Shown: piece by piece, positions 1 to 64,000 of the stretch
Layout: every line of letters begins with the position of its first letter
Numbering within the stretch: the first letter of the stretch is position 1
NCBI RefSeq assembly: GCF_024385525.1
Contig: NZ_JANFLU010000010.1
Coordinates: 248,001-312,000, forward strand
Origin: Arthrobacter sp. zg-Y238
GTDB taxonomy: Bacteria; Actinomycetota; Actinomycetes; Actinomycetales; Micrococcaceae
Direction: 5' to 3'
DNA length: 64,000 nucleotides
Made by a program: the position numbers and the translations under genes
Notes under the pieces: generated by a model
Databases searched by the model: none
Seen by the model: the letters and a program-made list of their open reading frames with translations, nothing else
What the model was told of the DNA's origin: nothing

Positions 1-167
1 AAGTCGGCCAGGAAGTACTCGCCGCCCGTGTCCTTTGCGACGGCGGCGGTCTTCTCGGGCGACCGTCCCACCACCACTACGTGATGCCCGTTTTCAGTGA
101 GCTGCCTTGCTGCGGCGGCACCGATTCCGTCACTGGCGCCGGTGATCACGATGGTTTTGGGAGACAC
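1..167 (-). CDS. Short-chain dehydrogenase/reductase, N-terminal part
   Basis: The window holds only the first 55 or so codons; the rest lies beyond base 1. The start is GTG (VSPKTIVITGASDGIG...), preceded by an AAGAAAGCAGG-like ribosome site. The N-terminus shows the first Rossmann strand and the TGASDGIG cofactor motif (TGxxxGIG) of classical SDR enzymes, then VVVVGRS, where the residue after the second strand selects NADP(H) or NAD(H). Arg in that position favours NADP(H), which is an inference. The substrate cannot be told from this fragment. Confidence 0.85.
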   Translation of the reverse strand, partial: MSPKTIVITGASDGIGAAAARQLTENGHHVVVVGRSPEKTAAVAKDTGGEYFLAD

Positions 168-646
168 GAAGGCCTGCTTTCTTCAGAGCGCGGCCGTGGC
201 GGCAGCACCCTGTCCACCTTAGCGGCGCGTGCCGCGGACACGGTAGGCGGTTTTCTTCCGCGGCATCAAAGAGCGCCGCATCAAAAAGCGCAGCGGAGTC
301 GCCATGCAGCTGGGACCTGCTGTACCGGCTCAGCCGGGCTGGCCGCCTAGGAGATTTCTAGAACTTCCCGCGCTTATACTCAGCAAATAGACCCCTTCAT
401 CTGCTCACTAGATGCCGCTCCGGACGTTCATAGTGCAGTAAATGTTGCATGCTGACCGGCCAGGGGCATCTACCGCACTATGACTCGGCATGAGACTCCC
501 ATCGACGGCACAGCGTCCCACCGGGTGGTGTGAGTGTTCCTGATGTGACAGCCACGCCTGTCACAGCGACTGGGAAACCGTACCGGGTAGTCCACGTTCC
601 AGCCGGCACCGCACCTGTCGCAGCCGCTGCCCCATTTCTTTTCCCG
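168..646. other. Intergenic region, no convincing gene
   Basis: About 480 bp between the SDR start and the LuxR-type remnant. Open frames here are short, lack recognisable protein features and overlap on both strands. The one clear structure is a perfect inverted repeat at 544-551 (TGTGACAG) and 558-565 (CTGTCACA) with a 6-bp spacer, which could be an operator. It probably contains decayed sequence belonging to the regulator remnant that follows. Confidence 0.5.
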
Positions 647-757
647 GCCACCGCACGCACCTATGTGTCCAGGCTGCTCGCGAAGCTGGGCGCCCGGGAC
701 CGGGCCCAGCTGGTGGGGATTGCGTACGAAACCGGGCTGGTGGTCCCGGGCGGCTGA
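647..757 (+). pseudogene. Remnant of a LuxR/NarL-type response regulator (C-terminal HTH)
   Basis: The frame ending at the TGA at 755-757 encodes TARTYVSRLLAKLGARDRAQ followed by LVGIAYETGLV. This is the recognition helix and C-terminal tail of a NarL/FixJ response regulator: the conserved TV(K/R)xHVSxxLxKLxxxxRxxLV stretch at the extreme C-terminus. The sequence before it in the same frame (from about 530) is unrelated Ala/Thr/Pro-rich translation, and no receiver domain precedes it on this strand. It therefore looks like the 3' end of a deleted or rearranged regulator gene. A fusion to an unknown N-terminus is less likely. Confidence 0.6.
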
Positions 758-778
758 GCACGTGCGCGGACCCAAACC

Positions 779-1762
779 CTAACCCTGCAGCCGCACCAGC
801 TTGTCCGGATTGCGCATCGCGTACACCGCCTGCACCCGGCCATCCACCAGTTCCAGCTGAAACACGGTAGTGACCGCTCCTTCTTCCCGGAACGCCACCG
901 CGGGCAGCCCGTTGAGCTCGACGAATTCGGGGACGGCCCCGGCGCCGTACTTGTCCGCCAGACCGATCATCAACCGTGCCACCTTCTCCGGACCGTAGAC
1001 CGGCCGAAGCGCGGCGCTGACCTTGCCTCCGCCGTCGGATACCAAGACCACGTCCGGAGCCAGCACGTCCAGCAGGGCCTGGATCTGCCCGGTCATAGTG
1101 GCGGCCAGAAAACGTTCGACGGCGGCACGGTGCTCACCTGAGTCCGGCACAGTCCGGGACGTGCCGGATCTCAGGCGGGTCCGTGCCCGGTGAACGGTCT
1201 GCCGCACCGCGGGCACGCCCATCTCGAGGGTCGCCGCAATTTCGGGATAACCGAAGCCGAAAACCTCGTGCAGGATGAACGCCGCGCGCTCCGGACCGCT
1301 CAGGGTCTGCAGCAGTACCAGCATGGCCGTTGACACCTCGCTGGCGGTGAGTACCGCCGCCTCCGGATCCGCCGGCAGCCGTGCAGCGCCGGTAGGCAGC
1401 GGTTCGGGCAGCCACTCACCCGGATAATCCTCCCGCCGCCGGGACGCTGAGCGGAGGGAATTCAGCGCCTGTCGCGAGGCAATCCGGGCCAGGTAGGCCC
1501 GCGGGTTCTCCACCCGCTCCGCTACCTCCCGCCATCGCAGATAGGTTTCCTGCACAACGTCCTCGGCATCGGATACGGTGCCGAGGACGTCGTAGGCAAT
1601 GGTGAAGAGCATCCCGCGGTGCTTCAGGAACTCGGAGTCACGGCAGGTCCGGACTCCGGTCAGCTCCGTGTCGTCGGTGCGGGAGCCGCCGTCGGCGCGG
1701 GCGCCGTCGTCCGCGCGGGAGCCGCCGTCGTCGCCTTGCCGGCCTGCGGACCTGTTGGCCAT
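779..1762 (-). CDS. ECF41-type RNA polymerase sigma factor with SnoaL-like C-terminal domain (SigJ-like)
   Basis: A 327-aa cytoplasmic sigma factor. After a low-complexity Gly/Asp/Ala/Arg-rich leader (residues 1-40), sigma2 begins at FLKHRGMLFTIAYDVLGTVS and includes DAEDVVQETYLRW. Sigma4 lies at about 150-205 (ERAAFILHEVFGFGYPEIA). The C-terminal third (about 215-325) is a SnoaL/NTF2-like domain. Three signatures of group ECF41 are visible: WLPEP in the linker, DGGGKV in the SnoaL domain and NPDKL near the end. In this family the C-terminal domain modulates the sigma factor in place of an anti-sigma factor. The ATG has an AGCGGAG ribosome site. The gene overlaps the upstream oxidoreductase by 103 bp, so the two are probably co-transcribed. 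Confidence 0.9.
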   Translation of the reverse strand: MANRSAGRQGDDGGSRADDGARADGGSRTDDTELTGVRTCRDSEFLKHRGMLFTIAYDVLGTVSDAEDVVQETYLRWREVAERVENPRAYLARIASRQALNSLRSASRRREDYPGEWLPEPLPTGAARLPADPEAAVLTASEVSTAMLVLLQTLSGPERAAFILHEVFGFGYPEIAATLEMGVPAVRQTVHRARTRLRSGTSRTVPDSGEHRAAVERFLAATMTGQIQALLDVLAPDVVLVSDGGGKVSAALRPVYGPEKVARLMIGLADKYGAGAVPEFVELNGLPAVAFREEGAVTTVFQLELVDGRVQAVYAMRNPDKLVRLQG

Positions 1763-2853
1763 GTGTACGCTCCGCTTCGTTTCGCTTCACCGCGGATCCA
1801 CCGCAGTGTCATCCGGCAGATTATTTCCTTTTGGACGGCTGCCGTCCTGCCGTGCAGGTGGAAGCGGATCGGAGAATCGTCGGCAGACAGGAACTGAACC
1901 GCTCCGTCACTGCGGCCCAGACTAATGCACAGGCCGCGGAATCCGCTGTCGTGCCGAACTTCGGCCTTTCCGTCCAGGGCCCGGAGGATGTTTCCCGCCG
2001 CTTCGGCCCCCATCGGCATGGCCGCCGCGCAGCACATCCGCAGGTAGGCGTAGAACGGGTCATCAATCACGGCTGCGTCGCCGGCTCCGTAAATGCGGTC
2101 CTGGCCGCGTACCCGCAGGGTCGGATCCAGGCTCAGCCGGCCGCCGTCGTTCACCGGAAGTCCGCTCGCCGCGGCCAGATCGGGCACTCCGAAGCCGGCA
2201 CACCAGAGCACGACGTCGGCACCCAGGCCGGCGCGAACGTCTCCGCCGGCAGGCACAGGCGTCCCGCTGCGCAGTTCCACTCCTGCCCGTCGGAGGCTCT
2301 TCTCCACGGACCGGCGGGTCTGCGTGCGGAGCCCCGGCACCACGGGACCGGCGCTGTGCAGGCTCACCCGCAGGGAGCCGAAGGACCTGGCCGTCTCGGC
2401 GGCCGTCTCGACCGCGGTCAGCCCGCCGCCCACCACGGCAACGCGGGCACCGGCGGGCAGGGCGGCCAACTCCCTGCGAGCCGACGCTGCCCCTTCCAGG
2501 TGTTCGATCCGCACTGCACCGTCCGGCGCCGTCCCCGCTGCCGAGCCCACGGCGTACACCAGATAGTCGTAACCCGCTTCTGCTCCCCCGGCCAGCTGCA
2601 CGGTCCGTTCCGGCCGAATCTGCACCGCCCGGTCCTGGATCCGACGCACGCCCGGATGCAGGAGAGAGCCAAAATCGGCAGTGGCATCGGCACGGACTCC
2701 GGCAGCGTATTCATGCAACCGGATCCGCTCCACGAACCGGGGCTCAGGCGTCACCAGGACGACGTCTAGTCCCGGCCTCCCACTGGCCGCCAGCCGGTTC
2801 GCTGCCATTACCCCTGCGTATCCCCCGCCCAGAACGACTGCTGTGGTGCCCAT
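1660..2853 (-). CDS. FAD/NAD(P)-dependent oxidoreductase (NDH-2-like), ECF41 partner
   Basis: A 397-aa flavoprotein of the two-Rossmann-domain class II pyridine-nucleotide oxidoreductases. The FAD-binding motif is VLGGGYAGVMAANRL at residues 7-21. A second nucleotide site, VVGGGLTAVETAAE, lies near 143, and the second FAD motif is IYGAGDAA near 275. Its closest general type is NADH dehydrogenase II/AIF-like proteins, but no membrane anchor is evident. It sits just upstream of, and overlaps, an ECF41 sigma gene. Family knowledge says ECF41 factors are linked to a carboxymuconolactone decarboxylase, oxidoreductase or epimerase gene that they transcribe, so this is probably the target. The last 25 residues are Ala/Thr/Pro repeats arising from the shared 18-bp repeats. 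The physiological substrate is unknown. Confidence 0.85.
   Translation of the reverse strand: MGTTAVVLGGGYAGVMAANRLAASGRPGLDVVLVTPEPRFVERIRLHEYAAGVRADATADFGSLLHPGVRRIQDRAVQIRPERTVQLAGGAEAGYDYLVYAVGSAAGTAPDGAVRIEHLEGAASARRELAALPAGARVAVVGGGLTAVETAAETARSFGSLRVSLHSAGPVVPGLRTQTRRSVEKSLRRAGVELRSGTPVPAGGDVRAGLGADVVLWCAGFGVPDLAAASGLPVNDGGRLSLDPTLRVRGQDRIYGAGDAAVIDDPFYAYLRMCCAAAMPMGAEAAGNILRALDGKAEVRHDSGFRGLCISLGRSDGAVQFLSADDSPIRFHLHGRTAAVQKEIICRMTLRWIRGEAKRSGAYTWPTGPQAGKATTAAPARTTAPAPTAAPAPTTRS
1679..1732. repeat. Three 18-bp imperfect tandem repeats in a gene overlap
   Basis: Three consecutive 18-bp units (1679-1696, 1697-1714, 1715-1732), each built on GCGGGAGCCGCCGTCG with a few changes. They lie in the stretch read in two frames: the C-terminal tail of the oxidoreductase (APARTTAPAPTAAPAPTT) and the N-terminal leader of the ECF41 sigma factor (GGSRADDGARADGGSRTDD). 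Repeat expansion probably lengthened both termini at once and created or enlarged the overlap. Confidence 0.75.
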
Positions 2854-2907
2854 GAGTGCACTCCCTGCTTTCGCGTCTCATCCGGCTTCCGCGCCGGCTG
2901 AACATGA

Positions 2908-2934
2908 GACACCGCCCGGGGTGGTTTTGTGACC
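2908..2934 (-). promoter_or_regulatory. Candidate ECF41-dependent promoter of the oxidoreductase-sigma operon
   Basis: On the minus strand, GGTCACA (2934-2928) is followed after 16 bp by TGTC (2911-2908), about 55 bp upstream of the oxidoreductase ATG. This resembles the ECF41 consensus as I recall it (TGTCACA, about 16 bp, CGTC), with one mismatch in each element. Position and spacing fit autoregulation by the downstream sigma factor. The match is imperfect, so it remains a candidate. Confidence 0.4.
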
Positions 2935-2947
2935 GGTTACGGAGAAA

Positions 2948-3265
2948 TTACTCGGGCCGGACGGACACCGTGCCCGCAATTTCCTGCAGGGCCAACACAT
3001 GCGCGTCGAAGCTCTTCCTGCCGGCGGGGGTAAGCGCCACCCAAGTGATCCGGCGGGCGTCCCGGCGGGCCGGCGACGTCGTCTTGGCCAGGCGCACGTA
3101 GCCGGCCTCCGCGAGGATCTTCAGTTGCTTCGAGAGCGTGGCATCGGAAATCCCCAGGGTGTCCCGGAGAACGGCGAAGTCCATCTCCTCCAGGGGGCGC
3201 AGCAGCCCGCAGATCCGCAACCGCGTCGGCGGGTGCACAACATCGTCAAACCGGGATTCAGGCAT
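2948..3265 (-). CDS. Winged-helix transcriptional regulator (MarR/ArsR-like)
   Basis: A 105-aa DNA-binding protein starting at MPESRFDDVVHPPTRLRIC. The body is one winged helix: RICGLLRPLEEMDFAVLRD, then a recognition helix in GISDATLSKQLKILAEAGYV and a wing containing TSPARRDARRITWVALT. The motif order (LSKQLKxLxxxGYVxxxK, RRxTxxxLTxxGR) is typical of small actinobacterial regulators of the HTH_27/MarR-like family that are co-transcribed with a membrane protein. Its start overlaps the end of the upstream membrane-protein gene by 8 bp, so translation is probably coupled. Longer frames upstream of this ATG have no family-like sequence. The ligand and targets are unknown; local autoregulation is likely. 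Confidence 0.85.
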   Translation of the reverse strand: MPESRFDDVVHPPTRLRICGLLRPLEEMDFAVLRDTLGISDATLSKQLKILAEAGYVRLAKTTSPARRDARRITWVALTPAGRKSFDAHVLALQEIAGTVSVRPE

Positions 3266-3734
3266 GCGGCAGGCTGACCGTACGGAGGTGGTCCACAGCG
3301 GCACGGTACGCAACTTCGGCGAGCCATGAGACAAGCACGAAAGCCGCAAGGCCGGTGAGCGTCACCGCCCACGTGATCCCCAGCGACACCAATCCCAGGC
3401 TCACTGAGAAAAGAAAGAGGCAGAGCAGAACAGCCGCGCTGACGGCTCCGGTGGCCCGCGGACCCAACCGGCGGAACTTCAGCCCGGTGTCGCGCTGGAT
3501 CAAATGCAGGATGACGAACAGCAGTCCCACGAGCAGCCACGTCCAAGACGGCGATTCGTAGGCCGCTCCGGGATGGGTGTCTGCTGCTCCAGCCACCCAG
3601 CAGGCAGCCACGCCGCCGAGTCCGGCCAGCAGGGTACGCGGAGGAGCGGCACCTGCTGCCAGGGCGTTGCGGTCCGCGGCAAGGTTCCTGAGCCGGGCGG
3701 CAGCATCCTCAGCCGCACCCAAGTTGTTTTCCAT
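3258..3734 (-). CDS. Membrane protein paired with the downstream HTH regulator
   Basis: A 158-aa protein beginning MENNLGAAEDAAARLRNLAA. It has four predicted membrane helices: about 30-50, 60-82 (WTWLLVGLLFVILHLIQR), 100-120 and 122-142 (WAVTLTGLAAFVLVSWLAEV). The soluble N-terminus is Ala-rich. The gene overlaps the HTH gene downstream by 8 bp, an arrangement common in Actinobacteria in which a small regulator and a membrane protein form a two-gene unit. The first ATG of the frame is at a different, longer start, but residues before MENN have no recognisable content. No enzymatic motif is visible and the function is unknown. Confidence 0.75.
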   Translation of the reverse strand: MENNLGAAEDAAARLRNLAADRNALAAGAAPPRTLLAGLGGVAACWVAGAADTHPGAAYESPSWTWLLVGLLFVILHLIQRDTGLKFRRLGPRATGAVSAAVLLCLFLFSVSLGLVSLGITWAVTLTGLAAFVLVSWLAEVAYRAAVDHLRTVSLPHA

Positions 3735-3799
3735 GTTGGAAAGAGTATTGTCCGGCGACCCCGGAGTCAACGGTCGGCAGTCAACACCCGGGACACGGC

Positions 3800-4525
3800 T
3801 TACGGCAAGGGCTCGTGCGCCGGCTTCGTGGCCGGCTTGGGCGGGGCCGGAGGATGGTACAGCCCGGCGTACTCCTCCAGCGTGATGCCGGCCTCGTGGA
3901 TCTTCCCGGCCGCGTCGGGGCCCAGATAACGCAGGTGCCACGACTCGTAGGCGTAGCCGGTAATAGCTTCGGCACCTGCGGGGTAGCGGATGATGAAGCC
4001 GTACCGATGGGCGTTCGCGGCTGCCCAGGCCCCGGCACCGGTCCCCTCGAAGCAGGCCTGCAGGGAGCACGCGCCGTCGGCGGCACCGATGTCCACGGCC
4101 AGCCCGGTCTGGTGTTCGCTGTGGCCAGGCATCGCCGAAATCGATTCCGCCAGCGCGGAGCCGTAGCGTCCGGTGTAGGCATCGTGCAGCCGGGACTGGG
4201 CTTCGGCGGTCCGGAATCCGCTCACGGCGTCAATGACGACGCCGGCCGCTGCGGCGTCGTTCTTCAGCTGGGCAAAGGCGTCCGCTGCTTCGCGGCGCAG
4301 CGGAACGCCACCGGCGTCGACCACGTCCTCCGGTGCGTAGCCGGGGTCACCGAGCGGCCGCTCCTTGTTCACAACCACGGAAACGCTGCCGGGAGAATCG
4401 AAATCCTGCCCCGGCGGTGCCGTGAAGGCGGACACCGGCTGGTCCACGGAAAAGAGGTAGGCCAGCAGCCCGAGGCACACGCAACCGAGGATAGCGATGT
4501 GCGTGGTGATGTGCTGGCGCGGCAT
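3800..4525 (-). CDS. M15 family D-alanyl-D-alanine carboxypeptidase (VanY-like)
   Basis: A 241-aa zinc peptidase of family M15B that trims the terminal D-Ala of peptidoglycan stem peptides outside the membrane. Residues 8-28 form a single N-terminal membrane helix or signal anchor, followed by a Pro-rich linker. The catalytic domain shows SGFRT (102-106), the zinc motif SEHQTGLAVD with ligands His138 and Asp145, and ESWHLRYLG with Glu194 and ligand His197. Two Cys near 153 and 158 could form a disulfide. The C-terminus is a short Pro/Lys tail. The ATG at 4525 has a GGGAGGGGA ribosome site; an in-frame upstream ATG (4546) is less well placed. No van regulatory genes are nearby, so a housekeeping wall role is more likely than glycopeptide resistance. 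Confidence 0.9.
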   Translation of the reverse strand: MPRQHITTHIAILGCVCLGLLAYLFSVDQPVSAFTAPPGQDFDSPGSVSVVVNKERPLGDPGYAPEDVVDAGGVPLRREAADAFAQLKNDAAAAGVVIDAVSGFRTAEAQSRLHDAYTGRYGSALAESISAMPGHSEHQTGLAVDIGAADGACSLQACFEGTGAGAWAAANAHRYGFIIRYPAGAEAITGYAYESWHLRYLGPDAAGKIHEAGITLEEYAGLYHPPAPPKPATKPAHEPLP

Positions 4526-4650
4526 TGGTCTTCCCTCCCCTCCCACTTTCCCATAGCTGCGGCCGGTCCGGGAGGATCGACGCGTAGGTTCGACAGTTCA
4601 CACCCCGGTCACGCACAGATAAATGCCTAAAAACTCTGCATAGACCGACC

Positions 4651-5991
4651 TTGTTTCCACTGAAACCTAACGGTAAATTTAGGCGGCCGCTTCCTTTTCC
4701 GTACCGCAGCGCCGAAGGGACCATCATCAGCGACACCCAGAAAAACAGCTCCACATTATCCGCGCTTTGGACAATCCAAGCTCTTCTCGCAATAGTCGGT
4801 TCTGCTTCTTCGCTCGCCGTTTCCCTGGTCCTTTTTGAGAATTCTGCCAGCGCCGCGGTCCTTGCCGTTTCCACGTTCCTGGGAGCGGCAGCCGCCATCT
4901 ATCTGGCCCCGTTGATCGGCGGGCTGACCGACCTCTTTTCCCGCCGTACCGCCATCTGCACGGTCAACACCGCCAACGCCGCCGCCATGGCTGCCATGGC
5001 CTGGGCGACCGCCATCCACAGCACGGCCCTGATGCTCGTTTTCGTTTTTGTCACGGCCATCTGTTCCACCGCCTTGGCCCTTACCCTGCAGGCATCGGTC
5101 CGGGTGCTGCGAACCGAAAAGGATCTGACCAAGGTCAACGGAATGCTCGGACTTATTGATTCAGCTCCCGTGCTGCTCGGTCCGCTGTTGGGTGCCGTCC
5201 TGTATTCGCTCGGGATACCCGTCGCAGTCTTCCTGGCCGACGCCGTACTGAGCGTTGCGGGGGCCGCGCTCGTCCTGCTGCTCCCCTGGCCGGCGGAGGA
5301 ACCCCGGGCACGGAAAGTGCAGTATTTCGGCGGCAATGTGAAAGCCGGTTTCCGGTTCATCAATGAGCGCCGTGATTTACTGCGGCTCCAACTCGCCTTT
5401 GCGGTCTACAATTTTGCCGGCGGCCTCTGCGTACCGGTGGTAATTGTCTTTATCCTCTCTTTTCCGGGCACCGGAACACCGGAATGGAATCTTTCCGCAA
5501 GCAATATCGCCAGTGCCCTGGGCCTGATGGCCGGCGCTGCCCTGGTCGCCAGATTCGGCACCTCCGTCTCCCGGGCCAACCTCGTGTGCGGCTCAACGTT
5601 CCTGGGGTCGCTGTTCGGCCGCGCGCTGGTGGTGGTGGCGCCGACCCTCTGGCTCGTCATCCCGGGGATGTTTCTGCGGAATGCGATGGTGCAGGCCACC
5701 AATGCCCCGCTGACGGCGCTGTGGCAGGAACGGACACCGGTTCAGATCCAGGGCATCGTCTTCGGCTGCCGGCGGCTCCTCGGCCAGGGCCTCTTCCCGG
5801 TGGCAGTCCTGCTGGGCGGCGTGCTGGTGGATGCACTGGCAACGGTGGGCGGAATGGACCAGCTCAGTGCCGCCAAGGCAGTGCTCATCATCGGCGGAGC
5901 ACTTGAAATCGCCTGCATCGCCTACATTCGCTTTTCCCGGACGAGCAGGGTCTTCGAACCGGTGGAGGTCCCGCAGTCCACGGCTCCGTGA
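4651..5991 (+). CDS. Major facilitator superfamily transporter (MFS_3/EntS-like)
   Basis: A protein of up to 446 aa with about 12 membrane helices between residues 38 and 430. The loop after helix 2 holds GGLTDLFSRRTAI, matching the G-x-L-x-D-x-x-x-R-R signature A of MFS exporters. The overall pattern, a long central loop with PAEEPRARKVQYFGGNVKAG, fits the enterobactin-exporter-like MFS_3 group, whose members export siderophores, macrolides or other small molecules. The start is uncertain: the frame opens with TTG at 4651 without a clear ribosome site and there is no ATG before the first helices. The substrate cannot be inferred, since no biosynthesis genes are adjacent. Confidence 0.85.
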   Translation: MFPLKPNGKFRRPLPFPYRSAEGTIISDTQKNSSTLSALWTIQALLAIVGSASSLAVSLVLFENSASAAVLAVSTFLGAAAAIYLAPLIGGLTDLFSRRTAICTVNTANAAAMAAMAWATAIHSTALMLVFVFVTAICSTALALTLQASVRVLRTEKDLTKVNGMLGLIDSAPVLLGPLLGAVLYSLGIPVAVFLADAVLSVAGAALVLLLPWPAEEPRARKVQYFGGNVKAGFRFINERRDLLRLQLAFAVYNFAGGLCVPVVIVFILSFPGTGTPEWNLSASNIASALGLMAGAALVARFGTSVSRANLVCGSTFLGSLFGRALVVVAPTLWLVIPGMFLRNAMVQATNAPLTALWQERTPVQIQGIVFGCRRLLGQGLFPVAVLLGGVLVDALATVGGMDQLSAAKAVLIIGGALEIACIAYIRFSRTSRVFEPVEVPQSTAP

Positions 5992-6000
5992 GGTGCGCTT

Positions 6001-6117
6001 AAACAGCCGTGGGGGGGGGGGGGGGGGGGGGGGGGCGGGCGGGGGGGGGGGGGGGGGGGGGGTGGGCGCTGTCACCGCCGCGCGGCCGGGGGCGGGGGCC
6101 CCCCCCCCACGGCCGGT
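6001..6117. repeat. Poly-G tract inside an inverted repeat (probable assembly artefact over a terminator)
   Basis: Bases 6011-6035 are 25 consecutive G and 6041-6062 are 22 consecutive G, interrupted by CGGGC. A run of 10 C follows at 6099-6108. The outer flanks are complementary: AAACAGCCGT-G on the left and C-ACGGCCGGTTT on the right, giving a hairpin between convergent genes. That is where a bidirectional terminator is expected. The very long G homopolymers look like dark-cycle or low-quality base calls from short-read sequencing that entered the assembly. The real sequence here is probably shorter. Confidence 0.6.
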
Positions 6118-6133
6118 TTCTCCTTGACGCGGG

Positions 6134-8287
6134 CTAGACGCCTGCGGGAACCCGTTCCTGCTCTGCCGGGGCATCACCGTCGACCGGGTGCCCCTCGGTG
6201 CGCGGCGGCTTGAAGTGGTCGATAACGGCCACCGCTGCCAGTGAGGCTGCACCCCAGATGCCGAGGGTCAGCAGGTGGGACCAGACGGTATCCGAGCCGA
6301 AGTACAGGATCGAGCGGATCGACTCCACAGCGGCCGGCATCGGCAGCACCTCGTGCAGGAAGCGGAAGATCTCCGGTTCCATGTAGATGGACATCGCCGC
6401 ACCGGAGGCGGGTACGCCGAGGAACATCAGGATGCCGATCACCGGAAGGATCGCGAGCATCCCCATGAACCGTTCGAAGACCGTGGTGAACATGGCGACG
6501 CAGAAAATAGCGACGGCGCCGGCTCCCGAAAGCGGAAGGAAGTGCCCGTCAATCGCCCCGACGAAGACGTCGGCGATGACCCAGAGGAAGGCCGACATAC
6601 CGACGGCCCAGGCCGCGACGATGGGGAGCAGCATGCGCAGCGGACGGCTGGCCGGAGCCGCCGTCGAGCCGACCACAATGATCATGAACCCGGCCATGAT
6701 CCAGCCCATCGCCAGGTACATGGTGGCCATGCCCATGGAGTCCGAATCCTTCAGCGGAGCAACATTGTCATGTCCCATCTCCATTTGCTGTCCCGCGGAG
6801 ACCTGGCCGAACACCGAGGTGAGGACCTGCTGCTGACTCATGCCGCCGGCCTCGTTGGTGATGAGCGTGGCCGTGGGGTTTTCGGCCGAAGGCAGGACAT
6901 AGGCGCCGACAACGGTCCGGTCCCGTACCTGCTCGCGGGCGTCGTCTGCGTTGCCCATCGCGCGCAGGTCAAAGAGCCCGGACATGTTTTCGTCCAGGCC
7001 GGACACCGCCTGCTCCGCCTGTTGCGCGGTGGAGCCGACGACGGCGACGGGCATGTCCCGCGGCGTCGGCTCGTACATCGCGCCCAGCATAAACGAGAGC
7101 ATCATCGTGACCATGGCCAGCGGGAAGAAGGCCAGGGTGCCGTAGCGCCAGCGGCGGGTCTTCGGGCGCGGCCCGCCGTGCAGCGAGGCGACGTTGATTG
7201 CCGGCGGAGCAGCATTGGGCTTGCGGCGGCGCTTGACTGCATCAAGGATGAGGGTGAGCAGCAGGGCCGCCACCGCACCGATCACGAGCACCAGCAGGTG
7301 GGGACCGGCGCCGTTGCCGTCGAAGTACAGGAACGAACGCAGCGATTCACCGGTGGCGGCCGCAGGCAGGAAGCTGTGGAGGTACGGGTAGAGACCCGGC
7401 ATGGTGTGGACCGACATGCTCATGTTGGAGGCGGGAACGCCCAGCACCATCAGGAACAGCATGCCGGCAAGGACGGCCATGGGGCCGAGGATCCGGGTGA
7501 GGAACAGCTGGACGCTGCCGACGGCGAAAACCGTCAGCCACGAGATCCCCAGCACGGCGGCGGAGTGTCCCTCGACGACGCCGAGCATCGGTCCCGTGAC
7601 GGCCCAGACGAGACCGGCTATCAGTGCTGCCCAGCCGGCAAGCAGGGGAACGAAGCGGCGGAAGCGAAGCAGTTCGGGTGAGTTGGAAAGGACCAGGCTC
7701 AGCGGCATGTAGCCGGCCAGCATCAGGGCCGTGGTCAGGAACATTGCGCCCAGTCCGGCCATGTCATGGTCCGGCAGCGGGGCGAGGTCCTCGGACTGCA
7801 GGACCAGGCCCTGTCCCAGGACCTGCGGGGCCAGCAGCGCCGTGACGGTGCTGGACTGCGAGGCGCCGGCAGCACTTGCGGTATAAACCGAGGCAGTGCC
7901 CTCATTCAGCGACACTGCACCCGAGACTTCGCGGTCCAGGATCAGCTGGCGCGCTTCGGCGTCGGATTCCACCACGCGGACGTCGACGGCGTCGGGATCG
8001 GCGGATTCCAGTGCGTCGGCGAAGCGGTCCGCCTGCTGGCCGGAACCCGTGACGGCAATGGGCATGTTGTTCGGAACAGGTGCGTGCATGGCGGCGAGGT
8101 AGCCGCCCACCAGCATGGAAACCATCAGCAACGGCATCAGGAACATGGCGACATAACGGCCGATCTTCTCGGCCTTTGCGCGTTTGGCCGCGGCAAGGCC
8201 CTCGGCGTCCGACGACGGCGCCGGGGTTTCTCCTGCTGGATCCGTATCCGGCGGAGAACCTGGGGATGTCGGGGAAGTACTGGTCAA
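6134..8287 (-). CDS. YhgE/DUF3533-type membrane protein with internal tandem duplication
   Basis: A 717-aa membrane protein made of two homologous halves (about 1-358 and 359-717). Each half has one N-terminal helix, an extracytoplasmic domain of about 120 residues, then five or six helices. The duplication is plain in sequence: APVPNNMPIAVTGS versus PTPRDMPVAVVGS, and VLGVPASNMSMSV versus FLGVPASGAAMSI, each followed by a conserved ESxRSxLYFxxxxxxxHLL stretch. Families of this shape (YhgE/Pip, DUF3533, ABC-2-like) are linked to export or resistance to membrane-active compounds. No ATPase is encoded next to it. The start ATG follows a weak ribosome site. A TetR gene is divergent, with a palindrome between them, so this is probably its target. 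Confidence 0.85.
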   Translation of the reverse strand: MTSTSPTSPGSPPDTDPAGETPAPSSDAEGLAAAKRAKAEKIGRYVAMFLMPLLMVSMLVGGYLAAMHAPVPNNMPIAVTGSGQQADRFADALESADPDAVDVRVVESDAEARQLILDREVSGAVSLNEGTASVYTASAAGASQSSTVTALLAPQVLGQGLVLQSEDLAPLPDHDMAGLGAMFLTTALMLAGYMPLSLVLSNSPELLRFRRFVPLLAGWAALIAGLVWAVTGPMLGVVEGHSAAVLGISWLTVFAVGSVQLFLTRILGPMAVLAGMLFLMVLGVPASNMSMSVHTMPGLYPYLHSFLPAAATGESLRSFLYFDGNGAGPHLLVLVIGAVAALLLTLILDAVKRRRKPNAAPPAINVASLHGGPRPKTRRWRYGTLAFFPLAMVTMMLSFMLGAMYEPTPRDMPVAVVGSTAQQAEQAVSGLDENMSGLFDLRAMGNADDAREQVRDRTVVGAYVLPSAENPTATLITNEAGGMSQQQVLTSVFGQVSAGQQMEMGHDNVAPLKDSDSMGMATMYLAMGWIMAGFMIIVVGSTAAPASRPLRMLLPIVAAWAVGMSAFLWVIADVFVGAIDGHFLPLSGAGAVAIFCVAMFTTVFERFMGMLAILPVIGILMFLGVPASGAAMSIYMEPEIFRFLHEVLPMPAAVESIRSILYFGSDTVWSHLLTLGIWGAASLAAVAVIDHFKPPRTEGHPVDGDAPAEQERVPAGV

Positions 8288-8381
8288 GGACGTGCTCCTG
8301 TAGCTGAATTCATGGGTGATGGTGCGAAGTGCGCGTCGACGCGATCGTCAAGGCGGGGTCTGTGGGACCAACTCGTCAAAA

Positions 8382-8399
8382 TTACGCCATGTGGCGTAA
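8382..8399. promoter_or_regulatory. Palindromic operator between the YhgE-like gene and tetR
   Basis: TTACGCCA-TG-TGGCGTAA: perfect 8-bp arms around a 2-bp centre, in the 157-bp divergent intergenic region, 45 bp before the TetR start and about 95 bp before the membrane-protein start. Length and symmetry fit a TetR dimer site. The AT-rich bases on both sides (AAAAT, AAATTAGATAAT) could hold the promoter elements it blocks. Confidence 0.75.
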
Positions 8400-8444
8400 A
8401 TTAGATAATCGAAGCCGCATCAACGCCGACACAAGGGAACGCAC

Positions 8445-9107
8445 ATGGGACAGCACGGTGCGAAGGCACGCGAAACCCTGCTCGATGCCGCCGAAGAGCT
8501 GTTTGCCCGCTACGGCATCGACGCCGTGTCCAACCGCCGCATCGCCGAGCATGCCGGAACTGCCAACCATTCCGCCGTCGCCTATCACTTCGGCGGCCGG
8601 GATGAACTGCTGGAAGCCTTGATCACCCGCCATCTCGAGGACACCCACCGCCGCCGTGCGGTGCTCACCGAACAGCTGGACGACGGCGCCGGGCTCCGCG
8701 ACCTCCTGGCCTGCCTGGTCTTGCCCTGGGTGGACCACCTGGCATCCCTGCCGGTGCCGAGCTGGCGGGCGCGTTTCCTGCACCAGATGCGTGCGGTGCC
8801 GTCCATGCAATCCGTACTTCAGCGGTCGGCCGTGGCCAACCCCGTCAGCGAGGACCTGATCCGCAGGACCCAGGCCGCGGTCGGGGACCTCGCCCCCGCT
8901 GTCCTGCACGGCCGTTCGTGGATCCTGGGCACCATGACCATCGGGGTCTGCGCGGAGTACGAGGCACGCATCCAAGACGGAGCCGAGACCCCGAACTGGA
9001 CCGGTGTGGGCTACTTCCTCATCGATTCCTGTGCCGGAATGCTCTCCGCCCCGGTAACCCACCCCGGCGACTTCCTTCCGCAGCCGTCCCCGGTCTACCT
9101 GCTTTAG
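8445..9107 (+). CDS. TetR family transcriptional regulator
   Basis: A 220-aa repressor. The N-terminal HTH spans about residues 8-55 (ARETLLDAAEELFARYGIDA, then NRRIAEHAGTANHSAVAYHF). The C-terminal helical domain (60-215) would bind an unidentified ligand. The family often controls an adjacent divergent exporter, and here the divergent gene encodes the duplicated YhgE-like membrane protein. A perfect palindrome lies between the two starts. The gene ends 12 bp before the convergent second YhgE-like gene. The chosen ATG is the first of the frame; it is preceded by AAGGGAACGCAC, a good ribosome site. Confidence 0.92.
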   Translation: MGQHGAKARETLLDAAEELFARYGIDAVSNRRIAEHAGTANHSAVAYHFGGRDELLEALITRHLEDTHRRRAVLTEQLDDGAGLRDLLACLVLPWVDHLASLPVPSWRARFLHQMRAVPSMQSVLQRSAVANPVSEDLIRRTQAAVGDLAPAVLHGRSWILGTMTIGVCAEYEARIQDGAETPNWTGVGYFLIDSCAGMLSAPVTHPGDFLPQPSPVYLL

Positions 9108-9118
9108 GGCTGCCGGCT

Positions 9119-10528
9119 CTAGGGCTGCCCGGCGGGACTACCCGCCAGCTCTACCCGGCGGCGGCCGAACTTCCGGTCATAAAGCACCGCGAAGATCATG
9201 GCGACCGCAACGGCTATGAGTATGAGGATGAGCATGCCGATGATCCCGCTCTGCAGGCCCGCGTCACCTTCGGCGTCAAAGTACAGGACCGCCCGGTTGG
9301 CCATGGTCATGTGGTAGAGCGGCTCGCCGCGGGCAATGAACGTGAAGAACCCCGGCAGGGCCTCCAGCGGCACCACTCCGGTCGCGGCAGGCAGGCCCAT
9401 AAACACCACGTAGATCAGCGAGAGCACCATGCCGATGCTGCCGAACAGGGTGATCAGCGCCGTGGTGACCGCCGATACCGTGACAATGGACAGCCAGGTG
9501 GTGAGGAAGAACCAGCCGCCGTGCGGGATCGGCATCCCGACGGCGGAGGCCACCCACATCATGAAGCCCGCCGTCGGGAGGGCACCCAGGACAACGATGC
9601 CCCACTTGATCAGATAGGTTTTCCAGCGGGCAGGCTGCACCCTCGGCCCCAGGGAGAACCTCGGCCCCATTTCGACCGGCGCCACTCCGAGCCGCGAATC
9701 CACCAGGAAGTGGATTGCCACGGAACCACTGACGCCCACCACCATCAGCAGCACGGAGTAGAAGAACGCACCCATGCCAAGGGCGGAACCTTCCGGCGGG
9801 GTTTCATAGGCGGTGGTGGTGACAGAGATCGGCGCCCGGAGCAGGTCCGTTGATGTGCCGTCCACGGTTGGCGCCACCTGCTGCTGCACCTCTGCCGGCA
9901 GGCCCAGCTCCCCGAGCTCGCGCTGTTGTTCCGCCCGGGCTTCCATCTGCGCGTCCTCTGCAGCCGAGGCCAGCTGCTCCCCCAGGCCGGTGTTGGCCTG
10001 CTCGAGCGCCGGGTCGACGGCGGACGTCGCCAAGCTGCTCGCCAGTGGCCCGGCCAACGGGTTCGAGTAGACGGTGATGGACGGCCGCGTAACTTCCGTG
10101 TCCGTCAATGCACCGCTCACCAGCCCCAGGGCGTCAGCCGAAAAGGACTCGGGGATAACGACGGCGCCGTGGATCTGCCCCTTGCGCAGCTGCTCCTGGG
10201 CGTCGTCCCAGGACAGGACACGCAGATCGATTTCGTCGTTTTGCGCGAAGCCCTGCTGCATCTGGTCCGTGATGTTCTGCCCGAGGTTCTCCGGGCTGCC
10301 CCCGTCGGCCGGCGTCGCACCCCTGTCCTGGTTGACCACGGCCAGCGGAAAGTGCTTGAGGTGGTCCCCCGGGCTGCCCAGACCGCCGATGTACAGGGCA
10401 GTGCCGGCGCCGCCCAGCAGCAGAAGCACCAGCAGCGGCAGGAGCCAGAACCGCGGGGACCAATACGAGTGCCTGCCGTGCCCGCGCCCTCGGGAACGGG
10501 AATCGGATTCCATCGCATGTGCCGACAT
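9119..10528 (-). CDS. YhgE/DUF3533-type membrane protein
   Basis: A 469-aa single-unit relative of the duplicated protein at 6134-8287. It has a positively charged N-terminus (SRSRGRGHGRH), one helix at about 25-47 (FWLLPLLVLLLLGGAGTALY), an extracytoplasmic region of about 200 residues including VVNQDRGATP and GAVVIPESFSA, and a C-terminal block of six helices. The VVNxDxG and GA(V/L)xIPxxFS motifs are typical of the YhgE/Pip N-terminal domain and ABC-2-like exporters. The ATG at 10528 is preceded by GGGAGG at ideal spacing; the longer frame upstream is non-coding. It is convergent with the TetR gene, so one resistance locus is plausible. The C-terminal tail is RKFGRRRVELAG. Confidence 0.85.
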   Translation of the reverse strand: MSAHAMESDSRSRGRGHGRHSYWSPRFWLLPLLVLLLLGGAGTALYIGGLGSPGDHLKHFPLAVVNQDRGATPADGGSPENLGQNITDQMQQGFAQNDEIDLRVLSWDDAQEQLRKGQIHGAVVIPESFSADALGLVSGALTDTEVTRPSITVYSNPLAGPLASSLATSAVDPALEQANTGLGEQLASAAEDAQMEARAEQQRELGELGLPAEVQQQVAPTVDGTSTDLLRAPISVTTTAYETPPEGSALGMGAFFYSVLLMVVGVSGSVAIHFLVDSRLGVAPVEMGPRFSLGPRVQPARWKTYLIKWGIVVLGALPTAGFMMWVASAVGMPIPHGGWFFLTTWLSIVTVSAVTTALITLFGSIGMVLSLIYVVFMGLPAATGVVPLEALPGFFTFIARGEPLYHMTMANRAVLYFDAEGDAGLQSGIIGMLILILIAVAVAMIFAVLYDRKFGRRRVELAGSPAGQP

Positions 10529-10694
10529 GGACACACCTCCCAGCTGAGCCTGAGTCGGGATTCGTCCTACCGTTTGAGGGTAGCCGCCGTGCAGGGCTGC
10601 GGATACAGCAGTGGGCCCGGCTGCGTCCGGATGGCCGATACCTGTGCCCGTCGCCTGCCTGACCGCCACGTGTCGCGCCTGACAACCGTGCCCG

Positions 10695-10723
10695 TTGCCG
10701 GACATCGCCCCTGAAGCTAGCCT
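10695..10723 (+). promoter_or_regulatory. Sigma-A-type promoter, likely giving a leaderless mRNA
   Basis: TTGCCG (10695-10700), a 17-bp spacer and TAGCCT (10718-10723) stand just 6 bp before the ATG at 10730. No ribosome site separates them. Transcription would start at or next to the ATG, as is common for leaderless actinobacterial genes. Confidence 0.5.
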
Positions 10724-10729
10724 CGGCAG

Positions 10730-11101
10730 ATGAATGACCTCACCCTCGCCAACCTGCTCGAGCGCGAACACCTCGGCTGGCAGTCGCTGTGCCGCGGACA
10801 GGGCGGAGACTTCCACGGTGGGCTTATGACTCCGGATGCCGTGATGGTCCTGGTCAACGGCATGGTGCTGGACCGTTCCACTATCGCCTCTACCCTCAAC
10901 GCGGCGCCGCCGTGGACTTCCTACCGCATCACGGATGAACACGTGGTGGCGGCAAGCACCGGCGCAGCAGCGCTGGTCTACCGTGCGGCTGCGTACCGCG
11001 CCGGGCAGGAGCCGTTCGAGGCGTTGATGTCCAGCGTTTACTGTCTCGTCGACGGGCGGATCCGGCTGGCCCTGTATCAGCAGACGACGGTTACCCACTA
11101 G
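10730..11101 (+). CDS. NTF2/SnoaL-like small protein
   Basis: A 123-aa soluble protein (MNDLTLANLLEREHLGWQSL) with the cone-shaped alpha+beta pattern of the SnoaL/DUF4440 NTF2-like family: N-terminal helices ending in EHLGWQSLC, then strands in DAVMVLVNGMVLDR, RITDEHVVAAS, AALVYRAAAYR, FEALMSSVYCLVDGRIRLALYQ. Members are small enzymes, carriers or detoxification accessories with little motif conservation. No partner is encoded nearby, so the function is unknown. The start appears leaderless, with promoter elements ending 6 bp upstream. The next gene begins 58 bp downstream with its own promoter. Confidence 0.75.
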   Translation: MNDLTLANLLEREHLGWQSLCRGQGGDFHGGLMTPDAVMVLVNGMVLDRSTIASTLNAAPPWTSYRITDEHVVAASTGAAALVYRAAAYRAGQEPFEALMSSVYCLVDGRIRLALYQQTTVTH

Positions 11102-11105
11102 TTCC

Positions 11106-11136
11106 TTGACCTTGCCGCAGCGTCAACTTCTAGGGT
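11106..11136 (+). promoter_or_regulatory. MerR-type promoter with 19-bp spacer
   Basis: TTGACC (11106-11111) and TAGGGT (11131-11136) are separated by 19 bp rather than 17. A dyad TTGAC...GTCAA (arms 11106-11110 and 11122-11126) lies within the spacer. Overlong spacers with a central dyad are the hallmark of promoters twisted into activity by MerR-family activators. The gene it drives encodes a TipA-like MerR protein, so autoregulation is the natural reading. Confidence 0.7.
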
Positions 11137-11159
11137 TGGTGGTGTCGAGAAGGAGCACC

Positions 11160-11909
11160 ATGGACTGGTCCATTGCGGACGTGGCGAAACTGGCCGGGAC
11201 AACCTCCCGGACCCTGCGCCACTACGACGGCATCGGGCTGCTGGCCCCCTCACGGGTCGGCGCCAACGGCTACCGGTATTACGACCGGGCAGCACTGGTC
11301 CGGCTACAGCGGATCCTGTTGCTGCGCCAGCTCGGGATGGGCCTGCCGCAGATCGGGCAGGTGTTGGAAGGCCAGCAGGATGATGCCGCTGCCTTGGCCG
11401 CGCATCTGGTGTATCTCCAGGACGAACAGGCCCGGCTGCACACACAGATACGTGCAGTGCGCTCGACGTTGAAGGCCCTGAAAGGAGATGAGGAAATCAT
11501 GGCGGAAAAAATGTTCGAAGGTTTTGACCACACGCAGTACCGCGAGGAGGTGGAAGAACGCTGGGGCTCGGAGGCGTACGCCGAGTCCGACCAGTGGTGG
11601 CGTTCGCTGGACGACGCCGGGAAGCTCGGCTTCTCCGCGGAACATGCAGCACTGCAGGACGCGTGGGACGAGGCCCAGCGTCGGGGGCTGGCACCTGCGA
11701 GCGCCGAAGCGCAGGAACTCGCACGGCGGCATGCGGAATGGATCGCAGCCGGTACCCGGAAGGAGCCCGATCCGGAGATGCTGATCGGCCTCGCGGAAAT
11801 GTATGTGGCTGATAACCGGTTCGGGGCCAACTACACCCGTGCATTCGAATCGGGTGCGAAGTATGTCCGCGACGCGCTGGTCACCTACGCCCGGGGTCTG
11901 CAGGGCTAG
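11160..11909 (+). CDS. MerR family regulator with TipAS domain (TipA-like)
   Basis: A 249-aa regulator starting MDWSIADVAKLAGTTSRTLR, with AAGGAG 5 bp before the ATG. Residues 1-70 are the MerR winged helix (RTLRHYDGIGLLAP, GYRYYDRAALVRLQRI). A coiled coil runs to about 110. The C-terminal half (about 130-245) is a TipAS-type antibiotic-binding domain with EVEERWG, AYAESDQWWRSLD and YVADNRFGANYTR. In the family, ligand binding to TipAS turns on the regulator's own promoter and sequesters drugs such as thiopeptides. The 19-bp-spacer promoter upstream supports the same autoregulation here. It is followed by a palindromic repeat that may end transcription. Confidence 0.92.
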   Translation: MDWSIADVAKLAGTTSRTLRHYDGIGLLAPSRVGANGYRYYDRAALVRLQRILLLRQLGMGLPQIGQVLEGQQDDAAALAAHLVYLQDEQARLHTQIRAVRSTLKALKGDEEIMAEKMFEGFDHTQYREEVEERWGSEAYAESDQWWRSLDDAGKLGFSAEHAALQDAWDEAQRRGLAPASAEAQELARRHAEWIAAGTRKEPDPEMLIGLAEMYVADNRFGANYTRAFESGAKYVRDALVTYARGLQG

Positions 11910-11922
11910 TCCGGATAGCTAA

Positions 11923-11971
11923 TGTACAGATAACGGGGCTAAGAGCACCGGATAACCCCGTTACCTGTACA
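11923..11971. repeat. Dispersed palindromic repeat (hairpin) between convergent genes
   Basis: Arms TGTACAGATAACGGGG (11923-11938) and CCCCGTTACCTGTACA (11956-11971) pair over 16 positions with one mismatch around a 17-nt loop. The same arm sequence, the same 17-nt loop length and the loop end (CC-GATAA) recur at 34215-34263. It lies between the TipA-like gene and the convergent NUDIX gene, so it may serve as a bidirectional terminator, although no T-run follows. It is a candidate REP/MITE-like dispersed element. Confidence 0.7.
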
Positions 11972-12004
11972 CCGGACACCACACCAGAGGCGCCGGCAGC
12001 CCCG

Positions 12005-12424
12005 CTAGCTCCCCGCCTCCGCCAGCACCCGAAGGAGTGCGTCCAGCACCTGGGCCTGCCCCTTGACCAGCTTCCTGCGCGCCACAGCCTCCGGAAACCA
12101 GCCGGCCCGGTCGATCTCCGGATACTCGCGGACGGTGCCCGATCCCCGCGGCCATTCCAACTCGAACGTCACGGTCTTTTGCGCCGACTGCCGGAAACTG
12201 CCCAGCAGCAGGTACTCGGCCTCGGGGGCCTGCGTGCCCATCTCCTCGGCGAACTCCCGCAGCGCAGCCGCCAGCGGTTCTTCCTCCGGCTGGTACTCCC
12301 CCTTGGGAAGAGACCAGGCATGCTCGTCCTTCCGCGCCCAGAACGGGCCACCCATATGGCCGATCCACACTTCCAGGCCCACGGTACCGCGCCGGTACAG
12401 CAGGATCGCTGCACTGGAAATCAT
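12005..12424 (-). CDS. NUDIX hydrolase
   Basis: A 139-aa nucleotide-diphosphate-linked-X hydrolase. The NUDIX box lies at residues 42-63: GEYQPEEEP followed by LAAALREFAEEMG, matching GX5EX7REUXEEXG, with the acidic REFxEE residues as metal ligands. The N-terminal strand (SSAAILLYRRG) and WSLPKGEY are typical of the family. Many actinobacterial members close to this sequence hydrolyse Ap4A or act as general NTP sanitizers, but the substrate is not predictable. It lies 20 bp downstream of a second NUDIX gene on the same strand, so the two probably form an operon. Confidence 0.9.
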   Translation of the reverse strand: MISSAAILLYRRGTVGLEVWIGHMGGPFWARKDEHAWSLPKGEYQPEEEPLAAALREFAEEMGTQAPEAEYLLLGSFRQSAQKTVTFELEWPRGSGTVREYPEIDRAGWFPEAVARRKLVKGQAQVLDALLRVLAEAGS

Positions 12425-12444
12425 GTCGTTCTCCCCTCGAAGGC

Positions 12445-12909
12445 TCAGACGTCCGCAAACCCGAATGTGACAATGGGCGGCAGTCCGCTGCGCAACCGCT
12501 CTAAAACAAACCTTTCATGCGGGACGACGGCGCCGGGCAGGTCGTCGAGGGAAAACCATTCCAGCCGGGCCGCCTTGCCGGGCTCCATGATGCGCGGCTC
12601 CCCCGACCAACCGGAGCAGAGGAAGAAGAAGTCCACCCGCTCGTCCACGGCAGTCCCGGTGTCCTCCTGCGTGCGGTGCATGGACGTCAGCGGGACGACG
12701 TCGTCGGGCGCCACCGCTATCCCGAGTTCCTCCCGCGCCTCCCGCACGGCGGCCTGCACGGCCGATTCCCCCGCCTCCACATGTCCGGCTGCGGCCGTGG
12801 CCCAGTAGCCGTCCATGTACTCGGTGCCCTGCCTAAGCTGCAGCAGCACCCGGTCCCCGCGCTGGAAGATGAGATAGCTGGCCGGCACAACCTGGAATCG
12901 GTTCAACAA
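12445..12909 (-). CDS. NUDIX hydrolase
   Basis: A 154-aa protein whose NUDIX box (residues 42-63) reads GHVEAGESAVQ followed by AAVREAREELG. The preceding YMDGYWATAAAGHVE is common to MutT/dATP-pyrophosphohydrolase-like members. The C-terminal part (FFLCSGWSGEPRIMEPGKAARLEWFSLDDLP) carries the WxGEPxxxEPxKxxxxxW(F/V)xxxxLP signature of a subgroup acting on nucleotide-type substrates. It lies upstream of, and in line with, the other NUDIX gene. It is divergent from the exonuclease gene, whose start is about 120 bp away. Cytoplasmic; the exact substrate is unknown. Confidence 0.9.
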   Translation of the reverse strand: MLNRFQVVPASYLIFQRGDRVLLQLRQGTEYMDGYWATAAAGHVEAGESAVQAAVREAREELGIAVAPDDVVPLTSMHRTQEDTGTAVDERVDFFFLCSGWSGEPRIMEPGKAARLEWFSLDDLPGAVVPHERFVLERLRSGLPPIVTFGFADV

Positions 12910-13029
12910 CGCGGAGGTCCCCTCGGTCGGAAAGCTGGTGCCTCAGCCTATAGGTGTGCACGGGTATCCCGGCGGATCAGGTCTCCACGAAGGCGCCCCT
13001 CACCGCATGATCCGTGCGAGGATCGGCCT

Positions 13030-13968
13030 ATGACCCAGCGCCTGATGCTCCTCGACACCGCGTCACTGTACTTCCGCGCCTTCTACGGCGTCCCCGACAG
13101 CATCCGCCGGTCCGACGGTACGCCGGTGAACGCCGTACGCGGCCTGCTGGACATGATCGCCAGGCTCACCACCGACTACGAGGCCACGCACCTGATCGCC
13201 TGCTGGGACGACGACTGGCGGCCGCAGTGGCGGGTGGAGCTGCTCCCTACCTACAAGGCGCACCGGGTGGCCGAAGAGGTGAGCGGGAACCCCGACGTCG
13301 AAACGGTTCCCGATCCCCTCGAGGCCCAGATCCCGATGATCCGCCGCACGCTGGAGCTGGCGGGCATCGCCGTCGTCGGCGCCGCGGAACACGAGGCCGA
13401 CGACGTGATCGGCACCTACGCGTCCACTGCGTCCATGCCGGTGGACGTGGTGACCGGGGACCGTGACCTGTTCCAGGTGATCGACGACCGCAGGGACGCG
13501 CGCGTGATCTACACCGCCCGCGGCATGAAGAACCTGGACGTGATGACCGATGCGTCAATGGTGGCAAAGTACCAGGTGCTGCCCGAGCAGTACGCGGACT
13601 ACGCAACCCTGCGTGGCGATGCCTCCGACGGACTGCCCGGCGTGTCCGGGATCGGTGAGAAAACCGCGGCGTCGCTGCTGGCCGAATATGGCACCCTGGA
13701 TTCCCTGCTGGCCGCGGCGCAGGACCCGGACAGCGGCCTTGCGGGCCCGGTCCGGTCCAAGCTCGCCAAGGCGGCGGACTATCTGGCGGTTGCACCGAAG
13801 GTAGTAAAGGTGGTGAGGGACCTGGATCTTCCCACGCCCAAGAAGGCGGGGGCCGAGCTGCATGCGATCGCCGGGGAAGAGCGTTCCGAACTTGAGCGCC
13901 TGGCCGAGGACTGGAACCTGGGCGGGTCCGTGAAGCGGCTGCTGGACGCCTTCGACCGCTACGCGTAG
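13030..13968 (+). CDS. 5'-3' exonuclease (FEN/Pol I N-terminal domain type)
   Basis: A 312-aa stand-alone homologue of the 5'-nuclease domain of DNA polymerase I. The PIN-like core shows the metal-binding acidic residues in LLDTASLYFRAFYG, AEHEADDVIGTYA and VTGDRDLFQV. The helical arch region contains ACWDDDWRPQWRVELLPTYKAHR. The H3TH DNA-binding motif is GDASDGLPGVSGIGEKTAAS followed by LLAEYGTLDSLL. It lacks any polymerase domain. A role in removing RNA primers or flaps in replication and repair is expected. The ATG at 13030 has a GAGGA ribosome site; frames extending upstream into the NUDIX gene are antisense artefacts. It ends at a strong terminator. Confidence 0.92.
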   Translation: MTQRLMLLDTASLYFRAFYGVPDSIRRSDGTPVNAVRGLLDMIARLTTDYEATHLIACWDDDWRPQWRVELLPTYKAHRVAEEVSGNPDVETVPDPLEAQIPMIRRTLELAGIAVVGAAEHEADDVIGTYASTASMPVDVVTGDRDLFQVIDDRRDARVIYTARGMKNLDVMTDASMVAKYQVLPEQYADYATLRGDASDGLPGVSGIGEKTAASLLAEYGTLDSLLAAAQDPDSGLAGPVRSKLAKAADYLAVAPKVVKVVRDLDLPTPKKAGAELHAIAGEERSELERLAEDWNLGGSVKRLLDAFDRYA

Positions 13969-13984
13969 GCAGCGCGGCAAAAGA

Positions 13985-14014
13985 AAACACCCCGGTCCGA
14001 AGACCGGGGTGTTT
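13985..14014 (+). terminator. Rho-independent terminator after the exonuclease gene
   Basis: Perfect 13-bp stem AAACACCCCGGTC / GACCGGGGTGTTT with a CGAA tetraloop at 13998-14001. The A-rich side and the TTT side make it usable in both directions, so it can also stop readthrough from the tRNA gene on the opposite strand. Confidence 0.92.
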
Positions 14015-14029
14015 CCGTCTGCAACAAAC

Positions 14030-14114
14030 TGGTGCCCGAAGTGGGACTCGAACCCACACACCTTTCGATACTGCATTTTGAGTGCAGCGCGTCTGCCAAT
14101 TCCGCCATTCGGGC
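14030..14114 (-). tRNA. tRNA-Leu (anticodon CAA)
   Basis: Read on the minus strand the gene begins GCCCGAATGGCGGAATTGG and ends TTCGGGCACCA, so the CCA end is encoded. The acceptor stem GCCCGAA pairs with TTCGGGC. The anticodon arm is CTGCA-CTCAAAA-TGCAG, giving anticodon CAA for UUG codons. A long variable arm (about 14 nt) marks it as class II, as expected for Leu. The T arm contains GGTTCGAGTCC. All cloverleaf parts appear intact. Confidence 0.95.
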
Positions 14115-14238
14115 GTGCCCTGCGTCACGAAGCACTAGTACTTACCGTGTTGAGCGCAAAACTACTCTACATGCGGATACGCTGATTGTGTGAACCGCCG
14201 GTCTGCCGGCGGGAGAGACCGTATCTGAGGAGCCATCT

Positions 14239-14883
14239 GTGTCTGAGTCCACCGAGTCCGCGCCCGCCGCGTCGACCAACGCTGCGTCTGCCAACACCGC
14301 GCCGTCCAACAGCCCGGCCCGCCGTGTACTCGTCGCCGAAGACGAGACCCTGATCCGTCTGGACATTGTCGAGATCCTCACCGGCGAGGGTTACGACGTC
14401 GTGGGCGAGGCGGACAACGGTGAGAAGGCCGTCCAGCTGGCCAACGAGTTGAAGCCGGACCTGGTCCTGATGGACGTCAAGATGCCACTGATGGACGGCA
14501 TCACGGCCGCCGAACAGATCGTCAAGGCACGCATTGCCCCTGTGGTGCTGCTGACAGCGTTCAGCCAGAAGGAACTGGTGGAGCGTGCACGCGAGGCCGG
14601 CGCCATGGCCTACGTGGTCAAGCCCTTCACCCCCGCGGACCTGATTCCCGCCATCGAGATCGCCCTGTCCCGCCACGAGGAGATCAAGGCCCTCGAAGCC
14701 GAGGTCACCGACCTGAAGGAACAGTTCGCCACCCGCAAGCTGGTCGAACGCGCCAAGTCGCTGTTGACCACCAAGATGGGCCTCACCGAACCCGAGGCCT
14801 TCCGCTGGATCCAGAAGACCTCCATGGACCGCCGGCTGAGCATGCGCGAAGTTGCCGAGACCATCATCAACCAGGTCAACTAG
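14239..14883 (+). CDS. pdtaR: ANTAR-domain response regulator (PdtaR-like)
   Basis: A 214-aa regulator. After an Ala/Ser/Thr-rich leader, the receiver domain (about 28-148) has the acidic pair Glu34-Asp35, the phosphorylated Asp79 in LVLMDVKMP, a switch Thr in VVLLTAF and Lys in VVKPFTP. A short coiled coil leads to the C-terminal ANTAR domain (about 150-212; LVERAKSLLTTKMGLTEPEA then FRWIQKTSMDRRLSMREVAE), which binds paired-hexaloop RNA to control termination or translation. The protein matches the widely conserved actinobacterial Rv1626/PdtaR, usually partnered by a histidine kinase encoded elsewhere. GTG start with GAGGAG upstream. The neighbouring convergent gene is pyk. Confidence 0.93.
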   Translation: MSESTESAPAASTNAASANTAPSNSPARRVLVAEDETLIRLDIVEILTGEGYDVVGEADNGEKAVQLANELKPDLVLMDVKMPLMDGITAAEQIVKARIAPVVLLTAFSQKELVERAREAGAMAYVVKPFTPADLIPAIEIALSRHEEIKALEAEVTDLKEQFATRKLVERAKSLLTTKMGLTEPEAFRWIQKTSMDRRLSMREVAETIINQVN

Positions 14884-14911
14884 CACCTACTCCCCCGCAG
14901 GAACCAACAGG

Positions 14912-14941
14912 AAAGGTCCCGTCCAATCGGACGGGACCTTT
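14912..14941 (+). terminator. Bidirectional terminator between pdtaR-like gene and pyk
   Basis: Perfect 13-bp stem AAAGGTCCCGTCC / GGACGGGACCTTT with a 4-nt AATC loop. T-rich sequence (TTTCCTTTT) follows on the plus strand and TTTCC on the minus strand. It lies between convergent stops. Confidence 0.92.
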
Positions 14942-14967
14942 CCTTTTAGTGCAGGGAAGCCGGAAAC

Positions 14968-16479
14968 CTAGATGGCCTTGGCCTGGCCCTTCTTGCTTTC
15001 CTTGACCGGCCACGGGCCGACCTTTTCCTTGACCCGCTCCTGGCCGTCAGCGCGCTGGCCTGCGTCGGCGATGTCGCCCACGCGGTGCACCTTGATGCTG
15101 TTGGTGGAGCCGGCCTGTCCGGGAGGCGAACCGGCAGCGATAACCACCAGGTCATCGTCTTCCACCAGGCCCTCTTCGAGCAGGGTGCGGTCCACCTGGG
15201 CGGTCATCTGGTCGGTGTGCTCGGCGAACTCCACGAGCATGGGGGCCACGCCCCAGAACAGCGTCATGTAGCGGTAGGTGTCCTCCACGGGGGTGAACGC
15301 AAATACCGGCTTGGACGGACGCAGGCGGGAGAGGCGGCGGGCGGAGTCGCCGGACTGGGTGAAGGTACAGATGTACTTCGCATCCAGCTGGTCGGAGATC
15401 TCCACTGCTGCACGGGTGATGGCGCCGCCGCGGGTCCGCGGCTTGGAGCCCAGCGGCGGAACGCGGTTCAGGCCGTGCTGCTCGGTGGACTCAATGATCC
15501 GGGCCATGGTTTCGACGGTTTCGATCGCGTAGGAACCCACCGAGGTTTCACCCGAGAGCATGACGGCGTCCGCGCCGTCGAGTACGGCGTTGGCGCAGTC
15601 GGAGGCCTCGGCACGGGTCGGGCGGGGGTTGTCGATCATGGATTCGAGCACCTGGGTGGCCACGATGACGGGCTTGGCCCAGCGGCGGGCCAGTTCAATG
15701 GCTTTCTTCTGCACGATCGGAACCTCTTCGAGCGGCAGTTCGACGCCGAGGTCACCGCGGGCAACCATGATGGAGTCGAACGCGTCGATGATCTCTTCGA
15801 GGTTCTCCACGGCCTGCGGCTTCTCGATCTTGGCGATGACCGGCACGCGGCGGCCTTCCTCGTCCATGATCTCGTGCACGCGGGAAATATCGCCGGCGTT
15901 GCGGACGAAGGAAAGGGCAACCATGTCGACGCCGCGGCGCATGGCCCAGCGGAGGTCGTCCTCATCCTTTTCGCTCAGTGCCGGAACGTTGACGGCTACG
16001 CCGGGGAGGTTGATGCCCTTGTTGTTCGACACCTTGCCCGGCACTACTACCTCGGTGACAACGTTGTTGGCGGTCACCTCAACGGCACGCAGCTTGACCT
16101 TGCCGTCGTCAATCAGCAGGAAGTCGCCCGCCTTCACGTCGCCGGGCAGGCCCTTGTACGTGGTGGAGCAGATTTCCTTGGTGCCGGGAATGTCATCAGT
16201 GGTGATGGTGAAGGTATCGCCCACGTTCAGGAAGTGGGGTTCCTCGGTGAACCGGCCGAGCCGGATCTTGGGGCCCTGGAGGTCGGCGAAGATGCCCACG
16301 GGCATCCCCAGCTCGGCGGAGGCCTTGCGCACGTTTTCGTACGTGGCGTTGTGTACGGAGTGGTCGCCGTGGCTCATATTCATACGGGCGACATTCACGC
16401 CCGCGCGAAGAACCGCTACGGTATTTTCATAGCTGGCGATCGCTGGTCCAAATGTGGCAACAATCTTTGCGCGTCTCAT
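14968..16479 (-). CDS. pyk: Pyruvate kinase
   Basis: A 503-aa glycolytic enzyme converting phosphoenolpyruvate and ADP to pyruvate and ATP. The barrel starts MRRAKIVATFGPA and includes GVNVARMNMSHGDH. The B domain (about 70-170) contains KIRLGRF. Active-site stretches include MVARGDLGVELPLEEVP and VLESMIDNPRPTRAEASDCA, then DAVMLSGETSVGSYA. The C-terminal regulatory domain starts at about 355. A short Lys/Gly-rich extension (VKEKVGPWPVKESKKGQAK) ends the protein. There is no clear ribosome site; a TAGGCT hexamer lies 6 bp before the ATG, so the mRNA may be leaderless. It is monocistronic and ends at a strong hairpin. Confidence 0.97.
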   Translation of the reverse strand: MRRAKIVATFGPAIASYENTVAVLRAGVNVARMNMSHGDHSVHNATYENVRKASAELGMPVGIFADLQGPKIRLGRFTEEPHFLNVGDTFTITTDDIPGTKEICSTTYKGLPGDVKAGDFLLIDDGKVKLRAVEVTANNVVTEVVVPGKVSNNKGINLPGVAVNVPALSEKDEDDLRWAMRRGVDMVALSFVRNAGDISRVHEIMDEEGRRVPVIAKIEKPQAVENLEEIIDAFDSIMVARGDLGVELPLEEVPIVQKKAIELARRWAKPVIVATQVLESMIDNPRPTRAEASDCANAVLDGADAVMLSGETSVGSYAIETVETMARIIESTEQHGLNRVPPLGSKPRTRGGAITRAAVEISDQLDAKYICTFTQSGDSARRLSRLRPSKPVFAFTPVEDTYRYMTLFWGVAPMLVEFAEHTDQMTAQVDRTLLEEGLVEDDDLVVIAAGSPPGQAGSTNSIKVHRVGDIADAGQRADGQERVKEKVGPWPVKESKKGQAKAI

Positions 16480-16594
16480 ACTTCTAGCCTAGTCTCCCTC
16501 GGCAGTTTGCGCATGGGACGGGGCCGTCTGCGCGGCCGGAACCAGAGCCGGGAGGCACTGCCATGCACCTGTTGACCCCTACGGGTAGTGGGGT

Positions 16595-16689
16595 GGCGTG
16601 CACAGATTCCCAGAAAGCGGGAAAGGCCAAGGATTCCGGGCGTCGGTAGGCGGTATGCCGGCCAGCCGGGGTGGGAATCTGTGCACGCC
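16595..16689. repeat. Perfect 18-bp inverted repeat with 59-bp loop
   Basis: GGCGTGCACAGATTCCCA at 16595-16612 is exactly mirrored by TGGGAATCTGTGCACGCC at 16672-16689. It fills most of the gap between the pyk start and the end of the ABC permease gene (16701). Arms this long and perfect suggest a miniature mobile or REP-type element, or a terminator for the exporter operon. The TGCACAGAT core resembles TGTACAGAT in the dispersed palindromes at 11.9 and 34.2 kb, but the rest differs. Confidence 0.75.
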
Positions 16690-16700
16690 CCCAGCCCCGT

Positions 16701-17465
16701 TTAGTTCACCCGACGCCGGTAAATGGCCGTGGCACCGGCGTAAGCGAGGCCCAGAATGCCGACCAGCCAGAGAAGTGCGACCCAGAAATCGCTGCCGACG
16801 GGTTCCTGGGCAAGCATTGCCCGGAGGGTGTCCACAATGGAAGTCACGGGCTGGTTCTCGGCAAACCACGCCACCGGCCCGGGCATGGTGCTGGTGGGCA
16901 CAAACGCCGAGCTGATGAACGGCAGGAAAATCAGCGGGTAACTGAACGCACTCGCGCCCTCAACTGTTTTCGCGCCCAGCCCGGCAATCACGGCCAGCCA
17001 CGTCAGGGCGAGGGTGAACAGGACCAGGATGCCGACGACGGCGAGCCACGCCGCCGGCGACGCACCGGTGCGGAAGCCCGCGATCAGGGCCACGCCGATG
17101 ACGAGCGCGAGCGAGGCCAGGTTCGCACTCACGGAGGTGAGGACGTGTGCCCAGAGCACACCGGAGCGCGAAATGGGCATCGATTGGAAGCGTTCGAACA
17201 TTCCCCCCTGCCGATCAAGGAACAAACGGTAGGCGGTGTAGGCCACGCCGGAGGCAACGGTGATCAGCAGGATGCCGGGCAGTGTGTAGTTGATGTAGGA
17301 CTCCCCCGATCCGGTGCTGATTGCGCCGCCGAAAACGTACACAAACATCAGCATCAGCGCGACCGGCGTAACCGCCGTCGTAATAATCGTGTCCGGACTG
17401 CGGAGGACGTGGCGCAGGGAGCGGCCGGTGAGGGCGGCGGTGTCATGAAACATCTGGGTGGTCAT
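16701..17465 (-). CDS. ABC-2 type exporter permease (DrrB-like)
   Basis: A 254-aa membrane protein with six helices (about 33-55, 65-90, 108-135, 140-165, 172-195 and 225-248). It carries the ABC-2 signature region, with ERFQSMPISRSGVLWAHVL in the cytosolic loop and LPFISSAFVPTSTMPGPVAW followed by FAENQPVT near the fifth helix, as in the DrrB/daunorubicin-permease family. Its start overlaps the ATPase gene by 4 bp (ATGA), so the two are translated together as an efflux pump. It is the last gene of the padR operon. The exported compound is unknown. Confidence 0.93.
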   Translation of the reverse strand: MTTQMFHDTAALTGRSLRHVLRSPDTIITTAVTPVALMLMFVYVFGGAISTGSGESYINYTLPGILLITVASGVAYTAYRLFLDRQGGMFERFQSMPISRSGVLWAHVLTSVSANLASLALVIGVALIAGFRTGASPAAWLAVVGILVLFTLALTWLAVIAGLGAKTVEGASAFSYPLIFLPFISSAFVPTSTMPGPVAWFAENQPVTSIVDTLRAMLAQEPVGSDFWVALLWLVGILGLAYAGATAIYRRRVN

Positions 17466-18289
17466 CGGTTTCCCTCTTTCTGCTGCGCCGGGGGAAGTCC
17501 GTCCCGGGGCGGTGTGTCCTCACCGGTGTCGCCGGTGAGGGCGAGGAAGACGTCCTCGAGGGACGGCTGTTTTGTGACGTACTCGGCCTTCGCCGGCGGC
17601 AGGAGTTGCTGCAGTTCAACCAGGGTCCCGTTCTGGATGATGACGCCCCGGTGCAGGATCCCGATCCGGTCCGCAAGCTGCTCCGCCTCGTCGAGGTACT
17701 GCGTGGTGAGCAGCACCGTCGTGCCGCCGTCGGCAAGCTCCCGGATGGTTTTCCACACCTCGTTGCGCGCCTGCGGATCCAGGCCCGCCGTCGGCTCGTC
17801 AAGGAAGATGATTTTCGGGTTCCCCACCAGGCTCATGGCGATATCCAGCCGGCGGCGCATACCGCCGGAGTACGCCCCAGCCTTCCGGTTCCCCGCGTCG
17901 GTGAGAGCGAAACGGGCCAGCATGTCATCCGCGACCGAGCCCGGGTCCTTCCGGTGGCGGAGCTTCGCGATAAGGACCAGGTTCTCCCGGCCTGTCAGCA
18001 CTTCGTCGATTGCGGCGAATTGCCCGGTCAGGCTGATCGACCGCCGCACGTCCCCCGGACGGGCGGCGACGTCGAACCCGTCCACTGCGGCCGTACCGTC
18101 GTCGGCCTTCAACAGCGTTGACAGGATCCGCACCAGCGTTGTCTTGCCCGCTCCGTTGGAGCCCAGCAGCGCGAAGATGCTGCCGGCAGTCACGTCAAAG
18201 TCGACGCCGCGCAGCACCTGCAGATCCCGAAAGGATTTCTTGATGCCCTGTACCCGGATGGCGGGTTCGAGGGTTTGGTCGGTATACAT
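17462..18289 (-). CDS. ABC transporter ATP-binding protein (DrrA-like)
   Basis: A 275-aa ATPase of the drug-exporter DrrA type. Walker A is GSNGAGKTT (about 42-50), the signature is YSGGMRRRLDIA, Walker B is IIFLDEPTAGLD and the switch His is replaced by Gln in LLTTQYLDEAEQL, as usual in DrrA proteins. A C-terminal extension of about 55 residues follows the core (PSLEDVFLALTGDTG). The ATG is at 18289; the frame extends further upstream into DUF1048 but without ABC-like sequence. It is preceded by the DUF1048 gene and overlaps the permease gene by 4 bp. It is probably repressed together with the PadR gene. Confidence 0.94.
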   Translation of the reverse strand: MYTDQTLEPAIRVQGIKKSFRDLQVLRGVDFDVTAGSIFALLGSNGAGKTTLVRILSTLLKADDGTAAVDGFDVAARPGDVRRSISLTGQFAAIDEVLTGRENLVLIAKLRHRKDPGSVADDMLARFALTDAGNRKAGAYSGGMRRRLDIAMSLVGNPKIIFLDEPTAGLDPQARNEVWKTIRELADGGTTVLLTTQYLDEAEQLADRIGILHRGVIIQNGTLVELQQLLPPAKAEYVTKQPSLEDVFLALTGDTGEDTPPRDGLPPAQQKEGNR

Positions 18290-18311
18290 ATCCGGTCTCC
18301 AATCCGGTGTT

Positions 18312-18674
18312 TTATACCTCTTCGGCGGACCGGTCGATGGTCTCGACAAGGCGCCTGCGCTCCTTGTCGATCCACTGGCCGTCCGCGTAATTCGCAATGA
18401 AGGCCTCCGCGAACTCCACCGGATCCTCTCCGACAATGCTGCGGACCGGAGTGCCGTCAACAGCGGCACGCTCAACCAGATCAACAAGGTCTTCGAGCAT
18501 CTGGACGTAAACATCGCCCTTCGCAATCGGCGCCGCATACATGAAGTAGCGTTCGAGGCCGTCCATGGCCCTTCGGTATCCGGCGGGCAGTTGTTCCTTG
18601 CGCTGCTTGAACCTGCGCCAGCGCCTTTTTTCCTCCAATGGTCCCGTGACCAGCTCTATCCATTTGGCGGTCAT
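18312..18674 (-). CDS. DUF1048 protein
   Basis: A 120-aa soluble, mainly helical protein (MTAKWIELVTGPLEEKRRWR) of family DUF1048, with the typical W(R/K)xxKxRxxxLPxxYRxAxxxLxxYxM stretch at residues 19-46 and an acidic middle (EDLVDLVERAAVDGTPVRS). Members are nearly always encoded next to a PadR regulator and often an ABC exporter, which holds here: its start overlaps padR by 4 bp and the ATPase gene follows 22 bp downstream. It may aid sensing or pump assembly; the true role is unknown. Confidence 0.88.
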   Translation of the reverse strand: MTAKWIELVTGPLEEKRRWRRFKQRKEQLPAGYRRAMDGLERYFMYAAPIAKGDVYVQMLEDLVDLVERAAVDGTPVRSIVGEDPVEFAEAFIANYADGQWIDKERRRLVETIDRSAEEV

Positions 18675-19024
18675 GATGGGTCTCCTTCGTGCGGGTGCTT
18701 AACAAGCTGTTGGAGTTGTTCGATCCGGGAAGCCAGGAAGCCCCAGGTTCCCCAGAACTCATCGAGGTACTCGGCGCCCTGGGTGCTCAAGGTGTAGACC
18801 TTCCGCGGCGGTCCCTTTTCCGAGGGAACCTTCTCGACGTCGACCAGTCCGCGTTTCTCGATCCGGACCAGGAGCGCATACACGGTTCCCTCGGCAATCT
18901 CGGTGAAGCCCTGCTCACGCAGCCGCGCGGTGATGTCGTAACCGTAGGCGGGCGAAACGGCGAGGATCCCCAGGATGATGCCTTCGAGGGTCCCCTTTAG
19001 CATCTCCGTCATCTGCTTACCCAT
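18671..19024 (-). CDS. PadR family transcriptional regulator
   Basis: A 117-aa winged-helix repressor. Residues 5-85 show the PadR fold: MLKGTLEGIILGILAVSPAY, GYDITARLREQGFTEIAEGT, VYALLVRIEKRGLVDVEK, and a wing with GPPRKVYTLSTQGAEYL. A C-terminal helix (FWGTWGFLASRIEQLQQLV) forms the dimer interface. It heads an operon with DUF1048 and a DrrAB-type ABC pump. A nested palindrome directly upstream (19040-19081) is its probable operator. PadR proteins of this shape are typically released by hydrophobic drugs that the associated pump exports. Confidence 0.93.
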   Translation of the reverse strand: MGKQMTEMLKGTLEGIILGILAVSPAYGYDITARLREQGFTEIAEGTVYALLVRIEKRGLVDVEKVPSEKGPPRKVYTLSTQGAEYLDEFWGTWGFLASRIEQLQQLVKHPHEGDPS

Positions 19025-19034
19025 GGAGCCGTGC

Positions 19035-19081
19035 CTATCTACCTAGTAGTGCTATCTACCGGTAGACAGTAACACTAGGTA
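19035..19081. promoter_or_regulatory. Nested palindromic operator/promoter of the padR operon
   Basis: Outer arms TACCTAGT (19040-19047) and ACTAGGTA (19074-19081) share a centre at 19060.5 with the inner perfect palindrome TCTACCGGTAGA (19055-19066). The motif CTATCTACC is also directly repeated at 19035-19043 and 19052-19060. It starts about 10 bp upstream of the PadR ATG, so bound PadR would cover the promoter. Confidence 0.75.
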
Positions 19082-19113
19082 CCGGTGCCGCAAAGGGTTT
19101 TCGGCAAAGAAAA

Positions 19114-19145
19114 AGCCCGGAGATCACGTGGGTGATCTCCGGGCT
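19114..19145 (-). terminator. Rho-independent terminator after the 19.2-kb membrane-protein gene
   Basis: A 14-bp perfect stem (AGCCCGGAGATCAC / GTGATCTCCGGGCT) with a 4-nt loop. On the minus strand it is followed by TTTTTCTTT. It lies 14 bp beyond the stop of the gene at 19159-19719. Confidence 0.92.
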
Positions 19146-19158
19146 CAGACGGCGCGTC

Positions 19159-19719
19159 CTACTGCTTGCCGGGTCCCGGCGCAGGCGGAGCGGTGTAGTC
19201 GGCCGGTGCGTTGTACTGCGGCGGAGACTGCGGCGCCGCGGTGTACGGGGCCGGAGCGGTGTAGCCCGGCGGGGCGGTGTAGCCCGCCGGGGCGTTGTAC
19301 TGCGGCGCCGCGTTGGCGAATCCCGGGTACTGGGGCGGGGCCGCCACTCCCCCGGGAGCCGGCGCGGGAACGGGCTTGGGATTGAGCTCTGCACCGATCT
19401 CGGCCAACACGAAAGGCAGTCCGGCCTTGGAAAGGTACAGGGGACGGACCACCGTGGCCACCAATATGGCTGCGACGGAGACGGCATAGGTGGGCACGCC
19501 CCGATAGATCACGAGGAACAAACCCAGGCTCACGGTCAGCAACATAACGCCGATGAGCAGGGCCAGACCGATGAGCCCCCTCGGACTAAACCGGACCTCC
19601 ATCTGCGGGCGCAGCGGGTGCCGCTTGAGTTGCCGGGCCTTCACCAGATACATCACCAGCACGGCGCCCCCGAAGCCGAACACCGCGCACACGACCATCG
19701 TCGTGAAAGCAATCCACAT
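19159..19719 (-). CDS. Membrane protein with Tyr/Pro/Ala-repeat tail
   Basis: A protein of about 186 aa with three membrane helices (about 3-25, 45-70, 75-95). A cytosolic basic loop lies between the first two (KARQLKRHPLRPQ). The C-terminal tail of about 70 residues is built of repeats such as QYNAPAGYTAPPGYTAPAPY and QYNAPADYTAPPAPGPGK. Such tails are intrinsically disordered. The start at 19719 is chosen because GGGGGA stands 7 bp before the ATG; two earlier in-frame ATGs (19737, 19767) lack a ribosome site. The gene is monocistronic and ends at a strong terminator. I do not recognise the family and propose no function. Confidence 0.7.
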   Translation of the reverse strand: MWIAFTTMVVCAVFGFGGAVLVMYLVKARQLKRHPLRPQMEVRFSPRGLIGLALLIGVMLLTVSLGLFLVIYRGVPTYAVSVAAILVATVVRPLYLSKAGLPFVLAEIGAELNPKPVPAPAPGGVAAPPQYPGFANAAPQYNAPAGYTAPPGYTAPAPYTAAPQSPPQYNAPADYTAPPAPGPGKQ

Positions 19720-19800
19720 ATTTCTGTCCCCCAACATAAGCGTGCTTGTGTATGTGTGCACCGACACCCTACCGGACTTCGGAAGCAGGCCGGCGCAGTA

Positions 19801-19833
19801 AAGCAGGCGCCGGAAAGTCTCCGACGCCTGCTT
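19801..19833 (-). terminator. Terminator of the gltBD genes
   Basis: Stem AAGCAGGCGCCGGA / TCCGACGCCTGCTT (14 bp, one mismatch) with a 5-nt loop, 16 bp beyond the gltD stop. The flanks are only moderately T-rich. Confidence 0.75.
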
Positions 19834-19848
19834 TGTTTATGCGGTTTT

Positions 19849-21298
19849 CTACAGCACCGTGATGGCCCGGTCCGTCGGCGCCACCGGTGCGGGCAGGCGG
19901 GTCGATCCCATCAGCCACTGGTCTACGGCAGCCGCAGCGGCCCGGCCTTCGGCGATGGCCCAGACAATCAGGGACTGTCCACGCCCGGCGTCACCGGCAG
20001 CGAAGACCCCCGGGGTTCCGGTCATGTAGTAGCCGTCGCGGGCCACGTTGCCGCGGTCGTCGAACTCCGCGGAGACCTGCTCGGCCAGACCGGCCGGCTC
20101 CGGGCCGGTGAAGCCCAGGGACAGGAACACCAGGTCCGCCGGAATAATCCGCTCCGTACCGGCCTTCGGCAGCCGTCGTCCGTCCACGAATTCGGTCTCA
20201 GCCACCTTCACCCCGGTGAGCTTCCCGTCCTCCCCCACGAACTCCACGGTGGACGCCAGGAACGTGCGTTCCCCGCCTTCCTCGTGGGCGCTGGCCATCT
20301 CGAACAGCGTCGGGTACATCGGCCACGGCTGGTGCGCGGCCCGCTCGGCGGGCGGCTGCTGGCCGATCGCCAGGGTGGTCACCGAGGCAGCCTGCTGGCG
20401 GTGCGCGGTGCCGAGGCAGTCCGCCCCGGTGTCGCCGCCGCCAAGAATGACGACGTGCTTACCCTCGGCGCTGATCTGGTTCTTCACGCTGTCTCCGGCC
20501 ACGGCACGGTTGGACTGCACCAGGTAGTCCATGGCGAAATGCACGCCGGACAGTTCCCGGCCCGGGATCGGCAGGTTCCGCGGAACGGTGGCGCCGGTGG
20601 CGATCACCACGGCGTCGTAGCGGCGGCGCAGCTGCTCCCAGCTGATGTCCTTGCCCACTTCGACGCCGGTGCGGAAGCGGGTGCCTTCGGCGCGCATCTG
20701 CTCCAGCCGGCGGTCCACCTGGATTTTTTCCATCTTGAAATCCGGGATGCCGTACCGCAGCAGCCCGCCGATCCGGTCATCCCGCTCGTAGACGGCCACG
20801 GTGTGCCCGGCACGGGTGAGCTGCTGCGCGGCAGCCAGACCGGCGGGGCCGGAGCCGACGACGGCGATGGTCCGGTCGGTCAGCCGCTCCGGCGGATGCG
20901 GGGTAACCCAGCCCTCGCCCCAGGCTTCGTCGATGATGGAGACCTCTACCTGCTTGATGGTGACCGGCGGCTGGTTGATGCCCAGCACGCAGGAGGCCTC
21001 GCAGGGCGCGGGGCAGAGCCGGCCGGTGAACTCCGGGAAGTTGTTCGTGGCGTGCAGCCGTTCAATGGCCTCGGCGCCCTTGTCCCGCCACATCAGGTCA
21101 TTCCACTCCGGAATGAGGTTGCCCAGTGGGCAGCCCTGGTGGCAGAACGGGATGCCGCAGTCCATGCAGCGTCCGGCCTGGGCCTGCAGCACACCTTTTT
21201 CCTGCGCTTCGTAGACCTCCTTGTAGTCCATGATGCGCACCGGCACCGGACGCCGCGGCTGGGTTTCCCGCTCCCGTACCTTCAAGAATCCGCGTGGA

Positions 21299-21306
<8 letters not shown>
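19849..21306 (-). CDS. gltD: Glutamate synthase (NADPH) small subunit
   Basis: A 485-aa flavoprotein that passes electrons from NADPH to the large subunit for glutamate formation. The N-terminal iron-sulfur region has [17 protein letters not shown] and CPAPCEASC (Cys for two 4Fe-4S clusters). FAD binding uses [21 protein letters not shown] binding uses [15 protein letters not shown], and the second FAD contact is [18 protein letters not shown]. The GTG start ([12 protein letters not shown]) overlaps the gltB stop by 8 bp, so translation is coupled. The frame can be extended upstream but that part belongs to gltB in another frame. Confidence 0.96.
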
Positions 21307-25888
<4,582 letters not shown>

Positions 25889-26148
25889 AAGAAGTGAGTC
25901 CTTCCCCCTTGTAGAACGTTGGGAGGGGACAGCGCTGGCCCCTGCGGGAATCCACGAGGGACGCTCCGCGGCGTTGATTGATTTTACGGCTCACTTCACC
26001 CCGGTAAACCCGGAAACTGATCCGGTTTTACTGGGAATCTTTGGTGCCGTTAACCGCCGCTTTTCCGGAGGGGTGTCCCGGTGCTGCAGCCGCCTGGCGC
26101 CACGTCAATGTGGCTCCGCCTGCAGCGCCGGGAGGGTAACCCGGAGGT

Positions 26149-27183
26149 TCAGGCAGAAGGTCCGTTGTCCTTGGACCGGTGAGGAAGGGACTCCTCGGTT
26201 TTTGTCTCTGCGAGATTAGCACGCACGGGGCGTTCGGCTGATGCCGATTCCGCATTCCCGGCTTCTGTTTCGTTCTTGTTATCCGAAGCCGTAATACCGT
26301 CCTGAGGTGCGGGTTCGTGGCCCGGCAGGTAAAGCGAGCCTTCCCCGCCCTTGCGGGCCTTGAAAGTAAGGTAAATGAACATCGCGATGGAGGCGATCAG
26401 GATCAGCAGACTGGTCCAGACATTGAGGCGTTGTGTGACGCCGAGCAGCGTAATCATTTCGGCATCGTCAATGCGCAGGAGCTCAATCCAGAGCCGTCCG
26501 GCGGTGTAGAACGCGGCGTAGATCCAGAACAGGCGGCCGCCGCGGAGCCGGAAGCGGCGGTCAAGCAGCAGGAGCAGGGCAACGCCGGCCAGGTTCCAGA
26601 GGGACTCGTAGAGGAACGTGGGGTGGAAGGTAGTGCCGGGTGCGGCGCCGTCGGGGAAGTTGGCGTTGTCCGCGTCGATTTCCAGGCCCCAGGGCGCATC
26701 CGTTTCGGAACCGAACAGCTCCTGGTTGAACCAGTTGCCCCAGCGGCCCACGGCCTGGGCCAGCAGCAGGCCGGGGGCACCGACGTCGGCGAACGTGGAC
26801 AGCTTGATACCGGCACGGCGGCAGCCGATCCAGGCACCGACGGCGCCCAGGGCCACCGCACCCCAGATGCCCAGCCCGCCGAGCCAGATCTGCGGAATAA
26901 GGGACAGGTCCCCGTCCGGGCCGAAGTAGGCGTCCGGGGAGGAGAACACGTGGTAGAGCCGGCCGCCGATGATGCCGAACGGGATGGCCCAGATGGAGAT
27001 GTCCCAGACCGCGTCTGCGGGCAGTCCGCGGGCGTTCCAGCGCCGGGAGGTCATCCACAGGGCGAGCATGATGCCGGCCAGGATGCACAGCGCGTACGCG
27101 TGGATGGTCAGCGGCCCCAGCGAGAAGCTGCTGAAATCGGCAGGCGGGCTGGGGATGCTGGCGTACACGGACATCGGGTTCAT
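26149..27183 (-). CDS. lgt: Phosphatidylglycerol-prolipoprotein diacylglyceryl transferase
   Basis: A 344-aa inner-membrane enzyme that moves diacylglycerol from phosphatidylglycerol to the lipobox Cys of prolipoproteins. Seven helices lie between residues 20 and 275. Motifs: HAYALCILAG in the first helix, GGRLYHV, the Lgt signature GRWGNWFNQELFG and HPTFLYESLWNL. The final 70 or so residues are a charged Glu/Ser/Asn-rich cytosolic tail, common in Actinobacteria and not needed for catalysis. Its start overlaps the trpA stop by 4 bp, so it belongs to the trp operon transcript. Confidence 0.95.
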   Translation of the reverse strand: MNPMSVYASIPSPPADFSSFSLGPLTIHAYALCILAGIMLALWMTSRRWNARGLPADAVWDISIWAIPFGIIGGRLYHVFSSPDAYFGPDGDLSLIPQIWLGGLGIWGAVALGAVGAWIGCRRAGIKLSTFADVGAPGLLLAQAVGRWGNWFNQELFGSETDAPWGLEIDADNANFPDGAAPGTTFHPTFLYESLWNLAGVALLLLLDRRFRLRGGRLFWIYAAFYTAGRLWIELLRIDDAEMITLLGVTQRLNVWTSLLILIASIAMFIYLTFKARKGGEGSLYLPGHEPAPQDGITASDNKNETEAGNAESASAERPVRANLAETKTEESLPHRSKDNGPSA

Positions 27184-27989
27184 TTGCTGGCCTTCGGAGT
27201 TCCGGTACTGAGGTCACGGGTAAGGGTTGCGACGGCGTCGGTGCCGCCGTCCCGCAGGGCGGCCACCAGGGCGGTACCCACGATGACGCCGTCGGCATAG
27301 GCGCCGATCTCTTTCACATGTTCGGCGCGGGAGACACCCAGCCCGACGCAGACGCGTTCCGCGCCGGCCTCGCGGGCGGCGCTGACCACGCTCTGGGCGG
27401 CGTCGCTGACGCTGTCGCGGGCGCCGGTGACGCCCATGATCGACACGGCGTAGACGAAGCCACGGCTGGCGGCCACGGTGGTCTTCATCCGGGCCGGTGT
27501 GGAGGACGGGGCGACCAGGAATACGCGGTCCAGGCCGTACTTGTCGGAGGCTTCCAGCCATTCGGAGGCTTCATCCGGGACCAGGTCCGGGGTGATCAGC
27601 CCCGCTCCCCCGGCTTCGGCCAGGCGGCGGGAGAACTCGTCCACACCCATCCGGACTACCGGGTTCCAGTAGGTCATCACGAGCACGGCCGCGTCGGTGG
27701 CTGCCGTGATGCCGGCGACGACGTCGAACACCTGCGCCACACGGAAGCCGTCGGCCAGCGCCTGGGTGGTGGCGGCCTGGATGACGTGGCCGTCCATCAC
27801 CGGGTCGGAATACGGGATGCCGATTTCGATCAGGTCGGCACCGTTTTCCGCCAGGGCAATGCCTGCGGCAATGGTGGCTTCCACGGTGGGGAATCCAGCG
27901 GGCAGGTAGCCGATGAGCGCTGCACGCCCCTCGGCGGCGGCCCGGTCAATCGCGGCCGCGGACTTGCTCTGCATTACCTCGGTGCTCAA
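27180..27989 (-). CDS. trpA: Tryptophan synthase alpha subunit
   Basis: A 269-aa TIM barrel that cleaves indole-3-glycerol phosphate to indole and glyceraldehyde 3-phosphate. The catalytic Glu lies in [20 protein letters not shown] and the loop Asp in PYSDP; the phosphate-binding end is [11 protein letters not shown] chose the TTG start at 27989 because the resulting [17 protein letters not shown] fits actinobacterial TrpA and GGGGA stands 8 bp before it; the next ATG (27974) is poorly placed. The TTG overlaps the trpB stop. It forms the alpha2beta2 complex with TrpB. Confidence 0.95.
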
Positions 27990-29344
27990 AGCTGTTCCCC
28001 TTCTTTGCCGATCTCGGCTTCGGCTGAGCGCTCGTCCAGCAGGTTGAACCATTCGGCGGCGGTGGCCACGTCCTTGTCCCCGCGGCCGGAAAGGTTCACC
28101 AGGACAATCTTCTCGGAAACATTTCCGTCGGAGCCGGCCTCTTCGGCGAGCCGCCGGCCCACCTTGATGGCACCGGCCAGGGCGTGCGCGGACTCGATCG
28201 CGGGGATGATGCCCTCGGTGCGGCAGAGCAGCTGGAAGGCGTCCATGGCTTCGGCATCGGTGATCGGCTCGTAGCTGACCCGCCCGATGTCGGCCAGGTG
28301 GGCGTGTTCGGGTCCGACGCCCGGGTAGTCCAGGCCGGCGGAGATGGAATGCGATTCGATCGTCTGGCCGTCGTCGTCCTGCATGAGGTAGGAGCGGGCG
28401 CCGTGCAGCACGCCGGGTCGGCCCAGGGTGATGGTGGCGGCGTGGCGGCCGGTTTCGACGCCGTCGCCGCCGGCCTCGAAGCCGTAGATCTTCACTTCGG
28501 GATCATCCAGGAAGCCGTGGAAAATGCCAATGGCGTTGGAACCGCCGCCGATGCAGGCGCACACTGCGTCCGGCAGCCGGCCGGCCTGCTCCAGCATCTG
28601 GGCGCGGGCCTCTTCGCCGATCACTTCGTGGAAGTAGCGGACCATGGCCGGGAAGGGGTGCGCCCCAGCGGCGGTGCCGAGCAGGTAGTGGGTGTTGTCC
28701 ACGTTCGCGACCCAGTCCCGCAGTGCCTCGTTAATGGCGTCCTTCAGGGTCTGGGAACCGTTGGTCACCGGGATGACCTTCGCGCCGAGCAGTTCCATCC
28801 GGGCCACATTCAGTGCCTGGCGGCGGCAGTCCTCGGCACCCATGTAGACCACGCATTCCAGGCCGAGCAGTGCTGCTGCGGTGGCGCTGGCGACGCCGTG
28901 CTGGCCGGCACCGGTTTCCGCGATCACGCGGGTCTTGCCCATCCGCTTGGCAAGCAGGGCCTGGCCCAGGACGTTGTTGATCTTGTGGGATCCGGTGTGG
29001 TTGAGGTCTTCGCGCTTGAGGAAGATCCGCACCCCGCCGGCGTGCTCGGAGAAGCGCTTGGCCTCGGTGAGCAGGGACGGGCGGCCGGAGTAGTTTTTGT
29101 TCAGGTCGGCAACCTGGGCGGTGAACTCCGGATCGGCCTTGGCCTTCTCGAAGGTGTCTTCCAGTTCATCCAGCGCCGCGATCAGGGATTCGGGCATCCA
29201 TCGGCCGCCATACTCGCCGAAGTACGGACCGGACGCGTGCCGCAGGGAGGGAACTTCCCCGTTCAGGAAGGCCTCCGTAACGCTTCCGGTTCCGGTTTCC
29301 GCGGCAGCACCGGCTGCCTGTGCCTGTTCCGACTTCCCGATCAT
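27986..29344 (-). CDS. trpB: Tryptophan synthase beta subunit
   Basis: A 452-aa PLP enzyme joining indole and serine to tryptophan. The PLP Lys is in [19 protein letters not shown], the catalytic Glu lies in [12 protein letters not shown], and the phosphate cup is [10 protein letters not shown]. The N-terminal extension of about 40 residues ([20 protein letters not shown]) is longer than in E. coli but usual in Micrococcaceae. Its 3' end overlaps trpA. The trpC gene lies 67 bp upstream. Confidence 0.97.
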
Positions 29345-29411
29345 GGGCTTTGTGTCCTGTCCTGCTTGAGCCCGGGCCGTTCCTGCCCGGACAGGGAGTT
29401 GGTGCTATGGG

Positions 29412-30248
29412 TCAGCTTTCACCGTGGTGCCGGGCGCGGGCGGCAAGCGCCTTGGCGCCGACGGCGGTGAATTCGCCGATGGTTTCGGCCGGGGATGCGT
29501 GCTTCACGAGGGCTTCGCCCACCAGCACGGCGTTGGCTCCGTTGGAAGCGTAGTGCTCGACGTCGGCAACGTCACGGACGCCGGATTCGGCGATCACCAC
29601 CGGTCCGGAGGGAATGCCGCCGGCAAGGGAGGCGAAAACCGAACGGTCGACGTCGAGGGTCTTCAGGTTGCGCACGTTGATGCCGATGATCCGTGCACCC
29701 AGGGCCAGGGCCCGGTCCACTTCTTCGGCGGTGTGGGTCTCGACGAGGGCGTTCATACCCAGCTCGTGTGTGAGGTCCAGGAAGCTGCGCAGCTGCTCGT
29801 CCTCCAGTGCCGCGACAATGAGCAGGATCAGGTCTGCGCCGTGGGCACGGGCTTCCCAGATCTGGTACTCGTCGACAGTGAAGTCCTTGCGCAGCACGGG
29901 GATTCCGACGGCGGCCCGCACCGCGTCCAGGTCCGCCAGGGATCCGCGGAAGCGGCGCTGTTCGGTGAGGACGCTGATGACGGCTGCTCCCCCGCGCTCA
30001 TACGCTGCGGCGAGGGAAGCGGGGTCGGCGATATCCGCGAGTTCACCCTTGGAGGGGCTGCTGCGCTTGACCTCGGCGATGACCCGCAGTTCGGTGCGGG
30101 GTTCCGCGTTTCCGCCCAGTGCTGCGTAGGCGTCCAGCGGTGCCGGGGCCTGCAGCGCCTGCCCGCGGACCTCCTCGAGCGAGACATTCTGCCGGCGTTC
30201 GGAAAGGTCTTCCCGAACGCCGGCAATGATGTCGTCGAGAACGCTCAC
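29412..30248 (-). CDS. trpC: Indole-3-glycerol phosphate synthase
   Basis: A 278-aa TIM barrel that closes the ring of CdRP to give indole-3-glycerol phosphate. It has the family motifs VIAEVKRSSPSKGEL (catalytic Lys), AAVISVLTEQRRFRGS, VLRKDFTVDEYQI, ADLILLIVA, GINVRNLKTLDV, and AESGV for the phosphate site. The GTG start follows the stop of the HGxxPAAW gene with no gap (TGA-GTG), so translation is coupled. Confidence 0.97.
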   Translation of the reverse strand: MSVLDDIIAGVREDLSERRQNVSLEEVRGQALQAPAPLDAYAALGGNAEPRTELRVIAEVKRSSPSKGELADIADPASLAAAYERGGAAVISVLTEQRRFRGSLADLDAVRAAVGIPVLRKDFTVDEYQIWEARAHGADLILLIVAALEDEQLRSFLDLTHELGMNALVETHTAEEVDRALALGARIIGINVRNLKTLDVDRSVFASLAGGIPSGPVVIAESGVRDVADVEHYASNGANAVLVGEALVKHASPAETIGEFTAVGAKALAARARHHGES

Positions 30249-30539
30249 TCAGTGGCTGCTGTTCTTCAGCTTCGATCCGTTGACGCCGTAGCCTGCCTTG
30301 CGCATGATGAAGCCGACCAGCAGGCCGACCAGCATCACGGCGATGCCGGCGAAGAAGCCGACGTAGCTGGCCATGATGTAGGCAACGGAAGACACAGCGG
30401 CGCCGACGATCATGATCAGCACGCAGGTCCAGGCTGCGGGGGTGTTGCCGTGCCCGATGGTTTCATCGTGGATGCTGGCGTGGCTTTCGCCCTCGTTTTC
30501 CTGACCGGCTTCCAGGTGCTGTTCGGTGTTTGTGCTCAT
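30249..30539 (-). CDS. HGxxPAAW-motif membrane protein of the trp operon
   Basis: A 96-aa protein starting MSTNTEQHLEAGQENEGESH, with GAGGAG 7 bp before the ATG. The motif HGNTPAAW (about residues 30-37) stands just ahead of two membrane helices (WTCVLIMIVGAAVSSVAYIM and FFAGIAVMLVGLLVGFIM). The short C-terminus is basic (RKAGYGVNGSKLKN). This small family is typical of actinobacterial trp operons between trpE and trpC. Its function is unknown. Confidence 0.88.
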   Translation of the reverse strand: MSTNTEQHLEAGQENEGESHASIHDETIGHGNTPAAWTCVLIMIVGAAVSSVAYIMASYVGFFAGIAVMLVGLLVGFIMRKAGYGVNGSKLKNSSH

Positions 30540-30647
30540 GCTGAATCTCCTCGTTAACGAATCTGGTTTCCATTCTGCCATTACTGGGCGGAAACCCTTT
30601 CACACATTGCGCCGGTGTTCGGCCCAATCTGGTGGCTGTGGGGGGAC

Positions 30648-31315
30648 CTACTTGGGGTCCGTGGGGTCCTCGCCGCGGGTGAGCCGGTCCCAGCTGTCGA
30701 TTTCATCGACGGGCGGGCCTGCCGCGGCATCCTTGGGGTTGCGTGCATCCGGGCTGGTGCCGGGCGCGGCACCGGTGCCTTCAGCAGCGGCACCGGTGTC
30801 CGGATCGCCGGGCTCGGCCGTGGGGGCGTAACGGCGCGACGTCGTCCAGTGCCGGCCCGCGAGGGCGAACCAGATACCCGCGAGGGCAATGAGGATGCCG
30901 ATGGCCAGTGCGGCGTAGGGCATGGGCGTCAGTTCCACCTGAGTACCCTCGGCGGAGCTGACGCCGATGGCCTTGCCGATGGCGCCGGCAGCGCCCTGCA
31001 GGGGGTCGCTGATGATCCGGGAGCTGGCCACGGCCACTCCGACGCCGGAAACCACGATGATGACGCTGATGATCCAGCGCGCAATCCGTCCGGCGATTCC
31101 GGCGGCCAGGGCGGCGGCCACTCCCACCACGGCAAACGCGGTGACGGCGGTGGCGGCATCGCTGCCCGAGACGGCGACGTCGGGCGTGACGACGTTCGCG
31201 GCGGGCAGGGTGACGTTCAGCCAGGTGCGGGTGGTGGTGCCGAAGGCCAGTGCCGCCAGCAGGACGGTCACCATGATGACGATGCCCTTGCGCTGCCAGC
31301 GGGGGGTGGTGGTGC

Positions 31316-31319
<4 letters not shown>
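30648..31319 (-). CDS. Trp biosynthesis-associated membrane protein (TIGR02234 family)
   Basis: A 223-aa membrane protein with four helices (about 12-30, 55-80, 82-105, 135-157). It contains the family features RTWLNVT after helix 1 and a cytosolic C-terminal tail rich in Asp/Ala/Pro (GDPDTGAAAEGTGAAPGTSP), ending DSWDRLTRGEDPT. It overlaps the trpE stop by 4 bp. The family occurs only with trp genes in Actinobacteria; a role in tryptophan transport or regulation is suspected but unproven. Confidence 0.9.
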
Positions 31320-32902
<1,583 letters not shown>

Positions 32903-32940
32903 GGTGTGGTTCCTACTTCTTCCCTACGAGGTGGGTGGAG

Positions 32941-32966
32941 CGGGTTTAGGCGGCGGGTTTAGGCGG
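32941..32966. repeat. Tandem 13-bp duplication across the hisI stop codon
   Basis: CGGGTTTAGGCGG occurs twice in a row (32941-32953 and 32954-32966). The second copy contains the hisI stop codon (TAA at 32959-32961 on the minus strand); the first carries a duplicate stop just downstream. A recent slippage duplication is likely. Confidence 0.8.
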
Positions 32967-33345
32967 CGCCGACGACGGCGGGCAGCTCACGGCCGTCGAA
33001 GCAGGTGCGGGTGCCGGTGTGGCAGGCCGCCCCCACCTGGTCCACGCGGACCAGCAGGGCGTCGCCGTCGCAGTCGAGGGCCACGGACTTCACCCACTGC
33101 ACGTGTCCGGAGGTGTCCCCCTTGCGCCAGTATTCCTTCCGGGAGCGGGACCAGAAGGTCACCCGGCCCGAGGTCAGGGTGCGGTGCAGGGCTTCGTCAT
33201 CCATCCAGCCGAGCATCAGGACCTGGTTGGTGTCGTACTGCTGGATGACGGCGGCCACCAGCCCGGCGTCGTCGCGCTTCAAGGAAGCGGCGAGCTCGGG
33301 ATCGAGGGAAGCCGGCGGATTCTGGGGGGAAGGTGTGGGAAGCAT
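32959..33345 (-). CDS. hisI: Phosphoribosyl-AMP cyclohydrolase
   Basis: A 128-aa zinc enzyme of histidine biosynthesis opening the adenine ring of PR-AMP. It contains [39 protein letters not shown], the metal-binding Asp/Cys motif [19 protein letters not shown] and TGTRTCF. The start [11 protein letters not shown] is preferred, because sequence before it in the frame is non-family and lies in the divergent promoter region. It is the first gene of the hisI-trpE... run. HisE is encoded separately at 42.3 kb, so no HisIE fusion exists here. Confidence 0.96.
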
Positions 33346-33446
33346 CGCTACCGATTCTACTGCCCGACGGAAAAACGCCGCCTTACACGTTCTTTTGGTG
33401 CCGCAGCCCCGGCAAAAGACGGGGTTCCATGCTAGTTTCAGCAGTG

Positions 33447-34091
33447 ATGCATTTCGTTGATCCGTCCCGTGAAGTCCTGGCCGAGACGCTGCTTGCAGCC
33501 GGGCCCAATGCACCCACGCTTTGCGAGGGGTGGCAGACCAAGGAGCTCGCAGCTCACCTCTATCTGCGCGAGCACCGGATGAGTGCTGCCCTGGGCGCGT
33601 TCATCAAGCCCCTTGCCGCACGCGCGGACAAGGCGCTGGAGGAAACTGCGCAGAAGGCGTCCACTACTGAGAGCTACGCCAAGCTGGTCCGCGCCTTCCG
33701 CGCCGGCCCGCCGCGGCTCTCCCCCATGCACCTCAAAGCCGTGGACAACAGCGCCAACCTGAGCGAGTACTTCGTCCACACCGAAGACATTCGGCGTGCC
33801 TCGGACCGCTGGGCTCCGCGTGCGCTGGACTCGGACTATTCGGACGCCCTGTGGGCCGAGCTGATCAAGCGCGCGGCCATCCTGTACCGCGGCGTGGACC
33901 TGGGCATTGTGCTGGTCCGGCCGGACGGTCCCCGGCATGTGGCCAAGCGCGCTCCGGTGTCGGTGGCGATTGTCGGCGAGCCCTGCGAGCTGCTGCTGCA
34001 CGCGCACGGCCGTACCGGGCATGCGCTGGTGATGTACGAGGGCCAGCCGGACGCCGTCGCGCTGCTTGAGAGTGCGGAAATCGGGCTTTAG
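33447..34091 (+). CDS. TIGR03085 family protein (maleylpyruvate isomerase/DinB-like metal-binding fold)
   Basis: A 214-aa protein starting [20 protein letters not shown], followed by [20 protein letters not shown]. This N-terminus, with a metal-binding His after the CxGWxxxxLxxHLxxR pattern, defines the actinobacterial TIGR03085 group of the DinB/maleylpyruvate-isomerase superfamily. A second conserved stretch, [15 protein letters not shown], supplies further His/Asp ligands. A C-terminal alpha/beta SCP2-like part contains [14 protein letters not shown]. Possible thiol (mycothiol)-dependent transferase activity is inferred from the superfamily. Starts further upstream (33333, 33429) are possible but fit the family less well. 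It is divergent from hisI. Confidence 0.85.
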
Positions 34092-34214
34092 CCTGCCTTT
34101 CCCGTTTGTTCGCGGCGTTCTCCGCGGGATCTCCACGCCGCCGGACTGATCATGTGGCGACGCGGTGCCCGAATCCGCTGGCGGCAGGTCGGGTGCCTGC
34201 GCCTAAGAGTTCGG

Positions 34215-34263
34215 TGTACAGATAATGGGCCCATTCCGCGCCGATAAGCCCGTTATCTGTACA
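34215..34263. repeat. Dispersed palindromic repeat, second copy
   Basis: Arms TGTACAGATAATGGGC (34215-34230) and GCCCGTTATCTGTACA (34248-34263) pair over 16 positions (one G-T type pair) around a 17-nt loop ending CCGATAA. Arm sequence and loop length match the element at 11923-11971. The right arm is also the first unit of a tandem array that follows. Confidence 0.8.
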
Positions 34264-34424
34264 ACCAACGGTGCAGACGACCGGATAAGCCCGTTATCTG
34301 TACAACCAACGGTGAAGACACCCCGGGTAAGCCCGTTATCTGTACAACCAACGGTGAAGACACCCCGCGTAAGCCCGTTATCTGTACAACCAACGGTGAA
34401 GACACCCGGAAAAGCCCGTGACAA
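34248..34424. repeat. Tandem array of 41-42-bp units
   Basis: GCCCGTTATCTGTACA followed by ACCAACGGTGAAGACACCCC recurs at 34248, 34289, 34331 and 34373, with a degenerate fifth start at 34414. Periods are 41, 42, 42 and 41 bp and units are over 90% identical. It occupies the 568-bp gap between the TIGR03085 gene and the reductase gene at 34660. Because 42 is a multiple of three, the array creates spurious 14-residue repeat frames on both strands. The remainder of the gap (34430-34659) shows nothing recognisable apart from the ribosome site of the next gene. Confidence 0.9.
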
Positions 34425-34659
34425 CGAACGAAGACACATCTGGGAAGGCATAGTTGCCTAGCGGCATGTCGCGGAGAACGCGCGGCCGGGCCATGATATT
34501 TCGGGCACCGGTATTGACAGTCCGCCTGCCCTCTCTGGATCTTGGGCGTGTGCCATTCCAAACTTAGTGCCGGACGGTGCTGCGCCTGCGCCGCTGAGAC
34601 GCCTCGCATTCTCTCGGCCACCGCGCTGGTTCTCTCGCCCGCCAGACTAGGAGATAGCC

Positions 34660-35316
34660 ATGAGCCGTGTCCGCGTTGACCTGAACATCTCGCTCGACGG
34701 CTTCGCCACCACAACGGACCAAACTCCGGAGAACCCCTTCGGCGACGACTGGGGGCGCCTCACCGCCGCCTACGCTGCCACGCGCACCTTCCGCCAGCGG
34801 GTGCTGCACGACGAAAGCGGAGAAGGAACCACCGGCGTCGACGACCGCTATGCCGAGCACTACTTCGAAGACATTGGCGCGGAGATCATGGGCGCAGCCA
34901 TGTTCGGGTTACATGCGAACCCTGGTGACCCGGATTGGCGCGGATGGTGGGGCGAGGACCCGCCCTTCCATGTTCCCGTCTATGTGCTGACGCACGAGCA
35001 GCGGCAGCCGCTCGAAATGGCAGGAGGCACTACCTTCGAGTTCCTCACGGCAACACCCGAGGAGGCGCTGGATACTGCCGCCGCGGCCGCCGGCGGCGGA
35101 GATGTGCGGGTTGGCGGGGGCGCGTCGACCGTGCGCGATTTCCTTCGGGCCGGCCTCGTGGACGACCTCCACGTCGCCATCGCGCCTCTCGTCCTCGGCC
35201 GCGGTGTCTGGCTGTGGGACGATCTGCGCGGACTGGAAGCGGACTGCCAGGTCACGGCGGAAGCGGCACCGAGCGGCACCACGCATGTCACGTTCCGGCG
35301 CGGGGAGCGATCCTGA
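34660..35316 (+). CDS. Dihydrofolate reductase family protein (RibD C-terminal domain)
   Basis: A 218-aa reductase-fold protein: MSRVRVDLNISLDGFATTTD at the N-terminus, EIMGAAMFG in the middle, VYVLTHEQRQPLEMAGGTTF, then the NADPH-binding GGGDVRVGGGASTVRDFLRA and LVDDLHVAIAPLVLGRGVWL. These match the RibD_C/DHFR-like family with the VGGG(A)xxxxxxLxxGLVDE pattern. These proteins are mostly uncharacterised oxidoreductases, not true DHFR or RibD. GGAGAT stands 6 bp before the ATG. It is monocistronic, ending near a hairpin shared with the convergent DUF808 gene. Confidence 0.9.
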   Translation: MSRVRVDLNISLDGFATTTDQTPENPFGDDWGRLTAAYAATRTFRQRVLHDESGEGTTGVDDRYAEHYFEDIGAEIMGAAMFGLHANPGDPDWRGWWGEDPPFHVPVYVLTHEQRQPLEMAGGTTFEFLTATPEEALDTAAAAAGGGDVRVGGGASTVRDFLRAGLVDDLHVAIAPLVLGRGVWLWDDLRGLEADCQVTAEAAPSGTTHVTFRRGERS

Positions 35317-35365
35317 CGCTGCCCGGTCTGCTCCCGGATTGTCGAAAACCCGCACGCACGCAAAA

Positions 35366-35399
35366 AGGGGCGGCCCCCTTAGCAAAGGAGGCCGCCCCT
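35366..35399 (-). terminator. Terminator of the DUF808 gene
   Basis: Stem AGGGGCGGCC / GGCCGCCCCT (10 bp) with a partly paired inner CCCTT...AAAGG. On the minus strand it is followed by TTTTTG. It lies between convergent genes and may act both ways. Confidence 0.88.
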
Positions 35400-35415
35400 G
35401 AGACAGGAGTCCAGG

Positions 35416-36435
35416 TTAGCCGGCGGGGTCGACGTCGGGGTTCCCCGAACTGTGCCCGGCTGCTGCCGACCTGGCCTCACCGTCTTCATGTCCGTCCTTC
35501 TTGCCGAACGGCAGGACCTTCTTCAGCGGGTGCAGAATCGCCATGACAACCAGGCCCCACGCCAGTCCGACGATGGCCGAACAGAGGGTGTTCACGAGCC
35601 AGCCCAGGATGCCGCCCACAACTGCGAGGCCGGCCACGGGGTGCTCCAGCGTGTGGACCAGATCGTACGGTGCGTGCCAGCCGAGGTCCGAGACGCCTAC
35701 CAGCATGATGTGCCCGCCCACCCAGAGCATGGCGATGGTTCCAACGAAGGTGATGGCTGCCAACACGGCAGGCATTCCCTTCACCAGCAGTCCGCCGAGG
35801 CGCTGGGAGCCTGCTGAGTCCTTCTTGGCCAGGTGCAGGCCGATGTCGTCCATTTTGACGATCAGCCCCACGGCCCCGTACACGAGGATGGTGATTGCAA
35901 TGGCGACCACCACGAGGATGATTGCCCGGACCCAGATGGACGCATCGCCCACCTCGTTCATGGAGATGACCATGATCTCGCAGGACAGGATGAAGTCGGT
36001 GGTGATGGCTCCCTTGATCACCTTGGACTCGGCGTCGGGCCCCCGCTCTACCGCCGGCGCCTCCTTGTCCTCATGGTGGCCGAAGAACTTGTGCCAGACC
36101 TTCTCCGCGCCCTCGTAGCAGAGGTAGGTGCCGCCCAGCATAAGAATGAACGGGATCACAGCGGGGATGAAGGCACTGATCAGCAGCAGCGCCGGCAGGA
36201 TGATCAGCAGCTTGTTCCGGAGCGACCCCCAGAAGATCTTTTTGATCATCGGCAGTTCACGGGACGGGTCGGCACCGGACACGTACTGCGGGGTTACGGC
36301 GGCATCATCGATGACGACGCCGGCGGCCTTGGCTCCCGCTTTCGCGGCTCCGGCAGCAATGTCATCCACGGAAGCCGCGGCTATTCGTGCAAGCGCGGCA
36401 ACGTCATCCAGCAGGGCGACGAGTCCCCCGCTCAC
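35416..36435 (-). CDS. DUF808 membrane protein (YedI-like)
   Basis: A 339-aa inner-membrane protein of the DUF808/YedI family. The cytosolic N-terminus is highly conserved (MSGGLVALLDDVAALARIAA, then AGVVIDDAAVTPQYVSG). At least six helices follow (about 75-105, 150-180, 185-210, 225-250, 270-300). Between them lies GAITTDFILSCEIMVISMNE, a family signature. A charged His/Asp/Glu-rich tail closes the protein. No function has been established for the family; a transport or stress role has been suggested only on weak grounds. It has its own terminator. The 262-bp gap upstream shows no gene. Confidence 0.9.
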   Translation of the reverse strand: MSGGLVALLDDVAALARIAAASVDDIAAGAAKAGAKAAGVVIDDAAVTPQYVSGADPSRELPMIKKIFWGSLRNKLLIILPALLLISAFIPAVIPFILMLGGTYLCYEGAEKVWHKFFGHHEDKEAPAVERGPDAESKVIKGAITTDFILSCEIMVISMNEVGDASIWVRAIILVVVAIAITILVYGAVGLIVKMDDIGLHLAKKDSAGSQRLGGLLVKGMPAVLAAITFVGTIAMLWVGGHIMLVGVSDLGWHAPYDLVHTLEHPVAGLAVVGGILGWLVNTLCSAIVGLAWGLVVMAILHPLKKVLPFGKKDGHEDGEARSAAAGHSSGNPDVDPAG

Positions 36436-36637
36436 AGTCCGGCTCCATGATGCGGGACGGGCAGGTGTTCGTAGATGGCGCCCTCGAGACGCAGAATTGG
36501 CATGTGCTCAATTATAGGCGGGCAGCGACTACGGCGGTTTACGCCGGCTTTACACGGATGGTGTTTCCTCCGGTACCCACCTTGCCCTTATGTCCCCCGT
36601 TGCCCGCACCAAACCTGGCTACACCTTAACGCAGAAA

Positions 36638-36659
36638 CGCCCCGCCAACCGGCGGGGCG
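36638..36659 (-). terminator. Terminator of the alcohol dehydrogenase gene
   Basis: A 9-bp GC stem (CGCCCCGCC / GGCGGGGCG) with an AACC loop. On the minus strand it is followed by TTTC. About 40 bp beyond the stop of the gene at 36698. Confidence 0.75.
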
Positions 36660-36697
36660 CCGCTGCTATCAACTAGCCTCTGCTGTCAACTAACGGA

Positions 36698-37738
36698 TTA
36701 GATAGTCGCCGCGTCAATGACGAACCGGTAGCGGACGTCGGACTTCAGCACACGCTCGTAGGCGGTGTTGATGTCCTCGGCCTTGATCAGCTCGATCTCG
36801 GGGGCAATATTGTGTTCGGCGCAGAAGTCCAGCATTTCCTGGGTTTCGCTGATGCCGCCGATGTTCGAGGCGGCGTAGGAGCGGCGCTTGCTCATCAGGG
36901 TGAAGACAGAGATGGGCAGTGCCTCGGGCGGAGCACCCACGCTGACCATGGTGCCGTCCAGGCGCAGCAGCGACAGGTACTGCTGCAGATCGATCGGCGC
37001 GCTGACCGTGTTGATGATCAGGTCGAACGTGTTCGCGAGCTTCTCGAACGTGGTGTCATCGCTGGTGGCGTAGTAGTGCTCGGCACCGAAACGAAGGCCG
37101 TCTTCCTGCTTGCTCAGCGTCTGGGACAGCACGGTGACCTCGGCACCCATGGCAACGGCGATCTTCACGGCCATGTGGCCGAGTCCACCCATGCCGACGA
37201 CGGCGACCCGCTTGCCCGGTCCTGCGTTCCAGTGTGCGAGGGGCGAGTAGGTGGTGATGCCGGCGCAGAGCAGCGGAGCGGCTGCTTCATACGGGATGCT
37301 TTCCGGGACGCGGAGCACGAAGCGGTCATTCACGACGACGGACGTGGCGTAGCCGCCCTGGGTGATGGTGCCGTCGCGGTCCTTGCTGGCGTAGGTGCCG
37401 ACGTTGCCGTTGAGGCAGTAGTTCTCCATGCCGGCCTGGCAGTTTTCGCATTCGCCGCAGGAGTTAACCATGCAGCCAACGCCCACGCGGTCGCCGACCT
37501 TGTGGGCGGTGACGTCGGCTCCGACCTCGGCGACGGTGCCGACAATTTCGTGGCCGACGACCTGCGGGTACGCGATGGGTCCCCATTCGCCGCGGACGGT
37601 GTGGATGTCCGAGTGGCAGACACCGGCATAGGCAATGTCGATGAGGACGTCATGCGGGCCGACCTCGCGGCGTTCGATCGTGGTGGGGACCAGCGGATCG
37701 GTGGCGGAAGTGGCTGCGTAAGCGCGTGCGGTACTCAT
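36698..37738 (-). CDS. Zinc-dependent NAD(P) alcohol dehydrogenase (cinnamyl-ADH/YahK type)
   Basis: A 346-aa medium-chain dehydrogenase. Catalytic zinc ligands lie in [15 protein letters not shown] and VVGHEIVG. The structural-zinc Cys cluster is [15 protein letters not shown]. The cofactor-binding motif [15 protein letters not shown] starts the Rossmann fold; the typical NADPH-type SxxK of YahK-like enzymes ([20 protein letters not shown]) follows. It is expected to reduce a range of aldehydes. A second, closely similar gene begins at the right edge of the window (63259-64000), so the genome has at least two copies. Monocistronic, with its own terminator. Confidence 0.94.
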
Positions 37739-37804
37739 AAATCTCCAAGCTGTGGGGTAACCGTGCCATAGGGCACTTAAAGCACAAGCCCGATCCGGCG
37801 TCGT

Positions 37805-39016
37805 TTATTTCCTCGGGGTACCGACGACGGCGGACCCGGCACGTTTTGAGCCCAGCCGCCGGTACGCCAGGCCAATGCCGCCGCAGATCAGGTAGGCCGC
37901 GCCTATGAACAGCCACCCGGCGAGGAACCCGCCGGAGTATTGGAGCAGCAGGCCCATGGCCAGCGGTCCCAGCGCGAAACCGGAGTACATGCCCAGCGAG
38001 ACGGCCCCGGACGCCGCGCCCACCCGTTCCCGGGGAACCTCGCGCAGCACGCCGGCCATCACCACCACGTTCACGCCCAGCACGGAGGCGCCGTGGAAGA
38101 CGACGCCGGCCCACAGCAGTGCGGGCGCGCCGGTTTGCCCGGCCGCAAGGAGCAGGGCAGCACCGCAGACAGCACCGGCGGCGAGGATCAGCAGCAGGGT
38201 GGAGGCGCGGACGCCGTCGGCCATCCTTCGTCCCCAGAGCACCCGGGAGGTCACGCCGACGACGCCGGCCACCGCCGCCGTAACGCCGCCCATAAGCAGC
38301 GAGAAGCCGATCTCCCGCTGGGCAAACAGGGGCAGGTAGACATTGGTGGCCTGCATGCCCGCTCCGGAGAACAGGGCAAACGCTGCCAGCAGCCAGACCG
38401 AGGCGGGGAACTTGCGGTCTGCGTGTTGACGGGGCGCTGTCGAAGCGTGGGGCGTCGGTTCGGGCGGCAGCCGGAACCACGCGTACGCGAGCAGCAGGAA
38501 CAGCACGACGACGGCGCCGACGGCAGCCCCGCGCCATCCGGCGACCAGCGCGGCGGCCGGGAAGAAGAGACTGGAGAACAGCTGGCTGGCCTGCACACCG
38601 GATTGCTTGATTCCCATCCAGCCGGGCCGTTTGCCCGGTTCGACGGCGTGGATGATGATCCGGTTCGTGGTGGGGTTGGAGATGGCCTGCGCGGGGCCGG
38701 AAAGCAGGACGGCGGCCAGCAGCCAGAAGTAGTTGCCGGACAAGGCGGCGAAGCCCAGGGCGAGGGCGGTGCCGCCGAAGATAATCAGCAGTTGGGAGCG
38801 GGCGCTGATCCGGTCGCTCAGCCGGCCCAGCCACATGGACGACACAGCAGCTCCCGCGAAACAGGTGGCCGCCAGCACGCCGAACTGCGCTTCGCTGATT
38901 CCCAGGTCCGCCATGATCAGCGTGCTCGTCGCGGAGAGCCCGTAGTTCATCATCGGGCCGGCGCCCATGGCGCAGACCAGCACAAACAGCAGGCCGGGTC
39001 CGGCGGTGGAGCGCAC
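37805..39016 (-). CDS. Major facilitator superfamily transporter
   Basis: A 403-aa transporter with about 12 helices. The loop after helix 2 contains MWLGRLSDRISARSQLL, the MFS signature A (GxLxDRxxxR). The loop between helices 8 and 9 has GRRMADGVRAS. A central cytosolic loop of about 30 residues (PPEPTPHASTAPRQHADRKF) divides two six-helix halves. The GTG start at 39016 has AAAGGA upstream. It follows no obvious biosynthesis genes; the substrate is unknown. The reverse-frame reading of the same region is a high-GC shadow. Confidence 0.9.
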   Translation of the reverse strand: MRSTAGPGLLFVLVCAMGAGPMMNYGLSATSTLIMADLGISEAQFGVLAATCFAGAAVSSMWLGRLSDRISARSQLLIIFGGTALALGFAALSGNYFWLLAAVLLSGPAQAISNPTTNRIIIHAVEPGKRPGWMGIKQSGVQASQLFSSLFFPAAALVAGWRGAAVGAVVVLFLLLAYAWFRLPPEPTPHASTAPRQHADRKFPASVWLLAAFALFSGAGMQATNVYLPLFAQREIGFSLLMGGVTAAVAGVVGVTSRVLWGRRMADGVRASTLLLILAAGAVCGAALLLAAGQTGAPALLWAGVVFHGASVLGVNVVVMAGVLREVPRERVGAASGAVSLGMYSGFALGPLAMGLLLQYSGGFLAGWLFIGAAYLICGGIGLAYRRLGSKRAGSAVVGTPRK

Positions 39017-39166
39017 GCGTATTCCTTTCGTGGATCAACAGGACCCATTGTGGCCTGTGGACACGAAGGTTACCGACTGAGTCCGCCGGGGTGTCCGGAT
39101 ATCATTGGTGGGCGCAGCATCTCCCCCTGCCGACCGCAATTCGCCACTTCACCCGCTAGGAACCCG

Positions 39167-39661
39167 TTGAACAGGAAATCACTCAAGGACGACGGCTTCA
39201 CCGGCTTCCGGCCCATCGACGGTCTGGACGTCAACCGGATCCCGCAGCGTCAGGGCATTTTCGCCGTGCTGCGGCCCGAGGGGTTCGAACCGCGGTTCCT
39301 CAAGGAAAGCACGGCCGGGGTGTTCAAAAAGAAGAAGCCAACCCTGTCCCGGGATGAGCTCGCCGCCGAGTGGGTGGCGGATGCCGACGTGCTGTTTCTC
39401 GGCAAGGCCGGCGCCGGCAGCCAGGGCAACCGCGGTCTGCGACGGCAGATCTCCGAATTCGTGGACTTCGGCAGGGGAAAGCCGCCGGGGCACTGGGACG
39501 GCCGGCTGGTCTGGCAGCTGCTCGATGCAGAGGATCTTCTGGTGGCGTGGAAGGAACTGCCGCCCGACGCGCTCAACCCGGCCCTCGCAAAGTACCAGGC
39601 GGAGTTTGTCCGTTTATACGGCAGGCTGCCCTTCGCCAACCTCGTCCAGGCCCGCGCTTAG
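39167..39661 (+). CDS. GIY-YIG-like domain protein, uncharacterised
   Basis: A 164-aa soluble protein. The TTG start at 39167 (LNRKSLKDDGFTGFRPIDGL) follows AGGA at good spacing. Sequence features resemble the GIY-YIG fold: QGIFAVLRPEG (GIYxV-like first strand), ADVLFLGKAGAGSQGNRGLR (YIGKA-like strand and helix with a basic residue), then QISEFVDFGRGKPPGHWDGR and LVWQLLDAEDLLVAW. The C-terminus YGRLPFANLVQARA is characteristic of an uncharacterised bacterial group with this layout. Nuclease activity is possible but not established. It is divergent from the MFS gene. Confidence 0.6.
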   Translation: MNRKSLKDDGFTGFRPIDGLDVNRIPQRQGIFAVLRPEGFEPRFLKESTAGVFKKKKPTLSRDELAAEWVADADVLFLGKAGAGSQGNRGLRRQISEFVDFGRGKPPGHWDGRLVWQLLDAEDLLVAWKELPPDALNPALAKYQAEFVRLYGRLPFANLVQARA

Positions 39662-39674
39662 GGCCTGCTGGGTT

Positions 39675-40049
39675 TTAGAAATACGCGTAAGGGTCACTCA
39701 GGGCAGAGACCGTTCCGGCGGCAACCGTGAGGGCTGTGAGCAGGGTGAACGCCGAAAAGGGCCACCACCTTTGAAGCCACGTCCTCCCCTGCCGGACCCG
39801 GATGGTCAGATACAGCGAGAAGCCGACCCAGGGCAGGGCCACCAATGCGAAGACCATCAGCGCAATCTCCATGCCCATTTCGTCGCAGCCCGAGCCGTAC
39901 CCGGTTTCCGGTGTGCACACCATGCGGGTCGGGTAAAACCCCAGTGTCAGACCGAACCAGAGTGCAGGAAAGGCACAGAGAATAACCCCTGCCAGAATGA
40001 CGCCGGCGGCTCCCTTGCTCAGGATCCCCGGGCGTTCATACGTCCCCAT
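39675..40049 (-). CDS. Small membrane protein, unknown
   Basis: A 124-aa protein (MGTYERPGILSKGAAGVILA) with three membrane helices: about 11-32, 52-80 and 95-117. Two Cys (in MVCTPETGYGSGCDEMG) sit in the extracytoplasmic loop and could form a disulfide. The ATG at 40049 has GGGGTGA upstream and begins 5 bp after the stop of the acetyltransferase gene, so the two are probably one operon. I do not recognise a family. The frame reaches further upstream, but that part runs through the acetyltransferase gene in another frame. Confidence 0.65.
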   Translation of the reverse strand: MGTYERPGILSKGAAGVILAGVILCAFPALWFGLTLGFYPTRMVCTPETGYGSGCDEMGMEIALMVFALVALPWVGFSLYLTIRVRQGRTWLQRWWPFSAFTLLTALTVAAGTVSALSDPYAYF

Positions 40050-40053
40050 GCGT

Positions 40054-40539
40054 TCACCCCAGCAATACCCGGTTATCCCCTTCGGCAGGGCTGAGCATCT
40101 TGCTGAACAGCACATATTCGCCGTCCTGGCCCGTGGCCTCATAGCCCGCGCCCTGGTAGAGCAGGCGTGCCTGGTTGGTGCGGTACACGCCGATCTCCAC
40201 AACGCGGGCTCCGCTGGCGCCGGCCTTCTCCTCGAACGCATCCAGGAGGAGCCGCCCGAGTCCTTGGCGGCGACGGCCGTCGAGGACACTGATCGAGATC
40301 AGGGTTGCGGTGTCACCGTCAAGGCTCCACATGACATACCCAAGCGGGTGCCCATCTGCATCAATGCAGAAGATCGTGGAGGGAAGGCAATCGATCCAGA
40401 CTTCCAGGTTCTGGTCGAGAACCGTCAGCCAACCCTGGAGCGCATACGGCTCGATGGTCTCCATGTACTCGCGCTCCTGGCGGAGGATGAAAGGCAGATC
40501 GCTTACTTCGGCGGGCCGAAGGCGTGTTGGCATAGTCAT
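40054..40539 (-). CDS. GNAT family N-acetyltransferase
   Basis: An acetyl-CoA-dependent transferase of about 161 aa (MTMPTRLRPAEVSDLPFILR). Core GNAT elements: strand pair GYVMWSLDGDTATLISISVL, the pyrophosphate-binding loop RRQGLGRLLLDAF (R/QxxGxG/A), and the C-terminal GVYRTNQARLLYQGAGYEAT. The N-terminal part (LRQEREYMETIEPYALQGWL) carries the variable substrate pocket. The substrate is unknown. Several in-frame starts exist (GTG at 40572, ATG at 40539 and 40533); the ATG at 40539 is a compromise. Confidence 0.88.
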   Translation of the reverse strand: MTMPTRLRPAEVSDLPFILRQEREYMETIEPYALQGWLTVLDQNLEVWIDCLPSTIFCIDADGHPLGYVMWSLDGDTATLISISVLDGRRRQGLGRLLLDAFEEKAGASGARVVEIGVYRTNQARLLYQGAGYEATGQDGEYVLFSKMLSPAEGDNRVLLG

Positions 40540-40596
40540 GGACGTGAGCATGCCACAGTCATCCGCGCTCACAGCAGAAGACGAGCGCCCCGCGCG

Positions 40597-40623
40597 CCCT
40601 CACGGCCGGAGCGGCCGTGAGGG
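40597..40623 (-). terminator. GC-rich hairpin downstream of hisF
   Basis: An 11-bp perfect stem (CCCTCACGGCC / GGCCGTGAGGG) with a 5-nt loop, 13 bp beyond the hisF stop. There is no T-run, so it may need Rho or simply protect the transcript end. Confidence 0.55.
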
Positions 40624-40635
40624 GGTTCCCTACCG

Positions 40636-41406
40636 TTAGCGGACGTCGAACCCTGCGTCGCGGATGGCCTGCTTGACCTGATGGATCGCATCATCCGGGC
40701 CGAAGTGGAACACCGAGGCGGCCAGGACGGCGTCGGCCCCGGCGATCACGGCGGCCGGGAAGTGCTCCGGCTTGCCGGCCCCGCCCGACGCGATCAGCGG
40801 CACGTCGACGGCGGCGCGGACGGCGCGGATCATCTCGATGTCGAAGCCCTCGCGGGTGCCGTCGGCGTCGATGGAGTTCAGCAGGATCTCCCCCACGCCG
40901 CGGTCGGCCGCTTCCTTGGCCCAGGCGACGGCGTCGATCCCGGTGCCGGTGCGCCCGCCGTGGGTGGTGACCTCGAATCCCGACGGCGTGGCGCCGTCGT
41001 GCGTGCGCCGGGCATCCACGGAGAGCGTCAGGACCTGGGAGCCGAAGTGCCGGGTGATTTCGTCAATCACGTCGGGGCGGGCGACGGCGGCGGTGTTGAT
41101 GGAGGCCTTGTCCGCGCCGTAGCGCAGCAGCCGGTCCACGTCGGCGATGGAGCGCACTCCCCCGCCGACGGTCAGCGGAATGAAGACCTCTTCGGCGGTG
41201 CGGGCCACGACGTCGAACGTGGTGTCGCGGTTGCCGGAGGAGGCGGTGACGTCGAGGAAGGTCAGTTCGTCGGCGCCGGCACGGTCATACCGGTGCGCGA
41301 GCTCCACCGGATCGCCGGCGTCGCGCAGGCCTTCGAAGTTGATCCCCTTGACCACCCGGCCGGCGTCGACGTCCAGGCAGGGGATGACGCGGATGGCAAC
41401 ACTCAT
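40636..41406 (-). CDS. hisF: Imidazole glycerol phosphate synthase, cyclase subunit
   Basis: A 256-aa half-barrel-duplicated TIM enzyme forming imidazole glycerol phosphate and AICAR with HisH. Catalytic Asp residues lie in [20 protein letters not shown] and [17 protein letters not shown]. Phosphate-binding loops are [20 protein letters not shown] and [14 protein letters not shown]. It follows hisG with only 15 bp between. HisH is not encoded next to it. Confidence 0.97.
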
Positions 41407-41421
41407 GGCGTGTCCCCTCCC

Positions 41422-42264
41422 CTAGATCCGGCAGGCGTGGATGCTGCTGACCAGGATGGCGCGCGCGCCGATGTCGTAGAGCTCGTCCATGATCCGGTTT
41501 GTGTCCGACTTCTTGATCATGGAGCGCACGGCCACCCAGTCGCTGTTCTGCAGTGGGGAGACGGTGGGCGATTCCAGGCCCGGGGTCAGCGCGGCGGCCT
41601 CGTCCACGAGGTCCTTGCGGACGTCGTAGTCCATCATCACGTACTGGCGTGCCACCAGGACGCCGCGCAGGCGGCGGATCAGCACGTCGACGCCGGCGGG
41701 GCTGGCACCCTTGCGGCCGATCAGCACGGCCTCGGACTTCAGGATCGGTTCGCCGAAGATTTCCATCCCGGCGGCACGGAGGGTGGTGCCGGTTTCGACG
41801 ACGTCGGCAATCGCGTCCGCGACGCCGAGGCGCACGGAGGATTCCACGGCGCCGTCGAGCCGGACCACGGAGGCGTTGATGCCGCGTTCGGACAGGTAGG
41901 AGCGCAGCAGGCCGTCGTAGCTGGTGGCCAGGCGCTTGCCTTCGAGCTGGTCGATGGAGGAGAAGTCCCCCACCGGGCCGGCGAAGCGGAAGGTGGAGGC
42001 GCCGAAGCCGAGGTTCATCAGTTCTTCGGCGTCCACCTGCGCGTCCAGGAACAGGTCGCGGCCGGTGATGCCGACGTCGAGCGTTCCGGCGCCGACGTAG
42101 ACGGCGATGTCGCGGGGGCGGAGGAAGAAGAATTCGACGTCGTTGTCGGGGTCCACCATGACCAGTTCGCGGGTGTCGCGGCGCTGGCGGTAGCCCGCCT
42201 CGTTGAGCATGGCGGAGGCGGATTCGGACAGGGCACCCTTGTTGGGTACGGCTACACGGAGCAT
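41422..42264 (-). CDS. hisG: ATP phosphoribosyltransferase (long form)
   Basis: A 280-aa enzyme starting [20 protein letters not shown] that joins ATP and PRPP in the first histidine step. The PRPP loop appears in [20 protein letters not shown]. The long form carries a C-terminal HisG_C domain of about 75 residues (VEIS-like fold; [20 protein letters not shown]) that binds histidine for feedback control. The ATG is at 42264; the frame can be extended but the extra 18 residues are not family-like. It lies between hisE and hisF. Confidence 0.96.
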
Positions 42265-42337
42265 GGGAGCATCTTTCGCTGGAAGTTCGTCTGGGAAGGT
42301 TCGACCGGCGGGCCACACGCTGAGAGTCAGCGCGCGG

Positions 42338-42601
42338 CTAGAGATGCTTGTAAACGTCCTGCAGGGTCAGTCCCTTGGCCAGCATCAGGACCTGGAGGTG
42401 GTAGAGCAGCTGGGAGATTTCTTCGGCGCATTCGGCATCGGATTCGTATTCGGCGGCCATCCAGACTTCGGCGGCCTCCTCAACAACCTTCTTACCGATG
42501 CCATGCACGCCCGACTCGAATTCGGCCACGGTGCGTGACCCGGCGGGGCGGTCCTGAACTTTCTGGCTCAGCTCGGCAAAGAGGTCTTCGAAGGTTTTCA
42601 C
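42338..42601 (-). CDS. hisE: Phosphoribosyl-ATP pyrophosphatase
   Basis: An 87-aa all-helical MazG-like enzyme (GTG start, [20 protein letters not shown]) that removes pyrophosphate from PR-ATP. It has the conserved metal-binding set in [20 protein letters not shown] and [20 protein letters not shown]. It is the first gene of the hisE-hisG-hisF run; hisG begins 73 bp downstream. Confidence 0.95.
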
Positions 42602-42691
42602 ACTGCCAAGGGTACGCTGTGGCGCCGTGTGGGGCGGAATCGTGGGGCGTGGTGTGACGTCGGATCCGGCCTGTACGGCTTCCCGCCTTTA

Positions 42692-43606
42692 TCACTGCCC
42701 TTGCTGGAGGATGACGACTGCCCTTTCCAACCGTTCACTCAACGTCTTGCTGGTGCCACGGAAAACCGGCGGTGGACTGACTAGCGGAGCGAACGTGCTC
42801 AATATTTCGGGCCGATTATTCTGCGCACCGCTCCACTCCTCAAAGCAGAGCGCGAACACCCGCAATCGCACTCGGATACTGTCTAGGGTGCGAGGGAGAT
42901 CAGCGCTGGCGGGTGTTTCCACTATTGGGAAGCATAGATCGTGGAGACTCATGAGATCTACTCTTATTTCCGATAGGAGGAGAAGCACTGACGTGCCATC
43001 CTTGGAGGCGCCGATCAAAGGGGCCCAATCCCGCATGCCAGACAGTAGTCGGCGGATAGATTGATCGAGAATTTCATGTCCCCAAGCAGGCAAGGAAGCA
43101 TCAAACCCAACCGGAAGCTTTCGCGGATCGTCACCGGTAAGTATCTCGCGCCCGCTCCGCAGCCATCGCAGAGGCTTGCCATCGTCGCGCCAGTGAGCCC
43201 AATACTGCGGACTGATCTGATCAGGCGGAGTTCGGAGAACTAAGATAGCCAGGGCTGCTTCGACATCTATAACGTGATCTACCATTCCGCCCACACCAGC
43301 CCCAGTCAGGCCTTCGACCATTTCTTCCTGGCGCCTTTGTTCACCTCGCTCATAGACTAAGAAAACGAGTCCCACGAGAAGAATGGAGGATAATAGACTG
43401 GTCAATACCGAGTGATCGGCCCAAAAGGTATTCAGGAGCTCCCAGGGCCAATCTGTCAACACCATTCCCAACAACCCGACAGAGCAGGATATCGCAGCTG
43501 CCAGAGCAATCCGGCTGGAGAGGGTGCCATCACGAACCTTGTGGGTGGTAAGCGCGATTCCTAACGCTAGAACCACGACCATCCCGCCATAAAGTGTTTC
43601 GGTCAT
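42692..43606 (-). CDS. Unknown membrane-anchored protein on a lower-GC patch
   Basis: A 304-aa protein with three N-terminal membrane helices (about 6-22, 30-52, 64-85), then a cytosolic domain of about 215 residues rich in Trp, Arg and Asp (SPQYWAHWRDDGKPLRWLRS, LLSGMRDWAPLIGASKDGTS, ICLFCFEE-type helices). No catalytic or binding motif is recognisable. The region visibly uses more A/T in third codon positions than its neighbours, suggesting recent acquisition. It lies between the hisE gene and a degenerate gene fragment (43813-43915). Restriction or phage-defence proteins sometimes have such an N-terminal anchor plus sensor layout, but nothing here proves it. Confidence 0.65.
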   Translation of the reverse strand: MTETLYGGMVVVLALGIALTTHKVRDGTLSSRIALAAAISCSVGLLGMVLTDWPWELLNTFWADHSVLTSLLSSILLVGLVFLVYERGEQRRQEEMVEGLTGAGVGGMVDHVIDVEAALAILVLRTPPDQISPQYWAHWRDDGKPLRWLRSGREILTGDDPRKLPVGFDASLPAWGHEILDQSIRRLLSGMRDWAPLIGASKDGTSVLLLLSEIRVDLMSLHDLCFPIVETPASADLPRTLDSIRVRLRVFALCFEEWSGAQNNRPEILSTFAPLVSPPPVFRGTSKTLSERLERAVVILQQGQ

Positions 43607-43812
43607 TACAGTCCTATTTCTCGGTTAGGCCAAATCCGAGGCCTTGGTTCACGGTGTCTAAGCGTACTTGTTTTGCTCGGCGATTTTGAATCAAACAATA
43701 CGGATCGCCTGCAGCCGCATATTATCTGCACATTTTTCCCTGAAGTTAAGTTACTGGAATGTCCCTGGGACCCGGCAATGCCCCATGGCTGCTTTCATGA
43801 GGCGCCAGCGTG

Positions 43813-43915
43813 TATGGTTTGCAATCGATGTGGACGATAAGCAGCTGCGGGTTCTCGCCCGCAGGTCATCGCCGTCCTCGTCCGCCGCGGAGCCGACTTC
43901 GCGGCCGACCTGGCT
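43813..43915 (+). pseudogene. Degenerate, deleted second copy of the YCII-ECF42 sigma module
   Basis: Two fragments of the gene pair at 45526-47106 are fused here. The first, about 43815-43836, matches the YCII gene around WFAIDVDG (about 19 of 22 bases). After 12 bp, about 43850-43915 matches the start of the sigma gene (LRVLTPQVIAALVRRGADFA) at roughly 90% with a 1-nt deletion that shifts the frame. The 3' part of the YCII gene and all but the first 25 or so codons of the sigma gene are missing. The rest of the 376-bp gap (43607-43982) holds no recognisable gene. Confidence 0.65.
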
Positions 43916-43982
43916 CGGCCAAATCATCCACCAGGGCAACTTCCCACTCGTTTCCGCCGCTGTGGGCGACGTACCCTGAGCT

Positions 43983-44777
43983 ATGGAATCCGAAGTCCGG
44001 GATCTTCCGCTTCGCACCGGCATCACGGTGCCGTGCCTCGTCCAGGGCGAGCCCGAGGCACCACCGGTCTTGCTCCTGCACGCGTGGGCCGAATCGCGCC
44101 GGAGCTTCGACCGGCTGGTGCCCGGGCTGGCCGACTTCCGGGTGTGCGCTCCGGACCTCCGCGGCCAGGGCGATGCCGACAAACCGCAGGCCGGATACTC
44201 GCTGGCAGAACAGGCCCAGGATGCCGCCGCGGTTCTGGACGCCCTGGAGGTGCCGTCGGCGTCGGTCCTTGGCTCCTCGAGCGGCGGCTATGTAGCCCAG
44301 CAACTGGCTGTGAAGTACCCCGACCGGGTGGCGGCGCTTGTGCTGGTGGGTTCCCCTTTGACCCTGCAGGGCCGGCCCGGGTTCGCCGACGACGTCGACG
44401 GTCTGACGGATCCCGTCGCCGAGGACTGGGTGCGCGGTCTCCTCGCCTCGTTTCCCCTCATCCAAGAGGTTCCCCCGTGGTTCATCGAGGACCGGGTGCG
44501 CGACGGCGTCAAGATGCCCTGCTACGCGTGGAAGCTCAGCCTGCGCGGCTTGTACACGGCCAGGCCGCCCACGGAAACGGGCGCCATCGAGGTTCCCACG
44601 CTGATCCTGTGGGGCGGGCAGGACGGATTGCTGCCCCGTGCGGACCAGGACACTCTGGCCGCCCGCATTGTGGGCGCGCAACTGAAGGTCTACCTCGACG
44701 CCGCCCACCTGGTTTTATGGGAATGCCCGGGACAGGTGGCGGCGGATGCGGCGGCGTTCCTGGGTTCTCTCGCTTGA
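43983..44777 (+). CDS. Alpha/beta hydrolase
   Basis: A 264-aa soluble hydrolase. Oxyanion region VLLLHAWAESRRSFDRLVPG, catalytic elbow LGSSSGGYVAQQLA with nucleophile Ser99, acidic residue in LILWGGQDGLLP and His in LDAAHLVLWECPGQ. A cap of about 70 residues separates strands 6 and 7 (DDVDGLTDPVAEDWVRGLLA). The fold resembles 3-oxoadipate enol-lactonase/haloperoxidase-like members. The substrate is unknown. The start follows a sequence without a strong ribosome site (GTACCCTGAGCT). Convergent with the DUF2231 gene. Confidence 0.9.
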   Translation: MESEVRDLPLRTGITVPCLVQGEPEAPPVLLLHAWAESRRSFDRLVPGLADFRVCAPDLRGQGDADKPQAGYSLAEQAQDAAAVLDALEVPSASVLGSSSGGYVAQQLAVKYPDRVAALVLVGSPLTLQGRPGFADDVDGLTDPVAEDWVRGLLASFPLIQEVPPWFIEDRVRDGVKMPCYAWKLSLRGLYTARPPTETGAIEVPTLILWGGQDGLLPRADQDTLAARIVGAQLKVYLDAAHLVLWECPGQVAADAAAFLGSLA

Positions 44778-44800
44778 GGCCCGGCCCCGGCAAAAAACCG

Positions 44801-45340
44801 CTAAGCCTCGGCAGGTGCCCGGCGGGCCGTTCCGCGGTTGAGCGCGAGATGCCCGCCCAGGAATCCGGAACCCGCCAGAACCGCATTGCCCGCAAGGGCC
44901 AGCGCCACACCGAGCCCGTGCCGGCCGCGTGTCCTGGCGATCAGGGATCCGAGATTGGCAAACACCGCCACATCGGTGCCCAGGGCATGAACGGCGCCGA
45001 TTCGACGCGCGTCGCCGGTCATTCCCGCCCAGTCGCTGGCACCGGCGATAGCCGTGGGCACCGCCGCGGCCAGCCCCGCGCCCACCAGGACGGTGGCACC
45101 GTGGCGTGACTGGACTCCGCCGGCCAGATCGAGGATGGACGCGCTGCCCCAGCAGCCAAGCGTCAGATCAGTGAGAGGCGGATGGATCGAGTGGCCCAGG
45201 ACGCCGGTATGGAAGGGGCTTTTCCTTGCCCACTCGAGCACCGGCCTGTAGAGGAACTCCTGCGCGGCGGCGACGTGTTCCGAGACCGGGCTGGCGCCCA
45301 CGGCACGGGCCAAACGCAACGGCAGCGAAACTTCACTCAC
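44801..45340 (-). CDS. DUF2231 membrane protein
   Basis: A 179-aa protein (GTG start, VSEVSLPLRLARAVGASPVS) of the DUF2231 family. The conserved part starts at LGHSIHPPLTDLTLGCWGSA and holds four helices (about 55-78, 84-105, 120-140, 145-168) with the family's heme-like or metal-binding His in HPP and DWAGMTGDARRIGAVHALG. The N-terminal 50 residues are amphipathic. Members are proposed to be redox-linked membrane proteins but are uncharacterised. Convergent with the alpha/beta hydrolase; a longer upstream start is possible but lacks family sequence. Confidence 0.85.
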   Translation of the reverse strand: MSEVSLPLRLARAVGASPVSEHVAAAQEFLYRPVLEWARKSPFHTGVLGHSIHPPLTDLTLGCWGSASILDLAGGVQSRHGATVLVGAGLAAAVPTAIAGASDWAGMTGDARRIGAVHALGTDVAVFANLGSLIARTRGRHGLGVALALAGNAVLAGSGFLGGHLALNRGTARRAPAEA

Positions 45341-45525
45341 GCTTATTGACGCTACGCCCGGCGGGCCCAGCTGCAAAGGCTCCGCCGAAACCCGCGCAGA
45401 CGGCCGCGGAAACGGCGCAGCAAGTCCATGTCGAAATCCCTTCCCCCGTTCCGTCCCAGCATTAAGCACAGCCACAATGGCGGTGTCGTTGGAGGAACAG
45501 TTGCAGGAGAACAAGGGAGACCGTC

Positions 45526-45933
45526 ATGGCCAAGTATCTGTTGCTCAAGCACTACCGCGGCGCACCCGAAGCGCTCAACAACGTACCGATGGACCAGTGG
45601 ACACCGGACGAAGTCGCAGCCCACATGCAGTTCATGGCGGACTACGCCGAACGGCTGCAGGCCAACGGCGAATACGTCGAGGGCCAGGCCCTCTCCCCCG
45701 AAGGAACCTTCGTACGGTACGACGGCGAAGGCCGACCCCCGGTAACGGACGGACCGTTCGCGGAAACCAAGGACCTGATCGCCGGCTGGTTCGCCATCGA
45801 CGTGGACGGCTATGACCGCGCACTCGAACTGGCCGGAGAACTGTCCGCGGCACCGGCCGCCGGCGGCAAGCCGCTGCACGAGTGGATCGAGGTCCGTCCG
45901 TTCCTGGCCCAGCCCGTCACGATCACGGAATAA
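45526..45933 (+). CDS. YCII-related (DGPF) protein, ECF42 partner
   Basis: A 135-aa ferredoxin-fold protein of the YCII/DGPF family: MAKYLLLKHYRGAPEALNNV, the signature VTDGPFAETKDLIAGWFAID and VEVRPF-like end (IEVRPFLAQP). In the ECF42 sigma group, DGPF proteins are encoded immediately upstream and are the usual regulon members; the sigma gene here starts 6 bp after its stop. Function of the protein itself is unknown, perhaps a small oxidoreductase or sensor. GGGAGA stands 6 bp before the ATG. Confidence 0.92.
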   Translation: MAKYLLLKHYRGAPEALNNVPMDQWTPDEVAAHMQFMADYAERLQANGEYVEGQALSPEGTFVRYDGEGRPPVTDGPFAETKDLIAGWFAIDVDGYDRALELAGELSAAPAAGGKPLHEWIEVRPFLAQPVTITE

Positions 45934-45939
45934 CCACCG

Positions 45940-47106
45940 GTGGAGGAAAGCCGGCTGCGGGTTCTCACCCCGCAGGTCATCGCCGCCCTCGTCCGCCGCG
46001 GAGCCGACTTCGCGGCGGCCGAGGACGCAGTGCAGGACGCCCTGCTCGAAGCCCTGCACACATGGCCGGAGCATCCGCCCCGGGACCCGAAGGGCTGGCT
46101 CGTCACCGTCGCGTGGCGCAAGTTCCTGGATGCCGTCCGCGCGGAGTCGTCCCGCCGTCGTCGTGAACTAAAGGTCGACGGCGAACCCGCGCCCGGCGTC
46201 GTCGGCTCCATTGACGACACGCTGCAGCTGTATTTCCTCTGCGCCCACCCGTCGCTGTCCCCATCGTCGGCGGTGGCATTGACCCTGCGTGCCGTGGGCG
46301 GGCTGACCACCCGGCAGATTGCCGCCGCGTATCTGGTGGGCGAGGCGACCATGGCGCAGCGGATCAGCCGGGCCAAACGGACCGTGGCCGGCGTCCGGTT
46401 CGATACGCCCGGAGATGTCGCCACCGTGCTGCGGGTGCTGTACCTGGTCTTCAACGAGGGCTACTCGGGCGACGTCGACCTCGCCGCCGAAGCCATCCGC
46501 CTCACCCGGCAGCTGGCCGCCGCCGTCGACCACCCGGAGGTGCAGGGACTGCTGGCGCTCATGCTGCTGCACCACGCCCGCCGGCCGGCACGGACCGACG
46601 ACGACGGCCGGCTCGTGCCGCTGGCCCAGCAGGACCGCAGCCGCTGGGATACCCGGCTGATCACGGAAGGGGTGTCCATCCTGCAGCGGGCACTGGCGCG
46701 CGACCGGCTGGGTGAATACCAGGCGCAGGCGGCCGTTGCCGCCCTGCACGCGGATGCGCAGACGGCGGAGGAGACCGACTGGCCGCAGATTATCCAGTGG
46801 TACGACGAACTGGTCCGGTTCACGGGCAGCCCGGTCGCGAGGCTGAACCGGGCCGTCGCCGTCGGGGAGGCAGACGGGCCGCATGCCGGCCTGGCTGCCC
46901 TGGCGGAACTGGATCCATCGCTCCCCCGGCATACGGCGGCGCGGGCGTACCTGCACGAGAAGAGCGGCGACGTCGGACAGGCCGCACGGCTCTATGCGGA
47001 GGCGGCGCTGCTGGCGCCGAACCTGGCCGAACGCGACCACCTGACGCTGCAGGCCGCGCGGCTGAATGCGGCTGCGCGGCACAGCTCCGGCCAAGCGCAC
47101 AGATAG
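45940..47106 (+). CDS. ECF42-type RNA polymerase sigma factor with C-terminal TPR-like extension
   Basis: A 388-aa sigma factor (GTG start, VEESRLRVLTPQVIAALVRR). Sigma2 is in GADFAAAEDAVQDALLEALH followed by WPEHPPRDPKGWLVTVAWRK. Sigma4 lies near residues 105-160 (LTLRAVGGLTTRQIAAAYLV, then GEATMAQRISRAKRTV). A long C-terminal domain (about 170-385) of helical repeats follows, including VLRVLYLVFNEGYSGD and RLNRAVAVGEADGPHAGLAA. This layout (formerly SigJ/DUF6596-like) defines ECF42; the C-terminal part takes the place of an anti-sigma factor. The GAGG-type site lies within the YCII stop region, so translation is probably coupled. Confidence 0.92.
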   Translation: MEESRLRVLTPQVIAALVRRGADFAAAEDAVQDALLEALHTWPEHPPRDPKGWLVTVAWRKFLDAVRAESSRRRRELKVDGEPAPGVVGSIDDTLQLYFLCAHPSLSPSSAVALTLRAVGGLTTRQIAAAYLVGEATMAQRISRAKRTVAGVRFDTPGDVATVLRVLYLVFNEGYSGDVDLAAEAIRLTRQLAAAVDHPEVQGLLALMLLHHARRPARTDDDGRLVPLAQQDRSRWDTRLITEGVSILQRALARDRLGEYQAQAAVAALHADAQTAEETDWPQIIQWYDELVRFTGSPVARLNRAVAVGEADGPHAGLAALAELDPSLPRHTAARAYLHEKSGDVGQAARLYAEAALLAPNLAERDHLTLQAARLNAAARHSSGQAHR

Positions 47107-47145
47107 GCGGGCCTGGCGGAGGACACCGGGACGCACGTTACGGGA

Positions 47146-47871
47146 CTAAAGCGTCTCCGGGATTTTGCGGCCGGGAAAGAGCGTCGAATATTGTCGCCGA
47201 TACATTCGGCGCCCCACGAGGCGGTAGGCAAGTCGGACCGGCGCAGGGATTTCCTTGAAGAAAGCCTTTCGGTCGTCCGGAGGGTTCGTAGCCATCATCA
47301 TCCCGAGGTAGCCCACCAAAAACTTCTTGTCGAACTGTTCAATCCCGTGCTGACCGACCGCGGCCATTTCCTTTTCGCTCAGCACCCTGTCCACGACGGG
47401 CATCACCTCAGTGACTTCGCGGCGCAGATGCACTTTAAGCAGAGCGGAGAGGTCCTCATAGCGTTCAGCGAGTTCCTCGCGGGCCGCCTCGTCTGCCGTC
47501 TCCATCCAGCGTCTCCGGACAGGTTCGATGTGTTCAAGCCGCTGCCCCACCTGCCGATGCTGTTCCAGCATCTGCGCTACGTGCAGGGCGCACCCCGGTG
47601 CCCGGCCCTCCAGCTGGGGATACATGAGCAGGTCCTCGCCCTCGTGGTGGATGTGCAGCACGCCGTCGAAGTTTCCGAGCACTTCCCCAACGTATGCGGC
47701 GCGATCTGTATCGCCGATAGGGGTGGACCGCACCAGACCGGGTGCCTCATCGTAGGCCCAAAGGAAAAAACGGTGAACGCGCCGCATTCCGACCGTCCCG
47801 GTACAGAGGATGGGCCCCGGCGGCAAGGGAGCCGCGGTCTCGCCCGGTTGAGCTGTAAAGAAGTCAGTCAT
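47146..47871 (-). CDS. Hemerythrin-like (HHE domain) protein
   Basis: A 241-aa cytoplasmic protein. The HHE four-helix bundle spans about 28-170, with putative iron ligands in RRVHRFFLWAY, GVLHIHHEGEDLLMYPQL, VAQMLEQHRQVGQRLEHI and LLKVHLRREVTEVMPVVD. The C-terminal 60 residues (VGYLGMMMATNPPDDRKAFF) are a family-associated extension also seen in other actinobacterial members. Likely role: oxygen/NO sensing or iron handling. Start MTDFFTAQPGETAAPLPPG; convergent with the ECF42 gene. Confidence 0.88.
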   Translation of the reverse strand: MTDFFTAQPGETAAPLPPGPILCTGTVGMRRVHRFFLWAYDEAPGLVRSTPIGDTDRAAYVGEVLGNFDGVLHIHHEGEDLLMYPQLEGRAPGCALHVAQMLEQHRQVGQRLEHIEPVRRRWMETADEAAREELAERYEDLSALLKVHLRREVTEVMPVVDRVLSEKEMAAVGQHGIEQFDKKFLVGYLGMMMATNPPDDRKAFFKEIPAPVRLAYRLVGRRMYRRQYSTLFPGRKIPETL

Positions 47872-48132
47872 TTGGATTGCCCCTTACGGGATTATGTAAG
47901 ACCAAGGGCTCCCCCGCGAACATTTTAAGGTCGTTCGTCAAACGGAACAATGGTTTAATCCAGCGGGGTTGCGGCGAGCTTCAGCGTAGGCCGGTTCCTT
48001 TGGTTCCCCTCATGCGCGGGCCCGCCCTTAGCAGGTATGCCTGCCCCGGCCTGCGTACGTTGAGCCGAAGGGGGGACGGCTTTAAAATAGCGCCATGCTG
48101 TCTGGGGGGCCGGACGACTGAAGGATGCACTA

Positions 48133-48558
48133 ATGAAGGCTTTGTTTACCGTTTCGGCAGCACAGCTTGCGCTCGGCCTGGCCGGTCTCCGGAAGGCGCT
48201 GCGGGATCGGACCAGCTACGACGTCTGGAAACTCAAGGGCGACCCCAGACACGCAGCACGCGACCAGTGGGTCATGGGAACCAATCTTTCGGCCCCGGGC
48301 CTGATGCTGATCCTTCAAGGGCTGGCCACGGCAGGGCTGCTGAGCCGCAGGTGGCGCCGCACCGCCGCTAAGACCCTCGCCATTCTGGGCGCGATAATGA
48401 GCGGCGGATACCCCGCAGAGAAATCTATCCGTCAGGCCTGGCGTGGGAAGTCCCGGGACAAATCACTACTGCCAATGACGGCGGCCGCAGCGGCCCTCGC
48501 AACGCTGATGGCCGTGCTCGGCCGGAAAGACATGAATCGGCTACCGAAGGCGGGCTGA
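48133..48558 (+). CDS. Small membrane protein, unknown
   Basis: A 141-aa protein (MKALFTVSAAQLALGLAGLR) with three possible helices (about 5-20, 55-72, 83-98) and a fourth near 115-130 (LPMTAAAAALATLMAVLG). Basic stretches (RRWRRTAAK, RQAWRGKSRDK) between them suggest a cytosolic side. An aligned AAGGATGC-type site precedes the ATG. No family is recognised. Followed by a GCTCCG microsatellite. The 261-bp gap upstream contains the hemerythrin-gene promoter region but no recognisable gene. Confidence 0.6.
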   Translation: MKALFTVSAAQLALGLAGLRKALRDRTSYDVWKLKGDPRHAARDQWVMGTNLSAPGLMLILQGLATAGLLSRRWRRTAAKTLAILGAIMSGGYPAEKSIRQAWRGKSRDKSLLPMTAAAAALATLMAVLGRKDMNRLPKAG

Positions 48559-48606
48559 AGGACAGGCGGCCGGGCTCAACGCTGCTGCGCGGCACGGGCC
48601 CGACTA

Positions 48607-48640
<34 letters not shown>

Positions 48641-48710
48641 AGGCGCATAAACCGGCGGGTCGGTAAAGTTTTGATGGCCAGATTTTCCCCGCACCGAGAG
48701 TAACCCCCAC

Positions 48711-49283
48711 ATGAGCAAGCACGCAGCATCCCCCGAACGTCCCGAACCGACGCCGATCCCGAACCCCGAGCGCACGCTCACCGTGTGGGAGGACGGGGTG
48801 CAGCTGGACTTCACCTTCGCCGACTGCATGAAGTACCACGGGCCCGGCTTCCCCGGCGGCGTCGCGCACGCCTTCGCAGCACTCGGCCGGGCACTGCCGG
48901 AACTGGCAGCCCGCACCCCCGGCGGCCGCGTCGAGCGCCGCGAGATCCGGATCCGCACCCCCTTCGGCGGTCCCGGCGCCCGGGATGCCTTCGAACTCGT
49001 GACCCGCGCGGTCACCGGAGACCGCTACGCCGTACTGCCGGAACTCGCCCGGCCCGAACGCGGTAACACCCTGGCCCGTTACGTCTTCGAGCTGACCGCC
49101 GGGGATGCAGCCGTCACCTGCGTGATCCGGAATGAGGGCATCGTCGCGGACGAGTTCATCGAGCTCACAGCGAAGCCGGAGAAGACCGCCTCCGAACTGG
49201 CCCACCTGGAAGTCCTCAAGCGCGAAATGCGGGACCGCATCCTCGAGCGCGACCCGGCTCAGGTCTACGACGTCGAAGGCTAG
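48711..49283 (+). CDS. Uncharacterised conserved protein with FmdE-like motif
   Basis: A 190-aa soluble protein. A Pro-rich leader is followed by LTVWEDGVQLDFTFADCMKY, then HGPGFPGGVAHAFAALGRAL, which resembles the H-G-x-x-x-P-G metal-binding helix of FmdE-like proteins (family PF02663). The middle has RREIRIRTPFGGPGARDAFE and LVTRAVTGDRYAVLPEL. The C-terminus is a charged helix (KREMRDRILERDPAQVYDVE). The match to FmdE is only a local motif resemblance; function is open. The ATG follows weak GAGAGTAACCC. Confidence 0.6.
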   Translation: MSKHAASPERPEPTPIPNPERTLTVWEDGVQLDFTFADCMKYHGPGFPGGVAHAFAALGRALPELAARTPGGRVERREIRIRTPFGGPGARDAFELVTRAVTGDRYAVLPELARPERGNTLARYVFELTAGDAAVTCVIRNEGIVADEFIELTAKPEKTASELAHLEVLKREMRDRILERDPAQVYDVEG

Positions 49284-49311
49284 TTTCGACCTGCTGGAAA
49301 CTGGTCCTTCG
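49274..49311. terminator. Hairpin between convergent genes
   Basis: CGAAGGCTAGTTTC (49274-49287) pairs with GAAACTGGTCCTTCG (49297-49311) with one mismatch and one bulge. It includes the stop codon of the upstream gene and ends 2 bp before the stop of the convergent gene. No T-run, so terminator function is only likely. Confidence 0.5.
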
Positions 49312-49312
49312 C

Positions 49313-49819
49313 CTAGTGCCTGCGGGATCGATTATTTGCCGAGGGGTCCGGATGTTCTTCGCAGATTGAGGCAACCACCTTGGTCCCCGTTTCATCCGGG
49401 CTAATCCGAATATTCACCGGCCGCCCGTAGGTGTCTGTGGCCGGTATGTCGTATGGGTTCAGCGTGGTTTTGCTCTGGACGGTCAGGATGAGCGTCTTGG
49501 GATGATCCACTGTGTAGCCGTGTTCCTGCCGCAGCATTTCCGCGATCCTGCCTTTAGCCGTTGATAGTTTCCTCTTGGCTGCAACACCGGCCTTGATGAT
49601 CACGGCAAAAGAAGCAATGTAAACGGCCAGAAGAATGATGATCCCCAGCATCAGCAGGTCTTTATAACCCTCAGCCTTAGGGTCACCCATCAATTCGCTG
49701 GCGACGATCATTCCACCGATCGATGCGATCGCCAGCACGATTGCCAGCCATGGGGCGGGCACCTTGGGAACGAGGGTTTCGCCCGCCTCTACGCCGGGGA
49801 TTTCTTTGGCTTTTGACAC
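49313..49819 (-). CDS. Membrane protein, unknown
   Basis: A 168-aa protein with two helices (about 22-42, WLAIVLAIASIGGMIVASEL; and 57-80, DLLMLGIIILLAVYIASFAV). The C-terminal domain of about 85 residues (AKGRIAEMLRQEHGYTVDHP, RPVNIRISPDETGTKVVASI) looks cytosolic with alternating strands. I chose the GTG at 49819 over a TTG at 49852, because AGG stands 8 bp before it. No family is recognised. It ends at a hairpin. Confidence 0.6.
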   Translation of the reverse strand: MSKAKEIPGVEAGETLVPKVPAPWLAIVLAIASIGGMIVASELMGDPKAEGYKDLLMLGIIILLAVYIASFAVIIKAGVAAKRKLSTAKGRIAEMLRQEHGYTVDHPKTLILTVQSKTTLNPYDIPATDTYGRPVNIRISPDETGTKVVASICEEHPDPSANNRSRRH

Positions 49820-49918
49820 TTGAGACCTAACGGTAAAAGGCGCACGGAACAATAACTTCAGCAGTAGCAGTGTAACGATACGGCGGCTTCACGGATCAAG
49901 GATTAAACCAAAACCGGT

Positions 49919-50146
49919 TCAAGCGTGAGGGGGAATCACCAAGAGATCCCCGACCTCACAATCCAGCGCATTGCAGATCGCGGTCAGTGTGGAGAACCTG
50001 ATGGCTTTGGCCCGGTCATTCTTGAGGACCGACAGATTCACGAGGCTGACACCGACCTGCCGGCTCAGTTCCGTCAGCGTCATGCCGCGGGCTTCCAGGA
50101 GTTCATCAAGACGGCAGTGGACGTTCGAGGAATCATCCGCCGGCAT
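49919..50146 (-). CDS. Xre/YozG-like helix-turn-helix regulator
   Basis: A 75-aa single-domain DNA-binding protein: RLDELLEARGMTLTELSRQV, GVSLVNLSVLKNDRAKAIRF (recognition helix), STLTAICNALDCEVGDLLV. This is the HTH_26/YozG family, almost always encoded directly after a DUF2975 membrane protein, as here (start codon overlaps the DUF2975 stop by 1 bp). It probably represses its own operon through the 31-bp palindrome ahead of DUF2975. Confidence 0.92.
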   Translation of the reverse strand: MPADDSSNVHCRLDELLEARGMTLTELSRQVGVSLVNLSVLKNDRAKAIRFSTLTAICNALDCEVGDLLVIPPHA

Positions 50147-50784
50147 CAGACCAGGCCATCCGTATCCTGCTGAATCCGACGTCCGTATTGGAAGACTCCC
50201 GCAACCAGTATCAAGACGAGGCTAAGCACCAGCGGCCAGGGGCTCAGCGTGCCTTCAAACAGGACCAGTTCGTCGCCCGTCTGGCGCTCCATTACAACCA
50301 GGTCCGCCACGCGGGGCAGCGCGATTCCGTAGAGGCCCTGGCTAAACGTCCCTACCAGCAGCAGGACGATACCGCAGGCCCCGATGATCCTCACGGACAC
50401 GGCGGTGAACAGGACCGCGCTGCGGAGCCGGTAGGCCAGCAGGAAGACCAGCGCCTGGACGGCGAGCACACCTGCCTGGTGCAGTGCTGAAGAGCAAGCG
50501 AGGAGCACTGCGGGACCGGAGGGAAGAGCGGGAACCGTAGCCGTCAGTGTTGTGTAGTGCGCTGTCACTCCGGCGGTCAGCCCGTCCACACTCTGGTCCT
50601 GTGCGCTGACCGGAAGCTCCAGCGTCACCGGGCCGGTGAAGTACCCGACGATTTCGGAGATTGAAAAGGCAGTGCTTACAACCGCGGCCAATGCCGCCAC
50701 AATCATGAAGACGGTCGCGTCCGTCCGCGAAACGATTCTCTTTTCGCCTGCCGGCGCGGCGCCGGTGTTTTTCATCAGCTTCAT
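50146..50784 (-). CDS. DUF2975 membrane protein
   Basis: A 212-aa protein with four helices (about 27-50, 98-125, 132-155, 182-203), starting MKLMKNTGAAPAGEKRIVSR with GGGGGG 9 bp before the ATG. The family is paired with a YozG-like Xre regulator in many Actinobacteria and Firmicutes. It may be an anti-regulator or a sensor; function not proven. The operon is headed by a strong palindrome. Confidence 0.85.
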   Translation of the reverse strand: MKLMKNTGAAPAGEKRIVSRTDATVFMIVAALAAVVSTAFSISEIVGYFTGPVTLELPVSAQDQSVDGLTAGVTAHYTTLTATVPALPSGPAVLLACSSALHQAGVLAVQALVFLLAYRLRSAVLFTAVSVRIIGACGIVLLLVGTFSQGLYGIALPRVADLVVMERQTGDELVLFEGTLSPWPLVLSLVLILVAGVFQYGRRIQQDTDGLV

Positions 50785-50794
50785 GGTCCCCCCA

Positions 50795-50825
50795 TATCGA
50801 CTGTCGTTAATAACGATTGTCGATA
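50795..50825. promoter_or_regulatory. 31-bp palindromic operator of the DUF2975-Xre operon
   Basis: Half-sites TATCGACTGTCGTTA and TAACGATTGTCGATA are mirrored around 50810 with two mismatches. The site starts 10 bp before the DUF2975 ATG and so overlaps its leader or promoter. Nested TATCGA and CGTTA-A-TAACG boxes suggest two dimers of the Xre protein. Confidence 0.7.
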
Positions 50826-50959
50826 AGCTACGCCGCGGCGGTGCCGGCGTCAATGCCCCCGGCAACCGTCTCACTCTGGCCGCCCAACCCGGCCGACGTT
50901 AGGCTCCTGCACTTGGGGCCGGGCGGATCCGGAAGCCCGCCATCTTCGGAAGGACCGGC

Positions 50960-51265
50960 ATGCGCATTGTGCGGACGTGGCGCGGCGTTGTCCGCGGCCA
51001 AGACCTTGAGGCGTACGTCGAATACGTGCAACAGACAGGAATCGTGGAATACCGCGCCACGGCGGGCAACCTCGGCGCCTGGATTCTCACCCGCAGCCTG
51101 GACGAGGGGCGCAGCGAGATTGTCACGGTTTCGCTGTGGGTTTCCCTCGATGCGATTCGCGCTTTCGCGGGCGACGACGTCGGCCGGGCCGTCTTCTATC
51201 CCGAGGACGACCGCTTCCTCCTGGAGCGTGACCGCACCGTGTCGCACTATGAGCTCGCCGGTTAG
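50960..51265 (+). CDS. Antibiotic-biosynthesis-monooxygenase-like (ABM fold) small protein
   Basis: A 101-aa protein (MRIVRTWRGVVRGQDLEAYV) with the ferredoxin-like pattern of ABM/dimeric alpha-beta barrel proteins: strand-helix-strand ending in TAGNLGAWILTRSLDEGRSE, IVTVSLWVSLDAIRAFAGDD, AVFYPEDDRFLLERDRTVSH. Such proteins often act as small heme or quinone oxygenases, or stress proteins of unknown role. GGAAGGACC precedes the ATG. Its stop overlaps that of the convergent gene by 3 bp. Confidence 0.75.
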   Translation: MRIVRTWRGVVRGQDLEAYVEYVQQTGIVEYRATAGNLGAWILTRSLDEGRSEIVTVSLWVSLDAIRAFAGDDVGRAVFYPEDDRFLLERDRTVSHYELAG

Positions 51266-51732
51266 TCCCGGCGTTCGTGACGGTAGCCGGCAGCCTGAAG
51301 CATCAGCAGCGCAAGGGCACCGGCCAGGCCGAAGGGCAGCAGATACACGCCCATCATCTGGAAGTTCATCACCGCAACGTCCTGGGCACTCGTGACTGCA
51401 CTGCCGCCGCTGTAAATGGCCGACGTTATTTGGAGGTTGCCGGAGAGCCAGATCAGTCCAAGGACAAGCATCATCGCCACAACTGCCCACGCGGCCCAGA
51501 GATAGGGGTTAGACCGGCTCCTGGAGGCAGCAGCCGTATCGACGGGCCCTTCAGCAGTGGCGCCGCCACGGTCCGCGTCGCTGAACTCCGCTCCGGTACG
51601 GGCGGTAAGACTGGACGCCTGCGGAGGTTCACCGCCGTCGGACACCACTTCCACCCAGTCCGCGCTTTCCCCAGGCATCGGCCGGGAGTAAAGCCGGTAA
51701 TCAGATTTGCTGATGCTTCGCCGTGTTCCCAT
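51262..51732 (-). CDS. Small membrane protein with two helices
   Basis: A 156-aa protein. The N-terminal half (1-75) is polar and acidic (SADWVEVVSDGGEPPQASSL). Two helices follow at about 76-98 (AAWAVVAMMLVLGLIWLSGN) and 125-148 (MGVYLLPFGLAGALALLMLQ). Short basic C-terminus (GYRHERRD). No family is recognised. The layout (long cytosolic N-terminus, two helices) is common for actinobacterial proteins of unknown function. Convergent with the ABM gene, with overlapping stop codons. Confidence 0.65.
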   Translation of the reverse strand: MGTRRSISKSDYRLYSRPMPGESADWVEVVSDGGEPPQASSLTARTGAEFSDADRGGATAEGPVDTAAASRSRSNPYLWAAWAVVAMMLVLGLIWLSGNLQITSAIYSGGSAVTSAQDVAVMNFQMMGVYLLPFGLAGALALLMLQAAGYRHERRD

Positions 51733-51786
51733 GGCCCGAAGCCTACTACGCGCCGGGTCCGGCCTTTCCCTGCACCGTCGGCGCGG

Positions 51787-54336
51787 TTATCCGGCTCCTT
51801 GCAGCAAGGCCCTGAGGTAGCGGCCGGTGCTGCTGGCAGGGTTGGCGGCGACGTCGTCGGGCGTACCCGTGGCGATGATCCGGCCACCGGCTTCGCCCCC
51901 GCCTGGCCCCAGGTCGATGACGTGGTCAGCGTTCGCAATCAGGTCCAGGTCGTGTTCGATGACGACGATCGTGGCACCCCTGGCCAGGAGCCGGTCCAGC
52001 ACCTTGATCAGCACCCGCGTGTCGATCGGATGCAGGCCGACGGTGGGCTCGTCGAGGATAAACAGGGTGCCGGACTGGTCCCGGCCCAGCTCGCCGGCGA
52101 GCTTGAGCCGCTGTGCCTCGCCGCCGGACAGTGCCGGGGTGTCCTCCCCCAGCGTCAGATAGCCGAGGCCGAGGTCCTTCAGGGTCCGCAGCTTCCGGCG
52201 GACCTTCGGCAAGGCGGCAAGGACCTCGTACGCCTCGCGCACGGTCAGGGCGAGGAGACCCGGCAGCGAAAACCTGCCGCCGGCGGTATCCAGCACGACG
52301 TCGTCGGCGGCCGGGGCGTACCGGGAGCCGGTGCAGTCGGGGCAGGGAATGTCGACGTCGGGCAGGAACTGGACATCCAGCACCACCTGTCCGGTGCCCT
52401 CGCAGCGCGGGCAGCGCAGCGAGCCGGTGTTGTAGGAGAAATCCCCCGCCGACAGCCCGCGTTCCTTGGCGGCGTCCGTGGCGGCGTAGGCACGGCGCAG
52501 GGTGTCGAGGATACCCGAGTAGGTGGCGACGGTGGAGCGGATGTTCACGCCGATGGGGGTCGCATCCACCACGTCCGCCCGGGACAGGCCGGCCGGATCC
52601 ACGGACACCACGTGCTCCGGAAGCGCCGTGCCGTTTGCCGCGGCCGTGATGGCCGGGACGAGGCTCTCCAGCACCAGGGTCGTTTTCCCGGACCCCGACA
52701 TACCGGTCACCGCCGTGAGCCTGCCCTTGGGGATGGCGACGTCGAGTGCGTGGACGGTGTGCAGCGGCGAGGTCGCCAGGTGGGCAGTGCCGACGTCGTA
52801 CATTGCGTCCGCGGCAGCGCGTTGGCGGACTATCGGCTCTCCGCTGCCCTCAAGGAACGGCCCAATCAGGGAAGCAGGATCCGCAGTAATACCGCTGATT
52901 GGCCCCTGCGCGATCACGGTCCCGCCCTCGGCGCCGGAGCCCGGCCCGATTTCGATCATCCAGTCGGCCTCGCGCAGCACCTGCACGTCATGGTCCACGA
53001 GCACCACCGAGTTCCCGCCGTCCAGCAGGTCCCGCATGATCCCGATGAGGCCTTCGACGTTGGCCGGGTGCATGCCGATGGACGGTTCGTCGAGGACGTA
53101 CAGCACGCCGGTGGTTTCGTTGCGCACCGCGCGGGCCAGCTGCACCCGCTGCCGCTCCCCCGTGGACAGAGTGGAACCGGCGCGGTCGAGGCTCAGGTAG
53201 CCCAGGCCCAGCTGAACCAGGCGCCGGGCCATCTCCTCGAACTGGGCCACGGTCATCCGGGCCATCTGATGCATTTCCGCCGGCAGCGGGGCGACGACGG
53301 TCGGCACCCAGACGAGCGTCTCCTCCAATGTCTTGGCCGACGCGTCAGCGAGGTTGATGCCGGCCACTTCCGTTCCCAGGGCGGCCCCGGACAGGCGCGT
53401 TCCCTGGCACACCGGGCAGGTGTGCGCGCTGATGAAACGGGCCACCCGGGCCAAACCCGCCTCACTGGTGGCGTTCCTCATTGCTTCCTGCACCGCTAGG
53501 CGGGCGTTGCGGTAGGTTATGTTCACCTCGAACAGCTTGCCGTTACTGGTCGCTGCGCTGATGTGCTTCTTCTCCTCCGGGCCGGCAAGCACAATCTGCC
53601 GCTCACGCTCGGTGAGTTCGGCGTACGGAACGTCAGTGCGCACACCGAATTCGGCCACTACGCGCGACATCATGGTCAGGCCGAACATGCCCCAGGGGGC
53701 CACAGCGCCGTCGTTGATGGTTTTGGACCGGTCCGGGACTAGGGCGGCGTCGTCGACCTCCCGGACCGTGCCGGTGCCTTCACAGGCTGGACAGGCGCCG
53801 GAGGAGTTAAAGGCCAGGGACTCCGCGCCCGGCGGAGGGAAGGCCGTCCCGCATTCGGGGCACACGAGTTCCTTGCCTGCGGCGACGTCGATGGTCGGGG
53901 GCAGGCGGTGCCCGTTGGGGCACAGATGGGACCCCAGCCGGGAGAACATTACCCGCAGCACATTCAGCAGCTCCGTGGAAGTCCCGAAGGTCGAACGGAC
54001 CCCGGGTACGCCGGGCCGTTGGCGCAGGGCCAGTGCGGCGGGGACGTGGCGCACGGAGTCGACGGCGGCGCGGGCCGCGTGCGACATCCGCCGTCGGGTA
54101 TAGGTGGACAGCGCCTCGATGTATCGCCGGGACCCCTCCGCATAGAGCACCCCCATCGCGAGCGAGGATTTTCCCGAGCCGGAGACTCCCGCAACGGCCA
54201 CCAACCGGTCCAACGGGATGTCGACGTCGACGTTCTTCAGGTTGTGGACCCGGGCGCCTCGGATCTGGACCACGGCCGACGGCGGAGCCACGGTGGGCGC
54301 GGGTTCGGTGCTGTGCGTGCGGTCCGGCTCGACCAT
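51787..54336 (-). CDS. UvrA-like ABC ATPase (UvrA2/DrrC type)
   Basis: An 849-aa duplicated ABC protein. First module: Walker [10 protein letters not shown] (about 50-58), signature [14 protein letters not shown], Walker [14 protein letters not shown]. Second module: Walker [10 protein letters not shown], signature [12 protein letters not shown], Walker [14 protein letters not shown]. Zinc modules are present as [10 protein letters not shown]...CPACEGTG and [20 protein letters not shown]...CPDC. It is about 100 residues shorter than canonical UvrA and lacks a full UvrB-binding region, fitting the UvrA2/DrrC class linked to DNA-intercalator resistance rather than the housekeeping repair subunit. 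No uvrB lies nearby. The ATG is preceded by weak AGGGAGAATCC. Confidence 0.92.
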
Positions 54337-54513
54337 GGATTCTCCCTACTGGCACTTAGCGGGTGCGGTCACCACACTAGGCGCCTGCACCTCTGGCGGC
54401 CCTCCCAGCATTTCTGATTCCCCCTGTTTCGCAACAGGGGACGCCCGCATCGGGGCCGCGCAAACGCTTGAGCCGCACACTCCAACACCCGGCCGGACAG
54501 TCGCCGATAAGCG

Positions 54514-54551
54514 CCGATGCCCGTGTTCCGGTGAGGGAACACGGGCATCGG
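54514..54551 (-). terminator. Strong hairpin after the EthD-like gene
   Basis: A 16-bp perfect stem (CCGATGCCCGTGTTCC / GGAACACGGGCATCGG) with a 6-nt loop. Its 3' flank on the minus strand is CGCTTATC, so no T-run. It lies at the end of the operon containing the split oxidoreductase. Confidence 0.7.
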
Positions 54552-54594
54552 TACCAAGCGGATAGGGGGTCAAGGCGGGCAAACCGTGCCCCGC

Positions 54595-54900
54595 CTAGCT
54601 CTCTTCCACCTCCGAGAACAGGGCGATGAAGGTGGTCCCGGTGGCCTTCAGCTGACCGAAGAGGTCCGCGGCCGCAGGTGTTGTTACGGCAGCCGAGGCG
54701 TCCTCGTAGCTGTCGAAGTACAGGTCAAGCGTCCGGTGGGCAGGCGTGGGTGAGCCGTTTTCCTTCGGCCAGACCTTGCCGGCCTCGTAACGGCGCAGCT
54801 TCGAGAGCTGCTTGGCGCTGTCCGCGATGCCTTTGTAGGCGGTCTCAAACGCGTCGGGGTCGGCGGGGTTGTCGATGACGAACGTGATCTTGGTGGGCAT
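54595..54900 (-). CDS. EthD-like (REDY) small protein
   Basis: A 101-aa dimeric alpha-beta-barrel protein: MPTKITFVIDNPADPDAFET, KQLSKLRRYEAGKVWP, AHRTLDLYFDSYEDASAAVT, PAAADLFGQLKATGTTFIAL. These follow the EthD/REDY pattern (xxFxxxYxxxHxxL; R(Y/F)E; YFxSxEDxxxA; FxE). Members form small enzymes or accessory proteins in oxidation of aromatic or ether compounds. It is the last gene of an operon with the oxidoreductase disrupted by the 4.7-kb element, so its expression may now depend on the element or a secondary promoter. Confidence 0.85.
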   Translation of the reverse strand: MPTKITFVIDNPADPDAFETAYKGIADSAKQLSKLRRYEAGKVWPKENGSPTPAHRTLDLYFDSYEDASAAVTTPAAADLFGQLKATGTTFIALFSEVEES

Positions 54901-54960
54901 AGGGGTCTTTCCTTTCGGGGGTGCGGATGGTTGAAGTTTCCGGGCACGTGGGACCCTTGT

Positions 54961-56382
54961 CTACCGTGCCGCGGTCTCCAGGAGCCGGAGCCAGACTTCA
55001 CTGATCGTGGGATACGCCGGAACCGCATGCCAAAGCCGGTCGAGCGGTACTTCCCCGGCGATCGCAATGGTTGCCGCGTGCACCAGCTCGGTCACGTCAG
55101 GTCCGACGGCGGTGAACCCGACAATCGTGTTGGTGTCCTCATTGATGAGGATGCCTGCGCGGCCGGTATAGCCGTCGGCATGCAGTGAGGCGCCGGCAAC
55201 GGATCCAAGGTCGTATTCCACGGAACGGACCCGGATCCCGGCGTCGACGGCGCCGGCCAGGGTGAGGCCGGCGGAGGCAATCTCGGGGTCGGTGAAGATG
55301 ACCTGCGGAACTGCCCGGAGGTCGGCGGTCGCCGCATGACGCCCCCAGGGGAAGTCCTCGACGGGGGCGCCTGTTGCCCGTGCCACAATCGCGTCTCCCG
55401 CAGCCCGGGCCTGGTACTTCCCCTGGTGGGTGAGCAGCGCACGACCGTTGACGTCGCCCGCGGCGTAAAGCCAGCCGCCGTCGGGCACGGTGCCGTCGGG
55501 GCCGATCACCCGCAGCGTCTCATCCACGCTCAGCCAGCCGGAGGCCGCGAGCCCGAGGTGTTCAAGCCCGAGGTCGCCGGTGTTGGGCCTGCGTCCCGTG
55601 GCAACCAGGACCTCGTCGGCGTCGATACTCCCGCCGCCGGCCAGGGTTACGTGCACGGTGCCGCGCGCGTCGCGGGTCACCTCGCTCGGGCTTGCACCGA
55701 TCAGCACCCGCACTCCAGCGCTTTCCAAGGAGGCGACGACGTGCTCGGCGGCGTACGGCTCGACCCGCGGCAGGACGCCGTCGCGCGCGATGAGCGTCAC
55801 CGCGGCGCCCAGCGCGCTGAAGGCGGTCGCCATTTCCGTGCCGACGACGCCGCCGCCGATGATCGCGAGCCGCTCCGGGATTTTCTTCACGGACACCGCT
55901 TCACGGCTGGTCCACGGGGCAGCGTCCGCCAGTCCCGGGATCGGCGGCAGCGCCGCGCTGCTGCCGGTGGCGATGACGACGGCGTGCCGTGCCGTGATCG
56001 TGCTGACCGTGCCGTCCCGGCCGGTGACTTCCACGGTCCGCGGGGCACTGATCCGCCCGTGCCCGCGGACCAGGGTGATGCCGGCCTGTTGGAGCCACGC
56101 CACCTGGCCCTCGTCGTCCCAGTTCGAGGCGAACCGGTCCCGGCGGGCCAGCACCGCATCGACGTCGAGCCTGCCGGTTACTGCCGCGGCGGCACCGGGC
56201 AGCTGCCGGACCGCGCGGAGTGCGGCCGCGTCCCGCAGCAGCGCCTTGGTAGGCATGCATGCCCAGTAGGAGCACTCGCCGCCCACCAGCTCGGATTCGA
56301 CAATCACCGCACTGAGGCCGCCGGCAACTAGCCGGTCCGCAACGTTCTCCCCCACCGTACCGGCGCCGATAACAATAACGTC
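54961..56382 (-). pseudogene. FAD/NAD-dependent disulfide oxidoreductase (dihydrolipoyl dehydrogenase-like), 5' end split off by the mobile element
   Basis: A 464-residue body remains if translation begins at the GTG at 56355. It keeps the redox-active CX4C disulfide (GGECSYWACMPTK), the NAD site (IIGGGVVGTEMATAF), LYAAGDVNGRALLTH and a C-terminal dimer domain. The first residues, including the FAD GxGxxG motif (DVIVIGAGTVGENVADRL), lie partly upstream: GAGTV is encoded by 56353-56367 but no start codon exists between the in-frame stop inside the element and that GTG. The missing start is found at 61083-61102. The product starting at GTG 56355 would lack the first FAD-binding strand, so it is probably inactive. 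Class: dihydrolipoyl dehydrogenase/mercuric reductase superfamily, substrate unknown. Confidence 0.85.
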
Positions 56383-56408
56383 GGTGGTCTCAACCGGTCA
56401 ACGCACCG
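56383..56408 (+). repeat. Left terminal inverted repeat of the transposon
   Basis: 26 bp starting GGTGGTCTCAACCGGTCAA and ending CGCACCG, directly after target bases TC (56381-56382). It matches the right end inverted at 25 of 26 positions. The outermost bases overlap the coding frame of the split oxidoreductase and give it the false residues before its stop. Confidence 0.9.
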
Positions 56409-56421
56409 CCCGTGATCGGAT

Positions 56422-57606
56422 ATGAAAGTGATGGGAATGGTGCGTGATTATGGGTTTACTGCTGAGCAGCAGGATCAGCTGTGGGAATACTGGCGACGTG
56501 GAGACTCTCTACGGTCGATCGCTAGGAACCTGGGTACGAATACTCAGCGGGTGAGGAACTTCCTGCTGCAGTCCGGTGGTATTCGGTTGCCGGCATCGAA
56601 GCGCAGTGACCGGCACCTGTCGATGGCTGACAGGGAGGAAATATCCCGGGGTATCGCCGCCGGCCACTCAGCCGCCGTCATCGCTGAAAGCTTGGGGCGT
56701 GCGGCCTCAACGGTCTCGAGGGAGATCCGCCGCAATGGCGGGCGTGAGAACTACCGTGCTGTGAGTGCTGATCAGCGCGCGGTGTTGCTGGCGAAGCGGC
56801 CAAAGCCGCAGCGGCTGGATGTGAACCATATGCTGCTCATCGTGGTGGCCTTCAAGCTGGGGCAGGACTGGTCACCGGAGCAGATTTCCCAGTGGCTACG
56901 CCGCACGTACCCGGAGGATGCCTCGATGCGGTTGTCGCACGAAGCGATCTACCGGTCCATCTACATCGCTGAGCGCAAAGCCCTCGCGCGATGCCTGGTC
57001 CGGCCGTCGCATCATCTGCGGTCGGGACGCACGATGCGCATTCCAAGGGCCCCTCGGGTAAGCAACAGGGGACGCCTGAAGAAAATGGTCTCCATCCACC
57101 GCCGCCCAACTGACATCGAACAACGGACTGAGATCGGTCATTGGGAGGGCGATTTGGTGATGGGTGCACGCCCATCTGCTATCGCAACCCTCGTTGATCG
57201 CAAGACCCGGTATGTCCGGCTGGTACAGCTGCCCAATGGAATCAAAGCCGACGTCGTCCGGACCGCCCTGACATCAACCTTCCGCGGGCTACCGGCTGAG
57301 CAACGGCTGTCCCTGACCTGGGACCGGGGACGCGAGCTGGCTGAGCATCAGGAGCTCACGGCCGAGCTGGGCCTGCCCGTATACTTCTGCGATAAACGCA
57401 GCCCCTGCCAACGCGGAACGAACGAAAACACCAACAGGCTCCTACGCCAATATCTACCCAAGAACGGTGACCTTCGTCAGTTCAGCCAGCAGGACCTCAA
57501 TGAGATAGCAGACAGGATCAACACAAGACCACGAAAGGTACTGGACTGGGCAACCTCCTCAGATGCGTTCAACCCCTCAGCAAGGGCCCCTGCTCCAGTC
57601 CTATAA
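56422..57606 (+). CDS. IS30 family transposase
   Basis: A 394-aa DDE transposase. An N-terminal HTH region (residues 10-50, FTAEQQDQLWEYWRRGDSLR) and the second HTH (LSMADREEISRGIAAGHSAA then VSREIRRNGG) bind the terminal repeats. The rve-type catalytic core runs from about 225 to 380 with the triad Asp244 (GHWEGDLVMG), Asp301 (LTWDRGREL) and Glu335 (RGTNENTNRLLRQY), the spacing of the IS30 family. The C-terminal INTRPRKVLDWATSSDAF is also typical. Length is normal and no frameshift is seen, so it could be active. It starts 14 bp inside the left terminal repeat. Confidence 0.94.
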   Translation: MKVMGMVRDYGFTAEQQDQLWEYWRRGDSLRSIARNLGTNTQRVRNFLLQSGGIRLPASKRSDRHLSMADREEISRGIAAGHSAAVIAESLGRAASTVSREIRRNGGRENYRAVSADQRAVLLAKRPKPQRLDVNHMLLIVVAFKLGQDWSPEQISQWLRRTYPEDASMRLSHEAIYRSIYIAERKALARCLVRPSHHLRSGRTMRIPRAPRVSNRGRLKKMVSIHRRPTDIEQRTEIGHWEGDLVMGARPSAIATLVDRKTRYVRLVQLPNGIKADVVRTALTSTFRGLPAEQRLSLTWDRGRELAEHQELTAELGLPVYFCDKRSPCQRGTNENTNRLLRQYLPKNGDLRQFSQQDLNEIADRINTRPRKVLDWATSSDAFNPSARAPAPVL

Positions 57607-57610
57607 AAGG

Positions 57611-57793
57611 ATGGTTATCCGCTTCGTAGCGGAGCCTGCGGGCCTCGACGCTCAGAAGCTGACGCCCGTGGAAACGGCCGACCTGATCCAGCAGGTTGCA
57701 GAGCTCTATCCGGCCCAGCGGAGACGCCTTGATCACGTGATCTGGCGCCATGTTTACGGGCGGGATACGGTCAAGGCCGATGAGTTGGTCTAG
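57611..57793 (+). CDS. Small unknown protein in the transposon
   Basis: A 60-aa frame (MVIRFVAEPAGLDAQKLTPV) that begins 5 bp after the transposase stop, with AAAGG just before the ATG. It contains LTPVETADLIQQVAELYPAQ, RRRLDHVIWRHVYGRD, an Arg/His-rich helical pattern. It could be a true small gene or the 3' remnant of a longer protein truncated when the transposase end was joined here. I recognise no family. Confidence 0.45.
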   Translation: MVIRFVAEPAGLDAQKLTPVETADLIQQVAELYPAQRRRLDHVIWRHVYGRDTVKADELV

Positions 57794-57821
57794 CATCGCT
57801 ACTGTTGCGAGACGAGGTCTC

Positions 57822-58193
57822 ATGGTTGAAGAATGGCGGATGACCATCTCCGACCATGACACGTACATCGCTGCGGCTCCGGAACAGTTCCGCCCACTGC
57901 TGACCACGTTGCGTGCTCAGCTCGCGCGTACCCTGCCGGACGCGGAAGAGGTCATTGAGTACAACATGCCGGGGTTCCGAATTGGACGATCGATTGTCGC
58001 CAGTTACGCCGCCTTCAGTAAGCAATGCGGCCTTTATCTCGCCCCAGGCGCCATCACCGCTCATGCCGAAGACATCGCCGCCGCCGGGCTGAAGGCCACC
58101 AAAACCGGCATCAAATTTCCCGTGAACAAACCCATCCCTGACGACCTCGTCGAACAGCTCGCCCTAACCTCGCGGAAGGACGTTGGGCTGTAA
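57822..58193 (+). CDS. DUF1801 (YdhG/iron-chaperone-like) protein
   Basis: A 123-aa protein with the DUF1801 layout: DHDTYIAAAPEQFRPLLTTL, R-AQLARTLPDAEEVIEYNM, PGFRIGRSIVASYAAFSKQC, GLYLAPGAITAHAEDIAAAG, TKTGIKFPVNKPIPDDLVEQ. Family members are described as iron chaperones or general stress proteins and are common passengers in mobile DNA. GACGAGG stands before the ATG at 57822 (MVEEWRMTISDHDTY); a start at 57840 is possible. Confidence 0.85.
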   Translation: MVEEWRMTISDHDTYIAAAPEQFRPLLTTLRAQLARTLPDAEEVIEYNMPGFRIGRSIVASYAAFSKQCGLYLAPGAITAHAEDIAAAGLKATKTGIKFPVNKPIPDDLVEQLALTSRKDVGL

Positions 58194-58238
58194 CGCTGTG
58201 GACGATCCTTCTGCGGGACATCTGTGGTGTCGGGGCCG

Positions 58239-58547
58239 CTACTCGTCGTATTCCACGTCAGCGAAGGCTTTGACCTCTGATCGAAGTTGCTCCGCGATAC
58301 TGGCACCCTCAGCCTTCCATTCACGTTCCTTGGCGCGTGAACTCCAACCGTTTTCATAAAGGTTCTCGGCATCCCAGGCGTCGTACCAAGCGCGAAGTCG
58401 GTCAGTTAGGGTTTCTGACAGCCCGAAGTCTGCCGGCTCCATTGTGTATTTGCTCGGGTGGCCGGGGGTGCTGTTCTCCCAAAGTGGCCACCGGTGCCCG
58501 TAGTCAGGAAACAGGCGGATGACTCGACGGGCGGGGTCGTCTGGCAT
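58239..58547 (-). CDS. Conserved hypothetical protein in the transposon
   Basis: A 102-aa soluble protein (MPDDPARRVIRLFPDYGHRW) with PLWENSTPGHPSKYTMEPAD, FGLSETLTDRLRAWYDAWDA and an acidic/basic helical end. Proteins with this Y-G-x-x-W-P-L-W-E...DFGLS...L...W pattern occur in many Actinobacteria as short unknown proteins. No function can be given. The frame on the opposite strand is a shadow. It is convergent with the DUF1801 gene. Confidence 0.7.
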   Translation of the reverse strand: MPDDPARRVIRLFPDYGHRWPLWENSTPGHPSKYTMEPADFGLSETLTDRLRAWYDAWDAENLYENGWSSRAKEREWKAEGASIAEQLRSEVKAFADVEYDE

Positions 58548-58696
58548 GACCAAATACTAGCCCCAAGCGGGCATCCTAATGCCGGCCTTCCGGTGTTGAT
58601 CGGACTGCCTGTAAGCCGATCCTCCACCGCTCGCCCTCGTCGTCCGCAGGATCAACGTGGTCATTTCTTCCCGGAACAGCTGGGTTGATTGAGTAA

Positions 58697-59203
58697 TTAG
58701 CTTTTCTCGGAGGCACTACCAGACAGCAAGTTGGAAACAACAGAGGTCTTGGACTGCGTGTAGTCATCCCAGTTTCTTGCTGCTTTCGCGGCGCCGACCT
58801 TGGTATGAAGGTATTCAGCACGGGCGCTTTCGTCGGACCTGAGTAGATCACGAAAGCTAATGCGCCTGCGCCACGGCAGGCTTTCGTATTCCACTACATG
58901 AACAATGTAGGTACGGGATGATCTGGAAGGATGACTAAGCCAACAATGGTGATCGCGTTCACCTTCAAGATCGAACCCGATCGTGGCGAGATGCTGTGAA
59001 ACGCTGCTGACTCTATCTGCTTCGACACCAACAAGGATGTCCACAACATCCTTGGCAGGAAGATCAGGCACGGCAGTGGAACCAATGTGCTCCAGATGGA
59101 CACCGTGGACCTGTTGACGGATCTTGTCCATCATTTCAGCCGCCATTCCCGTCCATTCGGAGTAGCGGCTCGGAACGAGGAAAACAGGTTGATCGGGTGT
59201 CAT
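58697..59203 (-). CDS. GrpB family protein (UPF0157)
   Basis: A 168-aa nucleotidyltransferase-fold protein: HLEHIGSTAVPDLPAKDVVD followed by ILVGV, the GrpB signature (H-x-G-S-T-S/A-V-P-x-x-x-K-x-x-D-x-x), then GERDHHCWLSHPSRSSRTYI and LPWRRRISFRDLLRSDESAR. The Gly-Ser and Asp pairs resemble the active site of the nucleotidyltransferase superfamily. A role in dephospho-CoA metabolism is claimed for some fusions, but free GrpB proteins have no proven activity. Often found in mobile regions. ATG at 59203; upstream extension adds 20 residues without family similarity. Confidence 0.88.
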   Translation of the reverse strand: MTPDQPVFLVPSRYSEWTGMAAEMMDKIRQQVHGVHLEHIGSTAVPDLPAKDVVDILVGVEADRVSSVSQHLATIGFDLEGERDHHCWLSHPSRSSRTYIVHVVEYESLPWRRRISFRDLLRSDESARAEYLHTKVGAAKAARNWDDYTQSKTSVVSNLLSGSASEKS

Positions 59204-59546
59204 GGAGTCATCTTTGCATAGGCCCCATCCTGGCTGCTGCAGGCGCTGTAGAACAAGCTTCACCCAGTGCTTAGCGGATCCTCCAGTGGTCAGCGGCGAA
59301 GCAGGCGTTATGGCTCACCGCTGACGTCGCATTCAGCCTAGTCAACTGCCTTGGATGGCCGCGGTTTAACGACGGTCAAGGGCGCTAGACGTAACGAGGG
59401 ATCCAGCTGCCTGAACAATCAACGGCATGGAAGGATCGTTTTCGTGCCAACAATCCATTTTTTATCTCGCTGTTTGTTCCCGGTAAGGCTTGGGGCCATC
59501 CATGTATGCTCGTCACCAATCTAGCGCTGCTTTGAAGGGGATAAAT

Positions 59547-60281
59547 GTGACGATGAAGTTGGACTGGTCCGGGCTGGTCAATGCCAGAGATCTTGGTGGA
59601 ATCCCGCTGGAGGGCGGCGGTTACACAGTTGCAGGGGCTTTTGCGCGCTCGGACCATCCCCTGATGCTTACGCCGACAGGGTGGGAACAACTGGCCTCTT
59701 ACGGTATTCGCACGATCGTTTCTCTGGAGACAGGAGGCCTGGAAGGAGAAGCCGCCCTACGTGCAAACCGCCCCGTTGAAGTCCCTGAGGGCATATCGGC
59801 GGAGCTGCTTCGCTTGCCGATCGAAGACGGATCCGACGACGACTTTATGGAACGGTGGGCGCGTACAGGCCTTTGGGCAACCCCCCTGTATTTCAAAGAC
59901 GCCCTGGAACGCTGGCCCGATCTGTACGGCTCCGCCCTGAATGCATTTGCTGACGCAGAGCGGCCAGTTCTTTTGCACTGCGGTCGTGGCCACGACAGGA
60001 CGGGCATCATGTCGCTGCTCCTGCTCACCCTCGCCGGCGCCACAGCAGAAGGAATTGCAGAGGACTATCTTCTCAGCGCCCGCAATCTCCAAGCGCGCGA
60101 ACCAGGCGCCGCGGAAAAACTGGATACTGCCCTACAACGGGCCGACACAACGGCCCTAGAAAGCATCCAGGCTGCGATGGCTGTGGTCACCGACGACTGG
60201 TTGGGTGCAGCCGGCGTCATGGAGGAAGTACCAGCGATCATCAAATCGTCCTTGCTCGGAGCTGAGACGCAGTCCTTTTAA
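59547..60281 (+). CDS. Tyrosine-phosphatase-like protein (Y_phosphatase3 family)
   Basis: A 244-aa cytoplasmic phosphatase of the actinobacterial/fungal dual-specificity type. The N-terminus shows LVNARDLGGIPLEGGGYTVA, with the conserved Asp after NxRDLGG, and AFARSDHPLMLTPTGWEQLA. The P-loop is HCGRGHDRTG with Cys145 and Arg151, typical CX5R. The C-terminal 70 residues form a helical cap (AGATAEGIAEDYLLSARNLQ). Such enzymes dephosphorylate phospho-Tyr or phospho-amino-glycosides. GAAGGGG stands before the GTG at 59547; ATG 59553 is an alternative. A passenger of the transposon. Confidence 0.88.
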   Translation: MTMKLDWSGLVNARDLGGIPLEGGGYTVAGAFARSDHPLMLTPTGWEQLASYGIRTIVSLETGGLEGEAALRANRPVEVPEGISAELLRLPIEDGSDDDFMERWARTGLWATPLYFKDALERWPDLYGSALNAFADAERPVLLHCGRGHDRTGIMSLLLLTLAGATAEGIAEDYLLSARNLQAREPGAAEKLDTALQRADTTALESIQAAMAVVTDDWLGAAGVMEEVPAIIKSSLLGAETQSF

Positions 60282-60297
60282 TAGAAGGGCCGCTACC

Positions 60298-60427
60298 GAC
60301 CGTTCTATGGAGTGAAGCACCGTAGAACGGTCCCTCACCGTGCTCTTATGCGCTCCAGCACAGCTTCATATATCCATTGACATCGCCGATGTACGCAAGA
60401 CCAGTACGGTGAAATGCACGGTGAGGG
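60298..60427. promoter_or_regulatory. Candidate res/recombination site and terminator region before the serine recombinase
   Basis: Two overlapping inverted-repeat pairs occur in the 170-bp gap. GACCGTTCTA (60298-60307) pairs with TAGAACGGTC (60323-60332), a possible terminator of the phosphatase gene. CCCTCACCGTGC (60332-60343) pairs with GCACGGTGAGGG (60416-60427), 73 bp apart, a possible paired binding site for the recombinase. Between them lie AT-rich promoter-like bases (TTCATATATCCATTGACA). Recombinase genes of this size are often preceded by their res site. Confidence 0.45.
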
Positions 60428-60451
60428 CACCTTATCTGAAACACTGTCCGG

Positions 60452-61042
60452 GTGAAGATTGGATATGCACGCGTCTCGACCAACGAACAAGACCTCACCT
60501 CTCAGCGGGACGGTTTGGCGGTCCTCGGAGTTGACCCCGAGAACATCTATGTCGATCACGGACTCACTGGGACAAACCGCACGCGGCCAGGATTGCGTGA
60601 GGCCATGGCTGCCGTCAGATCCGGGGACACTCTGGTTGTTACCAAACTCGACCGACTCGCGCGCTCCCTTCCTGACGCACGCGACATTGCCGACGAGCTC
60701 ACACGCAAGGGCGTATCACTGAGCCTGGGTGCCAGCGTCTACGACCCCACGGATCCCGTTGGGCGTCTTCTCTTTAACGTCCTCGGCATGGTCGCTGAAT
60801 TCGAGGCCGATCTCATTCGCATGAGGACCCGTGAGGGCATGGCCGTCGCCAAAGCCAAGGGGCGGCTGCGGGGGAAGACGCCGAAGCTATCTGCTTCACA
60901 GCGCCGGCACTTACTCGAGCTGCACGACAAAGGCGAGCACACCCAGGCCGAACTCGCTGAACTATTCTCAGTCTCTCGAACGACGATCTACCGTGAAGTG
61001 CAGCGACGAGCAATCGCGGCCATGCCACAGCCCCGTCAATAA
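60452..61042 (+). CDS. Serine recombinase (resolvase/invertase type)
   Basis: A 196-aa site-specific recombinase (GTG start, VKIGYARVSTNEQDLTSQRD). Catalytic Ser9 lies in YARVS; Arg residues in KLDRLARSL complete the active site. The N-terminal domain ends with the E helix (FEADLIRMRTREGMAVAKAK), and the C-terminal HTH is LHDKGEHTQAELAELFSVSR followed by TTIYREV. The length is that of Tn3-type resolvases or DNA invertases, not large serine integrases. Its place just inside the right terminal repeat of the IS30-type element suggests it resolves cointegrates or acts on an internal site. Confidence 0.93.
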   Translation: MKIGYARVSTNEQDLTSQRDGLAVLGVDPENIYVDHGLTGTNRTRPGLREAMAAVRSGDTLVVTKLDRLARSLPDARDIADELTRKGVSLSLGASVYDPTDPVGRLLFNVLGMVAEFEADLIRMRTREGMAVAKAKGRLRGKTPKLSASQRRHLLELHDKGEHTQAELAELFSVSRTTIYREVQRRAIAAMPQPRQ

Positions 61043-61056
61043 AATTGGTTTGACCA

Positions 61057-61082
61057 CGGTGCATTGACCGGTTGAGACCACC
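61057..61082 (-). repeat. Right terminal inverted repeat of the transposon
   Basis: 26 bp ending GGTTGAGACCACC, followed by target bases TC at 61083-61084. Inverted match to the left end at 25 of 26 positions (one A/G difference in the inner half). Confidence 0.9.
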
Positions 61083-61102
61083 TCCGTAACGGTCCCGGTC
61101 AT
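61083..61102 (-). pseudogene. Detached 5' end of the split oxidoreductase gene
   Basis: The minus strand reads ATGACCGGGACCGTTACGGA, the start codon and first 20 nt of a gene whose ATG overlaps the stop of the upstream membrane-protein gene (ATGA). Joined to 56380 downwards, it continues in frame to give MTGTVTDVIVIGAGTVGEN, a textbook FAD-binding N-terminus. It is left here as an orphan start by the insertion. Confidence 0.85.
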
Positions 61103-61662
61103 CGTGTGCCGGCCTTCGCAAGACGCTGCAGCCGGATCGCGGAGAGGAGGAAGAACACGCCGCCGAGGGTGGCGTATCCCGCGACACCGGTGAGGGCCGC
61201 TGCGGAAGTGTCGGACATCAGAATGAATCCGGTGCCGGCGAGGCTGGAGATGCCGCCGCTGAGAATCATCGGCCACTGCCCGCCCAGCCGCAGGCGGGAA
61301 ATGGCAACGGCGAGCTGGACGGCGCCCGCGGTAATAGCCCAGACACCCCAGACAACCAGCACGGCGGGCACCCCCGAGGTGACGGCCACACCGAGGGCGA
61401 CGGCGGTCAGCAGGCTAAGCGCCATATTCACCAGGAGCAGCGGGCCGGGACGGGTGGCGCGGGAGGCGCGGTGGTCGACGACGGCGGCCGCGACGTCGAA
61501 CAGCGGGTAGAGGATGAGCAGGGCGATGCTGAGGGGTCCGAGGGTGGAGGCGGTCAGGGCAATGAGGACTGCCCAGACGATGGCGAATCCGAAGCGGACG
61601 AAGTACAGCTTCCGTAGGACCGGTGAGATCGCCGGTGGGGTCTGGGTGGTTGATGTGGTCAT
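61099..61662 (-). CDS. DUF308/HdeD-like membrane protein
   Basis: A 187-aa protein (MTTSTTQTPPAISPVLRKLY) with six short helices between residues 20 and 175, arranged as three pairs as in HdeD/DUF308 proteins. A conserved pattern of LFDVAAAVVDHRASRATRPG and WAITAGAVQLAVAISRLRLG GQWPM-type loops is present. It overlaps the former start of the disulfide oxidoreductase by 4 bp (ATGA), showing that the two genes were translationally coupled before the insertion. Function unknown, possibly membrane stress. It is downstream of the alpha/beta hydrolase gene (56 bp). Confidence 0.8.
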   Translation of the reverse strand: MTTSTTQTPPAISPVLRKLYFVRFGFAIVWAVLIALTASTLGPLSIALLILYPLFDVAAAVVDHRASRATRPGPLLLVNMALSLLTAVALGVAVTSGVPAVLVVWGVWAITAGAVQLAVAISRLRLGGQWPMILSGGISSLAGTGFILMSDTSAAALTGVAGYATLGGVFFLLSAIRLQRLAKAGTR

Positions 61663-61718
61663 GATGTTCCGTTCTGTTTGAAGTGTTTGAAAGCGGGAAG
61701 GGGGTGTCTGGTGAGGGG

Positions 61719-62474
61719 TCATCGGACGGTTACCGCCGACGTCGCGGCCTGGAGAATGAGACCCGCGACGGTCGAGGGACGACTGACCATGACGGCATGG
61801 GAGGCCTCGACCTCTATGACGGCCGCGTCGGTCCGGCGGGCCATCATCCGCTGCACCTCCGGGTCGATGGCCCGATCCGCCGTGGTGACGAGTACATAGG
61901 CCGGCACGGTGCGGAAGGCCTCCCGGCTGATCGGTTCCGCTACCGCACGGACGTTTGCAGGACGCTGGACGATGCCGAGGACACCAGCCGTGCGCTGGTC
62001 GACGTCGGCCGCAAAGGCTGCGCGGAAACCCTCCGGGCTGATGTGCACCTCAGGCCCGCTTGGTGTTTCGACTGTCACCAAGGGCAGCGGGGTCGATGAT
62101 TGTGCGGCCAGCTGGCCGACCGTCTCCCCCGCGATCGGGATAAATGCCGCGACGTAGACGAGGGCCTGCACGTCCACGGTACTCGTATCGATGTTCGTGA
62201 TGACTGCACCGCCGTACCAATGGCCGACGAGCACCACGGGACCCTCGATCGCTGCCAGGTAGCTGGCCAGGTAGGCCGTGTCATGCTCCACGCCGCGCAG
62301 CGGGTTCGCAACGGCCCGGACCGGGAATCCGGCATGCAGGAGTTCGTTGATCACCGGCTCCCAGCTGGAGGAATCGGCCCACGCGCCGTGCACAAGCACG
62401 ATGGTCGGCAATCCCTGGTTTTCGCCGGCGTCGGAATCAGTAGTGGTTCCCAGTCGAGATGAACTGTTCAACAT
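61719..62474 (-). CDS. Alpha/beta hydrolase with Trp in place of the nucleophile Ser
   Basis: A 251-aa protein of the pimeloyl-ACP-esterase-like/HNL-type hydrolase family: TIVLVHGAWADSSSWEPVIN, then VVLVGHWYGGAVITNID where the family has GHSYGG. Residue 86 is Trp (codon TGG at 62219-62217 on the minus strand), one base from the expected TCG. The acid (TTADRAIDPEVQ) and base (EASHAVMVSRP) residues are retained. Catalysis by a Ser nucleophile is therefore lost or changed; a sequencing error is possible. It begins the operon that includes the DUF308-like protein and the split oxidoreductase, divergent from a TetR gene. Confidence 0.88.
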   Translation of the reverse strand: MLNSSSRLGTTTDSDAGENQGLPTIVLVHGAWADSSSWEPVINELLHAGFPVRAVANPLRGVEHDTAYLASYLAAIEGPVVLVGHWYGGAVITNIDTSTVDVQALVYVAAFIPIAGETVGQLAAQSSTPLPLVTVETPSGPEVHISPEGFRAAFAADVDQRTAGVLGIVQRPANVRAVAEPISREAFRTVPAYVLVTTADRAIDPEVQRMMARRTDAAVIEVEASHAVMVSRPSTVAGLILQAATSAVTVR

Positions 62475-62539
62475 TTCACATGTCCTTTCGTAGTAGTTGA
62501 AGCCGTCCGGCGTCCGTACGGACAGCGGACGGCCCGCTG

Positions 62540-62561
62540 GTAGAATGACTAGTCACTCTAC
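62540..62561. promoter_or_regulatory. Palindromic operator between hydrolase operon and tetR
   Basis: GTAGAATGACTAGTCACTCTAC (written in halves: GTAGAATGACT / AGTCACTCTAC) is symmetrical around 62550.5 at 20 of 22 positions; the core TGACTAGTCA is perfect. A further perfect palindrome GTCCGTACGGAC lies at 62512-62523. Both sit in the 145-bp divergent region and are good candidates for the TetR protein that follows. Confidence 0.75.
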
Positions 62562-62619
62562 TTCGAAGGACTGTAATCTGGATCATGGAGACACGCAAGG
62601 GCAACCGGAAGGAAATCTC

Positions 62620-63192
62620 ATGGCGGAGGCTGTGAAGGTATCGATGAGGGAACGTCTCGTCGAAGCCGCGACTGAGCTGTTCTATGCCGAGGGGCTTCGA
62701 GCGGTCAGCGTCGACAAGGTGATCGACCGTGCCGGAACGACGAAAGTGACCTTCTACCGGCATTTCAAAAGCAAGGATGACCTGGTGGTGGCCCATCTGG
62801 AACGCCGGGCAAAGATCGAGCGTGAGGGAATCGGCGCTGCAATGGAACACGCCGGCGGGGATGCCGACAAAACCTTGCAACTAATCGCGAACCAATTAGG
62901 CACTATGTCCTGTGAGCCCGGATTCCGCGGGTGTCCCTTCATCAACGCCGCAGCCGAATACCCGGACCCCGCCAGCGCAGTCCGTAAAACCATCAGGGAC
63001 CACCGCGAATGGTGCAAGGCCGCGTTCGCTGAAATCGCCCGTCCCCTGGCTCCCGCCGATCCGAAGGCGGCAGCCGAGGATCTGATGCTTCTTCGCGACG
63101 GAGCGATGGTTGCCGGCTACCTTGACGACGACGGCGACGCCCTCGCCGCTTCCTTCCTGCGCAGCTGCCGGGCGGTCGTCAACGCCGGCTGA
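62620..63192 (+). CDS. TetR family transcriptional regulator
   Basis: A 190-aa repressor (MAEAVKVSMRERLVEAATEL). The HTH includes YAEGLRAVSVDKVIDRAGTT and KVTFYRHFKSKDDLVVAHLE. The ligand-binding region contains EPGFRGCPFINAAAEYPDPA, a Cys-Pro motif common in a TetR subgroup that responds to small electrophiles or aromatic compounds and often controls an adjacent hydrolase/oxidoreductase operon. GGAAGGAAATCTC stands before the ATG; the longer frame upstream is not family-like. It is divergent from the interrupted operon, with a palindrome between them. Confidence 0.93.
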   Translation: MAEAVKVSMRERLVEAATELFYAEGLRAVSVDKVIDRAGTTKVTFYRHFKSKDDLVVAHLERRAKIEREGIGAAMEHAGGDADKTLQLIANQLGTMSCEPGFRGCPFINAAAEYPDPASAVRKTIRDHREWCKAAFAEIARPLAPADPKAAAEDLMLLRDGAMVAGYLDDDGDALAASFLRSCRAVVNAG

Positions 63193-63258
63193 CTGCGGGT
63201 AGATCCAGGAGCGTCGAAGGCGGCCAGCCGCGAACGTGTGCGGCAGCTCGTTGCCCGC

Positions 63259-64000
63259 CTAGATCGCCGGAAGTGTGGCCGTGTCGATGACGAAGCGGTA
63301 CCGTACGTCGGATGCGAGCACACGTTCGTAGGCATCGTTGATGGCGTCGGCGGCTATGAGCTCAATTTCGGGTGCGATGCTGTGCTCGGCGCAGAAGTCC
63401 AGCATGTCCTGGGTCTCACGGATACTGCCGATACCAGTGCCGGCGAACGAGCGCCGGTTGCTGCACAGCGTGTACACCTGTACCGGCAGTACCTCCGTCG
63501 GCGCACCGATGTTCACCATGGTTCCGTCGAGGCCGAGCAGCATGAGGTAGGCATCCACGTCGATCTTGGCACTCACCGTGTTGATGATGAGATCAAAGGT
63601 GTTGGCGAGGGTTTCGAATGTAGCCGGGTCGCTCGTGGCGTAGTAGGAGTCAGCACCGAACCGCAGCCCGTCCTCCTGCTTACTAAGCGAGTGCGAGAGA
63701 ACCGTGGTTTCCGCTCCCATGGCATGTGAAATCTTTACGGCCATGTGACCGAGCCCGCCCATCCCAATGACGGCTACCTTCTTGCCTGGGCCGGCATTCC
63801 AGTGCGCCAGTGGTGAATAGGTCGTAATGCCGGCGCACAAGAGGGGCGCGGCCGCTTCGTACGGGATGCTCTGCGGAACACTCAGCACGAAGTCCTCCAC
63901 CACGACGATATGCGTGGAGTACCCGCCCTGTGTGATGGTGCCGTCGCGGTCCACGGCGCCGTAGGTAGCGGTGTTGCCGTTGAGGCAGTACTGCTCTGCA
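63259..64000 (-). CDS. Zinc-dependent NAD(P) alcohol dehydrogenase, second copy, partial
   Basis: The C-terminal two-thirds (about 247 codons) of a medium-chain dehydrogenase; the N-terminus lies beyond base 64000. It includes [20 protein letters not shown], the cofactor motif [35 protein letters not shown] and the ending [13 protein letters not shown]. It is roughly 75-80% identical to the gene at 36698-37738 in the same strand orientation, judged by eye. The two are paralogues rather than a recent duplication, because many silent and conservative changes separate them. It probably continues past the edge with the zinc-ligand region. Confidence 0.92.

Follow-up and report, generated by a model that had tools for sequence, protein, structure and literature searches.

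A probable integron-like cassette array with a small serine recombinase aboard an IS30 unit transposon of Arthrobacter sp. zg-Y238

A 4.7-kb element of the soil bacterium Arthrobacter sp. zg-Y238 (positions 56383-61082 of the 64,000-nt stretch of DNA that was analysed, hereafter the window) has an IS30-type transposase at one end, a small serine recombinase (SR) near the other and several genes in between. How do the two enzymes belong together, and what is the cargo? The original prediction was a single transposing unit with a Tn3-like division of labour, in which a DDE transposase is paired with a resolvase. Our sequence comparisons suggest that the element is probably an IS30 unit transposon with an integron-like cassette array served by the SR. 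Its layout is left repeat (IRL), transposase, cargo, SR and right repeat (IRR), and the cargo would be a small array of gene cassettes (Table 1).

Table 1. Features of the element and its target site (window coordinates)
Feature	Position	Strand	Remarks
Target duplication TC, left copy	56381..56382		Unoccupied site in relatives
Left terminal inverted repeat (IRL)	56383..56408	+	26 nt, 25/26 match with IRR
IS30-family DDE transposase, 394 aa	56422..57606	+	NF033563 (NCBIfam), rve, HTH_38
Cassette 1, DUF1801 gene 57750-58193 (+)	57605..58208		99.7-99.8% in G223, same borders
28-bp site, cassette 1/2 border	58192..58219		Centre 58205/58206; 14.0 bits, symmetrised PWM
Cassette 2, orf104 gene 58239-58553 (-)	58208..58620		98.5% in G306
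28-bp site, cassette 2/3 border	58606..58633		Centre 58619/58620; 23.1 bits with SR-upstream-only PWM; also 19.7 bits
Cassette 3, GrpB gene 58697-59263 (-)	58667..59281		95.6% in G306 C6
Cassette 4, Y_phosphatase3 gene 59547-60281 (+)	59372..60332		95.2% in G323
attI-like SR site	60317..60344		Centre 60330/60331; 21.2 bits; 122 bp before SR start
Conserved second region before SR gene	60388..60432		SR upstream regions compared by eye; possible accessory res site
Small serine recombinase (SR), 196 aa	60452..61042	+	PF00239, 1.8e-40
Right terminal inverted repeat (IRR)	61057..61082	-	26 nt, 25/26 match with IRL
Target duplication TC, right copy	61083..61084		Unoccupied site in relatives

The predicted terminal repeats and the TC direct duplication were both recovered. 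The comparison of empty sites between strains, which had been proposed together with the prediction, showed the target unoccupied in five relatives, namely G279 (the same species), G318, G286, G213 and G241, and thus one inserted unit. In G279 and G318 the empty site reads AACGTCCGTAACG and the occupied window reads AACGTC, the element and then TCCGTAACG, so that TC has been duplicated; the empty sites of the other three relatives differ from these by few bases. Judged from the sequence, the insertion is just within the 5' end of the adjoining pyridine nucleotide-disulphide oxidoreductase gene. A 22-nt end pattern, searched with at most 3 mismatches, matched three times in the 3.55-Mb genome: at both ends of the element and at one right-end relic on contig C8. 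The element scan (up to 7 mismatches in 25) also agreed with the prediction in finding no second terminal repeat behind the transposase. Only one complete element with both IS30 transposase and SR was found among 40 fetched regions, which are part of the matches in 395 family genomes. We did not adopt the idea that IS30 ends insert at SR half-sites, for which 7 flanks out of 51 reached p < 0.01.

The transposase was assigned to the IS30 type with 272 bits against NF033563 (cut-off 80), and the inverted ends and the short target duplication (2-3 bp in this family) are likewise IS30 features. Relatives with the same ends and transposases 54-56% identical are plain one-gene insertion sequences of ~1.25 kb in four genomes. 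An A. bussei element (L001) with an 84% identical transposase has both ends and a Trp/Tyr-type tRNA synthetase aboard; we found no SR match in it. As a cassette carrier this element was ruled out, as there are 0 SR sites of at least 8 bits between its ends. IS30 relatives with the same repeats and no SR indicate that the SR is dispensable for transposition.

The predicted serine recombinase was equally clear (Pfam Resolvase). Its catalytic domain (PF00239, residues 3-138) is followed by a C-terminal helix-turn-helix (HTH_7 at 145-181, HTH_38 at 144-185), which at ~200 aa fits the layout of small serine recombinases and resolvases. Its nearest solved relatives are the DNA invertases 4m6f and 3uj3, followed by gamma-delta resolvase. 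That the SR is part of the transposing unit is supported by relics in which the remains of the SR 3' end are joined to the right repeat. We encountered this join in seven other genomes of the genus (G183, G223, G279, G318, G286, G213 and G300), on contig C8 of the same genome and in a Rubrobacter MAG (L074). The relics on C8 and in G279, G318, G286 and G213 have the DNA outside the repeat in common and are probably one old insertion, so that, apart from the window's own, some four independent events can be counted in the genus. There are also half elements, with the transposase end in G300 and SR-IRR ends elsewhere.

Thus one part of the prediction stands: there is one unit and the SR belongs to it. 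As the main reading, the Tn3-like division of labour is set back by the relatives with the same ends that lack an SR, i.e. the four plain insertion sequences and the A. bussei element. Under this explanation the SR would resolve cointegrates or tandem dimers of the IS30 enzyme and the passengers would be ordinary cargo. The gamma-delta/Tn3 resolvase relatives of the SR, the resolvase-like region upstream of its gene and the recurring SR-IRR join are all in line with it, as are SR relatives that lie beside other transposases, one adjoining a Mu-type transposase on pAO1 and one, in another record, about 7.5 kb from a Tn3 transposase. However, IS30 is known to pass through circles or dimers when it transposes and to use no resolvase, and the explanation does not account for single cassettes elsewhere that are bordered at SR sites. 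We therefore regard it as quite improbable, though the SR may have an additional resolvase role.

The cargo favours an array of cassettes. Five passenger genes had been predicted; four (DUF1801, orf104, GrpB and Y_phosphatase3) are backed by homologous units, each of which was found apart in other genomes with matching borders, and the fifth is unsupported. Cassette 2 has further copies in G293, G232, G032, partly in G204, and on the Arthrobacter sp. FB24 plasmid NC_008537. The copies of cassette 1 in G000 and G223 agree at 99.8%, and the rpoB regions of these genomes at 93.2%; rpoB served as the backbone clock since the UvrA-like gene of the window is too poorly conserved for this use. A 5.5-kb stretch of G223 consists of consecutive blocks with best matches in G293 (99%), G000 (100%), G300 (95%), G249 (97%) and G306 (98%), and neighbouring blocks overlap by 5-12 nt. 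A bSEFIR-like defence gene, a GNAT gene, a methyltransferase gene and a phosphatase gene were seen among the shuffled single genes of Arthrobacter-type genomes and plasmids.

The borders of such cassettes tend to coincide with a 28-bp dyad site, TGCCCGTWARSSGRTCSNYYACCGGGCA-like and centred on GRTC. Of 73 SR loci, 45 have the same site at 120-151 bp before the SR gene, and 24 have no upstream site of at least 10 bits. The border consensus was built from SR-upstream sites: 47 distinct regions yielded 36 sites, and after removal of two off-pattern ones we obtained a 34-site model. Its two top matches in the window are the cassette 2/3 border and the site upstream of the SR. In a test independent of the model refinement, the DNA before 20 SR genes was scanned from 500 bp outwards (300 kb), and the model gave 30 matches of at least 14 bits on the plus strand and 6 on the minus strand. 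Shuffles gave 0.7 per strand (maximum 2 of 10), and the plus and minus counts were 0 and 1 in 74 kb downstream and 5 and 2 in 293 kb of other loci.

For blocks shared between array loci (at least 85% identity, at most 1700 nt; loci picked by hand, 19 for the end clusters and 20 for the counts per block and the distances to site centres) we used a model trained without the arrays of this genus, in whose 119 training sites both strands are counted and near-palindromic sites may count twice. At 12 bits or more it matched 42 of 181 block end clusters, compared to 0.68% of random positions. Where a block end was near a site (64 cases), it was within 3 bp of the site centre in 41. Among 72 shared blocks, sites were found close to both ends in 17, close to one end in 30 and close to neither in 25 (random positions: 1.8%). 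The motifs GATC, GGTC and GACC alone had been tried as a border test and were not selective enough, matching 107 of 234 end clusters against 32% at random, hence the trained model. On plasmids, in tests also independent of the refinement, the sites nearly avoid genes: 12 plasmid regions with annotation contained 34 sites, of which 2 fell within a CDS against an expected 24.4; without the SR-proximal sites the count was 2 of 26, against 18.1 expected. An earlier subset of 10 of these regions had given 1 of 33. The fetched record L310 carries no annotation and the PLSDB gene tables are incomplete.

These figures bear on the idea that the cargo stems from unrelated events of homologous or illegitimate recombination and that the border motif is coincidental or regulatory. 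The 25 blocks with no site near either end would suit it. Against it are the strong enrichment of sites over random positions, the block-end offsets centred on the site and the near exclusion from genes; moreover, the sites would seem neither long nor similar enough for homologous recombination. We consider it hardly credible.

In favour of the cassette model, 134 of 168 SR pairs of at least 80% identity share the 130-bp leader and 3 share DNA past the site. A sharp upstream border is little proof by itself, as on the right the SR homology stops near the gene end in 180 of 193 pairs, which makes the SR with its site a mobile module in its own right. In another reading, the SR is a plain plasmid or transposon resolvase and the cassettes are a by-product of recombination that happens now and then at scattered res-like sites, as in pdif modules, which the host's XerCD move and which are a published precedent (PMC12907356). 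There are indeed several plasmids on which the SR has one upstream site but lacks an array, and at 10 of the 20 genomic SR loci the further upstream sites number at most one (none at 4). The other 10 have at least two, counts for which the model refinement had searched 16 of the 20 loci, holding out only L277, L281, L282 and L283 (5, 6, 2 and 1 sites). Two things speak against passive modules: the longer site rows before some SR genes, which run predominantly in a single orientation and comprise 13 further sites in G164, and the shuffling of cassettes between species. We think this reading somewhat unlikely.

Besides the SR loci with no upstream site or few further ones, the blocks with a site near one end or neither and the single complete element, other observations count against the cassette model itself. 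Several of the window's own borders score low: the transposase-side border of cassette 1 has only 5.6 bits, cassette 3 has -6.0 on the left and 3.0 on the right (at GGATCC), and cassette 4 has -4.9 on the left, with 21.7 on the right. Serine recombinases normally require equal 2-bp overlaps, whereas the centre is GT in 32 of 36 SR-proximal sites and often AT in cassette sites. Half-site exchange received no support from 84 pairs, in which outer and inner half-sites were about equally variable (1.82 and 1.49 mismatches). Among plasmids, pAO1 and pNtRootA4 are identical around the array and differ by one deletion, which we rejected as a site-to-site event: one endpoint falls in a site but off-centre, the second within a transposase gene. 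No near-identical partners of the FB24 and ERGS1:01 plasmid arrays or of pHiyo8-1 were found in the plasmid collection, no gain or loss of a cassette between strains came to light, and phage records gave no match.

Nevertheless several SR loci and plasmids display rows of 28-bp sites with genes in between, and loci and plasmids that lack the IS30 element also show a cassette-array system matching the SR site and the passengers. For the array model we propose that the SR would bind the 28-bp sites as a resolvase-type dimer and cross over at the central dinucleotide, whereby cassettes would be excised and inserted beside the SR's own site. The IS30 enzyme would then move the entire platform, and site-specific loss between the cassettes of the transposon and a resident array could produce the half elements. 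The wider proposal is a 'serine integron' on the chromosomes and plasmids of Micrococcaceae: a small SR of the resolvase type would insert and remove one-gene cassettes at its proximal 28-bp site, and an IS30 transposon would have mobilised this system as Tn402-like elements did class 1 integrons; for us the arguments for and against it are evenly balanced. If true, it would account for the shuffled single genes of Arthrobacter-type genomes and plasmids and provide a simple site rule by which cassettes could be found, in a small and directly testable recombination system. Gene-cassette capture is known from tyrosine-recombinase systems (integrons and Xer modules), so an unrelated enzyme with unrelated sites would mean that the same strategy had arisen independently. 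It would also have arisen in a genus where the integron integrase IntI (TIGR02249) passed the cut-off in none of the 29 genomes searched; sub-threshold matches also occurred in 14 of 14 control genomes.

Compared with known systems, the element shares the transposase family, the inverted ends and the 2-bp duplication with the IS30 family, but differs in its length and in the SR, the cassettes and the internal SR sites. With Tn3-, Tn552- and Tn5053-type transposons it has in common a DDE transposase, a small serine recombinase and a site adjoining the gene of the latter. However, its transposase is of another family and its SR site recurs at the borders of single cargo genes; in place of a Tn3 transposase and ends of ~38 bp we found an IS30 transposase and 26-bp ends. 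The Xer enzymes XerC and XerD are host-encoded tyrosine recombinases. Like the cassettes described here, the pdif modules of Acinetobacter are gene modules in rows with short resolution-recombinase sites, on chromosomes and plasmids, and they alternate C/D and D/C sites (PMC12907356, in part). Here, by contrast, the sites are of SR type and mostly direct, and the SR gene ends the row; in the passages of PMC12907356 consulted, a small serine recombinase appears only as a gene within one module. Integrons likewise have the recombinase gene at one end next to a proximal site, and mostly one-gene cassettes that are bordered by recombination sites and common to several species; the array upstream of the SR gene (sites at 58205, 58619 and 60330) has this trait. 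Class 1 integrons are carried by Tn402-like transposons and thus also have a platform borne by a DDE transposon. The differences are that IntI is a tyrosine recombinase, whereas a PF00239 serine recombinase stands at the array end here, and that attC sites are imperfect hairpins with GTTRRRY, whereas the site here is a 28-bp dyad.

We found the target of the IS30-type element uninterrupted in five relatives (genomes G279, G318, G286, G213 and G241), and in G279 and G318 the empty site reads exactly AACGTCCGTAACG. This comparison between strains bears out the original prediction of a single transposing unit: the element was inserted as one unit with a TC duplication. Its left and right terminal repeats (IRL and IRR) are identical at 25/26 positions. 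Pfam and NCBIfam searches assigned an IS30 transposase, DUF1801, GrpB, Y_phosphatase3 and, for the small serine recombinase (SR), Resolvase, and returned no family for orf104. The predicted DUF1801, GrpB and phosphatase-like passengers are present; together with orf104 the passengers with support number four and not five. In the window's own genome the element occurs once in full and once as a right-end relic (contig C8). Read by eye against the empty site, the element interrupts a pyridine nucleotide-disulphide oxidoreductase gene behind its first codons (56355-56382 / 61083-61125).

Features of the element and its separable parts (window coordinates)
Feature	Position	Remark
IS30-type element	56383-61082	order IRL, IS30-family transposase, four passenger genes, SR, IRR
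Cargo piece	57605-58208	matches at other places
Cargo piece	58208-58620	matches at other places
Cargo piece	58667-59281	matches at other places
Cargo piece	59372-60332	matches at other places
SR module	from 60328	homology elsewhere in genus

When the element was compared with 29 genus genomes, the cargo pieces were found at other places, with borders that abut one another. An all-against-all comparison of the fetched loci gave 233 blocks common between genomes (identity at least 80%, length 180-2500 nt). Consecutive blocks of G223 had their best matches in G293, G000, G300, G249 and G306 at 95-100%. The DUF1801 unit (cassette 1) is 99.8% identical between two genomes whose rpoB regions share 93.2%, which points to its recent transfer.

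Homology upstream of SR relatives tends to end at one place. Of 193 pairs, 108 had their left end at -160 to -131 relative to the start of the SR, where a 28-bp site has its outer edge, and 45 had it closer, at -80 to -61. A site of at least 10 bits was centred 120-151 bp upstream of the SR in 45 of 73 loci; 24 of the 73 had no upstream site of this score. A first model, built from 34 SR-upstream sites, was applied to the regions preceding 20 SR genes by more than 500 bp; with a threshold of 14 bits it detected 30 further sites on the plus strand and 6 on the minus strand. Shuffled sequences yielded 0.7 per strand (at most 2 in 10 shuffles), DNA downstream of the SR genes 0 and 1, and other loci 5 and 2. 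A second model, refined without the arrays of this genus, is a dyad and at 12 bits or more matched 42 of 181 block-end clusters, compared to 0.68% of random positions. Among 64 block ends near a site, 41 were within 3 bp of its centre and 57 at -5 or beyond. Sites lay close to both ends in 17 of 72 blocks and close to a single end in 30; the other 25 had none near either end (random 1.8%). Across the 64-kb window the best two matches of the first model were 58619 and 60330, and the best three of the second 58619, 60330 and 58205. The remaining borders score poorly (57608, 5.6; 58676, -6.0; 59281, 3.0; 59372, -4.9 bits). As judged from these model matches and block ends, the cassette borders are predicted SR sites. 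On an Arthrobacter sp. FB24 plasmid, orf104 recurs with its start at a site. A bSEFIR-type defence gene (L251:8633-9556) lies within a block common to G223 and G293 (98.6%) whose end is a site.

Further upstream sites of at least 12 bits occurred at 16 of 20 SR loci, with two or more at 10 and as many as 13 in G164. The search that refined the model covered 16 of the 20; the first-model test and the plasmids are independent of it. The density at control loci was 0.14 sites per 15 kb, and no site of at least 12 bits was found at eight rpoB loci. On pAO1, pHiyo8-1, ERGS1:01 unnamed1 and FB24 plasmid 1 neighbouring sites are separated by one or a few annotated genes. Of the 34 sites in 12 annotated plasmid regions, 2 fell within a gene (24.4 expected); with SR-proximal sites excluded, the count was 2 of 26 (18.1 expected). 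The array products checked were diverse: hydrolase, bSEFIR/TIR, methyltransferase, GNAT, winged helix, SnoaL-like, TPR and Ymh. Between its array and its SR gene pAO1 carries a Mu/Tn402-like transposase paired with an ATPase (L313:10056-13968), as if inserted into the site region of the SR. SR relatives were present in 153 of 395 family genomes (E≤1e-40), 19 of 374 genomes sampled from the class (1e-55) and 564 plasmid records (1e-40). Several of the plasmid regions examined had a single upstream site, and these SRs are probably plain resolvases.

Of the 395 family genomes, 57 contained the end pattern (at most 3 mismatches) and 113 a related transposase (E≤1e-60); 40 regions were fetched around part of these matches. 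Remains of the SR 3'-end fused to the right repeat were detected in G183, G223, G279, G318, G286, G213, contig C37 of G300 and the own contig C8. C8, G279, G318, G286 and G213 have the DNA outside the repeat in common, so these relics probably go back to one old insertion. A Rubrobacter MAG also carries an SR 3' remnant fused to the right repeat, with a damaged transposase; there a perfect right repeat adjoins the remnants (L074:1225-2791). The contig is filed outside Micrococcaceae, and contamination is possible. G344, G264, G158 and G057 contain plain insertion sequences that share the element's ends and whose transposases are 54-56% identical. In A. bussei an element with both ends encodes an 84% transposase and a Trp/Tyr-type tRNA synthetase, with no SR match. 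The relics support the SR as part of the element, whereas the SR-less elements with the same ends speak against a general requirement of IS30 for it; by these comparisons the SR joined one lineage and is dispensable for IS30 in general. The A. bussei KR32 element (IS30-type, L001:7957-10486, 2.53 kb) has a palindromic target, AATACG-TT-CGTATT, and the synthetase gene it carries as cargo may possibly play a role in resistance. In Arthrobacter sp. B1805 a contig of 123,701 bp carries a left end with an 83% transposase (L179:8320). An inverted right end with a 43% SR next to it lies at a distance of 40 kb (L180:9313), and both outer flanks have GT; the two ends either bound one very large relative or are separate. 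By eye, the outside DNA of 51 IS30-end flanks is often like GTCTC-N4-AA-N2-GAT, a possible target preference that in some cases resembles half an SR site.

The nearest solved structures to the SR are DNA invertases and gamma-delta resolvase, and we infer that the DNA upstream of its gene is similar to a resolvase site I with an accessory region. The SR would cut at the central dinucleotide of the site, and cassettes would be exchanged between direct sites. Against such cutting and exchange stands the difference at the site centres, mostly GT in SR-proximal and often AT in cassette sites. Also counting against the mechanism are those blocks and SR loci that lack sites, the roving of the SR module and the comparison of pAO1 with pNtRootA4, where the deletion is not site-to-site, as well as the fact that no recombination events were observed. 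In G300 the transposase end adjoins cassettes of an array terminating in another SR (70%), which lies beside a stretch that also adjoins the SR in G249. Recombination between array sites, removing the SR-IRR half, could produce this arrangement.

Among the papers listed by searches of open-access full text, none showed a serine-recombinase cassette system. Excerpts of PMC6305408 describe Tn3 transposons, an ISNCY element with a resolvase and an IS30 element without passengers on Arthrobacter plasmids; further related literature, likewise in excerpt, is PMC9330008 and PMC12907356. The cassette system would function similarly to an integron; 0 of 29 genus genomes contained an integron integrase above the cut-off. 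Going by its sequence features, the system is integron-like in its putative working and not a member of the integrons.
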